Source: Bacteroides sp. (GTDB lineage Bacteria > Bacteroidota > Bacteroidia > Bacteroidales > Muribaculaceae). From it: 53,294 nucleotides of DNA. The notes below the pieces were generated by a model. It made no database searches, was not told the origin of the DNA, and was given only the letters and a program-made list of their open reading frames with translations. Positions 1 through 53,294 of the stretch are shown here, one piece after another. A program made the translations under genes and the position numbers. The stretch lies in assembly GCA_014801945.1 (NCBI GenBank), contig JAAVDF010000034.1:47174-100467 (forward strand). Reading direction: 5' to 3'. Position 1 is the first letter of the stretch. Each line of letters begins with the position of its first letter.

Positions 1-1527
1 TTCGGTGCGACCACCGGTATGCTCAGCGAAGGCTACGCCGGCTTCTATTCAGTCCTCAATTCCTGCAATGCCGCTATCTTCTATGCCGATAAAGTGAATG
101 GATTAAGCAAAGATCAGATTGATGCGCTCGTGGCAGAGGCTCACTTCATCAGAGCACATGCCCTCTTCAACATCGTCGAACACTGGGGTGGAAAATATCT
201 TCCGACCGAACCTACGACATCTCCCCTTTCTTCACTCCCGTGCAGCAAAGTCAACGAGTTCTATGACATAATCATCAGCGACCTGAAGTTTGCAATGGAC
301 AAACTCCCGGTCAGCCAGTCGGTAAGAGGTCACGTCACACGTGCTGCGGCTTACCATCTCTATGCTAAAGCCACCATGACTTACGCGACATATACTGACG
401 GCCTTGGCAACACCGATGCTATTTCAGCCGCCCAAAGCACCGAGCTGCTGAATGAAGCCCAGAAAGCCGCCGAGTATCTCATTAACAATGCTTCAGCATT
501 AGGCGTGAAATTTTATGGCGATGTCGAGGATGTTTTTGATGAGAACAACAATAAGACCAACGAGGAAGCTCTGTTCGTTGTTTGTCACTCATCTATCACC
601 GCCTACAATCCGCGCGGCAACTACTTCAATCGTGTATGGAAGCATACGTCGGCATACAGTGCCAACACAGCCGGTATCTATCTCGACGGAATGGTGGCGA
701 ATTATGCTACCAATGTCAATGGTATCGACGTGCCGAAGCTTGCCAAGGGCAACTGCTATATGCAACCGAGCAAATACATGCTCGACCTGTACAACGATAA
801 GGATCTCCGCTATAAGGCGTTCTTTAAGGATACTTATTATGTCAACAAGCCTACTGAAACAGACGGTACGGTCTATGTATGGACCACGGCCGATGCCCAG
901 CGTTATAAATTATCCGAAGATCGAGTAGGTAATCCGGTGTTCAATATCACACTCGGCGACACAGCTGTGTATCTCTCGCGCAAGACCGTACCTCAGGCCG
1001 AACGTAACGCATGCCGATACGCGATTTACAATATCGCCGACAACTATGCGAATCCCGCTGAGCCTTTACGCTTCTTCCCAAGTCTTAAAAAAGCCGACAC
1101 CCCTGCGCTCTATGCCGGATCCAATGCCAACAAGCCGTACTCATCTGCGGATTGTATCGTCTATCGTCTTGGCGAAACTTACCTTCTTTCAGCAGAAGCT
1201 GCATGGCGTCTTGGCAATACGAATCTTGCCGTAAGTCGAATCAACGAGCTCCGCAATCGTGCCTGTCTCGGTCACGACCATAGCATGGACATCTCGGCAG
1301 CGGATGTGACACAGGATTTCCTTCTTGATGAATATGCCCGCGAGATGATCGGTGAATGGTCAAGATGGAGTACTCTCAAACGTTTCCGCGCCTTTGAGAG
1401 CCGTCTGGCCAAGGCAAATCCCCAAATCACAAAATTCAACAAAGATATCCATTATCTCCGTCCTATCCCGCTCGCAGAGATACAGGTTATCGAAAACCCG
1501 CAGGAATACCAAAACCCCGGATATTGA
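1..1527 (+). CDS. SusD/RagB-like outer-membrane glycan-binding lipoprotein, 5'-truncated by the window edge
   Basis: The reading frame is open from base 1 (FGATTG precedes the first in-frame Met), so the signal peptide and lipid-attachment Cys lie outside the window. About 508 residues are visible. The family is recognised from the alpha-helical TPR-like N-terminal half (AEAHFIRAHALFNIVEHWGG), the late segment DCIVYRLGETYLLSAEAAWR and a C-terminus ending in NPxxYQNPGY, which is typical of SusD/RagB proteins. SusD proteins sit on the cell surface as lids on SusC TonB-dependent transporters and bind oligosaccharide or peptide substrates. The SusC partner would be expected just upstream. No glycoside hydrolase follows, so the substrate cannot be named. 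An intrinsic terminator closes the unit downstream, so this is the last gene of its operon. Confidence 0.93.
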   Translation, partial: FGATTGMLSEGYAGFYSVLNSCNAAIFYADKVNGLSKDQIDALVAEAHFIRAHALFNIVEHWGGKYLPTEPTTSPLSSLPCSKVNEFYDIIISDLKFAMDKLPVSQSVRGHVTRAAAYHLYAKATMTYATYTDGLGNTDAISAAQSTELLNEAQKAAEYLINNASALGVKFYGDVEDVFDENNNKTNEEALFVVCHSSITAYNPRGNYFNRVWKHTSAYSANTAGIYLDGMVANYATNVNGIDVPKLAKGNCYMQPSKYMLDLYNDKDLRYKAFFKDTYYVNKPTETDGTVYVWTTADAQRYKLSEDRVGNPVFNITLGDTAVYLSRKTVPQAERNACRYAIYNIADNYANPAEPLRFFPSLKKADTPALYAGSNANKPYSSADCIVYRLGETYLLSAEAAWRLGNTNLAVSRINELRNRACLGHDHSMDISAADVTQDFLLDEYAREMIGEWSRWSTLKRFRAFESRLAKANPQITKFNKDIHYLRPIPLAEIQVIENPQEYQNPGY

Positions 1528-1553
1528 TGTAATAATAAATATCATTTGAGTGG

Positions 1554-1592
1554 AACAGCCCGAAAGTCGTGATTGACCCCGGGCTGTTTTTT
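1554..1592 (+). terminator. Intrinsic terminator of the SusD-like gene
   Basis: A 9-bp stem, AACAGCCCG (1554-1562) with CGGGCTGTT (1580-1588), is followed by a run of T to 1592. It lies 27 nt after the stop codon. The arrangement is a standard Rho-independent terminator on the plus strand. Confidence 0.85.
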
Positions 1593-1651
1593 ATATATCC
1601 ACACATTCAGGCAAAACGCCATAAGAACAAATTACATTTTGAAAATACAGT

Positions 1652-1682
1652 TTGGTTATTTGATGGAGGTGATGTATATTTG
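1652..1682 (+). promoter_or_regulatory. Bacteroidetes-type promoter of the TamL-like gene
   Basis: TTG at 1652-1654 (within TTTG) and TATATTTG at 1675-1682 match the -33/-7 consensus of the Bacteroidetes primary sigma factor with a 20-nt spacer. Transcription would start near 1688, only about 7 nt before the chosen ATG at 1695. Confidence 0.8.
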
Positions 1683-1694
1683 CAGTGATTTATC

Positions 1695-4058
1695 ATGTGG
1701 CAACACGCGTATTTTCATAAATCAAAGCATATTCTTAAAGATATGCTGCTTGTAATGTGTGTCCTGCTTTTGGCGGGATGCAGTTCGACGCGTCATGTCC
1801 CGCAGGGTGCATATCTTCTCGACAAGGTTAAAATTGAGATTGAAGGCGACGATGAAGTTTCCTCACGTGAACTGAACAACTATCTGAAACAGGTTCCGAA
1901 TCACAAAGTCCTTGGATTCTGGAAATTGCAGCTCAGCACCTATAATCTCTCAGGTGAAGACTCCACAAAGTGGTACAACAGATGGGTGCGACGCATGGGA
2001 CAGCCCCCTGTGATCTATTCCCAATCGCTCACGGATGCCTCCGTCCGTCAATTGCAGCAGGCGTTGGTCAACCGAGGCTACCTTGAAGCTGAGGTTATAA
2101 CCGATACCATAGTAATTCCGGAAAAGAAGAAAATCGACGTCACCTATAAAATCAACACCGGAAAACCAAGACGCATATCATCCATCTCCTACGAGATCCC
2201 GGACACGGTGATCGAGCGCATCATCCTTGAGGATTCAGCACTGTTCACGCTCCAGCCCGGAAACCGTTTTGACCGCGACATGCTCGATTCCGAACGTGCG
2301 CTGATCACTCAGCGATTGCGCAATCATGGATTCTATTCGTTCAATAAAGAGTACATCACATTCTATGCCGACACATCGGAATATTCCAAGAATGTAGATC
2401 TGACACTTACCGTAAGGCCGCCAAGAGTGATGCAGAACGGCAAACTCATGGCCGATTCACTTGCAAGACATCAACAATATTATATCAACAAGATCTTCTT
2501 CATCACCAATGGCAACACTCCCGGAGGAGATAGATCAGCCATACCTACGGATACCGTCGTATATAAGGATGTCTCCGTGATCTATGGACCTGACCACTAC
2601 ATATCGCCCGGAGCACTGCGTCAGAAATGTTTTCTGATTCCCGGAAGCATCTATCGTGCAGCCGATGTCGATCGCACATACGAGGCCCTGTCGCGTCTCG
2701 GAATACTCAAGACCATCAACATTGAGCTTGTCCCTGCAGGCGATATCGAGGGGAAACGTATGCTCAACGCTTACATCGTCCTCTCGCGCAACAAAAAACA
2801 GTCAATAACATTTGACGTCGAGGGTACGAACTCGGAAGGCGATCTCGGCTTCGGTGTCGGAGCTACTTATCAGCACCGCAATCTTGCCAAAGGCTCACAG
2901 TTGCTGACCGCACGTCTGCGCATGAATTACGAAAGTCTTTCAGGAAATTTCAACGGACTCATCAATAACCGCTACACGGAGTATGCCGGAGAGGTCGGCA
3001 TTACATTCCCGAAATTTGAATTTCCTTTCGCCTCACAACGTCTGCGCGAAAGACTTAATGTCAGCACTGAGTTTGCTCTGTCGTTCAACTATCAGGAACG
3101 TCCCGAATACACCCGCATCATTGCAGGGGCGGCGTGGAAATACAAATGGGTCAACCGAAGCAACACCCGCCGCCACTACTTCGACCTGATAGACATCAAT
3201 TATGTCTATCTCCCCGAAAGCACCAATGATTTCCTTGACCTCATCGCCCCGGACAATCCATTGCTGCGCTACAGTTATGAGGATCACTTCATCATGAGCA
3301 TGGGCTATCGCTACTACCGCACCAATAAACGCATACCCTCCTCTCTGGTCCGCACATATAAATTACAGCCTACGGTCTATACCCTCCGCACATCCATCGA
3401 GACGGCCGGCAATCTTCTTTATGCCATCTCGTCGCTCTCGAATGTGCGCCGCCACGATGGTGCTTACAGAGTGTTCGGCATAAATTATTCGCAATACGTC
3501 AAAGCTGAGGTTGATTACGCGGTCACACGCAATATCAACAACCGTCATTCCCTCGCCTATCACGTCGGAGCAGGAATCGGTGTGCCCTACGGCAATTCTT
3601 CAGTACTTCCGTTCGAGAAGCGATTCTATGCCGGAGGGGCGAACGGAGTGCGCGGTTGGGGAGTGCGAACACTCGGACCGGGAAGTTACGATTCGCGCAA
3701 CTCTATGACCGACTTCATAAACCAGTGTGGCGACATCCGGCTCGACATGAGTGTTGAATACCGGGCAAAGCTCTTCTGGGTACTCGAAAGTGGTGCCTTC
3801 ATCGATGCTGGCAACATCTGGACTATCCATAATTATGAAAATCAGCCGGGGGGCATGTTCCATTTCGACACATTCTGGAAACAGATAGCTCTTGCCTACG
3901 GTGTCGGACTTCGATTCGATTTCTCATATTTCCTCCTCCGACTGGATCTCGGCATAAAGGCCCATAACCCGGCAAAAGGTCAGCAGCCTTGGCCAATAAT
4001 CCACCCTGACTGGCATCGGGACACGACATTCCATTTCGCTGTCGGCTATCCATTCTGA
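1695..4058 (+). CDS. tamL: TamL-type Omp85 outer-membrane lipoprotein (BamA/TamA superfamily)
   Basis: A 787-residue protein with a lipoprotein signal: a basic start (KSKHILK), a hydrophobic core and the lipobox LLAGC, so lipidation at Cys29. POTRA-like segments follow (KVKIEIEGDDEVSSRELNNY; later RNHGFYSFNKEYITFYAD), then a C-terminal 16-strand-type barrel. The Omp85 signature is visible as FYAGGANGVRGWGVRTLGPG (VRGW, the loop-6 motif), and the protein ends in a barrel strand with terminal Phe (VGYPF). Lipid-anchored TamA relatives (TamL) are characteristic of Bacteroidetes and are thought to work with TamB in outer-membrane biogenesis. No tamB is adjacent. The start at 1695 keeps the basic n-region; the next Met (residue 17, base 1743) would leave almost no positive charge before the hydrophobic core. 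It has its own promoter immediately upstream. Confidence 0.9.
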   Translation: MWQHAYFHKSKHILKDMLLVMCVLLLAGCSSTRHVPQGAYLLDKVKIEIEGDDEVSSRELNNYLKQVPNHKVLGFWKLQLSTYNLSGEDSTKWYNRWVRRMGQPPVIYSQSLTDASVRQLQQALVNRGYLEAEVITDTIVIPEKKKIDVTYKINTGKPRRISSISYEIPDTVIERIILEDSALFTLQPGNRFDRDMLDSERALITQRLRNHGFYSFNKEYITFYADTSEYSKNVDLTLTVRPPRVMQNGKLMADSLARHQQYYINKIFFITNGNTPGGDRSAIPTDTVVYKDVSVIYGPDHYISPGALRQKCFLIPGSIYRAADVDRTYEALSRLGILKTINIELVPAGDIEGKRMLNAYIVLSRNKKQSITFDVEGTNSEGDLGFGVGATYQHRNLAKGSQLLTARLRMNYESLSGNFNGLINNRYTEYAGEVGITFPKFEFPFASQRLRERLNVSTEFALSFNYQERPEYTRIIAGAAWKYKWVNRSNTRRHYFDLIDINYVYLPESTNDFLDLIAPDNPLLRYSYEDHFIMSMGYRYYRTNKRIPSSLVRTYKLQPTVYTLRTSIETAGNLLYAISSLSNVRRHDGAYRVFGINYSQYVKAEVDYAVTRNINNRHSLAYHVGAGIGVPYGNSSVLPFEKRFYAGGANGVRGWGVRTLGPGSYDSRNSMTDFINQCGDIRLDMSVEYRAKLFWVLESGAFIDAGNIWTIHNYENQPGGMFHFDTFWKQIALAYGVGLRFDFSYFLLRLDLGIKAHNPAKGQQPWPIIHPDWHRDTTFHFAVGYPF

Positions 4059-4147
4059 TTAACCAGTCTGCAAATAATTCAAAGTATAATATCTTCAATC
4101 CTTCTGAAATTCTCATCTAAAAATCAACCAACAAATTCAACCTACCG

Positions 4148-4819
4148 ATGAAACAGCTGGTAATTTTTGATCTTGACGGCACTCTGCTCAACACCATATC
4201 TGATCTCGGTTCGGCCACTAACTATGCACTTCGTAAATGTGGCTACCCCGAACATCAGCTCAGTATCTATCCCCAGATGGTCGGCAACGGTATCACCCGT
4301 TTGATCGAACGTGCCCTGCCGGAGGATGTGCGTGACCAGCAGGAGATAGTCGAGAAAGTCCGTGAATACTTCAAGGAATATTACGATGAGCATCAGGCCG
4401 ATCTTACAGTTCCCTATCCCGGTATCCCGCAGCTCCTGAAAGAACTTTCGGATATGAAAGTAAAAATAGCAGTGGCATCCAACAAATATCAGGCCGCCGT
4501 CGTCTCTCTGATCCGTCACTATTTCCCGGATCTGGAATGGAGTGCTGTCGAGGGTCAGAAAGATGGAATCCCGACTAAACCCGACCCATCAATTGTGTTT
4601 GAAATCCTTGCCAAATGCCCCGTTCCGAAATCCAAAGTCCTTTATGTCGGAGACTCCGGAGTCGATATGGAGACTGCACGCCGTGCATGTGTGGATTCAT
4701 GCGGCGTGAGCTGGGGATTCAGATCCGTTAAGGAACTGAAGGATAATTACGCAGATGAGATCGTTGATGATCCCTCCGAAATACTTGAGATTGTCCGCCG
4801 GAAAGGTCTTGACGGTTGA
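4148..4819 (+). CDS. gph: HAD-superfamily phosphatase, phosphoglycolate phosphatase-like
   Basis: A 223-residue, single-domain HAD hydrolase. Motif I is FDLDGTLLNT with nucleophile Asp9 and acid Asp11. Motif II is the Ser of AVASNK, motif III the Lys of TKPDPS, and motif IV the acidic pair in YVGDSGVDMETARRA. A helical cap of about 65 residues between motifs I and II is the Gph/PGP (subclass IA) type. Members dephosphorylate 2-phosphoglycolate or other small phosphate esters in the cytosol; the exact substrate is not readable from sequence. It lies 89 nt after the TamL gene and 84 nt before the sensor kinase gene on the same strand, with no clear promoter of its own, so read-through from 1652 is possible. 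Confidence 0.88.
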   Translation: MKQLVIFDLDGTLLNTISDLGSATNYALRKCGYPEHQLSIYPQMVGNGITRLIERALPEDVRDQQEIVEKVREYFKEYYDEHQADLTVPYPGIPQLLKELSDMKVKIAVASNKYQAAVVSLIRHYFPDLEWSAVEGQKDGIPTKPDPSIVFEILAKCPVPKSKVLYVGDSGVDMETARRACVDSCGVSWGFRSVKELKDNYADEIVDDPSEILEIVRRKGLDG

Positions 4820-4903
4820 AGATAATCCCGCACAAACATATTTTTTATTGATAAGCACAACAGCCAGCCGAATACTAAACAATCATATATCGCCAATACA
4901 GCC

Positions 4904-7033
4904 ATGAGAGTCCGTTTCCTTCTCATCACCCTGCTAATGATTTCCGGCTATAATATTGCCGAAGCAATCCCTACGCGCCTTGACAACAAAGCGGCAAGCG
5001 ACTCCCTCTACTCAGAACTCAGTAAGGCAACGAATCCAGCCGATTCGCTTTCGATCCTTTACAATCTTTTTGACGTATTACCGCGCGACACAGGCGTACC
5101 CGTCGGATTCGAGATGATAGATGTGGCTGACAGGGCTTCCAATCCCGAAGCGGCACTTGACGTGATCCGGAATCTTGCAAACCGATTCATCCGCAAGGAT
5201 TCCATGCTGCAGGTTCTCTACGACCGCACCCTACGTTACAACAATCCCGATATAGAGCATTATATTCCTGTAAGTCAAGAAGATCTGAAAGAGACCCAGA
5301 CATTCCTGAGCCTTCTGCGCAACACCTCTCAGGCGCGGCAAAATGATCTCGACGAGCGACGCGAAGCCCTCTTGAAACTTCAGAAAACCATGAGTCTGAC
5401 CCCACCGGAAGATCTCTATGAGCGCATAGTCCTCCAACATGCCATCTGCACTCTCCTCGCCCATTTCGGAGCGAGCGATATGCTCACTACCAAACTCGAC
5501 GAGCTTGGCCGTATGGTAGCGGAACTTCCGACACAGTCAATTGCGCTACGCAACTTTTATAATGTCACTTCTGCAAGATTGTACAGTGAAAATGGCGATT
5601 ACGAACGGGCAATGCAAGCTGATCAGAACACACTCGACTGCATAACTACCCTTGAAGCGAAATATGCCAAACAGAAACGCAATTTCCGCAATTATGACGC
5701 TAACAGATATGTCATCTACACACGTTTTCTGTCAAATTATCCCCTTCTGGCTCCTCACGAGGTGGAGAAATATTATAAGATGGCAATGAGACTCGTAGAT
5801 TCTGACTTCACTTCCTACGAGACAAACCGAATATTCCCCGGTCCGCAGATCTATTACAATCTCTCCAACAAGAACTATGCGACAGCTTTACAATACATCA
5901 AATCCTGCATTGACGATCCTCACAACCAACATCTTCGCAGACGCTTGATTAAAGATGAGATCGAGTGCGCGCAAGCTCTCGGCGATAACGAGACTTTACT
6001 TCAGGCATCACTTGAGTACAACACCATACTTGAAAAGCACCTTAGCGAACGTCTTGATCAGAAACTGCAGGAACTCCAACTTCTCTCCGACACATCTGAC
6101 ATAACCGATAGCTACAATAGGCTTACTCTCGAAAAGCAACAGTCAGAAGCTAAAGCACTCCGCAAATTCACGATCTTAATGGCCGTAGCGGCAGCCATTC
6201 TCCTCATATTCGTTATAGTTTTGTACAATCTGAACCGACGCAACAAACAGCTTGTAAAAACGCTCGACCAATCAAACCATGCGCTACGCACTGAAAGTGA
6301 GAATCTTGAAAACTCTCGTGCCGAGCTTCTGAAAGCCCGCGACTCGGCTCAAAAAGCCAACAACCTCAAGACTGACTTTATCAAAAATATGAGCTACGAA
6401 GTCAGCGCACCGCTGAAAGCTATCAATGAATACTGCAAACTCATAGTCGATTGCGCCAATGCGAGCGACCGCAAATATCTGGAGCGTTTCACATCACTTG
6501 TCGAACTGAACAGCGATCTGCTGACAACGATCGTCAACGATGTGCTCCATATATCTGAAATCGACAGCAACTCAGTGCCGATCAAAAACCGCTCGACTGA
6601 CCTTAGAAACCTCTGCTCAATGGTGCTTGACGGTGTCCGCAACCGTCTTGCACCGGGAGTTTCGCTCCAGTTCGACGCTTCCTCACCGGCAATCAGTCTT
6701 TTCACCGATCCTCAGCGTCTCCATCAGATACTCCTCAATCTTCTGACGAATGCTGCAAAGTTCACGACAAAAGGAAGCATTATGCTCGGATATACTATTG
6801 ATCCATCCAATGAAAAAGTGATTTTCAATGTCACCGACACCGGTATAGGCATCAAAGCTGACAAGAAAGAAGTGATATTCGACCGCTTCGTGAAGCTCGA
6901 TAAAGAGACTCAGGGTGCGGGACTCGGACTCACCATCTCCCGTATGCTCGCCCGTCTGCTCGGTGGTGACCTGCACCTTGACACAAGCTACAATAAAGGC
7001 GCACGTTTCATCCTCGCTATTCCTAAAAAATAG
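4904..7033 (+). CDS. Periplasmic-TPR sensor histidine kinase with Tyr in place of the phospho-acceptor His
   Basis: A 709-residue membrane protein: N-terminal signal segment (residues 1-22), a helical TPR-like periplasmic region to about 410, one transmembrane helix (about 422-443, TILMAVAAAILLIFVIVLYN), a coiled-coil linker and a HisKA/HATPase core. The ATP-binding part looks complete: N box LLNLLTNAAKFT, G1 box DTGIGI, F box FDRFVKL and G2 box GAGLGLTISR. The dimerisation H box, normally NMSHEIRTPL, here reads NMSYEVSAPL. Residue 498 is Tyr (codon TAC, 6395-6397), and the usual Arg and Thr after it are also changed. Canonical His autophosphorylation is therefore not expected. No receiver domain or response-regulator gene is adjacent. 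It could be a pseudokinase, a phosphatase, or a partner that heterodimerises with another kinase. Confidence 0.9.
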   Translation: MRVRFLLITLLMISGYNIAEAIPTRLDNKAASDSLYSELSKATNPADSLSILYNLFDVLPRDTGVPVGFEMIDVADRASNPEAALDVIRNLANRFIRKDSMLQVLYDRTLRYNNPDIEHYIPVSQEDLKETQTFLSLLRNTSQARQNDLDERREALLKLQKTMSLTPPEDLYERIVLQHAICTLLAHFGASDMLTTKLDELGRMVAELPTQSIALRNFYNVTSARLYSENGDYERAMQADQNTLDCITTLEAKYAKQKRNFRNYDANRYVIYTRFLSNYPLLAPHEVEKYYKMAMRLVDSDFTSYETNRIFPGPQIYYNLSNKNYATALQYIKSCIDDPHNQHLRRRLIKDEIECAQALGDNETLLQASLEYNTILEKHLSERLDQKLQELQLLSDTSDITDSYNRLTLEKQQSEAKALRKFTILMAVAAAILLIFVIVLYNLNRRNKQLVKTLDQSNHALRTESENLENSRAELLKARDSAQKANNLKTDFIKNMSYEVSAPLKAINEYCKLIVDCANASDRKYLERFTSLVELNSDLLTTIVNDVLHISEIDSNSVPIKNRSTDLRNLCSMVLDGVRNRLAPGVSLQFDASSPAISLFTDPQRLHQILLNLLTNAAKFTTKGSIMLGYTIDPSNEKVIFNVTDTGIGIKADKKEVIFDRFVKLDKETQGAGLGLTISRMLARLLGGDLHLDTSYNKGARFILAIPKK

Positions 7034-7064
7034 TTATCTGCCGGAATATCTCTGATATTTTTAG

Positions 7065-7072
7065 TAACTTTG
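7065..7072 (+). promoter_or_regulatory. -7 box (TAACTTTG) of the nrnA-like operon
   Basis: A perfect TAnnTTTG box lies 8 nt before the ATG at 7081. No good TTG is present at the -33 spacing. Transcription would begin about 4 nt before the start codon, so the mRNA is nearly leaderless. Confidence 0.65.
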
Positions 7073-7080
7073 CATTCATT

Positions 7081-8130
7081 ATGGCAGAATTCAAGAAACA
7101 GCCCAGATTCCGCACAAGGATTGCCCCGGATCTCATTGAGACGGTAAGGCAACTTGTACTCACATCAAAAGATATAGTCATCACCTGCCATGTCAGTCCT
7201 GATGGTGATGCCTTGGGATCATCGTGCGCACTATGGTTCGTGCTGAAGGCCCTCGGAAAGACAGTCAACATCGTCACGGCTGACTGCGCACCCCGTACAC
7301 TGCAGTTTTTGCCCGGTGTGCGCGATATCGTAGCGGCAACCCGACAAGGCGATCGCGCGCATGAGCTCCTGTCCAAAGCCGACCTCATCTTCTGCATGGA
7401 CTTCAACGATCCGGAAAGAGTGGATAGACTCACCGATGCGCTTACAAATTCAAAAGCCCGGAAAGTAGTCATCGACCATCATCTTGATCCACGGATCGAG
7501 GCCGATGTCATAATCTCACATCCCGAAGTCTCATCAACCTCCGCCCTACTCTATATTTTCTTCTGGCAGGCCGGTTGGACCCGCTACCTCAATCGCAGTT
7601 CGGCAGCCTGTATCTACACGGGCATGATGACGGACACGGGCAATTTCTCCTACAATTCCAACGATCCTGACCTCTATCTCATCATCTATGATCTGATGCG
7701 CAAGGGAATCGACAAGGATAATCTTTACAAGCTTGTCATGAACACCTCATCCGAATCACGAGTGAGGATCATGGGCTATGGGCAGTACAGAATGCAGATT
7801 CTTCCGGATCATCGCGCAGCCATCATTATGCTGAACAGCGCAGAGCTCCGTGAGTTTGACTACAATAAAGGTGACACTGAGGGACTGGTCAACATACCGC
7901 TCTCTATCCCTGACGTGACCTACTCGGTATTCCTCCGTGAGGATGACAAGAATTGTGTGAAAGTCTCCATGCGCAGCAAAGGTGAATTTTCAGTCAGCCG
8001 TATATGTGAGGAAAATTTCGGCGGTGGCGGCCACACAAACGCTGCCGGCGGTGAGTTTCACGGACCGCTGGAACAGGCCTTAGATAAACTATTAGAAATC
8101 ATACCTAATTACGACAAATATTTGCAATGA
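7081..8130 (+). CDS. nrnA: DHH/DHHA1 phosphoesterase, NrnA-like oligoribonuclease/pAp phosphatase
   Basis: A 349-residue cytosolic enzyme. The DHH domain shows CHVSPDGDALGSS (metal-binding Asp residues), FCMDFND and the signature VIDHHLDP; the DHHA1 domain carries GGGGHTNAAGGEF, which recognises the phosphate or nucleotide end. NrnA-family enzymes degrade 2-5 nt RNA fragments, and many also dephosphorylate 3'-phosphoadenosine 5'-phosphate with Mn2+. Length and motif order fit the family. The last codon and stop overlap the next start codon (ATGA at 8127-8130), so the downstream lipoprotein is translationally coupled. The alternative, c-di-AMP/pApA hydrolysis, is common among DHH-DHHA1 proteins and cannot be excluded. 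Confidence 0.92.
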   Translation: MAEFKKQPRFRTRIAPDLIETVRQLVLTSKDIVITCHVSPDGDALGSSCALWFVLKALGKTVNIVTADCAPRTLQFLPGVRDIVAATRQGDRAHELLSKADLIFCMDFNDPERVDRLTDALTNSKARKVVIDHHLDPRIEADVIISHPEVSSTSALLYIFFWQAGWTRYLNRSSAACIYTGMMTDTGNFSYNSNDPDLYLIIYDLMRKGIDKDNLYKLVMNTSSESRVRIMGYGQYRMQILPDHRAAIIMLNSAELREFDYNKGDTEGLVNIPLSIPDVTYSVFLREDDKNCVKVSMRSKGEFSVSRICEENFGGGGHTNAAGGEFHGPLEQALDKLLEIIPNYDKYLQ

Positions 8131-8699
8131 AAAAATTTCTTTCTCCGATAGTCCTCCTCTTTGCCCTCGCGATGGGTCTGTCATCATGTGATGATTCAAA
8201 GAGCTATGCCGAGCTTCTCGCCGATGAGAATCAGGCTGTAAATAAATTCCTCGTCCAGTTCAGAGTAGAAGAGAATGTTCCGGCCGACGGAAAATTTGAG
8301 ATTGGCGAAAATGCACCGTTCTATCGTCTTGACGATGACTCAAACGTCTATATGCAGGTACTCGATCCGGGGTCGGACGTGAAACCTGAGAAGAATGACC
8401 GTGTCTATTTCCGCTTCACCCGCTACAATATGTTCTACTATGTGGTTGGAGGCGACAACTCACTGCTTGGAACAGGTAATGCCGACAACATGAATTCAGC
8501 ATCGACATATTTCCTTTTCGAGAACATCTCCATCAGCGAATCATCACAGTATGGCTACGGCATACAGCTCCCGATGAAGTATCTCGGCTACGATGCAAAA
8601 GTCAATCTTGTTGTCAAATCTCAGGAAGGGCCCTCTGACGAGATATCATACGTCGTCCCCTACCTCTATGAAGTCAGATATTATAAATCACAGATTTAA
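8127..8699 (+). CDS. Small lipoprotein, DUF4827-like
   Basis: A 190-residue secreted lipoprotein with signal peptide and lipobox GLSSC (Cys21). The mature part starts DDSKSYAELLADENQAVNKF and is mixed alpha/beta with many aromatic residues (VYFRFTRYNMFYYVVGG). It resembles the Bacteroidales family DUF4827, which I recall beside glmM in related genomes; that match is from memory. It overlaps the upstream phosphoesterase gene by 4 nt and lies 18 nt before glmM, so it belongs to a three-gene operon. No catalytic motif is visible. The position beside a peptidoglycan-precursor gene hints at an envelope role, but this is only a guess. Confidence 0.75.
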   Translation: MKKFLSPIVLLFALAMGLSSCDDSKSYAELLADENQAVNKFLVQFRVEENVPADGKFEIGENAPFYRLDDDSNVYMQVLDPGSDVKPEKNDRVYFRFTRYNMFYYVVGGDNSLLGTGNADNMNSASTYFLFENISISESSQYGYGIQLPMKYLGYDAKVNLVVKSQEGPSDEISYVVPYLYEVRYYKSQI

Positions 8700-8717
8700 T
8701 CATCTACCATAAAAGCC

Positions 8718-10103
8718 ATGTCACTCATCAAAAGTATTTCCGGCATACGCGGCACTATAGGTGGCGCACCGTCCGATGGTCTTTCTCCCTTGGATATAGT
8801 AAAGTTCACGGCTGCCTACGCAACCTTTATAGGAGCAAACACGACCCGTACAAACCGCACTATAGTCGTCGGGCGTGACGCACGCCTCAGCGGCAAGATG
8901 GTCAATGATATCGTAGTCGGTACCCTGACTGCTATGGGTTTTGATGTCATCAACATCGGCCTTGCATCCACACCGACCACAGAAATCGCAGTTGTGGCAG
9001 AAAAAGCATGCGGCGGTATCATCCTCACTGCAAGCCATAACCCCAAACAGTGGAATGCGCTCAAATTGCTCAATGAGGACGGCGAGTTCCTGAATGACGC
9101 GCAGGGTAAGGAAGTGCTTCGTATAGCAGAGGAAGAGGCCTACACGTTTGCTGATGTCGATGATCTCGGACATGAATATACCAACAACACCTATAATCTC
9201 CGCCACATCGAACAGGTCCTCGCTCTTGATCTGGTCGATGTCGATGCCATCCGTAAAGCCGACTTTACGGTTGCTGTCGATGCCGTGAACTCTGTCGGCG
9301 GTACTGTCATCCCTCAGCTTCTACGCGCACTCGGTGTAAAGAACATTATAGAGCTCAACTGTGAACCTACCGGCAAATTTGCCCATACTCCTGAACCGAT
9401 ACCGCAGAATCTCACACAGATTTCCGAACTCATGGCCGATGGACGTGCAGATGTCGGTTTCGTTGTCGATCCGGACGTGGATCGTCTTGCAATCGTGATG
9501 GAAAACGGCGAGATGTTCGTCGAGGAATACACTCTTGTGTCAATCGCAGACTATGTCCTCGCCCACACTCCCGGCTCCACTGTTTCAAATTTAAGTTCAT
9601 CGCGTGCGCTCCGCGATGTCACCCGTCGTCACGGATGCGAGTATTCGGCTGCCGCTGTCGGTGAAGTGAATGTCACTACGAAGATGAAGGAAACAGGAGC
9701 GGTGATCGGTGGTGAAGGCAACGGTGGAGTCATCTACCCTGCCGCACACTATGGCCGTGACGCTCTCGTAGGAGTAGCCCTTTTCCTCTCGCTTCTCGCA
9801 AAGAGCGGTAAGAAGGTGAGCGAACTCAAAAAGACATATCCTGCCTACGATATCGCAAAGAACAAGATGGAGCTGACTCCTGAAATAGATGTGGATGCAA
9901 TACTCGCTGCCGTGAAGGATAAATTTGCCGGCGAGCAGATCACTGACATTGATGGTGTGAAGATAGACTTTGAGGATTCTTGGGTTCATCTCCGTAAGTC
10001 CAATACCGAGCCTATCATCCGAATCTACAGTGAAGCTGCAACCATGGCTGAAGCCGATGCACTTGCTCAGCGTATCAAAGATATAATTGCAGAAATGATC
10101 TGA
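8718..10103 (+). CDS. glmM: Phosphoglucosamine mutase
   Basis: A 461-residue alpha-D-phosphohexomutase. The active-site phosphoserine loop is GGIILTASHNPKQWNALK (Ser in TASHNP), the metal-binding loop is DPDVDRLAI, the sugar-binding loop is GGEGNGGV, and the phosphate-binding loop near the C-terminus is RKSNTEPIIRIY. These four loops define the family. GlmM converts glucosamine-6-phosphate to glucosamine-1-phosphate on the way to UDP-GlcNAc for peptidoglycan and LPS. The GlmM assignment over phosphomannomutase rests on overall resemblance of the SGIRGTIGG start and the loop set to Bacteroidetes GlmM. It is the last gene of the nrnA-like/DUF4827/glmM operon. The terminator at 10266-10289 could end it, 160 nt downstream. 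Confidence 0.88.
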   Translation: MSLIKSISGIRGTIGGAPSDGLSPLDIVKFTAAYATFIGANTTRTNRTIVVGRDARLSGKMVNDIVVGTLTAMGFDVINIGLASTPTTEIAVVAEKACGGIILTASHNPKQWNALKLLNEDGEFLNDAQGKEVLRIAEEEAYTFADVDDLGHEYTNNTYNLRHIEQVLALDLVDVDAIRKADFTVAVDAVNSVGGTVIPQLLRALGVKNIIELNCEPTGKFAHTPEPIPQNLTQISELMADGRADVGFVVDPDVDRLAIVMENGEMFVEEYTLVSIADYVLAHTPGSTVSNLSSSRALRDVTRRHGCEYSAAAVGEVNVTTKMKETGAVIGGEGNGGVIYPAAHYGRDALVGVALFLSLLAKSGKKVSELKKTYPAYDIAKNKMELTPEIDVDAILAAVKDKFAGEQITDIDGVKIDFEDSWVHLRKSNTEPIIRIYSEAATMAEADALAQRIKDIIAEMI

Positions 10104-10167
10104 ATGCGACAATAAAAAATGTCGATGATCATTCATCAATGATTAAATTATAAAAATTTCACACCAC

Positions 10168-10290
10168 AATGAACCATTTCATTTCCCTTGCGTTATAATG
10201 GTATAAGAAAATTACTTTTTCCATTGCAAGAAATGTGATAATGATTGGTTTATTAACGAATTTAAGGCTGTCGGGATGACAGCCTTTTTC
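10168..10290 (+). repeat. Terminator-ended intergenic element, copy A (possible small RNA)
   Basis: About 120 nt that recur in diverged form at 10482-10600. The copies share an AATGAACCATTT start, a 26-nt identical block (10226-10251 here) and an identical 3' hairpin with T-run. Between these blocks the copies differ by substitutions and small gaps. There is no plausible protein. The conserved core plus conserved terminator is what a family of short transcripts would look like, but a clear TAnnTTTG promoter is not seen, so processing from the glmM transcript or a decayed mobile repeat are alternatives. Confidence 0.6.
10266..10289 (+). terminator. Intrinsic terminator of element copy A
   Basis: A 7-bp stem, GGCTGTC (10266-10272) with GACAGCC (10278-10284), loop GGGAT, then five T. 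Two additional A-T pairs can extend the stem. It is also the first intrinsic terminator downstream of glmM. Confidence 0.85.
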
Positions 10291-10299
10291 GTTTATATA

Positions 10300-10481
10300 C
10301 CCCACAGAACCATTTTATCCCATAAGTCAATTGAGGTGCATAAATCACTTATGGTGCTCATGCATAATCGCCATATCAATTACAGGACTGATGACACGAG
10401 TTATCGGTCTGACGACCCGCTTTACTCAATTAATAGGAAAATCACTCGTCCATTCCGGTTATGAAAATTTTTTTCTAATAT
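10300..10481. other. Gene-free spacer between the two repeat copies
   Basis: No credible gene is present. The spacer contains an 8-bp inverted repeat, CCATAAGT (10320-10327) and ACTTATGG (10347-10354), and a third short GAACCATTTTATCCC match (from 10307) to the start of copy A, which may be a remnant of another copy. Confidence 0.5.
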
Positions 10482-10600
10482 CAATGAACCATTTTTACTA
10501 CGGGATGTTATAACAATATAAGGAAATAAAATTTCCGCAAGAAATGTGATAATGATTGGTTTAAACGAATTGAGGCTGTCGGGATGACAGCCTTTTTCGT
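10482..10600 (+). repeat. Terminator-ended intergenic element, copy B (possible small RNA)
   Basis: The second copy of the element at 10168-10290. The 26-nt identical block is at 10537-10562 and the identical terminator at 10574-10597; the 5' half is more diverged. Copy spacing, start to start, is about 314 nt. There is no protein-coding content. Confidence 0.6.
10574..10597 (+). terminator. Intrinsic terminator of element copy B
   Basis: The same stem-loop as copy A: GGCTGTC (10574-10580), GGGAT, GACAGCC (10586-10592), then five T. No annotated gene lies between the two terminators, so the second must terminate read-through or a transcript that starts in between. Confidence 0.85.
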
Positions 10601-10701
10601 TTTCGGATACTTCCTAACCGTACCACTGTCACTCTCAAACCTACCATTGCCTCCCATCCGATCAAGTGTCTATATTCCGCGATACTACTATCGTATCAAA
10701 T

Positions 10702-10738
10702 AAAAAAATCGGCCATCCGGGATTTTCCAGATGGCCGA
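10702..10738 (-). terminator. Intrinsic terminator of the beta-helix protein gene
   Basis: On the minus strand a 9-bp stem (TCGGCCATC at 10730-10738 read in reverse complement, partner 10709-10717) with a 12-nt loop is followed by seven T (complement of 10702-10708). It lies about 90 nt after the stop codon of the gene that starts at 11976. Confidence 0.85.
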
Positions 10739-10827
10739 CCTGTTTCTCAATCATACTTCACGACGTCGCCGTCACAGAAGCAGTGATCTACTTTTTTATC
10801 TTTGCAAATAACTACGGCGTAATATTA

Positions 10828-11976
10828 TTATTTGATAACGACCTTTGACACCTTAGAGCCCTGACGACGGATGAAGATACCGGCAGCAGGATTATCTACG
10901 CGGATACCCTGAAGGTTGAAGTACTCAACAGGTGCGTTTTCATTGTCAACACCGATTGACTCGATCGCAGACTCCCCACTGTAAGGAACCAGCCACTTAG
11001 GAGCACCGGTCTGGTACTTTGCCTGCTCTGTAGAAGCACCGATTGTGAAATTACCCTCGGCTGCATTTACAAAATCAGGATTGGTAGTCAATTCAAGACC
11101 ATTGCCATAATTACCCTGTTCAGCAGCAGCATCATTATACCAGAACGTATTTTCAGCGACAGAGCTTCCTGCATTGAAATCTTTGAATGCCTTGCTTTGG
11201 AACATTCTACGGAGTACCTGTTCAGAACAATCAAACCAGATGTTCTTATTAACGGTCACAACCATGGCTTTAGCTTTTGAGGCAACACCATTATAGTTAC
11301 CCCACTGACCATCGTTTTTAATAGCTTTATAGAACGTATTGTTGGTATAAAGCATTGACCATGTATCAACATTTTCGTCATATCCAAAGCGGTCTATACG
11401 AGCATTGTTATTATAGCGGACAAAGTATTTAGCACCTTCTCCGTTACCATAAATTGTAGAGTTTTTTATAGCAAAGTCTTTAGCACCACCAGCCTTGAAT
11501 GCAATAAGAGCCTCGTTTTCAACAGCAGCTGTAGCCAGAGCGAAATCCACGCCGTCAAGGACAAAGTCAACAACACAGTACTTGGTATTGTTGTCGTAGA
11601 AAATTGACGACTTCGCTCCATTGACAGTCACATTTTTAACAGCAACTGAATCGACACGGTAGAAATCGTTGACAACCTCGACTGTAGGAGTCGCCGACAT
11701 GAGGATAACAGGTGTCTCAAGAGCTGAAGCGTCAATAGTCGCACCGTTACCGTTGATGACAAGACTGGCACCGGTTTCGATTGATGCGCCAAGGGTGTAA
11801 GCTGCATTTTCGGCAAGGTTGATCGTGATTTTGCCCACTTCCTTACCGGCTTTAGCTTCAGTCAACGCGGCAGCGATGTCAGAACCTGCTGCGGGAGATA
11901 CAACGATAGGATCGGCGGCCGACATGCCGTTCACTGAAAACAGAATAGCTCCAAGCAAGAGTAAATTTTGCTTCAT
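10828..11976 (-). CDS. Secreted right-handed beta-helix protein (DUF4957/DUF5123-like) with C-terminal sorting-type tail
   Basis: A 382-residue exported protein. The signal peptide is MKQNLLLLGAILFSVNGMSA. The body is built of short beta-helix-like rungs (LVINGNGATIDASAL, VKNVTVNGAKSSIFYDN, FAIKNSTIYGNGEG), as in the DUF4957/DUF5123 proteins that accompany pectate-lyase-like enzymes. The last ~30 residues (YFNLQGIRVDNPAAGIFIRR) form the YxLQGxxVxxPxxGIYI tail common on Bacteroidales secreted proteins and similar to type IX secretion sorting domains. No catalytic residues of pectate lyases are recognisable, so it may bind rather than cleave glycans. It is monocistronic, with a promoter box at 12080-12087 and a terminator at 10702-10738. 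Confidence 0.75.
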   Translation of the reverse strand: MKQNLLLLGAILFSVNGMSAADPIVVSPAAGSDIAAALTEAKAGKEVGKITINLAENAAYTLGASIETGASLVINGNGATIDASALETPVILMSATPTVEVVNDFYRVDSVAVKNVTVNGAKSSIFYDNNTKYCVVDFVLDGVDFALATAAVENEALIAFKAGGAKDFAIKNSTIYGNGEGAKYFVRYNNNARIDRFGYDENVDTWSMLYTNNTFYKAIKNDGQWGNYNGVASKAKAMVVTVNKNIWFDCSEQVLRRMFQSKAFKDFNAGSSVAENTFWYNDAAAEQGNYGNGLELTTNPDFVNAAEGNFTIGASTEQAKYQTGAPKWLVPYSGESAIESIGVDNENAPVEYFNLQGIRVDNPAAGIFIRRQGSKVSKVVIK

Positions 11977-12079
11977 AATGGATTAGATTTGTTTAAATTA
12001 TTAATGTGACTTGTAAGTAATGATCATATTGTATGACAACGACTGACGGACGTGGCATCACGTCGCTTGTAATCAGCAG

Positions 12080-12087
12080 CAAAGATA
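12080..12087 (-). promoter_or_regulatory. -7 box (TATCTTTG) for the beta-helix protein gene
   Basis: CAAAGATA on the plus strand reads TATCTTTG on the minus strand. A weak TTG lies 22 nt upstream (12110-12112). It implies a ~100-nt leader before the start codon at 11976. Confidence 0.6.
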
Positions 12088-12227
12088 TGCAATTTTATGT
12101 AATTATCATCAATCATAATCCATGAATTTTACACCTTAATGTATATAATTCCGGAAATAATTGCCCTACCTGATAAAAAAGCTCAAAAATTTAGCCCCAC
12201 GAACCAAGCCATGTCAAAAAAAATGAT

Positions 12228-12235
12228 TAACTTTG
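12228..12235 (+). promoter_or_regulatory. -7 box (TAACTTTG) of guaB
   Basis: A perfect TAnnTTTG box followed by C, 25 nt before the guaB ATG. The predicted leader is about 20 nt. There is no good -33 TTG. No purine-riboswitch fold is apparent in this short leader. Confidence 0.7.
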
Positions 12236-12245
12236 CACGCAATAA

Positions 12246-13739
<1,494 letters not shown>

Positions 13740-13767
13740 GACAAACTAACTTGCTTCACTACATACC

Positions 13768-13819
13768 GCAAAGAGTGAGAGGCTGACGTCGGGACAGACG
13801 TCAGCCTCTCACTCTTTGC
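13768..13819. terminator. 23-bp perfect hairpin downstream of guaB
   Basis: Perfect inverted repeat 13768-13790 and 13797-13819 with a 6-nt loop (GGGACA). No T-run follows the stem, so termination may rely on the unusual stem length, or the hairpin may protect the 3' end of the mRNA. Its right arm abuts the region where an over-long start for the next gene would fall. Confidence 0.65.
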
Positions 13820-13908
13820 TACGGAAAACGATCGGCCAACGCAATAAAGCATCCCCGGCCACGTTAGATAAATGTAACAAACATTGGTCAATACCGCCAC
13901 GAAAACTC

Positions 13909-15846
13909 ATGAAGAAAAAAACATTTATCCTGTCTGCCATAGCAGCATCCGCCCTTCTCTCGGCATCCGCTGCAAAGACAACCGATCCGGTCGTGATGAC
14001 AATAAACGGGAAGGACATAAGGCAGAGTGAATTTGAATATCTCTATCAGAAAAATAATCTTCAGCAACTCGCTCCTCAGACATTGGACGAATATATCGAC
14101 ATGTTTGTGGTCTATAAGCTTAAAGTAGCCGAAGCCGAAGCGGCGGGAATACATCTGACGGATGAATTCCGCAAGGAATATGACAGCTATTGTGCTGAAT
14201 TATCAAAACCCTATCTCAGTGATTCGCTTGTCGGGAAACGCCTGATCGATGAAGCATACGGGCGTATGGCAAAATCGCGCAAAGTAAGCCACATCATGCT
14301 GCCGCTCGGAGCTACCTTCGATGAGAATGAGGCTAACCGTGCAAAACTTGACAGCATCCGCAATGCTATCGTCAACGGCGGAGCTGATTTCGGAGAAATG
14401 GCCGTGCGATTCTCATCTGACCGCTCAGCCGTGCGCAATAAGGGCTCTATGGGTTATATCATCGCCAACCGTTATCCCTATCCCTTTGAATATGCAGCCT
14501 ACACTACTCCGGTAGGTGAAATTTCACAAGTCGTCGAGGATGCCCCTTACGGCTTCCATATAATAAAGGTGGAGGATGAACGTCCCAATCCCGGCAAAGT
14601 GGAAGCAAGACACATTCTCAAGCTTACCCGCGGCCTCACTCCGGAGGAAGCAGAGGTGAAGAAAGCCCAGATTGATTCCATCTACAACGTACTCATCAAT
14701 GGAGGCGATTTCGATGCTATCGCACGCGCTGAAAGTGAGGATCCCGGCTCAGCAGCCAACGGAGGTCGTCTGGGTGCTTTCGGTCCGGGCGAAATGGTGA
14801 AAGAATTTGAAGACACATCATTCAGTCTCAAAGAGGGTGAAATTTCCAAACCTTTCGCTACCGCCTATGGATATCATATCGTGCAGACACTCGCTCATCA
14901 TGGCATCGGAACACTCGAAGAGGAGCTTGCCGGTATCCAGACAGCGATCAACCGGGATATACGAGCTACTCTTCCTGAGAAAGAACGTCTCGCCGAACTG
15001 AAACAAACATTCGGGGTAACGGTGGATTCTGCTGCCCTACTCAATGTAAAAGCCAAAATGGCCAATAGCGGTAACACGGCTGATGCATTCGCAGCCGTGA
15101 ACGGAGGCTCTGATGTCATCGCTACTGTAGGTGACCGGAAAATTCTCGCGGGTGAGATCCACGACTTCATCCCTGAAAATGTCCGCTCCGGTGGTAATGC
15201 CGACGCTTTCACAGTGTTCAATCAGGCCATGAACAATCTGATCGATGAGACAGTTATCGGCAAGGCTCGTGAAGAGCTTGCAGCAAACAATGCAGAGTAT
15301 AGAAATATCGTCAATGAATACCGTGACGGCATCCTGCTCTTTGAGATCAGCAACCGTAACGTATGGGAACGTTCGACAACCGACACGGAGGGACTGAACC
15401 AATATTTTGAGAACAACCGATCGAAATATGGGTGGAATGCTCCGCACTATAAGGGATACGTCGTTTTTGCGACTTCTGACTCAATTGCAAATATCGCCAA
15501 GGATTATCTTGCATCTAATAAGATCGAGAAGGATTCACTCATGAATACTATTCATGAGAAATTCGGTAGAAATATCAAACTCGAACGTGTCGTGACCGGT
15601 AAGGGTGAGAATGCTATTGTCGATAACGTTGCGTTTGACGGTGAGCGTCCGGAAGCTCCCGGCCGTTGGGTAGCATGGTTCGGTTATGACGGTCGTGTAA
15701 TCGAAACACCTGAGGAGGCTTCCGATGTCCGCGGACAGATAACCAATGATTATCAGCAGGAGCTGGAAAAGAAATGGGTCGATTCCCTCCGCAAAAAATA
15801 TAAAGTCAAAATCAACAAAAAGGCTATCAAGAAACTGTCTGAATAA
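13909..15846 (+). CDS. Periplasmic peptidyl-prolyl isomerase/chaperone (SurA/PpiC type, two parvulin domains)
   Basis: A 645-residue exported protein. The start is set at 13909 because it begins a clean signal peptide (MKKKTFILSAIAASALLSAS); a longer frame from 13816 would start inside the guaB hairpin. After a SurA-N-like segment come two parvulin domains: residues ~150-245 (KVSHIMLP ... GSMGYIIANR ... YGFHIIKVED) and ~250-345 (EARHILKL ... GGRLGAFGPGEMVKEFED ... YGYHIVQTL). The C-terminal ~300 residues are helical with no recognised domain. SurA-like proteins help outer-membrane proteins fold during periplasmic transit. It is followed by a perfect palindromic terminator shared with the convergent polysaccharide operon. 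Confidence 0.9.
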   Translation: MKKKTFILSAIAASALLSASAAKTTDPVVMTINGKDIRQSEFEYLYQKNNLQQLAPQTLDEYIDMFVVYKLKVAEAEAAGIHLTDEFRKEYDSYCAELSKPYLSDSLVGKRLIDEAYGRMAKSRKVSHIMLPLGATFDENEANRAKLDSIRNAIVNGGADFGEMAVRFSSDRSAVRNKGSMGYIIANRYPYPFEYAAYTTPVGEISQVVEDAPYGFHIIKVEDERPNPGKVEARHILKLTRGLTPEEAEVKKAQIDSIYNVLINGGDFDAIARAESEDPGSAANGGRLGAFGPGEMVKEFEDTSFSLKEGEISKPFATAYGYHIVQTLAHHGIGTLEEELAGIQTAINRDIRATLPEKERLAELKQTFGVTVDSAALLNVKAKMANSGNTADAFAAVNGGSDVIATVGDRKILAGEIHDFIPENVRSGGNADAFTVFNQAMNNLIDETVIGKAREELAANNAEYRNIVNEYRDGILLFEISNRNVWERSTTDTEGLNQYFENNRSKYGWNAPHYKGYVVFATSDSIANIAKDYLASNKIEKDSLMNTIHEKFGRNIKLERVVTGKGENAIVDNVAFDGERPEAPGRWVAWFGYDGRVIETPEEASDVRGQITNDYQQELEKKWVDSLRKKYKVKINKKAIKKLSE

Positions 15847-15860
15847 TCAAGATTATAATG

Positions 15861-15908
15861 AAGCATCGAGCCTCCAGAATCGAATTTCGATTCTGGAGGC
15901 TCGATGCT
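15861..15908. terminator. Bidirectional 24+24-bp perfect palindrome between convergent genes
   Basis: 15861-15884 is the exact reverse complement of 15885-15908, with no spacer, so the RNA hairpin would close on an AATT tip. Flanking T on the plus side (TTTCC) and A/T on the other are short. It separates the chaperone gene (+) from licD (-). Confidence 0.75.
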
Positions 15909-15917
15909 TTCCTATAC

Positions 15918-16745
15918 TTAGAAATATTTTATTTTAGTAATATGGGGTGTAATATTGTCAAGATCCGGCAATGACTCATAGTTTCCATATATCTTCCGCA
16001 GATAATTTTCTGCATTCACAGGCACTGGCAACATGGTGTCTTCAAACTCAACGAGTCGTGTTGATTTAATATCTTCCATGGAACGCGCCTTTGTAAAATT
16101 CGTGCCCAACCGATGGCGGAACTGCCCGTTGCTCCCCACCATCCCTATGTAATTCAACAATGGAAATACCATACGCGATACAAATACTCGTGAGAAGGAT
16201 AATACTGAGCGGCGGAGGAATCTGTTTTCCAATCTCTGAGTACGGTAGAAAAACAACTGCTGAAATTTACCGCCGAATTCATATAGCTTCAATGATGAAC
16301 TGGGGCGAAGCACAAATACGTCAATAAACGCTCCGCGATATTTATAGTTCCTATCCGCATTCTCCAGTTCACATATCTCCGTATGCGTGTCACGAATCTT
16401 CGCAAAAGGCTGGACATACTCATAGTCCGTAGATGAATCCTGCCAGACAAGATCGTCACCGGAGTAGTCCATCATCAATCGCCTAAGTCTTTTAAAATCC
16501 TGCTCGAACATCTCGATATCCACATCATCGTCCCACGGAATGAATCCGCCATGACGCAACGCGCCGATACACGTTCCGGAACTCAACCAATATGTGATGC
16601 CGTTATCCCTACACAGACGATCGATTTTTTTCAACATGTCAAGCATCAGTAACTGATGACGGCGAAGCGGAGAGCCATCCGGATTAAAACGTTCTCTCAA
16701 TTCCGAATGCAATGCAGGATCTATCATAAGCTGTACAAATATCAA
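15918..16745 (-). CDS. licD: LicD-family phospho-amine transferase
   Basis: A 275-residue LicD-family nucleotidyltransferase-fold enzyme. The signature is LSSGTCIGALRHGGFIPW followed by DDDVDIEM (metal-binding Asp residues), with the later conserved FIDVFVL. LicD enzymes transfer phosphocholine, phosphoethanolamine or related groups from a CDP carrier onto surface sugars. It is the last gene of the polysaccharide operon, 13 nt after the flippase gene. The presence upstream of a LicC-like cytidylyltransferase makes a complete activate-and-transfer pair, but no choline kinase (LicA) or transporter (LicB) is present, so the donor is probably not simple CDP-choline. Confidence 0.88.
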   Translation of the reverse strand: MIFVQLMIDPALHSELRERFNPDGSPLRRHQLLMLDMLKKIDRLCRDNGITYWLSSGTCIGALRHGGFIPWDDDVDIEMFEQDFKRLRRLMMDYSGDDLVWQDSSTDYEYVQPFAKIRDTHTEICELENADRNYKYRGAFIDVFVLRPSSSLKLYEFGGKFQQLFFYRTQRLENRFLRRSVLSFSRVFVSRMVFPLLNYIGMVGSNGQFRHRLGTNFTKARSMEDIKSTRLVEFEDTMLPVPVNAENYLRKIYGNYESLPDLDNITPHITKIKYF

Positions 16746-16758
16746 TCATTCCTCATGA

Positions 16759-18198
16759 TCATGCCCTTTTATTCATGAATCGTGTGGCGATCATCTTTAT
16801 TTCGCCCAACACAGCCATACGCATGAGAAAAGCAAGACCGAGGTATATTATAGCATAAATTAAAATAGTCAGGAAAAAATACCCCTGAACCATATCTTTC
16901 AGAAAATAAGTAATGGTCATGCATAGGCCACTCAAGCCCAAGATGGGAAGTATGTCGCCCAACTGTCTGTGGAACTTATAACCAGTGTAGCGTGAGGCCA
17001 AAAGAGCATTAACCATAAAGATATTGAAGTTACTCAATGCCATACCCCACAGAAGTCCGTAGATCCCGAAGAGCATTCCAATAAACAGACAGGCAAGAAG
17101 AAATGACCATTTATAAATACTCCAGTAAAACAGAATCCGGCTCTTCCCTTTAGCGGCAACAGCAAAGAAATTTGTATTCTGCAGACAGATGAACAGACCG
17201 CCGACGCACAGTATCTGGAAATATGGAGCACACGCAGCCCATACATCGCCATAAAGAAACACGATGAGAGGTCGGGCAATAAGCATGAGCACACACATCA
17301 ACGGGAAGATCACAAACGAAATGAGACGAGTGTTCAGTCCAAGCATATCGGTCAGTCGCTCCTCCTCATCCTGCATTGAAGCATAGACCGGAAACATGAC
17401 TTGTACGAGAATATTAGGGAGAGTATAGGATGATATTCGGTCAAGCTTATATGCCTGAGAATACAATCCGGTGTCTGTAGCCGAAAAACGTTTACCTATA
17501 ATGATAACCTGAACATTCTTACATATCTCCTGCAACAATCCTGCAGCAAGGAGATAACCGCCAAAACCGAAAAGCTCTTTTACGGAATCGTATGAAAGCG
17601 ATCCTGACGGACGCCAGCGTGCCACGATCCACAGAATCGCAGCCAGCACACTGCTATAGCCCAACTGAAGGATTACCAGACTCCATACGCCCATTCCATG
17701 AAATGCCCCAAGTATCGCGCCTATACCACTTACGATGTAGGCCGACAAATTTGCGAAAGCCAGTTTGTTAAGTTCCAGATATTTCCTGAGTCTATTGGTC
17801 TGGACTATTGAAAGAGCATTCGTGATAAGTATTAGCCCTATGACCCGCAACACATTCTTTATCAAAGGCAAGTCATAAAAATCAGCCACGAAAGGAGCTA
17901 TCGCAAAAATCAGTCCATAAAGTATTACCGCAATAAATATGTTGCAGTAAAACACAGTCGAATAATCCGTCTGTGTGGGCTGTTTTTTCTGAATAAGCGC
18001 AGAGGCAAATCCTCCGTCAATAAGCACTTGAGAGACAACAATGAAAATCTCAATCATACTTATGACACCGAAGTCCTTGGGCAGAAGTAAGCGTGCGAGC
18101 ACAAGATTGACGCCGAACTGCAAACACATGTTTCCAATACGGTCAACACTCGCCCACAGCGTCCCCTTTACCGCCTTCTTACCAATAGATTCAGCCAT
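16759..18198 (-). CDS. wzx: Wzx-type polysaccharide flippase (MOP superfamily, WzxC/TuaB-like)
   Basis: A 479-residue inner-membrane protein with about 14 hydrophobic helices. It begins GKKAVKGTLWASVDRIGNMC, typical of the polysaccharide-synthesis branch of the MOP/MATE exporters. Such proteins flip undecaprenyl-diphosphate-linked repeat units to the periplasm for polymerisation. It lies 3 nt after the cyclodeaminase-like gene and 13 nt before licD, so the flippase is embedded in the amine-decoration half of the locus. This suggests decoration occurs before or around export. Confidence 0.9.
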   Translation of the reverse strand: MAESIGKKAVKGTLWASVDRIGNMCLQFGVNLVLARLLLPKDFGVISMIEIFIVVSQVLIDGGFASALIQKKQPTQTDYSTVFYCNIFIAVILYGLIFAIAPFVADFYDLPLIKNVLRVIGLILITNALSIVQTNRLRKYLELNKLAFANLSAYIVSGIGAILGAFHGMGVWSLVILQLGYSSVLAAILWIVARWRPSGSLSYDSVKELFGFGGYLLAAGLLQEICKNVQVIIIGKRFSATDTGLYSQAYKLDRISSYTLPNILVQVMFPVYASMQDEEERLTDMLGLNTRLISFVIFPLMCVLMLIARPLIVFLYGDVWAACAPYFQILCVGGLFICLQNTNFFAVAAKGKSRILFYWSIYKWSFLLACLFIGMLFGIYGLLWGMALSNFNIFMVNALLASRYTGYKFHRQLGDILPILGLSGLCMTITYFLKDMVQGYFFLTILIYAIIYLGLAFLMRMAVLGEIKMIATRFMNKRA

Positions 18199-18201
18199 CG
18201 A

Positions 18202-19110
18202 TCAAGCCTTTGAATGAAGCAGCTCAACTATTTTTGTAGCGAAAAAGACATCATGAAGCCCAAGTCCAATATTATAGGAAAGTATCCGCTCATCATTCGT
18301 CTCTCTTCCCTGATTCATTCCTTGGATAACATCACTCAATTCACCGAATTTACGGAATTGGTTGAAATATTTGAAATCCTTCACATGTCCAGTATCATCG
18401 GCAAAGACCTTATCAAAGACCGTGTCACAATTCTGAAAACCGCGCGTATGAACCGGAACTACAAGTACTCCGGGCTTAAATAGATCAACATTTTCAACTA
18501 ACAGCTCTCCGGTATAGGTAATACATGAAACAATGACATCAGCCCCTTCCACAAGTTCCTCCATGGAATCGGCAATCTCAAAACGGACACTGGGGAAACG
18601 CGGTCCGAAATCTTCAATTATTTTCTCTGCATGATCCTTGTAACGTTTGAGACGTATTATGACAGTTTCATCACCGGAAACGGAAAGCAAACATTCAAGA
18701 GTTGAACGTCCCATAACACCTAATCCAACAAAAGCATAGACTGATGAACCGATTGCACGGAAAGTTTTTATCGCCAAAGTCGCTACTGCACCAGTACGCA
18801 TTGCCGTGATCCAGTCGCAATTAACCATTGCGAGTATCTCCCCTGACTTAGAATCGAGCAGAAGAAGCTCGCTTTTGAGCGTGGGTTCAGCACCTTCTAT
18901 ACGTGAGATTATCTTACATCCAAACCTTCCGTATTCCTCCGGTAAGAGGCATGGCATGGTATTAATAAAATCAGAACCTGTAGGATGAATGGAGATTTTG
19001 GGAGGTAATTTACAGCGGTCTTTAATCTTAAAAGCCTCTTGCACCCATTCGACACATTGCCTTGGAGAAATATTTAATGATTTTATATCACTGTCTGTTA
19101 TGATCCGCAT
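18202..19110 (-). CDS. Ornithine cyclodeaminase/mu-crystallin family NAD(P)-dependent enzyme
   Basis: A 302-residue cytosolic enzyme of normal family length. The Rossmann nucleotide-binding loop is AFVGLGVMGRSTLECL; the family signature ITAMRTGAVATLAIKTF is present, as is the C-terminal IGLGLHDVFFATKIVE. The family includes ornithine cyclodeaminase, alanine dehydrogenase, lysine cyclodeaminase and SbnB-type imine-forming dehydrogenases; the substrate is not readable from sequence. It lies 18 nt after the cytidylyltransferase/PLP-enzyme fusion gene and 3 nt before the flippase gene. The likely role is to make or modify an amino acid used for glycan decoration. Confidence 0.88.
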   Translation of the reverse strand: MRIITDSDIKSLNISPRQCVEWVQEAFKIKDRCKLPPKISIHPTGSDFINTMPCLLPEEYGRFGCKIISRIEGAEPTLKSELLLLDSKSGEILAMVNCDWITAMRTGAVATLAIKTFRAIGSSVYAFVGLGVMGRSTLECLLSVSGDETVIIRLKRYKDHAEKIIEDFGPRFPSVRFEIADSMEELVEGADVIVSCITYTGELLVENVDLFKPGVLVVPVHTRGFQNCDTVFDKVFADDTGHVKDFKYFNQFRKFGELSDVIQGMNQGRETNDERILSYNIGLGLHDVFFATKIVELLHSKA

Positions 19111-19128
19111 GGTATCTATCTGTATATC

Positions 19129-20940
19129 TTACACAAGTTTTAAAGCTCTGACAAGCGTAGCATTGTCTTGTCTATCACGAACAGCAATCCGGACATATTC
19201 CTTCCCATGTCCGAAGCCTTTTTTTGATGAACAGTCCTTAATCAAAATATTGAACTGTGAAAGCAATCGTAATGTTAGTTCATAGGCCGACATCTTATCC
19301 TTTACTTCACAAAGGAAATAATTTGCCTGCGAAGGGATAACCCGGATAAAATCTATCTCCGAAAGTTCACGGAAAAACATTTCGCGCTCCTCGCGGAATT
19401 TCTCGCAGGCGTGACGATAATCGGATTCGTACTTTCCATAGATCTGCATGTAGTATTCACCGAATGAATTGATGTTCCAGATAGCAACATCCTTTTTCAT
19501 CCAGTTAATCAACTCACAATCAGCAGATGCAAGTACACCTAAACGCAATCCCGGCACTCCGTAGGATTTCGAGATACTTTTCATCACACAAAGGTGAGGA
19601 TAACGCGCAAGCACATCATTGTCAAGCAGCGTATTCGCTTCCCCTCCTTCCGAGAAATCGACAAACGATTCATCAACTATCAATCGGATTCCCTTCCCGG
19701 CACTCCATTCGGCCATGCGTATCAGATCAGCATATCCGATGAAATTACCGGAAGGATTGTCAGGATTTACGATAAGCAACGCATCGATATTCTTATCCGA
19801 GAAGAAGTCCATAAGATCGTCGGCCGTGTAACTGAAATCGTCATTCGACGGGATAAAGATCTCTCGCGCAGACTCAGACAGACGGTTGGGATATTCTTCA
19901 AATGTCGGGTAAGTCACACCAAGACGGCCTGAGATCCTTGACATAAGACTCTTTATAAGCTCCGCCGCACCGTTGCCCACACATACATATTCCTGCTTTA
20001 TCCCGAAATATTTTCCTGCGAGCATTGAATTCACACCCATTCCTGAAGGATATTCCCTCAGAAGTGTATCAAAATTGGCCTTCATCTCATAGACCATCTT
20101 CGGGGACGGGAAATAAGGATTGACGAGATAACAGAAATCCAGCATGCCGGGATATCGCCAGTAGCCACCGAAGCTGTGCTGCATCTTGCTCAGACGCGAA
20201 GCATCATCAGCAAAAATAGTCTCGGCGATACGCAGATCCTGCACATCATCGATCTCATACCATTTACGGTCGGCAATATCCACCGCCTTGATGCCACAAT
20301 GGTCAATCAAGGTCATGACACGCAACACCTGCTCGTAGTACTCATTATTTCCCATTGCCTTGATGTAGGCTTCAAGAAATGGCAGATAACGATTGGAAGC
20401 AAACTCACGGCTGAATTTATAGATGTTTACCGTCTTATAATAACTATCCGTGTCAGCATATTCAAACGCTGATTTAGGAATAAAAGTCACAATGTTGTCC
20501 TCATTATCCTTGCAGATCATCGTGCCATCCATCCAAGGTTGATATTTGGCTACCAACGCGACATTAGGATACTCTGAATCCAAGGCACAATCCAATACAC
20601 TATCTTCAAAGATCAGATCGGACTCAAGCAATATTGTATCATCCGCAAGCAGATAATCACGCGCAAGCCAGAGAGAATAGATATTGTTGGTCTTATCATA
20701 TACGGGATTCTCTATGAACTCTATGGCAAGATCCGGATAAGCCGACGAAACATAGTCCATAAGACTGCGTCGTCCATAACCGACCACTATCACAATCCTG
20801 TTTAAGTCAACAGCTGCAAGCTTACGGATCACTCTGTCTATAAGCTTCACGCCATTGACCTCAATCATACACTTGGTATTATCTTTGGTCAGTTCTCCGA
20901 GACGCCGTCCCATTCCGGCTGCCAATATAATTGCTTGCAT
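19129..20940 (-). CDS. Bifunctional LicC-like cytidylyltransferase fused to a CobD-like PLP enzyme
   Basis: A 603-residue fusion. Residues 1-240 are a sugar/choline-phosphate nucleotidyltransferase: AIILAAGMGRRLGELTKD, acidic ESDLIFED, and the LicC-like stretches NNIYSLWLARD and YEIDDVQDLRIAE. Residues ~255-603 are a fold-type-I PLP enzyme: NPDNPSGNF, DESFVDF (Asp423) and SISKSYGVPGLRLG with Lys458 as the likely Schiff-base lysine. The second half resembles threonine-phosphate decarboxylase CobD (IPGLRLG-like loop, QANYFL, YVRIAVRD) more than ordinary aminotransferases. Two readings follow. A phosphoserine-type decarboxylase plus CTP:phosphoethanolamine cytidylyltransferase would make CDP-ethanolamine. 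Alternatively it is an analogue of PntC-aminotransferase fusions that make CMP-2-aminoethylphosphonate. No phosphonate genes (pepM, ppd) are visible here. Confidence 0.85.
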   Translation of the reverse strand: MQAIILAAGMGRRLGELTKDNTKCMIEVNGVKLIDRVIRKLAAVDLNRIVIVVGYGRRSLMDYVSSAYPDLAIEFIENPVYDKTNNIYSLWLARDYLLADDTILLESDLIFEDSVLDCALDSEYPNVALVAKYQPWMDGTMICKDNEDNIVTFIPKSAFEYADTDSYYKTVNIYKFSREFASNRYLPFLEAYIKAMGNNEYYEQVLRVMTLIDHCGIKAVDIADRKWYEIDDVQDLRIAETIFADDASRLSKMQHSFGGYWRYPGMLDFCYLVNPYFPSPKMVYEMKANFDTLLREYPSGMGVNSMLAGKYFGIKQEYVCVGNGAAELIKSLMSRISGRLGVTYPTFEEYPNRLSESAREIFIPSNDDFSYTADDLMDFFSDKNIDALLIVNPDNPSGNFIGYADLIRMAEWSAGKGIRLIVDESFVDFSEGGEANTLLDNDVLARYPHLCVMKSISKSYGVPGLRLGVLASADCELINWMKKDVAIWNINSFGEYYMQIYGKYESDYRHACEKFREEREMFFRELSEIDFIRVIPSQANYFLCEVKDKMSAYELTLRLLSQFNILIKDCSSKKGFGHGKEYVRIAVRDRQDNATLVRALKLV

Positions 20941-21023
20941 AGTAGTTGTATTCTATCTGACTTAACTATATTTCCTCAATGTGAGCAGCGCATACTTCAA
21001 CACGGTCTGCAATTTTGAGACTA

Positions 21024-21031
21024 CAAATATA
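21024..21031 (-). promoter_or_regulatory. Possible internal promoter (-7 box TATATTTG) in the polysaccharide locus
   Basis: CAAATATA on the plus strand reads TATATTTG on the minus strand. It lies in the 128-nt gap between the glycosyltransferase and fusion-enzyme genes, the only large gap in the locus. No -33 TTG is at the right spacing. It could let the decoration module be expressed separately. Confidence 0.45.
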
Positions 21032-21068
21032 ATTAAAATCCTCCAAAGTTCATATAGCCATTTCAGGG

Positions 21069-22163
21069 TTAACTCTGACTCAATTCCTCAATTATCTGTA
21101 CAAGATAATTTTTTGAAATAGATTTCCAATTATGATCCTGTAAAGATTCCCGGACTCTTGATTCGCTGATTTCATATCTCTTTAGAAGGTATCTTTCAAG
21201 TCCTTCACACAATCCGTCAGCCGTATCCTGAATCAAGATACCATTATCATCATTAATAATTTCTTTATTTGCCCCAGTTTCAGTCGCAATACAAAAGAGG
21301 CCAGAGCGTATGTATTCAAAAGTCTTTGTAGGAGGCTGATGCTCATAATATGATGTGACCGGAACAAAACTTAGACCGACATTACATTGGTCAAAAAAAG
21401 GTTTTATCTGTGTCAGCGGGATATAACCGTGGAACGTCACTACTGAATCCAGACATAATTCCTTAGATAAATTCTTCAATTCATCCAATGAACCCGGAAG
21501 CCCATCACCGACGATATCCACTGTCATTGGTAATTCTGGGTGACGCTCTACAAACATTTTAATCCCTCTAACCATTACATCTATATTCCGGTTGATAAAA
21601 GTCCCGACATAAAGTATTCTCAACTTTTCATCATACTTTTTTACCTCATCGGATATCACATCTGCACCAAGAGGCAAAATCCTCACGGTATCTAAACCGA
21701 TCTTATCACCGATACCACATGTAATCGCGGAAACAAGATCAAAATGCCTACATTCCTTACATAACATCCTATCCGCTTTGATCCTGAATGCCTCGTCAGC
21801 TTCAATGGAAAATGTCCGGACATCAACAATCATTTTTTTCCAAGGACACATCAATTTAATTGCCGAACATCCTTTAAAATATTCTACAATTACCGCTCCT
21901 TTAAATCCGGCACTTAGATATATGGCATTAAGTAAAAATATAATTCCACGAATCATGTAAGGAAATTTAAACGGAGCATATATCACCTTGATACCATCTA
22001 AATGAACTATCTGTCGGCCATGTTTAGCCGACAGAACAGTTATATCATAGTCATCCCTAAGATATTCGCACCATTTGAAAAGATCTGTAAGCTGTCCGAA
22101 CTGCTCCTTATCAATGATGAGGAGTTTGGGACGCTTATTTTTACTTTTATCTTTCATAGTCAA
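21069..22163 (-). CDS. Glycosyltransferase, GT4/group 1-like
   Basis: A 364-residue GT-B-type glycosyltransferase. The C-terminal donor-binding half shows LRILYVGTFINRN, VDIVGDGLPGSLDEL, VTFHGYIPL and TKTFEYIRSGLFCIATETGANKEII, the E-x7-E-like region of family 4. The sugar donor and acceptor cannot be read. It is the only classical glycosyltransferase in the locus. It starts 3 nt after the polymerase gene. The first Met pair (MTM) gives a two-residue ambiguity in the start. Confidence 0.88.
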   Translation of the reverse strand: MTMKDKSKNKRPKLLIIDKEQFGQLTDLFKWCEYLRDDYDITVLSAKHGRQIVHLDGIKVIYAPFKFPYMIRGIIFLLNAIYLSAGFKGAVIVEYFKGCSAIKLMCPWKKMIVDVRTFSIEADEAFRIKADRMLCKECRHFDLVSAITCGIGDKIGLDTVRILPLGADVISDEVKKYDEKLRILYVGTFINRNIDVMVRGIKMFVERHPELPMTVDIVGDGLPGSLDELKNLSKELCLDSVVTFHGYIPLTQIKPFFDQCNVGLSFVPVTSYYEHQPPTKTFEYIRSGLFCIATETGANKEIINDDNGILIQDTADGLCEGLERYLLKRYEISESRVRESLQDHNWKSISKNYLVQIIEELSQS

Positions 22164-22166
22164 TTA

Positions 22167-23492
22167 TCACTTCCAATCGTAGCATCCTACCATCTCATTA
22201 TCACTTCTCTTAATATTGCCAACATATCCATACAAAGCAATATACACTAATATAAAGGTAAATGGGAAGAAACGCAATGAATCATTATACATCATGACCA
22301 GAATAATTATCACCCAAATGAAACATTTGATGTTTATTCCCGCAGGTAATGGACTTCGAGGAAGTAATATTGTAGCTATATTAATACAAAACCATATTAA
22401 ACCAAGGATGCCGAGCTGTATCACTACCGAAAATAAAAATGGTAATGATCCGGTAAGCAGCCACTGCCATTCTGCAGCAAACGGTGTAAGTTCCATTACA
22501 GTTCCACCCTTGAATTGTCCCAAACCTGCACCAAACATTATACCACCCACACAATCGGAAAGTGCCTCTGGTATAAATATGATTTTCGTAAAACGAGGAA
22601 CATCTATATTGCCTATATCCTCAACATCATAAGTTCCGTCCTGAATGAACTGAGCAAGTTCCAAAAGCTCCTCAGGATCCTCACCGATCATATAATCATC
22701 CATAGCTTCCTGAGAGAATACCGACTCCATATTTTGCCCCGTAATAGACAGATATGCTATGCCTAAGCCAAGCATACCTACAATCATAATTGGGACAGCC
22801 ATAATGAGCTTGAACACTGTTCTCCATTCAAATGGAAAGAGAAGCAAGAAATAAGCTAACAAAAATATAAAACTGATCTTTGTTTCATTGAGAAAAGTTG
22901 GATAAAGAAGGATGAAATACATTTTATTGCGAACCACTTCATCCAAGTAATTACCATACCTCCATCTTTTCGACAGAAGATAAAATGAAATAATGTAGAT
23001 CAGAGTAGATACAATACCTGAATAGCCATATCCCATACTTCCTCCACCATGATCGTTAGCACCATAACGGATGAACTGCCATGTCATACAGAACGCCTGC
23101 AAAAATAGGAAGATCAGCAGCTGCTTGTCAAATGAGCTGATAAACTGTTCCCTATACTTCGATGTAAGAAACCAACGGCAAATGGGGACGGCAAAAAGAA
23201 GTCCGAAAAAATCTCTCGTACCATTGAAGCTAAAAATCAAACCGAGATGGTTGAGATGACAGGAAATGACTCCGATGATCAGAAAAGAGACTAAAACAAA
23301 AATATCCCGCCTGTCGCGCAACAAATATATCCCAAGGAAAAGAAATATAATATCTGTCAGCAGCAACACCACACTTCTGAAAGGAATTAGTGGCGGCAGG
23401 AGCTCTTCTGAAATAAATCCAAATGTCAGAAGAGCCCACATCGCGCCGAAAAACAAGCCCGATAAAAACTTATATCTATCAATCATAGTCAA
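22167..23492 (-). CDS. wzy: Wzy-like polysaccharide polymerase
   Basis: A 441-residue membrane protein with about 11-12 hydrophobic helices and one large soluble loop (about residues 230-310, rich in acidic residues: YMIGEDPEELLELAQF). This pattern, with the position between wzc and a glycosyltransferase, fits an O-antigen/capsule polymerase or ligase of the Wzy/WaaL class. Sequence conservation in this family is too low for a firm assignment. Such enzymes join repeat units in the periplasm. It lies 26 nt after wzc. Confidence 0.75.
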   Translation of the reverse strand: MTMIDRYKFLSGLFFGAMWALLTFGFISEELLPPLIPFRSVVLLLTDIIFLFLGIYLLRDRRDIFVLVSFLIIGVISCHLNHLGLIFSFNGTRDFFGLLFAVPICRWFLTSKYREQFISSFDKQLLIFLFLQAFCMTWQFIRYGANDHGGGSMGYGYSGIVSTLIYIISFYLLSKRWRYGNYLDEVVRNKMYFILLYPTFLNETKISFIFLLAYFLLLFPFEWRTVFKLIMAVPIMIVGMLGLGIAYLSITGQNMESVFSQEAMDDYMIGEDPEELLELAQFIQDGTYDVEDIGNIDVPRFTKIIFIPEALSDCVGGIMFGAGLGQFKGGTVMELTPFAAEWQWLLTGSLPFLFSVVIQLGILGLIWFCINIATILLPRSPLPAGINIKCFIWVIIILVMMYNDSLRFFPFTFILVYIALYGYVGNIKRSDNEMVGCYDWK

Positions 23493-23517
23493 ATCGGATA
23501 TCGCAGTCGAAACTCAT

Positions 23518-25812
23518 TTACTTACGGGAAGGCTTGGCAGAGTAGCCGTAGCCATAACCCTTCTTGGATGCGGTACCGTTGACCACAACAGAGAGCTTCT
23601 TCAGGCGATTGTTCTCATATATATTCTCCACATAACGGAGATCGCTCACCGTGCTGTAGTTGACACGTGTGACATATACGGTAGCATCAGCAACCCTGTC
23701 AAGGCTGAACGTATCGCTGACCATACCAACAGGCGCACTGTCAATGATGATATAATCATACATTGTGCGCAGTTTGGCAAAGAGTTCATCAACCTTCTTG
23801 GAGGCCAGAAGTTCCGCAGGATTAGGCGGAATCGGACCGGCGACAATAACGTCACAATCCGCCACGCCCGGCATGGGTACTATGATCGATTCAAGCGTCA
23901 CATTTGACACTGAAAGATAATTGGTAAGACCGAGATGAGGATTTATACCGAGATAATTGGCCAGCTGCGGGTTACGGATATCCATACCCACGAGAAGTAC
24001 ACGTTTGCCTTCAAGGAGTGACAATGTCGCAGCAAGGTTCAATGAAATGAATGATTTGCCTTCACCTGAACGGGTGGATGTCATCAGTACCACCTTATCA
24101 TTCTCCCCTCCAAGCATAAACTGGAGGTTGGTTCGTATAAGTCGGAAAAGCTCCGTCGCAGATGAAGTATCGGTTGCCGAAACGACGAGGCTACGACCGG
24201 AACGGTCAATACACATCTCGCCGAGAATCGGTGCGGAAACATGTTTCTGTACATCCTCCTTAGTGTCAAATTTGCTACGGACAAGACTTCTTACATACAT
24301 CACCACAGGCGGCAGAAGCAATCCCAAAATAAATGCTATCACAAGAATGATCTTCTTTGACACTCCGAGTGGTTCACTGAGAGAGAAAGCCTCGTCTATA
24401 ATCTGGCCCTTAGGAATGGAATTGGCCAGCACCATGGCATTTTCCTCCTGTTTCTGAAGCAGGAACAGATATATCTCCTGTTTAATTTCCTGCTGGCGTT
24501 TCATGTTTATGTATTCGCGTTCCTGCGAAGGGATATTACCGAGCTTTCCGGCAATCGTGTTCTGTTCCGATTTAATCTGCCGGAGATTAAGTTCCGCATT
24601 CTCAAGTGCCTTATGACTCGAAGCAAGGATGTTGTTACGCAGAAGATCCATCTGCTTTGTCAACTGGCGGAGAGCATAGCTGTTGCTACGTGCATTCTGT
24701 GAAAGTTCAAGATGTTTGAACACAAGAGAATTATATGAGTTGATTCCGCTTTGAACTCCACCGTTTGCAACGGTCGTAGGTATCAATGCATTGTAATTTA
24801 TTGAATCTACGAGAAATTCGCGTGTAAGTTTCAGAAGCTCGATCTCTTTCTCGATATTGAAGATCGCAGACTCCATCTGACCCTTCTTAGAGCTCTGATA
24901 ACTGGCTTCTGCAGCGACATCAACAATTCTGTTCTGTTCCTTGTACTTCTGAATGGCCAACTCCGACTCATTAAGCTCACCTGAAAGCAAGTCTATGCGA
25001 TCCTCAAGGAAGGCCGCAGTCTTTTCTCCCTGAAGATTCTTTTCATTTATACCGCGTTCATTATACTTCTCAATGATTTTATTGAGGATGGCAACTCCAT
25101 ATTCGGCATTCGGAGTATTGAGGCCGAGACTGATTACGTTGCTCTTCTTACTACCTCGATAAGCCATCACATCCTTATCCATCTCCTCAGCCGCAACATC
25201 GTAACCGCTGAAAGCGATTTTTGTCTTCAGTTTCTCTCCCTTGACATAAGCAGGGGTAGTCACTACGGTAAAATCGCCATATATAGTATGGAGTTCAGTC
25301 GGAAGAGCCACATCCTTTACCTTGGCAATAACATCGCGATTCACCTTAGCTTTGATATCCGCGCGACCCTTATCATTGATTTTTACATCAAAGATTATGG
25401 TTGACATCAATGTATCCGAAATGGCCGGAGCCACTACATCGACCGGAAATTCCGGGAATGCGAGATGACTCTTTAGGAAACCATCGCTCACATAATGAAG
25501 TCTGTTTATTCCTAACTCCTTGGCAACGTTTTTAAACAATGAGTGAGAACCGATCACAAACACCTCGTCCTCGACAAATCCTTTAGAACCAAAGAGGCTT
25601 CCCATGCCACCGAGATCTGCCATCGGATTTGAGTCCTCCTGCTGGATAAGCACATTTGCCCTTACCGCCATTGGACGCTGATACTTTCTGGTATAGAGAT
25701 ATCCGAGTCCTACACATAAAATGACCGAAATGACAAACCAATACCATTTCGAGAGATATGTTTTGATCAGTGCATTGAAATCAATGAAATCCGATGCATT
25801 CTTTTTTGCCAT
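23518..25812 (-). CDS. wzc: Polysaccharide co-polymerase/BY-kinase (Wzc type)
   Basis: A 764-residue inner-membrane protein. A Wzz domain lies between two transmembrane helices (about 20-42, WYWFVISVILCVGLGYLY; and about 495-520, KKIILVIAFILGLLLPPVVM), with a long periplasmic coiled coil. The cytosolic tyrosine autokinase has Walker A RSGEGKSFISLNLA, Walker A' VLLVGMDIRNP and Walker B YDYIIIDSAP. The C-terminus holds a short tyrosine cluster (KKGYGYGYSAK), the usual autophosphorylation site. BY-kinases control chain length and export. It lies 30 nt after wza, and the pair is the standard export core. Confidence 0.95.
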   Translation of the reverse strand: MAKKNASDFIDFNALIKTYLSKWYWFVISVILCVGLGYLYTRKYQRPMAVRANVLIQQEDSNPMADLGGMGSLFGSKGFVEDEVFVIGSHSLFKNVAKELGINRLHYVSDGFLKSHLAFPEFPVDVVAPAISDTLMSTIIFDVKINDKGRADIKAKVNRDVIAKVKDVALPTELHTIYGDFTVVTTPAYVKGEKLKTKIAFSGYDVAAEEMDKDVMAYRGSKKSNVISLGLNTPNAEYGVAILNKIIEKYNERGINEKNLQGEKTAAFLEDRIDLLSGELNESELAIQKYKEQNRIVDVAAEASYQSSKKGQMESAIFNIEKEIELLKLTREFLVDSINYNALIPTTVANGGVQSGINSYNSLVFKHLELSQNARSNSYALRQLTKQMDLLRNNILASSHKALENAELNLRQIKSEQNTIAGKLGNIPSQEREYINMKRQQEIKQEIYLFLLQKQEENAMVLANSIPKGQIIDEAFSLSEPLGVSKKIILVIAFILGLLLPPVVMYVRSLVRSKFDTKEDVQKHVSAPILGEMCIDRSGRSLVVSATDTSSATELFRLIRTNLQFMLGGENDKVVLMTSTRSGEGKSFISLNLAATLSLLEGKRVLLVGMDIRNPQLANYLGINPHLGLTNYLSVSNVTLESIIVPMPGVADCDVIVAGPIPPNPAELLASKKVDELFAKLRTMYDYIIIDSAPVGMVSDTFSLDRVADATVYVTRVNYSTVSDLRYVENIYENNRLKKLSVVVNGTASKKGYGYGYSAKPSRK

Positions 25813-25841
25813 AATTCGAGATATGAGTCTAAAGGGATTAT

Positions 25842-26645
25842 TTATTTTACAGTCAGTGCAATGACAAGCGATGCGATTACGGATGACGCACTCACTATCG
25901 TAGAAATCACTGAAAGTTTGAAAGCATTATCCTGATTGTATTTCGAGTTGGCCTGACGCACTTTGTTAGGCTCAACATAGATATAATCATTCTGCTCCAG
26001 ATAATAGTACGGTGATGACAGTACTTCTGACGAATTCATGTCAAGATGCACATATTCCTTCTTACCATCCTTTTCACGGATAAGCAACACATTCGAACGC
26101 TCGCCGTAAGGAGTCATATCACCAGCGGCAGAAATGGCATCAAGGATTGAAAAACGGTTTCGTGTAACTTTGACAGATCCGGGATTATTGACCTCACCGG
26201 CAACATTGACATGGAAATTGACAAGCTCGACCGATACCATAGGATCTGTCACCGCCTTGCTTATATCTTCGGTAAGTTTCGCCTGCAGCTGCTCTACCGT
26301 CATACCGGCGACGTGTATTCTGCCGAGTTCAGGGAAATCGATATCCCCCGATGTCGTCACTATATATGTCTTCGGCGTGGGAGTGATGTTAACTCCGAAT
26401 TGTTCGCGCGTAGCGGGGTTGACAGACGGCACATTATATATAGCTGTCGCTTCAGGATTGACTGAAGTAACAGAGATGAAAAGTTCGTCATCAGGTTTGA
26501 TCTCCGGGAGATAGTTCTCAGCCGGGAAAGTTCCCTCTTTTATAGTTGAAATATCAGTAAAGTAAGGTAATACGGTCTTACTGCTACTGCATGATGCTAA
26601 CATTGCAGCAACAAATGTGCCAAGCAATAATGATCTGGTTTTCAT
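25842..26645 (-). CDS. wza: Polysaccharide export lipoprotein (Wza type)
   Basis: A 267-residue lipoprotein of the outer-membrane export channel. The start at 26645 is preferred: it yields the signal MKTRSLLLGTFVAAMLASCS with lipobox MLASC. The upstream Met (26663) lies inside the -7 box. A Poly_export domain (LPEIKPDDELFISVTSVNPE ... GDIDFPELGRIHVAGMTVEQ) and an SLBB domain (VNVAGEVNNPGSVKVTRNRF) are visible, followed by a C-terminal hydrophobic helix (VISTIVSASSVIASLVIALT). It is the first gene of the locus and directly downstream of a strong promoter. Confidence 0.94.
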   Translation of the reverse strand: MKTRSLLLGTFVAAMLASCSSSKTVLPYFTDISTIKEGTFPAENYLPEIKPDDELFISVTSVNPEATAIYNVPSVNPATREQFGVNITPTPKTYIVTTSGDIDFPELGRIHVAGMTVEQLQAKLTEDISKAVTDPMVSVELVNFHVNVAGEVNNPGSVKVTRNRFSILDAISAAGDMTPYGERSNVLLIREKDGKKEYVHLDMNSSEVLSSPYYYLEQNDYIYVEPNKVRQANSKYNQDNAFKLSVISTIVSASSVIASLVIALTVK

Positions 26646-26660
26646 AAAACAGTTTTTTCT

Positions 26661-26691
26661 CAAAAATAAGAATGCCGTTAATGCATTACAA
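26661..26691 (-). promoter_or_regulatory. Promoter of the polysaccharide locus
   Basis: On the minus strand, TTG (complement of 26689-26691), a 20-nt spacer and TATTTTTG (complement of 26661-26668). The predicted leader is about 11 nt. No invertible repeats flank it, so phase variation of the kind seen at many Bacteroides capsule promoters is not indicated. Confidence 0.75.
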
Positions 26692-26737
26692 TTATTTAAC
26701 GTTAAGATCTCATCAAATATTATAAGTCATGATAAAT

Positions 26738-27310
26738 TCACACGTTCAGAGCCCGCTCGATCTGAGGCAGTAGCGGAGAAATGGAATCATTGGATATGAT
26801 GCGGACATTGGAATGCCTTTCCTGAACCTCAAAGCTTTCCTGCGAACTTATGCGTGCCAGTACATGCTCACGCGAAAATCCATTGCGGGCCATCACACGC
26901 TCCACGCGTAAATCCAATGGAGCATCTATCTCCCACACTTCATCAACCATTCGATCGATACCGCTTTGATACAGAATAGCAGTCTCTACAAAGGCACATA
27001 CATCACCCTGTTCCCCGTACCAAGAAGCAAGATCCTTACGCACCGCCCCGTGGACAATCGCATTAAGCCTTTGAAGAGCTTCATAATCCGAAAACACGAT
27101 CTCGCTCAAACGCTTGCGATCAATCATCCCATCCGCACGCACACAATCCGGATGGATATCCGCTGCTATGCTCCGCTTGATTTCAGGATCCGTATTCATA
27201 ATTTCAGTCGCTCGGCTGTCACAATCATAGACAGGATAACCCATAGCCATGACGATACGGCTGACAATGGTCTTACCGCAACCGATTCCGCCTGATATTG
27301 CAGTCAACAT
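26738..27310 (-). CDS. coaE: Dephospho-CoA kinase
   Basis: A 190-residue P-loop kinase that phosphorylates dephospho-CoA in the last step of CoA synthesis. Walker A is SGGIGCGKTIVSRI; the family segments YPVYDCDSRA (Asp-containing), VFSDYEALQRLNAIVHGAVR and VETAILYQSG are all visible. It is the last gene of the nusB-yajC-ybbR-coaE group conserved across Bacteroidales, 87 nt after ybbR. Confidence 0.95.
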   Translation of the reverse strand: MLTAISGGIGCGKTIVSRIVMAMGYPVYDCDSRATEIMNTDPEIKRSIAADIHPDCVRADGMIDRKRLSEIVFSDYEALQRLNAIVHGAVRKDLASWYGEQGDVCAFVETAILYQSGIDRMVDEVWEIDAPLDLRVERVMARNGFSREHVLARISSQESFEVQERHSNVRIISNDSISPLLPQIERALNV

Positions 27311-27397
27311 GTGAATTATACGATAATAGATTTAAGATTAATGATAACCGGCATAACCCAAACCATCAGACACCACTACAGCTATCATATAGGCAAA

Positions 27398-28369
27398 TCA
27401 TTTACCATTTTCAATGATATACTCTACGCTATCAGGCGTGAAACTGACGTTGTGATAGACACCGGGCATCGATGAGAGCGTAACTCCCAATTTCTTCTTT
27501 GACGGTTTTGCTCCATGAAAATCCACATAAGCCTTTACAGGATAATCATCGTTATAGGAACTCATGGGCACGAGATAACTTATCTCAACTTTTGAAGGGA
27601 ACGTAATCATATTTACACCTTCGGGGAGATTTTCAACCTCTATCCCAATGGACCGTTTACGCATGATCAGCGGTTCGACCGGAACGGTCACTGTAACCAC
27701 ATCCGGGATAATGCGCACTCCTGCTATCGGTTTCACCTTCACCTCATAACGTGTGGTATCCTTCAGACCGGACTTGACAAGAGGTTCAGTTGATACGAAT
27801 TTAAGCGAATGGGGAAGGTCCGTGACGGAGTACAATGTTACGGAATCCGTACTTGCCATGATGGGGCCTGAAATTATATACTGCAGATTCGGCCTGACAT
27901 CGGCGTGGATCATAAGCTTAACCTTCACACCGGGTTGTGATGTATAAGGCACATGCAGGGAATCCGGACGACAGGACACAATCTGCACACCGTTTCCGAA
28001 ATATTCCCTCATTCTGGAGTCAAGCTTCTGATGATTCACTACAATAGCCCCGTCCTCGGCATTTTCCTGCCACTTGAGACGGACCGGCGACAGTTTACCC
28101 CACAGGAAGCGTAGCAACTGTGAATCCTTACCCTTGACGCTCACTCCGATTGACGGTGGGATCTGCCCGATCACAGTCACACTGTCGGGCACATCCTGAA
28201 GTTCAACAGGCACATCGAAATCTCGCTGAACTTCAGTATCCAGCGAAAGAAACACCCAAAAGACAAACGCCACTGCAACAAAAAGCAGGTAGAGCATGAC
28301 GTTTTGACCGCGGCTCGATTTTAGAGCCGCAGTCACTTTCGCCTGTATCTTCCGGGTATTATCGTTCAT
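27398..28369 (-). CDS. YbbR-like (CdaR-type) membrane-anchored protein
   Basis: A 323-residue protein with a cytosolic basic start, one transmembrane helix (residues ~23-43, VMLYLLFVAVAFVFWVFLSL) and repeated YbbR-type beta domains (FDVPVELQDVPDSVTVIGQI; RSIGIEVENLPEGVNMITFP). In Firmicutes such proteins (CdaR) regulate the diadenylate cyclase CdaA; in Bacteroidetes they sit beside coaE and yajC and their role is unclear. No cyclase gene is present in the window. It lies 27 nt after yajC. Confidence 0.85.
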   Translation of the reverse strand: MNDNTRKIQAKVTAALKSSRGQNVMLYLLFVAVAFVFWVFLSLDTEVQRDFDVPVELQDVPDSVTVIGQIPPSIGVSVKGKDSQLLRFLWGKLSPVRLKWQENAEDGAIVVNHQKLDSRMREYFGNGVQIVSCRPDSLHVPYTSQPGVKVKLMIHADVRPNLQYIISGPIMASTDSVTLYSVTDLPHSLKFVSTEPLVKSGLKDTTRYEVKVKPIAGVRIIPDVVTVTVPVEPLIMRKRSIGIEVENLPEGVNMITFPSKVEISYLVPMSSYNDDYPVKAYVDFHGAKPSKKKLGVTLSSMPGVYHNVSFTPDSVEYIIENGK

Positions 28370-28396
28370 GTCGTGTAAACCTGTATGACAATCGGA

Positions 28397-28723
28397 TTAC
28401 TGCTTGTTTTCCTTTTCAGCAGCGTCGCGCATAGCCTGCTGGGCAGAAGGATAGACAGATCCCTTGTCAATAGTTATGCGGACATCCTTTGCAATCTCCA
28501 CTACAAATGTAGTATCGTCAATGCTTTTTATTTTACCATAGATACCACCGGCCGTAACGACGGGATCATTAACGCGGAGTCCTTCACGGAATTTCTTGAT
28601 TTCATTCTGGCGTTTCTGCTGGGGACGGATCATCATGAAATAAAACACGGCGATAAGTGCCACTATCATGAGGATGTTTGCCCATCCTGCGCCATTACCT
28701 TGTAAAAGAATTGAGGTAAGCAT
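28397..28723 (-). CDS. yajC: Preprotein translocase accessory subunit YajC
   Basis: A 108-residue inner-membrane protein with one transmembrane helix (ANILMIVALIAVFYFMMIRP) followed by the family signature RPQQKRQNEIKKF and a small SH3-like cytosolic domain (VVTAGGIYGKIKSIDDTTFV). YajC associates with SecDF and the translocon. It lies between nusB (101 nt upstream) and ybbR, an order typical of Bacteroidales. Confidence 0.96.
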   Translation of the reverse strand: MLTSILLQGNGAGWANILMIVALIAVFYFMMIRPQQKRQNEIKKFREGLRVNDPVVTAGGIYGKIKSIDDTTFVVEIAKDVRITIDKGSVYPSAQQAMRDAAEKENKQ

Positions 28724-28824
28724 AGGTTGTTTAGTTAAGGATATGAGTATTATTTTTTATTTTAACAATTAAGATCTCGTTCGATGAATAGACATCGATG
28801 AGTATTAATGACAGGCTGAAAGCT

Positions 28825-30264
28825 CTATGCCTTCATGAGTTTTCCTTCCTCCTTGAGATGATTGATCACCGAATAAAGGATACCGTTGATAAACGCACCG
28901 CTTCGGGGAGTGCTGTAGGCATTGGCAATCTCGATGTACTCATTGAGACTCACCGCAAGAGGAATCGCAGGGAAATTAAGTATTTCCGCAAGCGCAGTCA
29001 CCATGATTACGATGTCCATGAATGCCAGACGTTCGGCATCCCAACGGTTCTTGTTGACGAATGAATCAATCAACTCACGATATGCGGGATAATTCTTGAT
29101 TGCGAGTTCAAAAAGATCGGCACCGAAACGGCTATCTTCCTCATCCTTATATTGCGGAAGCAGACGGACATCAGCTCCCCCATCCTTGCTCTGACCGAAA
29201 CGGCGGATAGTTTTTAGGACAAATGTACCCATCACATGGAGATCATCATTCCAATAGACCGATTTCGATTCAAGCGCATCGGCAAGTTCATCACCCGGAA
29301 GTATGATGGTCTTATAGACCTGACGCCAGAAATCCGCATCCTGTTCCAGTGTGGTCTCTCCGGGCAGACTCATGTAGTCACGGTAGAGATCACTCTCGAT
29401 AATCTTATCGAGCATATCACGGATCATCAGGACATCTGCATCCCAGTTGAGTTTTCTTTCATCGAGATACTCAATGAAATCAGGATTCTCACTCAATGCC
29501 TTCACGAACTTGTTTTCAACAAAGCGCATGTTGGGATTCAGATCCTCGTCCGTAGGGAGATACTTGTGCTTAGCTGCATCAAGACGCTGATCCTGCATAC
29601 GTGTCAATTCCACTGAGAGCAGCAGGAGACTGTGATAAAGCTCATGAGCTTTATTCAACGAATAATCAAGTGCGTTGCGTGCATGGTTGAACAGACCGCG
29701 ATTATCATTATACTCATTCAGAGTATGCATCAGTGAATTTATGCCACGGGTGAAACCTGCGACAGTGAAACCGGGATCTTTTCTGGCCACAGCCATAAAT
29801 TCAGGATTATTGGCCACCAGATTTGTGATTATCGAACTCCACAGAGCCACATCGTCCTTCAATTCCGGTTTCTTGATACGAGAATAGCTTTTGTAAGCCG
29901 GAAGTGAAGAGATCGCCTCATATATTGAGGGGATCACAGGAGCAAAGCGTGCCACTCCCGAACGGTCACGAAGAATTATAGCCCTTATTTCATCAAGGCC
30001 GTTAAGCGAACGTGCGAGAGCATTATGATCTATATGCTTGTTAAGCGTGACACCGTGCAGCAATGACTGCCGACGGCCGGAAGAAACATCAAAGCCTGAC
30101 ATTTCCATCACCATCATCAGCAAATCAAGATAGAGTTCATAGCCATATTTCTTATCGCGTGAGGGATTTTCAACCGGGGGCTCAATCTTGAATTCTGTCT
30201 GCGTAAGCAGGTAAGAATAAAGAAGCTGCACCACTTTGATTCGGATTAAAACTCGATTTATCAT
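28825..30264 (-). CDS. nusB: Transcription antitermination factor NusB, enlarged by an internal duplication
   Basis: A 479-residue NusB, against ~140 in E. coli and ~300 as I recall in most Bacteroidales. The first 25 residues (MINRVLIRIKVVQLLYSYLL) and residues ~206-479 (ELYHSLLLLSVELT, LPTDEDLNPN, SVYWNDD, AFMDIVIMVTALAEI, LNEYIEIANAYSTPRSGAFI) match the normal Bacteroidetes protein. Between them, residues ~41-187 look like a second, diverged copy of the 206-358 block: ELYLDLLMMVMEMS against ELYHSLLLLSVELT, and ISSLPAYKSYSRIKKPELKD against IESDLYRDYMSLPGETTLEQ. The C-terminal NusB fold (about 375-475) binds boxA RNA and NusE in rRNA antitermination; the role of the added block is unknown. 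It is divergently oriented from rho. Confidence 0.92.
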   Translation of the reverse strand: MINRVLIRIKVVQLLYSYLLTQTEFKIEPPVENPSRDKKYGYELYLDLLMMVMEMSGFDVSSGRRQSLLHGVTLNKHIDHNALARSLNGLDEIRAIILRDRSGVARFAPVIPSIYEAISSLPAYKSYSRIKKPELKDDVALWSSIITNLVANNPEFMAVARKDPGFTVAGFTRGINSLMHTLNEYNDNRGLFNHARNALDYSLNKAHELYHSLLLLSVELTRMQDQRLDAAKHKYLPTDEDLNPNMRFVENKFVKALSENPDFIEYLDERKLNWDADVLMIRDMLDKIIESDLYRDYMSLPGETTLEQDADFWRQVYKTIILPGDELADALESKSVYWNDDLHVMGTFVLKTIRRFGQSKDGGADVRLLPQYKDEEDSRFGADLFELAIKNYPAYRELIDSFVNKNRWDAERLAFMDIVIMVTALAEILNFPAIPLAVSLNEYIEIANAYSTPRSGAFINGILYSVINHLKEEGKLMKA

Positions 30265-30310
30265 GATTCTAAAAGATCTATTTTATATCTTGCCAATGAT
30301 TTTAACGCTG

Positions 30311-30318
30311 CAAATTTA
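30311..30318 (-). promoter_or_regulatory. -7 box (TAAATTTG) for nusB
   Basis: CAAATTTA on the plus strand reads TAAATTTG on the minus strand, 46 nt upstream of the nusB start. No good -33 TTG is present at the expected distance. Confidence 0.55.
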
Positions 30319-30374
30319 CTACTTTTATTTTAATTTATGCTATCGTTGAGCTGAAAACATTTTTATTATCCCTA

Positions 30375-30406
30375 TTGTTATATTCAAAAAAATATTTGTA
30401 TCTTTG
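30375..30406 (+). promoter_or_regulatory. Promoter upstream of the rho leader
   Basis: TTG at 30375-30377, a 21-nt spacer and TATCTTTG at 30399-30406, followed by C. It predicts a start near 30411-30412, exactly where the closing stem of a foldable RNA begins. No other TAnnTTTG box lies between here and the rho start codon, so the rho leader would be about 520 nt. Confidence 0.8.
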
Positions 30407-30410
30407 CAGT

Positions 30411-30569
30411 GATTAAAAAGCCTCCCTGAATACTGTAATTGATCCGGACATACACCGACTCGGTGATCCGAAGATCGGAATCCGATGACGGATAAACAGT
30501 TCACATAAAAGCGGCCATCTAAAAAATTATAATGAGACAATGTCAGGTCGTCAAATCAGGCTTTAAATC
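30411..30569 (+). ncRNA. Candidate structured RNA in the rho leader
   Basis: About 159 nt with nested complementarity found by eye. The outer stem is GATT/AATC plus AAAGCCT (30417-30423) with AGGCTTT (30558-30564). Next come CCTGA (30425-30429) with TCAGG (30543-30547), ACTGT (30432-30436) with ACAGT (30496-30500), and ATCCG (30442-30446) with CGGAT (30489-30493). The apex has two hairpins, CACCG-ACT-CGGTG (30453-30465) and a stem at 30466-30483. A ~40-nt A-rich stretch (30501-30542) stays unpaired on the 3' side. It begins at the predicted transcription start. It may be an independent small RNA (6S-like rods should be tested) or the first part of the rho leader. Confidence 0.5.
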
Positions 30570-30680
30570 TCTTCATTAAAATAGATTTTATACTTTTGGG
30601 CGTTTTACCCCCAAAAACATTCCTCGTGTGACCCGCATGAATGGACTACGCGAATGCAGGATCTATTTTCAGCAATGCAT

Positions 30681-30740
30681 CCATCCATCGACCACACACA
30701 AAATCCACCATTCTCACGCTCTCCAATCCCCCTCTCCACT
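30681..30740 (+). promoter_or_regulatory. C-rich, G-poor tract in the rho leader: candidate Rho-binding (rut) site
   Basis: In these 60 nt I count 30 C and 2 G, with many YC dinucleotides and little self-complementarity. C over G bubbles without structure are the hallmark of Rho utilisation sites. The tract lies ~190 nt before the rho start codon, and further C runs follow (CCCCC near 30825, CCCCCC near 30888). In E. coli, rho is autoregulated by Rho-dependent attenuation in its leader; the same is inferred here. Confidence 0.55.
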
Positions 30741-30932
30741 ATGATATAGGATCTCATCATTTCTATTTTTCGTTTATAACATCTTTAGTAGAAACTCTAT
30801 AGCAACTACTCTCATTTGACAATCCCCCAGACTTCATGCCGGACTGGAAGACTGACATGAAATTACAAAATCGAGTTAACATATCCCCCCACAAGGTCAC
30901 TGACCACGTCAGCCGCAATGTATATTTAATAT

Positions 30933-33101
30933 ATGTATAATTACAATGAACTTGAAGCCATGGATGAAGCGCAATTGCGCGAAATCGGAAAATCCTATGG
31001 CATAAAGAAGATCGACTCCTCCGACAAGGAAAATATCATCTACGATATCCTTGAGCAGCAGGCCCGCGATGTTGCCGCAACATCAAATGCCAATAACGCA
31101 AAGGGACGTCGCAACAAAAAAGATTCAAAGGAAGATAAAGCTCCAGCACAGGCAAAGAAAAAGAATGCGCCTGAAGCGCAGGACTCTCCTTCCGAACAGG
31201 ATAATGCTGAACAGCCAGTTGAGCAGCAGCCTAAACGTCGCGGACGTAAGCCAAAATCGGAATCTGTATCCGAATCCAATCAGGAAGTTCAAGAATCTCC
31301 GGTATCGACCGAACCGGTAGATAATACACCCGCTATTGAAGATACTGTTCAGGCAGAAACACAGCAGCAGGGCGAGCAACAGCCCAAACGCCGTCGTGGT
31401 CGTCCGCCACGTAATCCCCGTCCTGAAACTAACGATGGATCAGACGTTTCCGACATCACCGAGTCTTCTGTCTCTCAAACCGTTGAGACTGCAGAGTTTA
31501 GTGATCCGGCTCATCTTCTCTCAGCTCCGGCCGAAAATGCAGACACCCCATTAGATGAAACTGCCAATGAGCCTAAGGCGACTGAGAATACTGAAAATAA
31601 AAATGAAGAACGTCCGCGTCACGGTGTCTTCATTCGTCCCGGACAGTCTCCCGACATGTTGCAGAACAACGAGCCTGACAATAATCCCAATATTCAGCAG
31701 CCTAAACGAGATTTCCGTCCCAAAGACAGCTCTTTCGGTTCATTCTTCCCACGTTCAGGCGGACGCACATTCGCTCCACGCAGTCAGCAGGAAAAGGAAC
31801 AGGCCGCTCAGGCCAACCTTCAGCCCCAAGTTCAGACTCCTCCCCCACCTCCCGCACCCATCGTGCTCGGCGAACCCGGAATGGAGAAGCAGCAGCCTCA
31901 AGCCAAAAAGAACAAGAAGAACCGCAATAAGAACCAGCAGCAGTTCGATCAGCAGAAACAAGCACAGATGATGCCTTACAACTTCGACGGCATTATCGAG
32001 ACTACCGGTGTCCTTGAAATCGATCCTGCCGGACATGGTTTCCTGCGTTCAAGCGATTATAATTATCTCCCCTCGCCTGACGATGTACTCGTCACTAAGG
32101 ATCAGATCAAGCAGTACGGACTCCGTACAGGCGACGTTGTCGATGCAACCCTCCGTGCACCGCGTGAAGGCGACAAATACTATCCTTTAAGTTCAGTCCG
32201 CAGCGTCAACGGACGCACACCTGAATATATCCGTGACCGTGTGGCATTCGAGCATCTTACCCCGCTCTTCCCGAATGAGAAATTCGATCTCACTTCCGGA
32301 CGGTCAAGCAACATCTCCACCCGCGTGGTCGATATGTTCTCCCCTATCGGCAAAGGTCAGCGCGGCCTCATCGTCGCTCCTCCCAAGACCGGTAAGACTC
32401 TTTTGTTAAAAGATATCGCCAATGCTATCGCTGAGAATCATCCGGAAACATATATCATGATTCTCCTCATCGACGAACGCCCCGAAGAAGTGACCGACAT
32501 GAGCCGCAGCGTAAATGCGGAAGTGATCGCCTCGACATTTGACGAGCCGGCTGAACGTCACGTGAAGATCGCCTCCATCGTTCTCGAAAAGGCCAAACGA
32601 ATGGTTGAATGCGGCCACGATGTAGTCATACTTCTTGATTCAATCACCCGTCTTGCCCGTGCCTACAACACATGTGCTCCCGCTTCAGGCAAGATTCTTT
32701 CTGGTGGTGTGGATGCAAACGCACTTCAGAAGCCTAAACGCTTCTTCGGCGCAGCGCGTAACATCGAAAACGGAGGCTCTCTCACCATTATCGCTACAGC
32801 GTTGACTGAGACAAGCTCCAAGATGGACGAAGTTATCTTCGAAGAGTTCAAGGGTACAGGCAATATGGAGCTGCAGCTTGACCGAAAACTGTCCAACAAG
32901 CGTGTGTTCCCTGCAGTCGATATCATGGCTTCTTCCACCCGCCGCGACGATCTGCTGCTTAACAATGAGACACTCAACCGTATGTGGATTCTCCGTCGCT
33001 TCCTGAGTGACCGCACGTCCATCGAAGCAATGGAGTTCATTAAGGACCGTATGGAGCGTACATCGAACAATGAAGAGCTCCTCCGCACCATGGGCGATTA
33101 A
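30933..33101 (+). CDS. rho: Transcription termination factor Rho with a long disordered insert
   Basis: A 722-residue Rho; E. coli Rho has 419. Residues 1-48 are the Rho_N helical domain ([20 protein letters not shown]). Residues ~49-345 are low-complexity, rich in Q, N, P, E and K, with AT-hook-like basic patches ([16 protein letters not shown]). Residues ~346-722 hold the RNA-binding cold-shock-like domain ([20 protein letters not shown]) and the hexameric RecA-type motor with Walker A PKTGKT (Lys488), [13 protein letters not shown] and [11 protein letters not shown]. Large disordered inserts are known for Bacteroidetes Rho; in B. thetaiotaomicron the insert drives condensate formation and affects gut fitness. 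Its leader suggests self-regulation. It ends at a 22-bp hairpin. Confidence 0.97.
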
Positions 33102-33129
33102 GCCTTATCGATAATCCTTAGATATAACC

Positions 33130-33187
33130 ATATAGTCAACCCTCGTAAAATTACCATCAAGGTATATTTTACGAGGGTTGACTATAT
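33130..33187. terminator. Bidirectional hairpin between convergent rho and rpiB
   Basis: Stem 33130-33151 pairs perfectly with 33166-33187 (22 bp). After a single bulged T the stem continues for 4 bp (TACC with GGTA) around an ATCAA loop. Short A/T runs flank both sides. Confidence 0.8.
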
Positions 33188-33231
33188 TTCCAAGTTCCCT
33201 TCAAAAAAAAGAAGGAAACCGATATCAGATC

Positions 33232-33699
33232 TTACTTGTCACTACACGGAGTCACAGGAATCTTTGCGACCCTGCGTTCGTGTCGGCCACCGTCAAAAGG
33301 AGTGTTCAGGAAAGCTTCTACAATATTTATAGCCGTCACGGTATCAATAAAACGGGCGGGAAGCACAAGCACATTGGCATCATTATGGCGACGTGCGAGC
33401 TCAGCAAGCTCAACGTTCCAGCAAAGTGCAGCACGAACTCCCTGATGCTTGTTAAGTGTGATACCTATACCGTTGCCCGAACCGCAGAGTGCGATTCCGG
33501 GATACACTTCGCCTTTCTCCACTGCAAGCGCACACGGATGAGCGAAATCAGCATAATCACAACTTTCTGCAGAATCCGTTCCAAAGTCCTTGTAGGGAAT
33601 CTCCATCGAATCGAAGTATCCCTCAAGAACCATCTTCATTTCATAGCCGGCGTGGTCACTACAGAACCCTACGGGCACATTCTCTTTTAAAATTGACAT
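33232..33699 (-). CDS. rpiB: Ribose-5-phosphate isomerase B
   Basis: A 155-residue RpiB/LacAB-type isomerase that interconverts ribose-5-phosphate and ribulose-5-phosphate. Family motifs: FCSDHAGYEMK, the catalytic Cys in ALCGSGNGIGITLNK, GVRAALCW, and ARRHNDANVLVLPARF. The length is typical. In many Bacteroidales it follows a transketolase gene; none is adjacent here. It is monocistronic and converges on rho. Confidence 0.95.
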   Translation of the reverse strand: MSILKENVPVGFCSDHAGYEMKMVLEGYFDSMEIPYKDFGTDSAESCDYADFAHPCALAVEKGEVYPGIALCGSGNGIGITLNKHQGVRAALCWNVELAELARRHNDANVLVLPARFIDTVTAINIVEAFLNTPFDGGRHERRVAKIPVTPCSDK

Positions 33700-33809
33700 A
33701 AGTGTTGGTATTCATTGAAAGTAATCTTCACACACAGACCGATCAAAATCTACCTTGTGGGAAAATACCTTTAGTTAATATTTGATCTAAGGAAAAGCAG
33801 AGTAATCAA

Positions 33810-34337
33810 TTACATATCATCGTCATCATCGGCCTCCGATGAATATTGAATATGATTGAGTGGACGCATGAGATTGCAGACCCTCTGACTCCAATATGAT
33901 CCGAAATCCTCCTTCACAGCCGTGAGTGCCGAATTGACCATATCCTCAGGGGCATCCTTGACCATGACTATAAAGTTATACAGAACTTGGAAGATATCAC
34001 ATATTCCCTCGGCGACACTCATTCCGATAGGTGTCTCGGAGTATTTCATATCTTCCTCGAATACTTCAAGATAGACATCATCCTCTCCAAGCAGGCTTTC
34101 GATCTGCCTGCGGATTGATTCGTAGTAATCCTCGTCAAGGAAACTATCTATGTATGCCTCATCTTCATCAAGCAGAGGTTCGGGTTTCAGATCGGTCGCG
34201 GAAATATAGATACGCGGAAGCAGACGGAGCATGGAGGCGACGAAAGCACTCCGCGTTGACTCGCCTACATTTTCGACTGCAAAACAGAATTCATTGCAGA
34301 GAGCAATGAACGCAAGTGAATTAGGACTAAGCTCCAT
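33810..34337 (-). CDS. DUF5063-like cytosolic protein
   Basis: A 175-residue soluble helical protein with a strongly acidic C-terminus (SEADDDDDM). It starts MELSPNSLAFIALCNEFCFA and contains DYYESIRRQIESLLGEDDVY and YWSQRVCNLMRPLNHI. It resembles the Bacteroidales family DUF5063 from memory; no enzymatic motif is visible. It overlaps the end of nadD by 11 nt and is the last gene of the yicC-gmk-nadD group, so it is translated from the same message. Confidence 0.75.
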   Translation of the reverse strand: MELSPNSLAFIALCNEFCFAVENVGESTRSAFVASMLRLLPRIYISATDLKPEPLLDEDEAYIDSFLDEDYYESIRRQIESLLGEDDVYLEVFEEDMKYSETPIGMSVAEGICDIFQVLYNFIVMVKDAPEDMVNSALTAVKEDFGSYWSQRVCNLMRPLNHIQYSSEADDDDDM

Positions 34338-34902
34338 ACAAATTGTTTTCTTTTATGTATTCAAACACACCGGTGGGGAGAAAATAGTTCATATCCTTGC
34401 CCTTGGCAATGGCTTTACGCAGAAATGTACTCGAAACATCGGCCATAGGAGCGTTGACCACATCCACATTATCCTCATAGATAATTCCTACCGGATAACC
34501 GGGACGAGGATAGATGATGACACCGAAATCCGAAAGAATCTTTTCATGATCCTTCCACTGGTTGAAAATCTTCCAGTTGTCACTTCCGATAATGAGCTTA
34601 AACGTATGACGGGGATAACGCTTGGCAAGATAGCGGAGTGTATTGATCGTATAAGAGGGTTTGGGCATCGTCAATTCATAATCACACACATTCAGTCCCT
34701 TCGTTTTTCCGGTAGCAATCTCAAGCATCTTCAACCGCATGAGATCCGGAATAAGCTCGTCTGAACCTACTTTAAGTGGATTGAGCGGTGAAAGTGTCAG
34801 CCACACCTCATCCAGCCCTCCGAACTGTTGCAGATAACTCGCAAGCATCAGATGGCCTATGTGTACAGGGTTGAATGAACCTCCTAAAATACCGATTGTC
34901 AT
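34327..34902 (-). CDS. nadD: Nicotinate-nucleotide adenylyltransferase
   Basis: A 191-residue nucleotidyltransferase that makes deamido-NAD from nicotinate mononucleotide and ATP. Signature: GGSFNPVHIGHLMLA (HxGH-type site, written as H-I-G-H), LIIGSDNWKIF and the C-terminal ADVSSTFLRKAI (ISSTxxR motif). The length is normal. It is 92 nt downstream of gmk and overlaps the following DUF5063-like gene. Confidence 0.96.
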   Translation of the reverse strand: MTIGILGGSFNPVHIGHLMLASYLQQFGGLDEVWLTLSPLNPLKVGSDELIPDLMRLKMLEIATGKTKGLNVCDYELTMPKPSYTINTLRYLAKRYPRHTFKLIIGSDNWKIFNQWKDHEKILSDFGVIIYPRPGYPVGIIYEDNVDVVNAPMADVSSTFLRKAIAKGKDMNYFLPTGVFEYIKENNLYGA

Positions 34903-34994
34903 GACAATGTCTTATCTGTTAGGAAAATTTCTATTTAGATTCTGTTTTTTATGATTGTTTTATCAAGGATCGCGATCGCCGTAGTGAACCTGAA

Positions 34995-35567
34995 TTATTC
35001 TGCAAGAAATGCCTTGATCTTGGCATCAGTTTCGGCGATAGCCTTTTCAAGTTCATCATTTACAACTATGCAGTCAAACTCCGGTGCGAAAGACAGTTCA
35101 TACTCAGCCTTGGCCAGACGCTGCTCAATAGCTTCGGGAGCATCAGTCCCGCGTCCTGTAAGTCTCTGTCGGAGACTCTCGATGCTCGGCGGCTGGATGA
35201 ATATACTTATAGCCTTTTCACCATAAAGTTTCTTGACATTCACTCCTCCTTTGACATCTATGTCAAGGATCACGTTATGTCCGTCATCCGTGATACGCGA
35301 CACCTCACTTTTCAGTGTTCCGTAGAAGCGACCCGGATAGACCTCTTCGAATTCAACGAAAGCATCGTTATCGATGGCATGATGAAATTCTTCATCCGAG
35401 AGAAAATAATAGTTCACGCCATGCTGCTCCTCTCCTCTCGGCGGACGGTTAGTCGCCGAAATCGAGAACTGCATATCTATCTCACCCCTTTCGAGAAGAG
35501 CGGATATGATGGTTGACTTTCCGGATCCTGATGGAGCGGAAATTATAATAATCTTACCTTTAGTCAT
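34995..35567 (-). CDS. gmk: Guanylate kinase
   Basis: A 190-residue GMP kinase. P-loop SAPSGSGKSTII, GMP-binding FSISATNRPPRGEEQHGVNY, and the core VEFEEVYPGRFYGT are all present. It converts GMP to GDP. It lies 30 nt after yicC, the usual Bacteroidales order. Confidence 0.97.
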   Translation of the reverse strand: MTKGKIIIISAPSGSGKSTIISALLERGEIDMQFSISATNRPPRGEEQHGVNYYFLSDEEFHHAIDNDAFVEFEEVYPGRFYGTLKSEVSRITDDGHNVILDIDVKGGVNVKKLYGEKAISIFIQPPSIESLRQRLTGRGTDAPEAIEQRLAKAEYELSFAPEFDCIVVNDELEKAIAETDAKIKAFLAE

Positions 35568-35597
35568 ATTAAAATCACAAGATGGATATCAGTGTAG

Positions 35598-36473
35598 TTA
35601 CATCACATTGAGCACCTGCTCCTTGATCTGTTCAAGCACATCCTTCATCTGCACGACTATCTTCTGCATGTCGGCATGATTACTTTTCGAGCCGAGCGTA
35701 TTGATCTCGCGTCCCATTTCCTGACTGATGAATCCGAGCTTCTTACCCTGACCCTTAGGTCCGGCCATAGTTTCCATGAAGTAATTCAGGTGCTGGGTCA
35801 GACGCTGCTTTTCCTCATTCACGTCAAGTTTTTCAATATAGAAGAAAAGCTCCTGTTCGAGACGGCTTCTGTCATAATCCACGCCGTGGATCTTCGCCAG
35901 TCCCTCTTCCATACGGACACGGATCTTCGCCACACGCTCCTCCTCGAACTGCGGGACGAGATCAAGCAGTTCACGAATGCGCTGGATACGCTGTGCAAAG
36001 AAACTCTCAAGCTTCTCTCCCTCCGTCCGACGGAATGCCATAAGCTTTTCGGCCGCTGATTGAAGAGCATCCATCACACCGTTCACTTCCTTATCGTCGG
36101 CCTCATTGGGAGCCTCGCTTTTCATGACATCCGGAAAACGCATGAGCACACCGTACCAATCCTGCGGATTGGCAATACCGAGTGCCGCCGCTGTCTTCTC
36201 AACATCATCCTTATAGGCTTTAAGAGCGGAGACATTGAGCTTAACGGATGCTTCACCGGCAACGTTCTCGACATAGACAGTCAGATCGACCTTTCCTCTT
36301 TCAAGGAGAGCCGCCACGCGATTTCTCATTTCAAGTTCCTGAGCGCGCAACGATGACGGCACACGCGCAGCTATATCAATCTGCTTACTGTTCAGCGATT
36401 TGATTTCTACCGTAATTTTCTTGCCGGGGAGCTCCGTAACGGCTTTCCCGAATCCCGTCATTGAATATAACAT
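35598..36473 (-). CDS. yicC: YicC/YloC-family endoribonuclease
   Basis: A 291-residue protein. The start at 36473 gives MLYSMTGFGKAV, the characteristic N-terminus of the family; the longer frame to 36548 begins inside the -7 box. The C-terminus carries the conserved KLGFISQEMGREINTLGSKS and MQKIVVQMKDVLEQIKEQVLN. YicC proteins are RNA endonucleases; E. coli YicC acts on RyhB with PNPase. It is the first gene of the yicC-gmk-nadD-DUF5063 group, with a ~70-nt leader. Confidence 0.93.
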   Translation of the reverse strand: MLYSMTGFGKAVTELPGKKITVEIKSLNSKQIDIAARVPSSLRAQELEMRNRVAALLERGKVDLTVYVENVAGEASVKLNVSALKAYKDDVEKTAAALGIANPQDWYGVLMRFPDVMKSEAPNEADDKEVNGVMDALQSAAEKLMAFRRTEGEKLESFFAQRIQRIRELLDLVPQFEEERVAKIRVRMEEGLAKIHGVDYDRSRLEQELFFYIEKLDVNEEKQRLTQHLNYFMETMAGPKGQGKKLGFISQEMGREINTLGSKSNHADMQKIVVQMKDVLEQIKEQVLNVM

Positions 36474-36547
36474 GAGCTGGAGTAGTTTTTTACATTCCGG
36501 ACTAAAGCGATCTCTATCAAGATTGCCACCGGGGATTATTTTTCCCA

Positions 36548-36576
36548 CAAAATTACAATTTTCTCATGATAAACAA
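36548..36576 (-). promoter_or_regulatory. Promoter of the yicC operon
   Basis: On the minus strand TAATTTTG (complement of 36548-36555) with TTG 18 nt upstream (complement of 36574-36576). It overlaps the divergent tsaB promoter. Confidence 0.6.
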
Positions 36577-36577
36577 G

Positions 36578-36585
36578 TAACTTTG
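36578..36585 (+). promoter_or_regulatory. -7 box (TAACTTTG) of tsaB
   Basis: A perfect TAnnTTTG box 55 nt before the tsaB start. Its -33 region would coincide with the -7 box of the divergent yicC promoter, so the two promoters probably cannot be occupied together. Confidence 0.65.
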
Positions 36586-36640
36586 TCCTCAATTTTTGAC
36601 ATAGGGAACAATCGATACCCCTACAAATTTCAAAATACCT

Positions 36641-37339
36641 ATGGCTGTAATCCTAAATATAGATACATCAACCGACTATTGCTCCGTAGCCCTTACCGCT
36701 GAAGGAATGGTGCTCGCCCATCAGGAAACCGGTGGCGGACGCAATCATGCGGCTCTTCTCAGCGATTATATAAAGTATTGCCTCGATTTCGCACGCGAAA
36801 AGGAGCTGAAACTCGAAGCCGTAGCCGTCTCGACTGGCCCCGGAAGCTACACAGGTCTCCGCATAGGCCTGTCAGAGGCGAAGGGACTTGCTTACGCGCT
36901 TGACATACCTCTTATCGGTATAGATACCATGCGTATTATGGCCTGCAACGTAATGTTCACGCAGGAGCTCGAAGGTGACGAGATATTTGTCCCCATGATC
37001 GATGCACGACGTATGGAAGTCTATACTGCTGCATTTGATTTCGCACTTGAACCGGTTATGGAGCAGCAGGCTCTCATCCTTACTTCAGAGAGCTATTCCG
37101 ACATCATCGCCACGAACCGCAAAGTGCTGTTTTTCGGCAACGGATCAGACAAGGCACGCGATCTAATCAAGGCTGACAACGTTGAGTTTATACCTGACAT
37201 CCATCCGCTGGCAATCGATATGATCGCTCTTGCCGAACGTGCCTATTCCCAAAGACAGTTCATGGACATTGCCTACAGTGTCCCCAACTATATCAAGGAC
37301 TTTCAGGCAACAACTCCCAAAAAGAACGTTCTGGGGTGA
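36641..37339 (+). CDS. tsaB: tRNA N6-threonylcarbamoyladenosine biosynthesis protein TsaB
   Basis: A 232-residue ASKHA-fold protein. The N-terminus ILNIDTSTDYCSVAL and the signature VAVSTGPGSYTGLRIGLSEAKGLAYAL identify TsaB, the non-catalytic partner of TsaD in making the t6A base of ANN-decoding tRNAs. The length is typical. Its stop codon overlaps the GTG start of the next gene (GTGA), so the two are coupled. Confidence 0.96.
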   Translation: MAVILNIDTSTDYCSVALTAEGMVLAHQETGGGRNHAALLSDYIKYCLDFAREKELKLEAVAVSTGPGSYTGLRIGLSEAKGLAYALDIPLIGIDTMRIMACNVMFTQELEGDEIFVPMIDARRMEVYTAAFDFALEPVMEQQALILTSESYSDIIATNRKVLFFGNGSDKARDLIKADNVEFIPDIHPLAIDMIALAERAYSQRQFMDIAYSVPNYIKDFQATTPKKNVLG

Positions 37340-38487
37340 AAGAGGATTTCAACAGACTCCGTCTGCGTCACCACGGTGATCCGGTCATGCTTGAAGAGAT
37401 CCTCCAGTGTGAGTGCCGCTACAAGACTGCATCCAAACTGCCGGAAACGCTCCTAAATCCCGATTTCCGCTTCCCGTCACTCGCCGTGGCTGAAATGTCA
37501 ACCTCCGACGCAGTTGCCGACATCCATTGCTCCATGATCCCGGACGGATGCCGTGTGCTTGACATGACCTGCGGACTCGGCATAGATGCATTCCATTTCG
37601 CTGCCAAAGCCAGCGAGGTCACATGCATCGAACTTGACAACAAGGCATATCGCACGGCCGTTCATAATGTCAGAACACTCGGCCTGACCAACGTAACCGT
37701 CATTGAAGGTGACAGTATCCGCTATATCGAAAACACCGATAAGAATTTCGATATAATTTTTGCAGATCCGGCACGGCGTGATTCTTCAGGACGGCATTTC
37801 GCTCTCCGTGATTGCTCTCCTGACCTTATTCCTGCCCTACCGCTGATACTCTCCCGATGCTCGCAGCTGATCATCAAAGCCTCTCCGATGATAGATATCA
37901 AGTCTGCCATAGCTGAGATCGGGCATAATACCGATGTATGTGTAATCGGCACACACAAGGAGTGTAAGGAAGTGGTCTTTATAATAGATGCCCACACCGG
38001 CGTCACTGATACCCCAACGGCAAAGCATATCAATGCCATAACCATAGATGGCACATCTTTTGACTTCAATCCTGCAGAAAATACCGATCCACATTCATTA
38101 TTCGGATCACCACAAAGCGGCGACTATCTATACGAACCGTATCCCTCGGTAATGAAGTCCGGCGGTATGCGTTTCTTATCAGAGCAATTCAATGTGGCTA
38201 AACTGCATCCCAACACTCATCTATTCACGTCGTCAGACTGTCTTGATGTTTTTCCCGGCGAGCGTTTTGAGATTGTCGAAGTCATCCCATTCTCGAAACA
38301 AGCTGTAAAATACGTCAACCAGAATTATCCTACAATCAACGTCGCAACACGCAATTTTCCGCTTACAGCTCCACAACTCGCAGCGAAACTAAAAATCAAG
38401 GAGGGAGGCGACAGAATGCTTTTCGGCTGTACGGACAATACCGGTTCAAAATTGCTTGTCATAACCACAATGGGTACAGCCATTTAA
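37336..38487 (+). CDS. Class I SAM-dependent methyltransferase with C-terminal THUMP-like domain
   Basis: A 383-residue protein. The start is GTG at 37336, inside the tsaB stop; an ATG at 37388 is possible but out of keeping with the overlap. The Rossmann SAM-binding core spans residues ~65-160: RVLDMTCGLGIDAFHFA (motif I), VTCIELDN (motif II) and IIFADPARRDSSGRHFALRD (DPARR catalytic/N-P-P-Y-like loop). The C-terminal ~120 residues resemble the THUMP-like domain of this Bacteroidetes family. A nucleic-acid base, most likely in rRNA or tRNA, is the probable substrate; pairing with tsaB supports an RNA-modification role. Confidence 0.8.
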   Translation: MKEDFNRLRLRHHGDPVMLEEILQCECRYKTASKLPETLLNPDFRFPSLAVAEMSTSDAVADIHCSMIPDGCRVLDMTCGLGIDAFHFAAKASEVTCIELDNKAYRTAVHNVRTLGLTNVTVIEGDSIRYIENTDKNFDIIFADPARRDSSGRHFALRDCSPDLIPALPLILSRCSQLIIKASPMIDIKSAIAEIGHNTDVCVIGTHKECKEVVFIIDAHTGVTDTPTAKHINAITIDGTSFDFNPAENTDPHSLFGSPQSGDYLYEPYPSVMKSGGMRFLSEQFNVAKLHPNTHLFTSSDCLDVFPGERFEIVEVIPFSKQAVKYVNQNYPTINVATRNFPLTAPQLAAKLKIKEGGDRMLFGCTDNTGSKLLVITTMGTAI

Positions 38488-38505
38488 CACATATATAAAA
38501 ACGAT

Positions 38506-38563
38506 TATAAATGATGATGCTGTGTCAAAATTTATACATTTTGACACAGCATCATCATTTATA
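38506..38563. terminator. Bidirectional 26-bp hairpin between convergent genes
   Basis: Arms 38506-38531 and 38538-38563 are perfectly complementary (26 bp) around a 6-nt loop (TTATAC). It serves the methyltransferase gene (+) and rlmB (-). Confidence 0.8.
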
Positions 38564-38584
38564 TCATTCGTTGTCACGCAGTCG

Positions 38585-39340
38585 TCAGATGATCTCCAGA
38601 TTGGATGCAAGTCGCTGACGCACGACTTCATATATCATCACACCGGCTGCCACAGATACGTTCAGCGAACCGATATTGCCAAACATAGGAATGCCGACAC
38701 GTGTCTCGCACTGCTTCATAGCTTCCGGCGAGATTCCCACATCCTCAGCACCCATAACGATGGCTACTGGATCGCTATATTTTCCCTCCGTGTAATTCAT
38801 ATCCGATTTTTCAGTCACGGCCACGACATTATATCCGTTCTCTCGCAGGAACTTTGCAGCCCATGCAATCGACGATACACGGCACACAGGGATATGATGC
38901 AATGCACCGGCTGAAGTCTTGATAGCGTCACCGCCGACCGAAACACTTCCATGCTCCGGAATAACAATTGCATCCACTCCCGCACACTCACACGTACGAG
39001 CGATCGCACCGAAGTTTCTCACATCAGTGATTCCGTCAAGCATGACTATGAAAGGCAATATGCCTGCCTCATAAAGCTCAGGCACAAGATGATCGAGACG
39101 GTGATATGTAATGGCCGACATCATTGCCAGCACACCCTGATGATTCTTACGGGTAATACGGTTGATGCGCTCGACAGGAACTCGCTGAATCAGCACACGG
39201 TTAGCTCTCGCAAGAGACACAAGTTCCGATGCAAGCTCTCCCTGAAGATCCTTTGCCATAAAAATCTTATCAATCTCCTTACCGGCCTCGATCGCTTCCA
39301 TTACGGCACGCAGGCCATAGATATAATCGTTCTTTTCCAC
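38585..39340 (-). CDS. rlmB: 23S rRNA 2'-O-ribose methyltransferase, TrmH/SpoU family (RlmB-like)
   Basis: A 251-residue SPOUT-class (knotted) methyltransferase with an N-terminal substrate-binding domain (YIYGLRAVMEAIEAGKEIDK ... NHQGVLAMMS). Motif 1 is DVRNFGAIARTCECAG, motif 2 IVMGAEDVGIS and motif 3 IGSLNVSVAAGVMIYEVVR. The layout fits RlmB, which methylates G2251 of 23S rRNA; other TrmH-family targets cannot be excluded. The gene stands alone. Confidence 0.9.
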   Translation of the reverse strand: MEKNDYIYGLRAVMEAIEAGKEIDKIFMAKDLQGELASELVSLARANRVLIQRVPVERINRITRKNHQGVLAMMSAITYHRLDHLVPELYEAGILPFIVMLDGITDVRNFGAIARTCECAGVDAIVIPEHGSVSVGGDAIKTSAGALHHIPVCRVSSIAWAAKFLRENGYNVVAVTEKSDMNYTEGKYSDPVAIVMGAEDVGISPEAMKQCETRVGIPMFGNIGSLNVSVAAGVMIYEVVRQRLASNLEII

Positions 39341-39447
39341 TTTATCTGATTTAATGATTATAATTTCACTCTATAAAATATTAACGCTCCAGTAGGATGG
39401 AATGATTTCCATTCATGGGTATATCATCCGATTTTTCAATATTCAAA

Positions 39448-40989
39448 TCACCTGATCACAGTTCCTTCTATCTTCCAGTCCCCTGTACGGACATAAATGT
39501 CGTCACTCTCCACAGTGCTCCAAGGGAAAAGACGGAAATACATCTGCTGACCGGGAGACAAGGTGACATTCATCGGCAGTTCTATCAGCCTGTGACCTGT
39601 CTGCGGCTTTTGTTCCTCACCAAGATCAGTCCGGGGATAAAAATCCTTACCATACGCACAAGCAACCCTATAGGCTACATCTCCGTCCAAAGTAAACGAG
39701 AGCTTGCGGAGCAATACCGTCTGAGATGAAGGAGGAAGAATAAATTCAATGTATCTGTTCTGTGCCTCATCTATTTCAGCCGGCCATTTTCCGGTTTCAG
39801 TAGTGACACCCTGCGCTTCATTTTTCAAATCGCGTAAAGCCGAAGGTTTTTCCAGTACATACTCAACCGGCGAACGGTCAACGACATCCTTGACTTCAGC
39901 CTTTACCGGAAGCAACCGTCGATTACTGCCGTATGATATAATGACATCCGACACCACATTGCCACTCCCGGTCGGCGTAAAGTGCAGATAGAAGCACTTG
40001 TTCCATAATTCTCCGTTTTGATATGGATATCTCAATGTCTTCTGGGGTCGGCCGTGTGGATCATCGGCTACTGTCATGCCGTCAGGTGCTTCGACTGTCA
40101 ATTCACCCTCCACCGGCTCAAGGTTAAGTCCGGTAAGGTCAAAACAGACTGTCCCCTCTTCTCCGACGAAAAGTGTCTTGAAATCGAGTGATACCGGATT
40201 CAGTACCACAGGCATATCCTCATGGATATAATCTGCCAAAATTCCTTGCTCCTTCAAGCCCTCGACTGCCAGACGGGCATAACATGCAGCTCCGGTGGCC
40301 TGAGTGTGCGTGCCGTCCGTTGGGACATATATACATTTAATGGTCCGCTCCGCGCCAAGACGTTCAGCATACTCCTTGGTCATGGCCGTCATATCCACCA
40401 GCTTCACCTGCTTATTCCGGGCCACATGTTTCATCACTCTCACATAGTTCAGGGTAGAATCATCCGGAGCAATACTGAGATCATGACATCCTTTTGGACT
40501 GATCGTCCCGTCCTGAGTGAAATAACGGCGGACAATCGGAGTGATCAGGATAGGAGTCGCACCGGAGGCACGTGTCTCATCGACATATTTTTCTATATAC
40601 GTTTTATATGTGGTCCAAGGGGCAGTGCCTCTGCCGTCAGCACCATCCTTGCCACCCTCTTTCTCATCATTATGGGCAAACTGGATGAAAACATAATCAC
40701 CGGGCTTCAGACTGTCGGTCACCAATTTCCATCTTCCTTCTTTATAAAAGGAATGTGAGCTTCTACCGCCCTTGGCATAGTTCACCACCTCAACATCAGG
40801 TGAGAAGAACTCCTGCAACATCTCTCCCCACCCTCTCGTACGGGTGGTATTCTCTTCATAATCGGCCATTGTCGAATCACCGATTATATGGACTTTGACA
40901 GGAGTTTTTCCCTTGTCAGCCGCCCATCCACAGGACAATCCTGCGGTAAGGAGGAAAAACGCAACACCTGCACCCAAGTATTTTTTCAT
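39448..40989 (-). CDS. Secreted SGNH/GDSL esterase, rhamnogalacturonan acetylesterase-like (CE12 type)
   Basis: A 513-residue exported enzyme. The start at 40989 gives the signal MKKYLGAGVAFFLLTAGLSC; a longer frame to 41103 would run into recN. The catalytic domain (about 30-270) has block I IIGDSTMADY (nucleophile Ser), block II NYAKGGRSSHSF, block III FIQFAHND and block V DGTHTQATGA (Asp-x-x-His pair). This set matches rhamnogalacturonan acetylesterases, which deacetylate pectin. A C-terminal ~230-residue beta-rich region follows, including a PVEYVLEKPSALRDLKNEAQ linker, of unknown role. It lies 67 nt after recN, an odd place for a pectin enzyme; it may be co-transcribed or separately expressed. 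Confidence 0.88.
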   Translation of the reverse strand: MKKYLGAGVAFFLLTAGLSCGWAADKGKTPVKVHIIGDSTMADYEENTTRTRGWGEMLQEFFSPDVEVVNYAKGGRSSHSFYKEGRWKLVTDSLKPGDYVFIQFAHNDEKEGGKDGADGRGTAPWTTYKTYIEKYVDETRASGATPILITPIVRRYFTQDGTISPKGCHDLSIAPDDSTLNYVRVMKHVARNKQVKLVDMTAMTKEYAERLGAERTIKCIYVPTDGTHTQATGAACYARLAVEGLKEQGILADYIHEDMPVVLNPVSLDFKTLFVGEEGTVCFDLTGLNLEPVEGELTVEAPDGMTVADDPHGRPQKTLRYPYQNGELWNKCFYLHFTPTGSGNVVSDVIISYGSNRRLLPVKAEVKDVVDRSPVEYVLEKPSALRDLKNEAQGVTTETGKWPAEIDEAQNRYIEFILPPSSQTVLLRKLSFTLDGDVAYRVACAYGKDFYPRTDLGEEQKPQTGHRLIELPMNVTLSPGQQMYFRLFPWSTVESDDIYVRTGDWKIEGTVIR

Positions 40990-41056
40990 ATTCTCTCTGT
41001 ATTGTTTATTACGGTGATTCACCACACCGATAATCCGTTCAATAAAAATTTTATGA

Positions 41057-42718
41057 TTATTTCCGTCCCAACAGACTCCTCGCGGCAGCGAGGGCGGCAT
41101 CATCTATTTCCGATCCGCCAAGCATAGCCGCAATCGAACGGACACGTTCCTCATCGGTCAGCAGAGCTATGCGGGTATGGGTCGAGTGTTCGTCATCCTC
41201 CTTATAGACGCGATATTGATGTCCACCTTTTGAAGCCACCTGCGGAAGATGCGTGATGGTTGTCACCTGAATTGTACGTGAGATTTCAAGCATCATCACA
41301 CCCATGCGGTTGGCCACATCGCCCGACACTCCGGTATCAATCTCATCAAAAATAATGCTCGGCAACTGCATACTTGATGCAATTATGGACTTGATGGACA
41401 ACATGAGACGCGAAATCTCACCACCCGAAGCGGTAGCACCGACAGGCATCAGAGGTTGATTCTTATTGAAGGCTACCATGAATTCCACACTGTCGATTCC
41501 TGTCGCCGTCATGTCCGACGGAGAGACACGGATCTCACAACGCAGATTCTTCATACCGAGAGGCATCGCCACCTCGGCGAGACGCCGGCCGAACTTTTCG
41601 GCAGCTTCCTTACGAGCTGCGGATATCTCCATCGCACTCTCCTTTGCAAGAGCTTTCGCACGCCGGGCCTCGCGCTCAAGCTCCTCGATCATCCCGTCTG
41701 AATTATCAAGAGCCTTGAGTTTGTCACGGAGGGAGTCACGCAACTCGATCAGACCGTCGGCATCATCCACATGATGCTTATGGCAGAGAGAATAGATGGA
41801 ACTGAGGCGTTCCTCTATAGCGTTGAGTGTCCCCGGATCTGCGCCGAGGTTCTCATCTATGCCCGAAAGAGTCGATGCTATGTCCGAGATCTCGATTCTG
41901 ACTGATTCAAGACGTTCGGCAATGTTATCCGAAGCGTCAAGCACTTCATCGAGATCCTCACATGCTTCCGCAGCATTATCGACCATGCTCAACGCACCGC
42001 CCTCCTCACCGTCAAGTGAACCGATAGCTTTTGATAGAGCTGCCTTGATGGCACCGAGGTTGTTGAGCACATCACGCTCGCGTTCAAGTTCAGCCTGCTC
42101 TCCGGGACGGAGATCCAGTTCTTCAAGCTGTTCAAGCTGATAACGTGTAAACTCCTCATCCTCGCGCGAACGCTCGATCTTGGCACGCATGGCTTTCAAC
42201 CGCTTCACCGCTTCGCGCAGCGAGTTGAAACGGAGTTGATAATTGCGCAGGCGTTGCGCATTTGACGCAAGGGTATCTATAACGTCAAGCTGAAATTCAG
42301 GAGTTGCAAGCAGCTGATTCTGATGCTGGGAATGTATGTCGATCAGATGCATGCTCACCTCGCGCAGTTTAGTGAGCGGTACAGGCGAGTCATTGACGAA
42401 CGCGCGCGAACGCCCTGCCGGAGAAATCTCCCTGCGGAGTATGCATCGCTCATCGTCCCATTCGATATCTTCCTTCAGGCAGAAATCCTTCAGCAGGGGA
42501 TAGTCATCGACCGTAAATACAGCTTCGATGACACTTTTAGCCTCCGGATTTGTCACGACACGCGTATCCGCCCTGCTTCCGAGAAGCAGAGAGAGCGCAC
42601 CGAGTATGATCGACTTACCTGCTCCGGTCTCGCCGGTGATCACATTGAAACCCTCATGAAACCTTATGTCGATAAGGTCAATGAGCGCGTAATTCGATAT
42701 GTGGAGTGATTCAAGCAC
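41057..42718 (-). CDS. recN: DNA repair ATPase RecN
   Basis: A 553-residue SMC-like protein. Walker A is VITGETGAGKSIILGAL, the ABC signature region is SGGEISRLMLSIKSI, Walker B is IIFDEIDTGVSG, and the His switch lies in VTTITHLPQVAS. A long central coiled coil (about 155-370) joins the two ATPase halves. RecN acts in double-strand-break repair. It is the fifth gene of the dnaN-dnaQ-coaBC-PorD-recN block, 58 nt after the PorD-like gene. Confidence 0.97.
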   Translation of the reverse strand: MLESLHISNYALIDLIDIRFHEGFNVITGETGAGKSIILGALSLLLGSRADTRVVTNPEAKSVIEAVFTVDDYPLLKDFCLKEDIEWDDERCILRREISPAGRSRAFVNDSPVPLTKLREVSMHLIDIHSQHQNQLLATPEFQLDVIDTLASNAQRLRNYQLRFNSLREAVKRLKAMRAKIERSREDEEFTRYQLEQLEELDLRPGEQAELERERDVLNNLGAIKAALSKAIGSLDGEEGGALSMVDNAAEACEDLDEVLDASDNIAERLESVRIEISDIASTLSGIDENLGADPGTLNAIEERLSSIYSLCHKHHVDDADGLIELRDSLRDKLKALDNSDGMIEELEREARRAKALAKESAMEISAARKEAAEKFGRRLAEVAMPLGMKNLRCEIRVSPSDMTATGIDSVEFMVAFNKNQPLMPVGATASGGEISRLMLSIKSIIASSMQLPSIIFDEIDTGVSGDVANRMGVMMLEISRTIQVTTITHLPQVASKGGHQYRVYKEDDEHSTHTRIALLTDEERVRSIAAMLGGSEIDDAALAAARSLLGRK

Positions 42719-42776
42719 TGTAATATATTCCTATTTTTATGTGAGTAAGAGAGTTTTAAGGTATCTGATGGTATAA

Positions 42777-43685
42777 TCAAGGGGTTTCGCCACGTTTCAG
42801 TTTCTCAAGACGGTTCTGTTCCGTAGGGAATATCGGCGAAAGCACCTGATAGGCATGCTCACGCTCGTCGGCAGGAGCTTTGCTGTAGATATTGACAAGC
42901 TCATCGAGCTTCGCATCCTTGAACATCGAGAGCCCTACTGACATCGGTGCGACCTGAAACACAGAAGTGAGCACGTCAAGCGACGTGTCGATTGTCTTAC
43001 GGCCCTTATCCGGACTCACCGACATCTGATCCAATCCCTGAAGATGATATTCGTAATAGAGATCACGGATAGCTCTTGTGGCCGGATCGGTAAATGAAGC
43101 GAGGACGGCGGCACGATTTTTCGTATCCTCGAATGCTTTCCAACCTGTCTCACCCGACGACTGTCCCTGATGGACTATGGTCTCCAGCCGTTCGAAATAC
43201 ACATCACCTCCTTTCGGAGAAAAGGAGTCGAAATCCACGGCAAGTATGAGATAGATGTAGAAATTCAGTATCTGGGTCAACTGACTCTCCATACTCGTCT
43301 CCGAATAAAGAAGAGGTTCGCCGTCACTGTAGGTAAACGCTACGTTGTTGTCCTTGAAATTGATCAGCGTGGTCAGATATGAGGAATTATAGACCGGGCG
43401 GCTGGACTGCACCTGCAGAGTACCCTCCATATTGCCCGTCGATTCATCATATTTAGTAATGGTGAACAGCAGCGTGCATTCTATCTTCTCGTTGGGCGAG
43501 AATTGTGCCTGCGTCCACCGTGTGGTGTTGACATACTCGTTTATCGCACCCTGAAGAGTCTCGAAAATATTCTTGTTCGACCCTTCAAGCTGCGCGGTGT
43601 TCACCTCGACACGGCAATTCAGTTCCTGTGACGAGGCGACAGAAAAGGTAAAGAGAATTATTAAGAGGGAGAGGATAAATTTCAT
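42777..43685 (-). CDS. DUF4835 exported protein (PorD-like)
   Basis: A 302-residue periplasmic protein with signal peptide MKFILSLLIILFTFSVASSQ. The mature N-terminus ELNCRVEVNTAQLEGSNK and the segments TTRWTQAQFSPNEKIECTLL and YLILAVDFDSFSPKGGDVYF are typical of the DUF4835 family, annotated in some type IX secretion bacteria as PorD. The gene overlaps coaBC by 4 nt. Two secreted proteins in the window carry T9SS-like tails, but no other secretion component is present here, so a type IX role is only possible. Its conserved place between coaBC and recN supports the family call. Confidence 0.85.
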   Translation of the reverse strand: MKFILSLLIILFTFSVASSQELNCRVEVNTAQLEGSNKNIFETLQGAINEYVNTTRWTQAQFSPNEKIECTLLFTITKYDESTGNMEGTLQVQSSRPVYNSSYLTTLINFKDNNVAFTYSDGEPLLYSETSMESQLTQILNFYIYLILAVDFDSFSPKGGDVYFERLETIVHQGQSSGETGWKAFEDTKNRAAVLASFTDPATRAIRDLYYEYHLQGLDQMSVSPDKGRKTIDTSLDVLTSVFQVAPMSVGLSMFKDAKLDELVNIYSKAPADEREHAYQVLSPIFPTEQNRLEKLKRGETP

Positions 43686-44884
43686 AGATCAAGAATTGCG
43701 TCAACTATGTCGGCGGCCACTTCCCGTTTGGATTTCAGTCCGAAGTCCAAGCGCGAACCGCCACCTTTTATTATAGAGATCTTGTTGGTGTCAGTTCCGA
43801 ATCCCGCACCTTTATCGCGCATGGAATTGAGGACTATCATGTCAAGATTCTTCCTGACGAGTTTCTCCTGCGCATTGTCCAATTCATTGTCGGTTTCAAG
43901 AGCGAATCCGACGAGACGCTGCGCCGCAGTCTTGCGTTGACCGAGCGTGGCAGCTATGTCAGGATTCTTCACGAGACGGATCTCCGGCACTTCCGAATGC
44001 TCGCGCTTGATCTTACGGTCAGCGACCTCGGCGGGAGCATAGTCAGCCACGGCCGCACACATCACCGCGACGTCGCTTTCGGGAAATGCCTCCTCACAGG
44101 CTGCAAGCATCTCGCGCGCGGACTCGACTTTGACCACCTTGACAGCCGGATGTGAGATGCTGATCGATACAGGACCGCTCACCAGCGTAACCTCAGCTCC
44201 ACGTGCGGCACACTCTTCTGCAAGCGCATAGCCCATCTTTCCCGATGAATAGTTTCCGATGAATCTTACGGGATCAATCTTCTCGTGGGTAGGCCCGGCT
44301 GTGATTAGCACCTTCTTACCCTTGAGATCGGCTTTTTTAGCAAAATACTCTTCAAGTACGGCCACGATCTTCTCCGGTTCCTCCATGCGTCCCTTGCCGA
44401 CGAGACCGCTCGCAAGCTCTCCGCTCTCCGGCTCGATGATGATATTGCCGTAGCTGCGCAGAAGTGCGATGTTGGCTGTCGTGGATGGATGAGCCATCAT
44501 GTCGAGGTCCATGGCCGGAGCGACAAACACCTGTGATTTCGCCGAGAGATAGGTAGTGACGAGCATATTGTCAGCAATACCGTGGGCCATCTTACCGATG
44601 GTGGAGGCAGTGGCAGGAGCTATCACCATGCAGTCGGCCCACAGACCGAGGTCCACGTGTGAATGCCATTCGCCGGTATTGGCTGTGAAAAATTCACTCA
44701 CCACTGGCTTCTGACTCAGTGACGACAGTGTCACCGGAGTGATGAACTGCTTCCCGGCGGGAGTGATGACCACCTGCACTTCCGCACCGGCCTTGACGAG
44801 CAGACGCAGAAGCGAGACGGATTTATATGCAGCTATGCCACCGCAGATGCCGAGGATGATGTGCTTGCCCGAAAGAGTGCTCAT
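43682..44884 (-). CDS. coaBC: Bifunctional phosphopantothenoylcysteine decarboxylase/phosphopantothenate-cysteine ligase
   Basis: A 400-residue Dfp protein. The N-terminal FMN-dependent CoaC half shows ICGGIAAYKSVSLLR, HSHVDLG (active-site His), APATASTIGKMAHGIADN and the substrate loop APAMDLDMM. The C-terminal CoaB half has KKVLITAGPTHEKIDPVRFI, NYSSGKMGYALAEE and the KNPDIAATLG region. It makes 4'-phosphopantetheine for CoA. It overlaps both neighbours by 4 nt (ATGA type), so translation is coupled through dnaQ-like, coaBC and the PorD-like gene. Confidence 0.97.
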   Translation of the reverse strand: MSTLSGKHIILGICGGIAAYKSVSLLRLLVKAGAEVQVVITPAGKQFITPVTLSSLSQKPVVSEFFTANTGEWHSHVDLGLWADCMVIAPATASTIGKMAHGIADNMLVTTYLSAKSQVFVAPAMDLDMMAHPSTTANIALLRSYGNIIIEPESGELASGLVGKGRMEEPEKIVAVLEEYFAKKADLKGKKVLITAGPTHEKIDPVRFIGNYSSGKMGYALAEECAARGAEVTLVSGPVSISISHPAVKVVKVESAREMLAACEEAFPESDVAVMCAAVADYAPAEVADRKIKREHSEVPEIRLVKNPDIAATLGQRKTAAQRLVGFALETDNELDNAQEKLVRKNLDMIVLNSMRDKGAGFGTDTNKISIIKGGGSRLDFGLKSKREVAADIVDAILDL

Positions 44885-45642
44885 TTCATGCGTAGTTTTA
44901 TGCGTGTGAAACAGTCCTTGGTATTCTGCGCGAAGTCGCCTTTGAGAATCCAGTCATAGTACGACGGATCTTTCTTCAGCACCTCAATGACCGGACGGCC
45001 CTTGTATTTACCGAAATTAATGATTTCACGGTCATTGTCATCCATGATTATGCGGCCCATGAAATCGACATTGCGGTTGGTGCGGGCAAACTTGCTGAGC
45101 TCCTCGATGTCGTTGGGGAGATCGTCATAGCGGTCAAGCTGCGCTTTCAGCACCTCGTAGGTCGCACGGGTATCGGCGTTGGCCGAGTGCGCGCCGTCAA
45201 GCTCCTTTCCGCAGTAGAAACGGTAGGCGGCCACGAGCGTGCGCTGTTCCTTCTTGTGGAAGATTGTCTGCACGTCTATGAAACGTGCTTTCGAGAAATC
45301 GAATTTCACGCCTGCGCGCTGAAACTCCTGATCGAGCATAGGAATGTCGAAACGGTTGGAATTATAGCCCGCAATATCACAGCCCGTCATCTCATTTGCG
45401 AGTGAGCGCGCGATCTGGCGGAAAGTAGGTTCATTCTTCACATCATCATCCGTGATGTGATGGACGGCCGTAGCCTCCTCCGGGATGTGCATTTCGGGGT
45501 TGACACGCCGGGTCTTTTCGATCTCCTCACCTCCGGGCATAACCTTTATGAGTGAGATTTCGACTATGCGGTCATGGAGTATATCGACACCGGTAGTTTC
45601 GAGATCAAAAAAGACTATCGGTTTCTTCAGGTTCAGTTGCAT
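44881..45642 (-). CDS. DnaQ-like 3'-5' exonuclease
   Basis: A 253-residue DEDDh exonuclease. Exo I is FFDLETTGVD (Asp, Glu), Exo II lies in GYNSNRFDIPML, and Exo III is AHSANADTRATYEVL (His and Asp). The C-terminal tail INFGKYKGRPVIEVLKKDPS is a small extra domain seen in Bacteroidetes homologues (DUF3820-like). It lies 45 nt after dnaN, which suits a proofreading or nuclease partner of the replicase, but the length and tail differ from E. coli epsilon. Confidence 0.92.
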   Translation of the reverse strand: MQLNLKKPIVFFDLETTGVDILHDRIVEISLIKVMPGGEEIEKTRRVNPEMHIPEEATAVHHITDDDVKNEPTFRQIARSLANEMTGCDIAGYNSNRFDIPMLDQEFQRAGVKFDFSKARFIDVQTIFHKKEQRTLVAAYRFYCGKELDGAHSANADTRATYEVLKAQLDRYDDLPNDIEELSKFARTNRNVDFMGRIIMDDNDREIINFGKYKGRPVIEVLKKDPSYYDWILKGDFAQNTKDCFTRIKLRMK

Positions 45643-45687
45643 CTGTAGTTACTTGGTGGGACAGGGAATGGCTTTGAAGCGATCTGC

Positions 45688-46821
45688 TTAGAAATCGGTC
45701 ACGTTCATCGGCATGAGAAGCATGGTCAGACGGGTGTCGGGCTTGTCCTCGGTCGGGACGATGACTGCGGGCTTCGAGGGATCGGCGAGCTTGAAGATAA
45801 TATCCTCGGTCCACAGGACTCCTGCGAGTTCCGAGAGATAGGATGAGCTGAAACCGATGATCATGTTCTTGCCGGTGAAATCAGCCGAGAGATTCTCGAC
45901 ACCGGAGGTGTTGTACTCGTTGTCCGACGCCTTGATGGTGATGCGTTCGGGTGTGAGGTTGAATTTGATGAGACCGTGACCTTCATCCACGAAGAGGCTC
46001 ACACGGCGCACGGCGGTGGTGAACAGATGGCGGTTGACAGTGAGCGTGAAGGGATTGTTTTCGGGGATCACGCGTGTATAGTCCGGGAAGCGGCCCTTGA
46101 CGAGACGGCTCTCGAATGTGAACGTGTCCGTCTCGAAGATCACACCGATCTGCGGATCGAGTTTGACGGTCACCTCTTCATCGCGGGTGAAGACGCTGCG
46201 GAACACGTTGGTCGATTTGTTGGGGAGGATAAACGAACCCTGAATGTCGGGCGTGAGGCTCGAATCCTCGAAACGCACGAGTTTGTGGGTATCGGTGGCT
46301 ACGAAGATAAGTTTATCGGGCTTGATGTCCCAATACACACCCATCATCTGCGGACGGAGCATGTCAGTTCCGGCTGCGAACGATGTAAATTCCAGTCCGC
46401 GGAGCAGTGCCGAACCGGGAGCTTTGAAAGTGAGCACGTTTTCCGACTGCGTGCTGCGGTCGGGATGGGGGTATTCAGCACCTTTCAGACCCATGAATTT
46501 ATATGAGCCGTCGGGATGCGACATCTCGATGGCCAGTGTCACATCATCAATAGTGAAATTCAGCTCCTGTTCGGGCATCACGCGGAGCAGTTCGACAATG
46601 CGTCGCGCATCGATGCAGAACTCACCTTCACCCTCGACATCCATGATGGGAATACGTCCGCAGAGTATGTTTTCGCCGTCGCAAGCGGTGATAGTCAGCA
46701 CATTCCCCTCGATCGAGAAGAGGAAGTTATTGAGGATGGTCAGCGCATTTTTGGCGTTGATGACCTTGCTGACCGATGAGGCAAAATTATGAAGCGTCTT
46801 GCTTGGAACTGTGAATTTCAT
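45688..46821 (-). CDS. dnaN: DNA polymerase III sliding clamp (beta subunit)
   Basis: A 377-residue clamp of three repeated domains. Family segments: the N-terminus MKFTVPSKTLHNFASSVSKV, the central FTSFAAGTDMLRPQMMGVYW and the C-terminal RLTMLLMPMNVTDF, which contains the hallmark end LxLPMR-like loop (here LLMPMN). It is the first gene of a six-gene operon and has a strong promoter 29 nt upstream. Confidence 0.98.
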   Translation of the reverse strand: MKFTVPSKTLHNFASSVSKVINAKNALTILNNFLFSIEGNVLTITACDGENILCGRIPIMDVEGEGEFCIDARRIVELLRVMPEQELNFTIDDVTLAIEMSHPDGSYKFMGLKGAEYPHPDRSTQSENVLTFKAPGSALLRGLEFTSFAAGTDMLRPQMMGVYWDIKPDKLIFVATDTHKLVRFEDSSLTPDIQGSFILPNKSTNVFRSVFTRDEEVTVKLDPQIGVIFETDTFTFESRLVKGRFPDYTRVIPENNPFTLTVNRHLFTTAVRRVSLFVDEGHGLIKFNLTPERITIKASDNEYNTSGVENLSADFTGKNMIIGFSSSYLSELAGVLWTEDIIFKLADPSKPAVIVPTEDKPDTRLTMLLMPMNVTDF

Positions 46822-46849
46822 TGCTGATTGCTTTAGAGTTTTTATCCCA

Positions 46850-46880
46850 CAAAGTTAGCATAATTTTCCCAATAAGCAAA
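46850..46880 (-). promoter_or_regulatory. Promoter of the dnaN operon
   Basis: On the minus strand TTTG (complement of 46877-46880), a 19-nt spacer and TAACTTTG (complement of 46850-46857). It is one of the best matches to the Bacteroidetes consensus in the window. The predicted leader is about 24 nt. Confidence 0.8.
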
Positions 46881-46977
46881 ACGACACCCGAAAATGGCAT
46901 GACAAAATCATACCGCACACACCGCCAAAAGCTCAACTCAAGGATTTTGGCTAAGTGTATAATGAAAAAGATAAGAT

Positions 46978-47027
46978 AAAAGGAACTTGAATCGAATGTC
47001 GCATCAGCAACATCCATCCAAGTTCCT
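46978..47027 (-). terminator. Intrinsic terminator of the LRR-protein gene group
   Basis: AGGAACTTG (46981-46989) pairs with CAAGTTCCT (47019-47027). On the minus strand the stem is followed by TTTTATC. The loop is long (29 nt). It lies ~55 nt after the stop of the small protein gene at 47083. Confidence 0.65.
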
Positions 47028-47082
47028 AATCAGTTAATTGAAAGATATCTGTCCGGAAAAATCAGACTTCCTAAATCTTTGA

Positions 47083-47460
47083 CTAATTCAGGATATCTGG
47101 AAAGGGAGGATTGAGATAATCTATGGTAATGGCATCGACCGCTAATGTCCCATTCTTATCACAAGTCCTTGCTATGCCACCAAAGTCTGCCTTCTGACTC
47201 TGAGTAACACTGCTGGCCTTATCTTTAAATAAGACTTCTCCATTTGCACTAAAAGCATATAGGCTTTTATCAATCGGAGATTGGGCAATAGATAGAATCT
47301 CATATTCCCGCAGACCGATCGGAGTGAAGCCATGATCTTCTATTTTGATCGCAGGATTTATCATTTTAGAGAACGGTCTGAGGTGATTTATATCCGCTAA
47401 ATGCTTACGGATCTCATTAGCGATATCATGCTTATCAACTGTCTTATTTTGCATTGCCAT
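47083..47460 (-). CDS. Small protein of unknown function downstream of the LRR gene
   Basis: A 125-residue protein, not recognised. There is no signal peptide or membrane helix. It begins MAMQNKTVDKHDIANEIRKH and contains GFTPIGLREYEILSIAQSPI and SLYAFSANGEVLFKDKASS, suggesting a compact alpha/beta fold. It overlaps the end of the LRR protein gene by 17 nt, which supports its being translated. The second Met (47454) is an equally good start. It could be a cytosolic partner or an unrelated accessory gene. Confidence 0.6.
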   Translation of the reverse strand: MAMQNKTVDKHDIANEIRKHLADINHLRPFSKMINPAIKIEDHGFTPIGLREYEILSIAQSPIDKSLYAFSANGEVLFKDKASSVTQSQKADFGGIARTCDKNGTLAVDAITIDYLNPPFPDILN

Positions 47461-48586
47461 TTCTGTTTATTATTTTCTTAGCTGTTCCATCTGAATACTT
47501 CACAATCACAATTCCATTATAATCACCTGCGACCTTACGTCCCTGAAGATCATAACGACCGACCTCCGTACGCTCCAAATCATTGGTTACAGAATCAATC
47601 CCGGATTCTTCCATCTCGATAATATCCCAGAAGTTCTTCCAGCCCTCGGCATTTTGATATGCAGCCAAAGAACCTTTCGGGATATAGACCTTAATATTAG
47701 CGTATTGAGATGCGCTAAATTTCGGACAGTCCGGTGTCGGGATAGGATCTTCGCATATAATAGTTTCGAGCTTGGAATATTCTTCTAATGAAACTTTTAA
47801 TTCGCTACTACCGTAAATACCGAATCCTATTATATTCTTCCCCAAATTTAAAGTGGTCAGATTATTTTTTAATTCTGCATTATAGTAAAAGAAATTTTCG
47901 AGATTTACTCCATCTAAAATTGACAGATATGCGATCTGTTTAATCGGCATTACATCTGAAAGATAATCATATACTTCTTTTTTATTTCCTCTATAGTCTT
48001 CTATTTTCAGTTGACGACCAATACTAATTTTAGATAGTACATTACAATCTTCAAATGTTTCATACACTCTATCATACTTTGGCACAAACCATCCAAATTC
48101 TAATATTGAGGTAGAGTACTCAAAAGTTACCTCTTCAAGACTACTACATCCCCGGAAAGCTTGACACCCTATATAGTTAACCGAACTCGGTATGAGTACA
48201 GAAGTTAAAGCGGTACAACCTTCGAAAACATTGTAGCTAATTTCAGTAACCGAATTCGGTATGGTCACTGAGGTCAGACCAGTGCAACCTCGAAAGGCAT
48301 ATTCTCTTATACTTGTAACTGAACCCGGTATAGCCACAGAAGTCAAGCCTGTGCAACCATGGAAGGCATTAGGACCTATTTCAACAACAGATAATTCCTT
48401 ATTCTTGTAGTTTACAGTAGCTGGTATCTTAATATCCCCTGCATATTTTTTATTACCCCTTGTCACTACACATGTCAAATCGCTTGTGTATGATATATAA
48501 TAATACAATCCGTCCACTTCAAAGTCGTATGCTACCGCAGACAGCACGGAGAGTAGTAATACTCCCAAAATCATTAATTTTTTCAT
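47444..48586 (-). CDS. Secreted BspA-type leucine-rich-repeat protein with sorting-type tail
   Basis: A 380-residue exported protein with signal MKKLMILGVLLLSVLSAVAY. Four LRR_5/BspA repeats are clear (about residues 70-160): consensus IGxxAFxGCTGLTSVxIPxSVTxI, for example FRGCTGLTSVTIPNSVTEIS. Later repeats are degenerate. The C-terminal ~40 residues (RYDLQGRKVAGDYNGIVIVK) resemble the tail of the beta-helix protein at 10828-11976. BspA-like proteins mediate adhesion or interaction with host and other bacteria. Three of the repeats are nearly identical in sequence, so repeat number may vary by recombination. Base composition is lower in GC than the housekeeping genes. Confidence 0.88.
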   Translation of the reverse strand: MKKLMILGVLLLSVLSAVAYDFEVDGLYYYISYTSDLTCVVTRGNKKYAGDIKIPATVNYKNKELSVVEIGPNAFHGCTGLTSVAIPGSVTSIREYAFRGCTGLTSVTIPNSVTEISYNVFEGCTALTSVLIPSSVNYIGCQAFRGCSSLEEVTFEYSTSILEFGWFVPKYDRVYETFEDCNVLSKISIGRQLKIEDYRGNKKEVYDYLSDVMPIKQIAYLSILDGVNLENFFYYNAELKNNLTTLNLGKNIIGFGIYGSSELKVSLEEYSKLETIICEDPIPTPDCPKFSASQYANIKVYIPKGSLAAYQNAEGWKNFWDIIEMEESGIDSVTNDLERTEVGRYDLQGRKVAGDYNGIVIVKYSDGTAKKIINRNGNAK

Positions 48587-48606
48587 TTTTCGTTCTTTTC
48601 TTTAAA

Positions 48607-48933
48607 TTAGACTTTTCTTGCACTTAATAAGCCAACAAACTCTACATCAGGCGAGTCATCTTCCTCACTAACCTCGACCGTTCCTGAAATATCATATCGA
48701 GCTGACTGATTAAATCCATTGTTTTCGATAAAGAGCTTGGCAAGCCCTGTGAAGTCATACTTCCCACGCCCCTCAAACTCCCCGGTGAGCTGAAATAGAG
48801 GTGGCATGGAGCGATCAATCTCGACAAACTCGAGATCTCGTCCGAACTTCAGATCCTTGAACAGCTTGCAGAATGTCTCAGCAATGGCTATATTGACATC
48901 CGGCTGTTTCATTTTTAATTTATCCCTTGGCAT
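48607..48933 (-). CDS. Small acidic protein of unknown function upstream of the LRR gene
   Basis: A 108-residue cytosolic protein, not recognised. It contains NIAIAETFCKLFKDLKFGRD, PLFQLTGEFEGRGKYDF and an acidic VEVSEEDDSPDVEF stretch. It lies 20 nt before the LRR gene and in the same direction. An internal Met (48912) is an alternative start. It has no signal peptide, so it is not an obvious surface component. Confidence 0.55.
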   Translation of the reverse strand: MPRDKLKMKQPDVNIAIAETFCKLFKDLKFGRDLEFVEIDRSMPPLFQLTGEFEGRGKYDFTGLAKLFIENNGFNQSARYDISGTVEVSEEDDSPDVEFVGLLSARKV

Positions 48934-48989
48934 TCGGTAATGAATATTCTGCCCGCCTCCCCGCAGCTAAAGCGTTAACAAATAGGCAT

Positions 48990-49075
48990 AAAAAAGCGTG
49001 GGGAATCTTACTCGTTTGCTCGTCCCACGTTCCGAGGCTCTGGAATGCCCATTACGATTGAACGAGCAAACACGC
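48990..49075 (-). ncRNA. Candidate small structured RNA ending in an intrinsic terminator
   Basis: Read on the minus strand: GCGTG, then GTTTGCTCGT pairing with ACGAGCAAAC (complements of 49062-49071 and 49014-49023), then CACGC closing the structure, followed by six T (complement of 48990-48995). The ~85-nt transcript would be a long hairpin with a ~38-nt inner region. No clear TAnnTTTG promoter precedes it; a near match lies around 49085. It could be a small RNA or an elaborate terminator for transcription leaving the mobile element. Confidence 0.4.
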
Positions 49076-49111
49076 AGAAGCCTCACGCAAATATGTATAT
49101 AGGCATACAGC

Positions 49112-49132
49112 CATGGTGTCACCGACACCATG
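49112..49132. repeat. 9-bp inverted repeat (hairpin) near the element boundary
   Basis: CATGGTGTC (49112-49120), spacer ACC, GACACCATG (49124-49132). No T-run on either side, so it is not an obvious terminator; a protein-binding site is possible. Confidence 0.5.
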
Positions 49133-49232
49133 CCATACGGATATAACATACCCACAAGGCATCTACCGTTTGCTACATTCTTGATCGCAATAAGAAATTT
49201 TCCAGATTTACAAGATTCACCCCATTTTTACT

Positions 49233-49252
49233 AACTTGTTGTCCTGCAAGTT
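49233..49252. other. Possible integrase core site
   Basis: AACTTG and CAAGTT flank 8 nt (TTGTCCTG). Inverted 6-bp arms around a 7-8-bp overlap are what tyrosine integrases recognise at att cores. It lies 83 nt before the integrase gene. A second copy would be needed beyond the window to support it. Confidence 0.3.
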
Positions 49253-49287
49253 TGTTACTTAATACAAACCCATGAACTTTACATAAG

Positions 49288-49316
49288 TTTAAGAACCGTT
49301 TTTAAGAACCATTTTT
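49288..49316. repeat. Overlapping direct repeats upstream of the integrase
   Basis: TTTAAGAACCnTTTTT occurs at 49288-49303 and 49301-49316, with a 13-nt period. It could be arm-type integrase binding sites or an autoregulatory site. Confidence 0.5.
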
Positions 49317-49335
49317 ATACCTAGGATGAGGAGTT

Positions 49336-50643
49336 ATGGACAGCCAAGTATTTTTCAGTGATATAAGATGCAACTTCAACCTACGACATCCCAATAGGGA
49401 CAAGTCATCCATCATATATCTTGTCACCACCATAAACGGAAGGCAGTACAAGGTATCTACCAACGTCAAGGTCAAGCCTAGGCACTGGGATGACAAGAGG
49501 GACATGGCTTATATAGGCTTCAGGCTCTCTGCCATAGATAACAGCAACAACCTTACTGTCAACAAGCGCATAGATGAGGTAAGGAGGCAGTTCCAAGAGT
49601 TCAAGGCTTTCATCTGCAACAACCCTTCGATGATTCATGATGCGCCAAGGATATTGAGAAGGTATGTCGTAAGTTCCGATAAGAACCACATATCGGCCAT
49701 AAGGCTACTGAACGAGGCGTTCGATAGGATGTACCCCAACGAGGACGGAACTAGGAGGACTAACAGAAGCAGACTTGACTCATTCATATCGTATGTCAAG
49801 GAGAACAAGTTGAGCGATGATGTCAGTGTCGTACTCTCTCAGCCCATACTAGACAAGTACAAGTCCCATCTTGTCAACTCCAATAACTTCGGGGTAGGCA
49901 ACATAAATGATAAATGCGAGGTCGTGGCTAGGCTCATAAACAATAAACTTGCCGTAGATGACATATATAGGCCATACGGTATAAAGAAGGTTGAGTATGT
50001 CAAGGTCAAGGACAGACGCAAGAGGGAGGACAGCAAGAAAACATCCCTCACGGATGAGGAGGTTGAGAGGTTGAAGGAGGTCAAGTTATCTCCCATGTTG
50101 TCAGAGTACCGTGACTTGTTCCTTATGTTGCTCTACTGTGGGATGCGTATAAGTGACGTTGAGAAGGTCATAGATGCCCCTGTATCGCTTGACGATGACT
50201 CGGAGGAGGAATGTATCATCTTGACAACGAAAGAGCGCGTGGAGGCAGTTATAACGTTCACAAGACCTATGAAGGAACTCATAAGGAAGTATAAGGAGGG
50301 CTTTGAGTACATTAACTTCACACATCTTACTACATCGCTCAACCAACATATCAAGGATATTGCTAGGATGGCCAAGTTGGACAGGGTCATTGAATGGAGG
50401 GAGCAGTACGGAGAAAGCCGTATAGTGACCAAGTCAGCACCTCTGCATAAGATAATATCAGCCCACTTCGCTAGGCACACTTGGATTACACAGCGTATCT
50501 TGGAAGGATGGCAGGCCGATAAGTTATGTTATGCCAGCGGTCATACCGATGACACGATGATTAAGCAGATTTACACCCATCTCACCAAGGAAAACAAAAT
50601 AAACATCGTAAGGAAAGAAAAAAATAGGTTGAAGGGATGGTAA
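49336..50643 (+). CDS. int: Tyrosine recombinase/integrase
   Basis: A 435-residue phage-type integrase. An N-terminal arm-binding-like region (LRHPNRDKSSIIYLVTTING) precedes a core-binding domain (about 110-210) and the catalytic domain. Catalytic residues: Arg271 (LLYCGMRISDVEK), His377 and Arg380 (HFARHTW), His403 (ASGHTDD) and nucleophile Tyr413 (QIYTHL), so the set is complete. A purine-rich GGATGAGGAG precedes the ATG. Arginine codons are mainly AGG, unlike the chromosomal genes. It would integrate and excise the element; its position at the edge of the element is typical. Confidence 0.95.
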   Translation: MDSQVFFSDIRCNFNLRHPNRDKSSIIYLVTTINGRQYKVSTNVKVKPRHWDDKRDMAYIGFRLSAIDNSNNLTVNKRIDEVRRQFQEFKAFICNNPSMIHDAPRILRRYVVSSDKNHISAIRLLNEAFDRMYPNEDGTRRTNRSRLDSFISYVKENKLSDDVSVVLSQPILDKYKSHLVNSNNFGVGNINDKCEVVARLINNKLAVDDIYRPYGIKKVEYVKVKDRRKREDSKKTSLTDEEVERLKEVKLSPMLSEYRDLFLMLLYCGMRISDVEKVIDAPVSLDDDSEEECIILTTKERVEAVITFTRPMKELIRKYKEGFEYINFTHLTTSLNQHIKDIARMAKLDRVIEWREQYGESRIVTKSAPLHKIISAHFARHTWITQRILEGWQADKLCYASGHTDDTMIKQIYTHLTKENKINIVRKEKNRLKGW

Positions 50644-50659
50644 TTCCAGAACTTTTTCC

Positions 50660-50667
50660 TATATTTG
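50660..50667 (+). promoter_or_regulatory. -7 box (TATATTTG) of the gene after int
   Basis: A perfect TAnnTTTG followed by C, 17 nt after the integrase stop and 30 nt before the next start. No -33 TTG at the right spacing. Confidence 0.6.
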
Positions 50668-50696
50668 CAGAGATTATTAACCAAAATACATAAGTT

Positions 50697-51245
50697 ATGG
50701 CAAATGATGATAAAGAACGCGACACAATCTACTACAAGAGACAGATTGGTACTTTAGCCAAAGTTCTATCCCAACACAACATTAAGTTAGATGCAGAGGG
50801 AAATAAGATAATTTCAGAAACCACTGTGGAAAAAGATGATGTCACAAAATTATTGGGATATAACAAAGATACAACGAATGACCTAAACACATTGAAGGAA
50901 ATCTACGATAAGTTACGCACCGTAGTTGATGATAACAAATACAAGATGATAAGGAACAAGAATGAGGACAAGAGTTCCAATGATGTCAGCAATAACTCTG
51001 TCCATGAGGTATCGGATGAAGTTGAGGACTTCTGCAAGGGAGTTGAGGTCATCTGTGGAGATATTGAACTCTCCGACACGGACAAGATAAAGAAAATATT
51101 GCTCTACATAAAGATGACCTTGGAGAAGGCAAATTATGATAGGCTTAACAGAGAATTATCAGAGGCCAATAGAACTTGGCGTGAGTACGGGAAAATGTTG
51201 AGCAACTTCAAGCCGTCATCAGAGGAGAAGGATGAAACGGAGTAA
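50697..51245 (+). CDS. Element-encoded coiled-coil-like protein of unknown function
   Basis: A 182-residue, highly charged (K/D/E/N-rich) soluble protein, not recognised. Segments such as RQIGTLAKVLSQHNIKLDAE and KILLYIKMTLEKANYDRLNR suggest helices; the middle (NEDKSSNDVSNNSVHEVSDE) looks disordered. No catalytic motif or signal peptide is visible. It has its own -7 box and a downstream terminator, so it is a single-gene unit. An accessory role in integration or immunity is possible but not shown. Confidence 0.65.
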   Translation: MANDDKERDTIYYKRQIGTLAKVLSQHNIKLDAEGNKIISETTVEKDDVTKLLGYNKDTTNDLNTLKEIYDKLRTVVDDNKYKMIRNKNEDKSSNDVSNNSVHEVSDEVEDFCKGVEVICGDIELSDTDKIKKILLYIKMTLEKANYDRLNRELSEANRTWREYGKMLSNFKPSSEEKDETE

Positions 51246-51282
51246 GAAGCAGCATAACATACCTAACCCCATCATAAACGAG

Positions 51283-51321
51283 AGGAGCGATACTGTATTT
51301 CTAATGTCGCTCCTTATCTTT
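51283..51321. terminator. Terminator between convergent genes in the element
   Basis: AGGAGCGA (51283-51290) pairs with TCGCTCCT (51307-51314), 16-nt loop, followed on the plus strand by TATCTTTTAT. It probably serves the gene ending at 51245 and may also stop the serine recombinase transcript. Confidence 0.65.
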
Positions 51322-51325
51322 TATC

Positions 51326-52012
51326 TCAGACGCTCTCAGACAGCCCATATCTCCTCATTATCCGCAAAACTTGTATGACGCTGAACTCACCTCCCTTGGA
51401 TGTCTTGAAGCCGTTAGCGTTAAGTTGACGTGCTATCTCGGACTTGTTGGAAGTTGTCCTCAACATACCTTCTATCGCTACTTTGGCCTTCAAGTTGTTC
51501 TCGTTGGTGTTGGCCTTGTTCCTTATGACCTCATAGCCAATCTCCCTCCACTCTTTTTTAAGATGCGGGTTGGGTGCTCCTAACTTGAAGCCTTGTGCCT
51601 TCTTTGCTTGTAATGCAGCCTTTGTCCTTTGGGATATGAGCCTCAACTCGTGCTCCGCTATGGCAGAGAATATAGTGGCCGTCAAGAAGTTAAATTCGGG
51701 GAGGTCAAGAGCCTTGAACTGACAACCGCTGTCCATCAACTTCAAGATGAAGGAGGTCTTACGTGAAAGTCTGTCCAACTTGGCGATAAGTAAGGTCGCT
51801 CCCTTCTGTTTGCACTCATGCAGAGCCTTGGCAAGTTCCTTCCTATCGTCACGCTTACCGCTCTCAACCTCCGTATAGGTATTGAGTAGGATGTTGTCAG
51901 AGTTGGAGGAGATGAACTTGTCTATCATGTCCTTCTGAGCCTCCAGCCCAAGTCCGCTTGTTCCCTGCATCTTGGTAGATACTCTCGTATATGCTATGTA
52001 TAAATTTGCCAT
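51326..52012 (-). CDS. Serine recombinase (resolvase/invertase family)
   Basis: A 228-residue small serine recombinase. The catalytic domain starts YIAYTRVSTKMQ (nucleophile Ser12), with LLIAKLDRLSR (Arg-containing motif), and the tail FSAIAEHELRLISQRTKAAL (long E helix). The C-terminus has a helix-turn-helix (NKSEIARQLNANGFKTSKGG). Such enzymes resolve dimers or invert DNA. Having both a serine and a tyrosine recombinase in one element suggests separate jobs, such as dimer resolution and integration. It runs opposite to its neighbours, with a strong promoter and an operator-like palindrome upstream. Confidence 0.94.
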   Translation of the reverse strand: MANLYIAYTRVSTKMQGTSGLGLEAQKDMIDKFISSNSDNILLNTYTEVESGKRDDRKELAKALHECKQKGATLLIAKLDRLSRKTSFILKLMDSGCQFKALDLPEFNFLTATIFSAIAEHELRLISQRTKAALQAKKAQGFKLGAPNPHLKKEWREIGYEVIRNKANTNENNLKAKVAIEGMLRTTSNKSEIARQLNANGFKTSKGGEFSVIQVLRIMRRYGLSESV

Positions 52013-52040
52013 ATCTTATCTTGTTGCTTGATTCACGATG

Positions 52041-52072
52041 CAAAGATACCTGATTTTCAGGTATTTACCAAA
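52041..52072 (-). promoter_or_regulatory. Promoter of the serine recombinase gene
   Basis: On the minus strand TTTG (complement of 52069-52072), a 20-nt spacer and TATCTTTG (complement of 52041-52048): a near-consensus promoter with a ~23-nt leader. Confidence 0.8.
52046..52064. promoter_or_regulatory. Operator-like palindrome inside the recombinase promoter
   Basis: ATACCTGA (52046-52053), TTT, TCAGGTAT (52057-52064): an 8-bp perfect inverted repeat filling the spacer between -33 and -7. A repressor bound here would block the promoter. Candidates are the recombinase itself or the small basic protein nearby. Confidence 0.6.
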
Positions 52073-52150
52073 TTTTTACGAACTTTTCTAGTTTGTTCAC
52101 CTCCTCTTTTTACTTAACTTGGCATTCCGCTTTACTTCCCACTTTATCTT

Positions 52151-52217
52151 GACTTGACTTAATCTTGATTTAACTTATATTTTATTCAAGTCAACTACCT
52201 AAATGAATCTGACTTGA
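52151..52217. repeat. Iteron-like GACTTGA repeats upstream of the Rep-like gene
   Basis: GACTTGA at 52151-52157 and 52211-52217, and its reverse complement TCAAGTC at 52186-52192, with a related overlapping TTGACTT at 52154-52160 and a CTTGATTT nearby. The stretch is AT-rich. Its position before a replication-like gene suggests an origin or Rep-binding site. Confidence 0.4.
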
Positions 52218-52312
52218 TATTTATATTATGGATGCTCCTAGATGGATGAAGGTAACGACCTATGTTCTTTATCTTGGAGCACAAGTAAAATAATAAGATA
52301 AATCTTAAATAA

Positions 52313-52495
52313 ATGAATAGTAATGTTACTGAGCGCGAGAAACAGCGCAGGAAGGCCATTAGCGAGGCTCTGACGGCATTTTACGCTACGGACAAGGGAA
52401 TGGCAAGGAAAGAGGAGATAAGGCGATTACAGAGCCTTAGAATGATTAATCTAAATAAGTTGAGTAAAACGATGAAAGATGGGAAGGAAAATTGA
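52313..52495 (+). CDS. Small basic protein of unknown function
   Basis: A 60-residue, strongly basic, helix-rich protein (TEREKQRRKAISEALTAFYA). It is not recognised; a DNA-binding role is plausible from charge alone. Its end overlaps the start of the Rep-like gene by 17 nt, which suggests a two-gene unit. The ribosome-binding region is weak. Confidence 0.45.
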   Translation: MNSNVTEREKQRRKAISEALTAFYATDKGMARKEEIRRLQSLRMINLNKLSKTMKDGKEN

Positions 52496-53294
52496 ATTTG
52501 ATGTCAACATAGATAGGTTGGAGATAGCCTATCAGTACAATGAGTCGGAAGTCATGGACATCTTGTCCAACTTAAATGAGAACGGTGAGAAGCAGTATGA
52601 TTGTTTCAAGATAGTGAAGTCCAACATTCAGTCAGAGTTCGAGCACAACTTCGATATAATCTGTGATTCACTGCCTAGCGAGGAAGGTAAGGTACATGAG
52701 ATAAATTGGGGTGTGCTCCAATGGGGAAGCCACCGTAAGAAGGATATTTACATAAGCGTGTCGAATGAGATGTTCTATAACGGAACTCTCCCATATCTCC
52801 ATTATATTGATTCCGAGTTATCATTATCCTTCAAGAAGGTGAACAAGTTGGATATTGCCTTGGATATTAACATCAACTTGGTAAGGAGATTCTATAAGAT
52901 GCTTAAAGATGAGACATACACACCTATCATATTCAACAAGGCTTATGCTGTCATGACTGAGAAGATTCCTAACTTGGTCAACATGGGAAGCGGTTCAAGG
53001 CTCAGACCTTACAAGAATAAGTCATTCGACATAAGGAAACAGACTAGATTCAAGTCACTCTCCTTGCATTGCTATGATAAGTTGGAGGAAGTTAAGGATA
53101 ATGAGTTTGAGAAACAGTATATCCTAGATAAGGTCGGATTGAAGCCTATGTTCAGATTGGAGATAAGGAGTAATGCAGATGAGTTAAACTATACGTTGGA
53201 ACAAATGAACATAACAAATGAGGATTTATACCACCTCTTGTTCAATGAACCGATTATCTCTGAGGTTTACTTCAACTTATTGGATAGAGTTATA
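52479..53294 (+). CDS. Partial replication-initiator-like gene, running off the window
   Basis: Open from ATG 52479 to the last base (272 codons, no stop), starting MGRKIEFDVNIDRLEIAYQY. The segments KKVNKLDIALDININLVRRF, SLSLHCYDKLEEVKDNEFEK and KPMFRLEIRSNADELNYTLE give the pattern of a conserved YDK..E followed by FRxEIR, as in phage/plasmid replication proteins of the gene II/X and related rolling-circle initiator groups. A catalytic Tyr or HUH motif is not certain in the visible part. Iteron-like repeats lie upstream. It uses mostly AGG/AGA arginines like the integrase. Confidence 0.55.
   Translation, partial: MGRKIEFDVNIDRLEIAYQYNESEVMDILSNLNENGEKQYDCFKIVKSNIQSEFEHNFDIICDSLPSEEGKVHEINWGVLQWGSHRKKDIYISVSNEMFYNGTLPYLHYIDSELSLSFKKVNKLDIALDININLVRRFYKMLKDETYTPIIFNKAYAVMTEKIPNLVNMGSGSRLRPYKNKSFDIRKQTRFKSLSLHCYDKLEEVKDNEFEKQYILDKVGLKPMFRLEIRSNADELNYTLEQMNITNEDLYHLLFNEPIISEVYFNLLDRVI

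Follow-up and report, generated by a model that had tools for sequence, protein, structure and literature searches.

Beside a protein that joins a cytidylyltransferase to a PLP-dependent domain, many capsule loci of gut Bacteroidales carry a reductase drawn from one of two unrelated families, the OCD/mu-crystallin family (OCD) or the octopine/nopaline dehydrogenases (ODH). Judged from sequence, the locus described here may encode a capsule-decoration module in which CDP-ethanolamine is made, N-carboxyalkylated by the reductase and transferred by LicD, a reading that we consider evenly poised between right and wrong. Its observed basis consists of the gene architecture, the triple chains in which cytidylyltransferase, PLP domain and ODH share one polypeptide, conserved alignment columns, and a single site at which OCD and ODH are interchanged. 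Such a module would bring opine chemistry into capsule decoration and would provide a concrete gene set for a reported surface residue, N-(1-carboxyalkyl)ethanolamine phosphate.

Gene organisation of the capsule locus

The window, i.e. the whole stretch of 53,294 nucleotides that was analysed, contains a capsule locus that ends in a quartet of LicD, flippase, OCD and fusion genes:

15918-16745, minus strand: LicD-family phosphotransferase (ORF list, Pfam, NCBIfam)
16759-18198, minus strand: Wzx-type flippase (ORF list, Pfam, NCBIfam)
18202-19110, minus strand: OCD/mu-crystallin-family reductase, 302 aa, predicted to be N-carboxyalkylating (ORF, profile, fold, relatives' loci)
19129-20940, minus strand: fusion protein, 603 aa, cytidylyltransferase plus PLP domain (ORF, profile, PDB, fold)
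21069-22163, minus strand: group 1 glycosyltransferase of the same capsule locus (ORF list, Pfam)
22167-23492, minus strand: membrane protein with no family match, by position a putative Wzy-type polymerase
23518-25812, minus strand: Wzc-type chain-length/tyrosine kinase (ORF list, Pfam, NCBIfam)
25842-26663, minus strand: Wza-type export protein (ORF list, Pfam, NCBIfam)

The reading frames and Pfam matches confirm the four adjacent minus-strand genes of the preliminary description (fusion, OCD, flippase and LicD), and since the gaps among them measure 3 to 18 nt they are read as one operon. The flippase matches Polysacc_synt_3 (2e-84) over the curated cut-off. The LicD protein matches Pfam LicD (8e-37; PF04991 128 bits against a curated cut-off of 22.6) and scores 72 bits with the Mf1-kind LicD model NF045866, below the equivalog cut-off of 225. 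Its listed TTG start is probably 6 codons too long and the true start the ATG at 16727, because some relatives begin at the equivalent of this next ATG (MIDP...). The arrangement resembles the LicC/LicD phosphocholine systems of Streptococcus pneumoniae and Haemophilus, in which a small phosphorylated amine is likewise activated with CTP and then transferred to the glycan by LicD. It differs from them in that Pfam found no choline kinase among the 8 capsule-locus proteins scanned, that the amine would be formed by the PLP domain of the same polypeptide, and that a reductase is added.

The fusion protein

Residues 1-240 of the fusion form a cytidylyltransferase of the LicC/PntC type (NTP_transf_3 4e-12, over the curated cut-off; PF12804 47 bits against a cut-off of 27; for the relation to LicC, 1jyk with E 1.4e-13). 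This domain is absent among the fold matches listed for the fusion, all of which concern the PLP domain. Unlike LicC, which has Asp105 beside the choline amine, the fusion has a glutamate (Glu106) at this position; it aligns with Glu104 of PntC, where the glutamate is positioned for a primary amine.

The PLP domain (residues about 256-603, PLP lysine K458) is of the CobD/SMUL_1544 type and passes the curated cut-off of Aminotran_1_2 (1.6e-30). The resemblance to CobD claimed in the preliminary description was right: the best NCBIfam model is CobD (TIGR01140, 173.3 bits) ahead of HisC (TIGR01141, 140.4 bits), and the PDB matches agree, with 6oux best (E 2e-43), then CobD 1lc5 (E 6e-30) and HisC 1fg3 (E 2e-16). 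Both scores lie under their equivalog cut-offs (290.55 and 276.55, respectively), so the domain is termed CobD-like rather than CobD. Its nearest sequence is the decarboxylase SMUL_1544 of Sulfurospirillum multivorans. Structural comparison, which had been proposed as a check, also places CobD nearest, tied with two others including 3ftb, an entry titled histidinol-phosphate aminotransferase; the CobD fold is complete with both the PLP lysine and the aspartate, while the position of CobD Arg323 is taken by Lys568 (counted on the alignment). The PLP lysine is substituted in the fusions of three relatives' loci (L040, L170 and L230). SMUL_1544 and CobD serve cobamide synthesis, whereas the domain in the window shares its chain with a cytidylyltransferase and belongs to a capsule locus. 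Most simply, the fusion would be a CDP-ethanolamine synthase supplied from a phosphoamino acid; this part of the earlier model, with LicD as transferase, is supported by the proximity of the PLP domain to SMUL_1544 and CobD.

A different outcome would follow if the PLP domain were a transaminase that makes serinol phosphate in the manner of Cj1437 from Campylobacter jejuni, an enzyme said to act on dihydroxyacetone phosphate, and so led to CDP-serinol, perhaps N-alkylated later. In the excerpt of the C. jejuni report used here, serinol phosphate and ethanolamine phosphate are both genuine capsule chemistries and arise within one capsule cluster, where Cj1437 yields serinol phosphate, its substrate being given as dihydroxyacetone, and Cj1436 decarboxylates serine phosphate (PMC12409886). 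HisC entries also occur among the fold neighbours of the PLP domain, and 3ftb ties with CobD, but the serinol route is unlikely given that the nearest sequence is a decarboxylase and that CobD outscores HisC. The C. jejuni system differs further from the window in that the amine is amide-linked to glucuronate with removal of the phosphate, and the same excerpt does not mention CDP activation or a LicD step (PMC12409886).

Exchange of reductases beside the fusion

The reductase of the window has the fold of the OCD family (OCD_Mu_crystall 6e-26; PF02423), with curated cut-offs passed, but falls below every equivalog cut-off of the named OCD enzymes compared, namely ornithine cyclodeaminase, SbnB, alanine dehydrogenase and P2C reductase (the highest scores being 88.2 bits against 417 and 76 bits against 326.9). 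On its predicted model SbnB appears nearest, tied with others, and the SbnB ligand is an opine-like secondary amine. The opine dehydrogenase family PF02317 has no match in the window's genome; as a member of the OCD family, the reductase there could resemble an opine dehydrogenase in function but not in descent.

The place beside the fusion was surveyed in 134 non-redundant relatives. It holds OCD in 47 loci, ODH in 45 and both in 4, while in 8 more ODH is fused to the cytidylyltransferase-PLP protein as a single triple chain; neither gene lies nearby in 24, and contig ends truncate the remaining 6. Among the relatives closest to the window, ODH sits exactly at the position of the window's OCD, and the fusion tree requires at least 24 exchanges between the two. 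The relatives' ODH passes the PF02317 cut-off in 11 of 11 tested, and the octopine dehydrogenase columns His212, Arg324 and Asp329, which we take to be catalytic, are kept in 58 of 58. LicD is present in the retrieved flanks of 76 of the 134 loci, and the four genes together are not the conserved set: what is conserved is the fusion with a reductase, OCD or ODH. The first 13 fusion genomes were consistent with strict mutual exclusion of the two reductases, but four loci carry both in tandem (L158, L159, L178 and L226), and OCD and ODH may therefore differ in what they do. DNA inversion switching a triple chain and a convergent OCD gene was also considered; in the stretches examined the alternative reductase has no additional copy, and replacement is therefore likelier.

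These neighbourhoods bear on what the reductase does. The preliminary description had OCD supply an unusual amine by an unexplained route, a claim that finds no support: OCD shares its place with ODH, which in some loci is part of the fusion chain itself, and for this reason OCD more likely acts on the ethanolamine nitrogen than supplies a separate amine. Plain phosphoethanolamine decoration as in the preliminary description, with OCD forming or changing another amine or amino acid in the glycan, is improbable. Fusion and LicD would be enough for phosphoethanolamine transfer, and 14 of the 134 loci have both with no reductase nearby. However, OCD or ODH adjoining the fusion, and the 8 loci whose fusion chain includes ODH, tie the reductase to the CDP-amine itself, and of the 24 genomes with neither gene nearby 11 have ODH elsewhere or further along. 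Both genes are absent from the searched genomes of a further four (L035, L037, L040 and L045), and no ODH was seen for seven more (L173, L180, L199, L230, L239, L246 and L253), where search coverage per genome is uncertain; the genome-wide OCD search covered 24 genomes.

The reductases could instead act ahead of the PLP domain and make its substrate from 3-phosphohydroxypyruvate and ammonia by reductive amination, leaving the product unmodified. Alanine dehydrogenase does belong to the OCD fold family, but those octopine and nopaline dehydrogenases that have been characterised use amino acids rather than ammonia in the condensation, phosphoserine belongs to ordinary metabolism, and the 24 loci without OCD and ODH nearby also speak against substrate supply, which we regard as highly unlikely.

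Proposed pathway

For the preferred reading, N-carboxyalkylation of the ethanolamine unit, four steps can be envisaged. The PLP domain would decarboxylate O-phospho-L-serine to ethanolamine phosphate, as its nearest relatives suggest, and the cytidylyltransferase domain would convert this with CTP into CDP-ethanolamine. The OCD and ODH families both work on C=N bonds adjoining carboxylates, from which we infer that a 2-oxo acid is joined to the ethanolamine nitrogen: the reductase (OCD here, ODH in sister loci and sometimes on the same chain) would condense the primary amine with pyruvate or 2-oxoglutarate, for example, and reduce the imine with NAD(P)H to an N-(1-carboxyalkyl)ethanolamine phosphate unit, before or after CTP activation. 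LicD would finally attach the N-(1-carboxyalkyl)ethanolamine to the repeat unit as a phosphodiester, and the product would be flipped by Wzx. No opine enzyme is known to us to act on ethanolamine phosphate or CDP-ethanolamine. Several observations speak against the preferred reading: the tandem loci, the carriers in which neither reductase or no ODH was seen, the substituted PLP lysines, Lys568 at the Arg323 position, the fold tie with 3ftb, an ODH of the fusion-linked clade in a genome without the fusion, the limited share of loci with LicD in the flanks, and the low equivalog scores of the OCD protein.

With two unrelated reductases exchanged many times at one operon position, the nitrogen substituent would be a variable surface feature. 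It is conceivable, if somewhat doubtful, that the place beside the fusion is a diversification cassette. In this view, whichever of the unrelated reductases are present (OCD, ODH, the two together or none) would decide which N-substituent the same CDP-ethanolamine receives, the variants differing by keto acid or by the configuration of the new stereocentre, and gut Bacteroidales would swap the enzymes repeatedly and thereby alter capsule charge and antigenicity. If so, the cassette would explain genetically how bacterial glycans acquire opine-type phosphoethanolamine residues.

Proteus mirabilis O14 is presumably a bearer of this type of residue. N-[(R)-1-carboxyethyl]ethanolamine phosphate has been reported, as a structure, in the excerpted account of a P. 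mirabilis O-polysaccharide, and is of the type predicted for the capsule of the window. The open-licence literature yielded no gene assignment for the N-(1-carboxyalkyl)ethanolamine phosphate residue and no report linking an opine dehydrogenase to polysaccharide phosphoethanolamine; in the excerpt of a description of the Proteus O14 gene cluster no opine or ethanolamine genes are named, and 'opine', 'ethanolamine' and 'licD' have 0 occurrences (PMC5560731). The chemistry is known from another bacterial surface sugar, and in the literature found it has no link to genes.

Relation to phosphonate pathways

The fusion also recalls the PntC-aminotransferase fusion of Treponema denticola (Tde1415, 6pd1), which likewise joins a cytidylyltransferase to a PLP enzyme, and aminoethylphosphonate as substrate would make the two analogues. 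The PLP domain of the window, unlike that of the PntC fusion, is class I/II and CobD-like (Aminotran_1_2 only), not class V, and no PEP mutase was found in the window's genome (79% complete). Co-variation with pepM/ppd, named earlier as a sign of a phosphonate pathway, is mostly lacking: a search of 24 genomes with TIGR02320 gave PEP mutase over cut-off in 3, including one fusion carrier (G383), and in all 3 it lies on a contig other than that of the fusion or pair. The exceptions are L070 and L071, the two loci searched for it, where a phosphonate-type cluster lies upstream in the same locus. In L070 Pfam identifies a nucleotidyltransferase-PEP mutase fusion and, after it, a TPP enzyme and an Fe-alcohol dehydrogenase; L071 has the nucleotidyltransferase-PEP mutase fusion by profile hit. 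With an alcohol dehydrogenase as its last member, the L070 cluster more likely makes hydroxyethylphosphonate, which has no amine. These two loci and the glutamate common to PntC keep the phosphonate route as a weak rival, one that we deem extremely improbable.

Occurrence in genomes

Carriers make up about a quarter (107 of 397) of the sampled genomes of one family, and a cultured carrier of the module is P. vulgatus ATCC 8482, whose locus (L083), with ODH as the reductase, lies within 1183502-1201292 of NC_009614.1. Thirteen genomes of the family have PF02317 without a match to the fusion. Of the 9 retrieved, 8 encode a distant PF02317 subfamily (57-105 bits to the ODH profile) in other polysaccharide loci, and in one (G552, L269), which is 84% complete, the ODH falls in the clade linked to the fusion. 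The cytidylyltransferase-decarboxylase pair also occurs unfused, beside a CDP-alcohol phosphotransferase, which points to another possible way of making amino-alcohol phospholipids.

The capsule locus and its nearest relatives

The minus strand of the window carries a capsule or exopolysaccharide locus that ends in the LicD, flippase, ornithine cyclodeaminase/mu-crystallin-family reductase (OCD) and cytidylyltransferase-PLP fusion genes, and ORF and family searches bore out the coordinates and families that the preliminary description had given for these four:

25842-26663, minus strand, wza
23518-25812, minus strand, wzc
22167-23492, minus strand, membrane protein without a family match, putative polymerase (our assignment)
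21069-22163, minus strand, glycosyltransferase
15918-20940, minus strand, the four genes

The window contains no tRNA and no Rfam match at gathering score; its genome (2.6 Mb in 42 contigs), which its relatives place in the Bacteroidales, is 79% complete.

In the two nearest named relatives, L068 and L069, an opine-type octopine/nopaline dehydrogenase (ODH, PF02317) occupies the position of the window's OCD gene, and the exchange is plain. L069 reads wza, wzc, polymerase, one extra gene, glycosyltransferase, fusion, ODH, wzx and licD, its proteins being 65-85% identical to those of the window, ODH and the extra gene excepted. The fusion of L068 is 87% identical to the window's; its upstream genes differ and the order fusion, ODH, wzx, licD is the same as in L069. 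In both loci the two genes 3' of licD appear by eye to be those found at 12261-15846, flanking the window's locus.

Alternation of OCD and ODH beside the fusion

Flanks were examined for 141 loci (the window, L035-L046, L068-L083, L127 and L143-L253). Leaving out L224, in which no fusion ORF was detected, gave 140 loci, or 134 once copies at 99% identity were removed. According to profiles built from aligned seeds, the neighbourhood up to 3 kb from the fusion contains OCD alone in 47 of the 134, ODH alone in 45, both in four (L158, L159, L178, L226) and neither in 24, while ODH shares one chain with the fusion in eight and a contig end lies within 1.2 kb in six. L167, counted among the 24, has a PF02317 match just 3' of the fusion, in a stretch with unknown letters. 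At the 92 OCD-only or ODH-only loci the reductase is directly downstream on the same strand, at most 150 nt away, in 80, and directly downstream on the opposite strand in six; the other six are L046, L078, L080, L081, L151 and L229. Pfam agreed with the profiles on Octopine_DH in L036, L044, L046, L068, L069, L070, L079, L080, L083, L159 and the triple chain of L211, and on OCD in L213. The cytidylyltransferase-PLP-ODH single chains measure about 943-953 aa (L187, L195, L205, L209, L210, L211, L212, L218); their sister loci (L206, L213, L214, L217, L221) instead carry OCD as a separate, convergent gene some 80 nt past the fusion.

A quick-search tree of 127 fusions (LG+G4), which leaves 43 of its 124 inner branches open, pairs the window and L068 (97, starred); the two belong to a clade of five rows, four with ODH and one with OCD (100, starred). 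Between OCD and ODH, separate or fused, at least 24 changes are needed over 96 rows, and 43 over 124 rows when 'none' and 'both' are added as states; if only starred branches are counted, the minimum is 18 changes for OCD against all other labels and 19 for ODH against all others. Counts of this kind may run too high where capsule loci recombine. Both labels are clustered on the tree all the same (0 of 500 shuffles as low).

ODH accompanies the fusion across genomes too. PF02317 occurs in 26 of 393 genomes of the order, namely 5 of the 13 with a full-length fusion (the window's included) versus 21 of the 380 others (Fisher p 0.0008), and in 57 of 317 genomes of the family, 44 of them fusion-positive by comparison of two lists in a sample with a fusion-positive share of 27%; some of these matches belong to other PF02317 subfamilies. 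A second, distant subfamily sits in other polysaccharide loci (L264-L268, L270-L272), five of which have an ATP-grasp-like gene on one side of it and the gene for a protein of 617-627 aa on the other (labels by eye).

Eleven genomes of the 24 loci with neither reductase nearby have ODH elsewhere or further along: ten (G194, G293, G417, G487, G519, G523, G546, G550, G639, G682), where it scores 366-488 bits to the ODH profile, and G652, where it lies 3.9 kb downstream. A twelfth case is L233, whose genome contains another fusion copy, L159, with both OCD and ODH. No ODH or OCD was found in the searched genomes of L035, L037, L040 and L045, which counts against the proposal set out below. Nor was ODH seen for L173, L180, L199, L230, L239, L246 and L253, each of whose genomes may or may not have been in the search; that of L253 (G926) is outside the 317-genome family sample. 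Reductase-less loci would produce plain phosphoethanolamine. The tandem loci, where OCD and ODH are able to stand together, also count against the proposal, as does the fusion-negative genome G552 with an ODH of the fusion-linked clade.

The predicted product

The preliminary description envisaged an amino-alcohol phosphate made internally, activated with CTP by the same polypeptide and transferred by LicD. Its observation of the four genes stands; its reading was right in part and is extended here by a role for the reductase. Phosphoserine would be converted to ethanolamine phosphate and CDP-ethanolamine, N-carboxyalkylated by OCD or ODH and transferred by LicD to the capsule. For this whole predicted chain we consider the chances evenly balanced; the module can be seen as a variation on LicC/LicD-type decoration.

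Fusion residues 1-240 form a nucleotidyltransferase whose nearest solved structures are LicC (1jyk, E 1.4e-13) and PntC (6pd1, E 2e-13). Passages of PMC6697681 describe Glu104 and Glu196 of Treponema denticola PntC as positioned for contact with the primary amine of aminoethylphosphonate, and place Asp105 and Asp192 there in LicC. By hand count on the alignment, the first of these positions is Glu106 in the window's fusion and the second is Tyr202, adjoining Glu203. Glu106 is conserved in 132 of 134 relatives, and the remaining two show a gap. On sequence grounds the site would accommodate a small primary amine more readily than choline.

Neighbouring CDP-alcohol phosphotransferase genes lend further support to a predicted CDP-amino-alcohol product. 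In distant relatives with unfused halves such a gene is directly 3' of the PLP gene at 10 of 11 loci (tblastn), the miss being L067, whose contig ends within the PLP gene; Pfam confirmed it in 3 of 3 unfused loci tested, and it recurs in the fused loci L044 (Pfam), L164 and L182 (profile matches). L047-L056 show the row of unfused cytidylyltransferase, CobD-like PLP gene and CDP-alcohol phosphotransferase, and seven neighbourhoods inspected by eye did not resemble capsule loci. A route from phosphoserine through CDP-ethanolamine to phosphatidylethanolamine is possible for this trio.

Mf1, a LicD relative, is reported in part of PMC11982090 to transfer phosphoethanolamine from CDP-ethanolamine in vitro, and the Mf1 model is the sole NCBIfam match of the window's LicD (72 of 225 bits). 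For capsule synthesis in Campylobacter jejuni, passages of PMC12409886 describe decarboxylation of serine phosphate by Cj1436 and formation of serinol phosphate by Cj1437, a precedent for both readings of the PLP domain, decarboxylase or serinol phosphate enzyme. L061 and L062 combine a HisC-like PLP gene (22-25% identity), a cytidylyltransferase and LicD close by, perhaps an independent analogue. The predicted residue type, N-(1-carboxyalkyl)ethanolamine phosphate, is a reported structure: an excerpt of PMC9630907 lists N-[(R)-1-carboxyethyl]ethanolamine phosphate for P. mirabilis O-polysaccharides, and one of PMC10609480 records N-(1-carboxyethyl) alanine and lysine in Providencia. The open-licence literature searched names no genes for N-(1-carboxyethyl)ethanolamine phosphate.

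Other findings count against the chain. In the fusion copies of L040, L170 and L230 another residue (Ser, Thr, Gly) takes the place of the PLP lysine; these copies are possibly decarboxylase-dead. The module occurs together with a phosphonate-type cluster in L070 and L071, and of 24 genomes three have a PEP mutase elsewhere, one of the three being a carrier of the fusion. The L070 cluster (L070:3705-7982), just 5' of the fusion-ODH pair, comprises a triple fusion of NTP_transf, CTP_transf_like and PEP mutase, followed by genes for a TPP enzyme and an Fe-alcohol dehydrogenase; L071 has a similar 669-aa match.

Distribution of the fusion

Matches at E 1e-30 or better were found in 35 of 393 genomes of the order. 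Twelve beyond the window's have a full-length fusion (in G266 in two frames), G371 has a piece at a contig end, and 11 others have the two halves as adjoining genes (33-40% identity). A match at 1e-100 is present in 107 of 397 same-family genomes, and the phylum sample (395 genomes) gave, apart from the window's own, the single match of G926 (34% identity). A named genome collection yielded 18 loci; 16 are full length (L068-L083), Phocaeicola vulgatus ATCC 8482 (L083) and two records titled Clostridia among them. L076 ends 107 nt past the fusion, and the other 15 full-length loci all have ODH near it.
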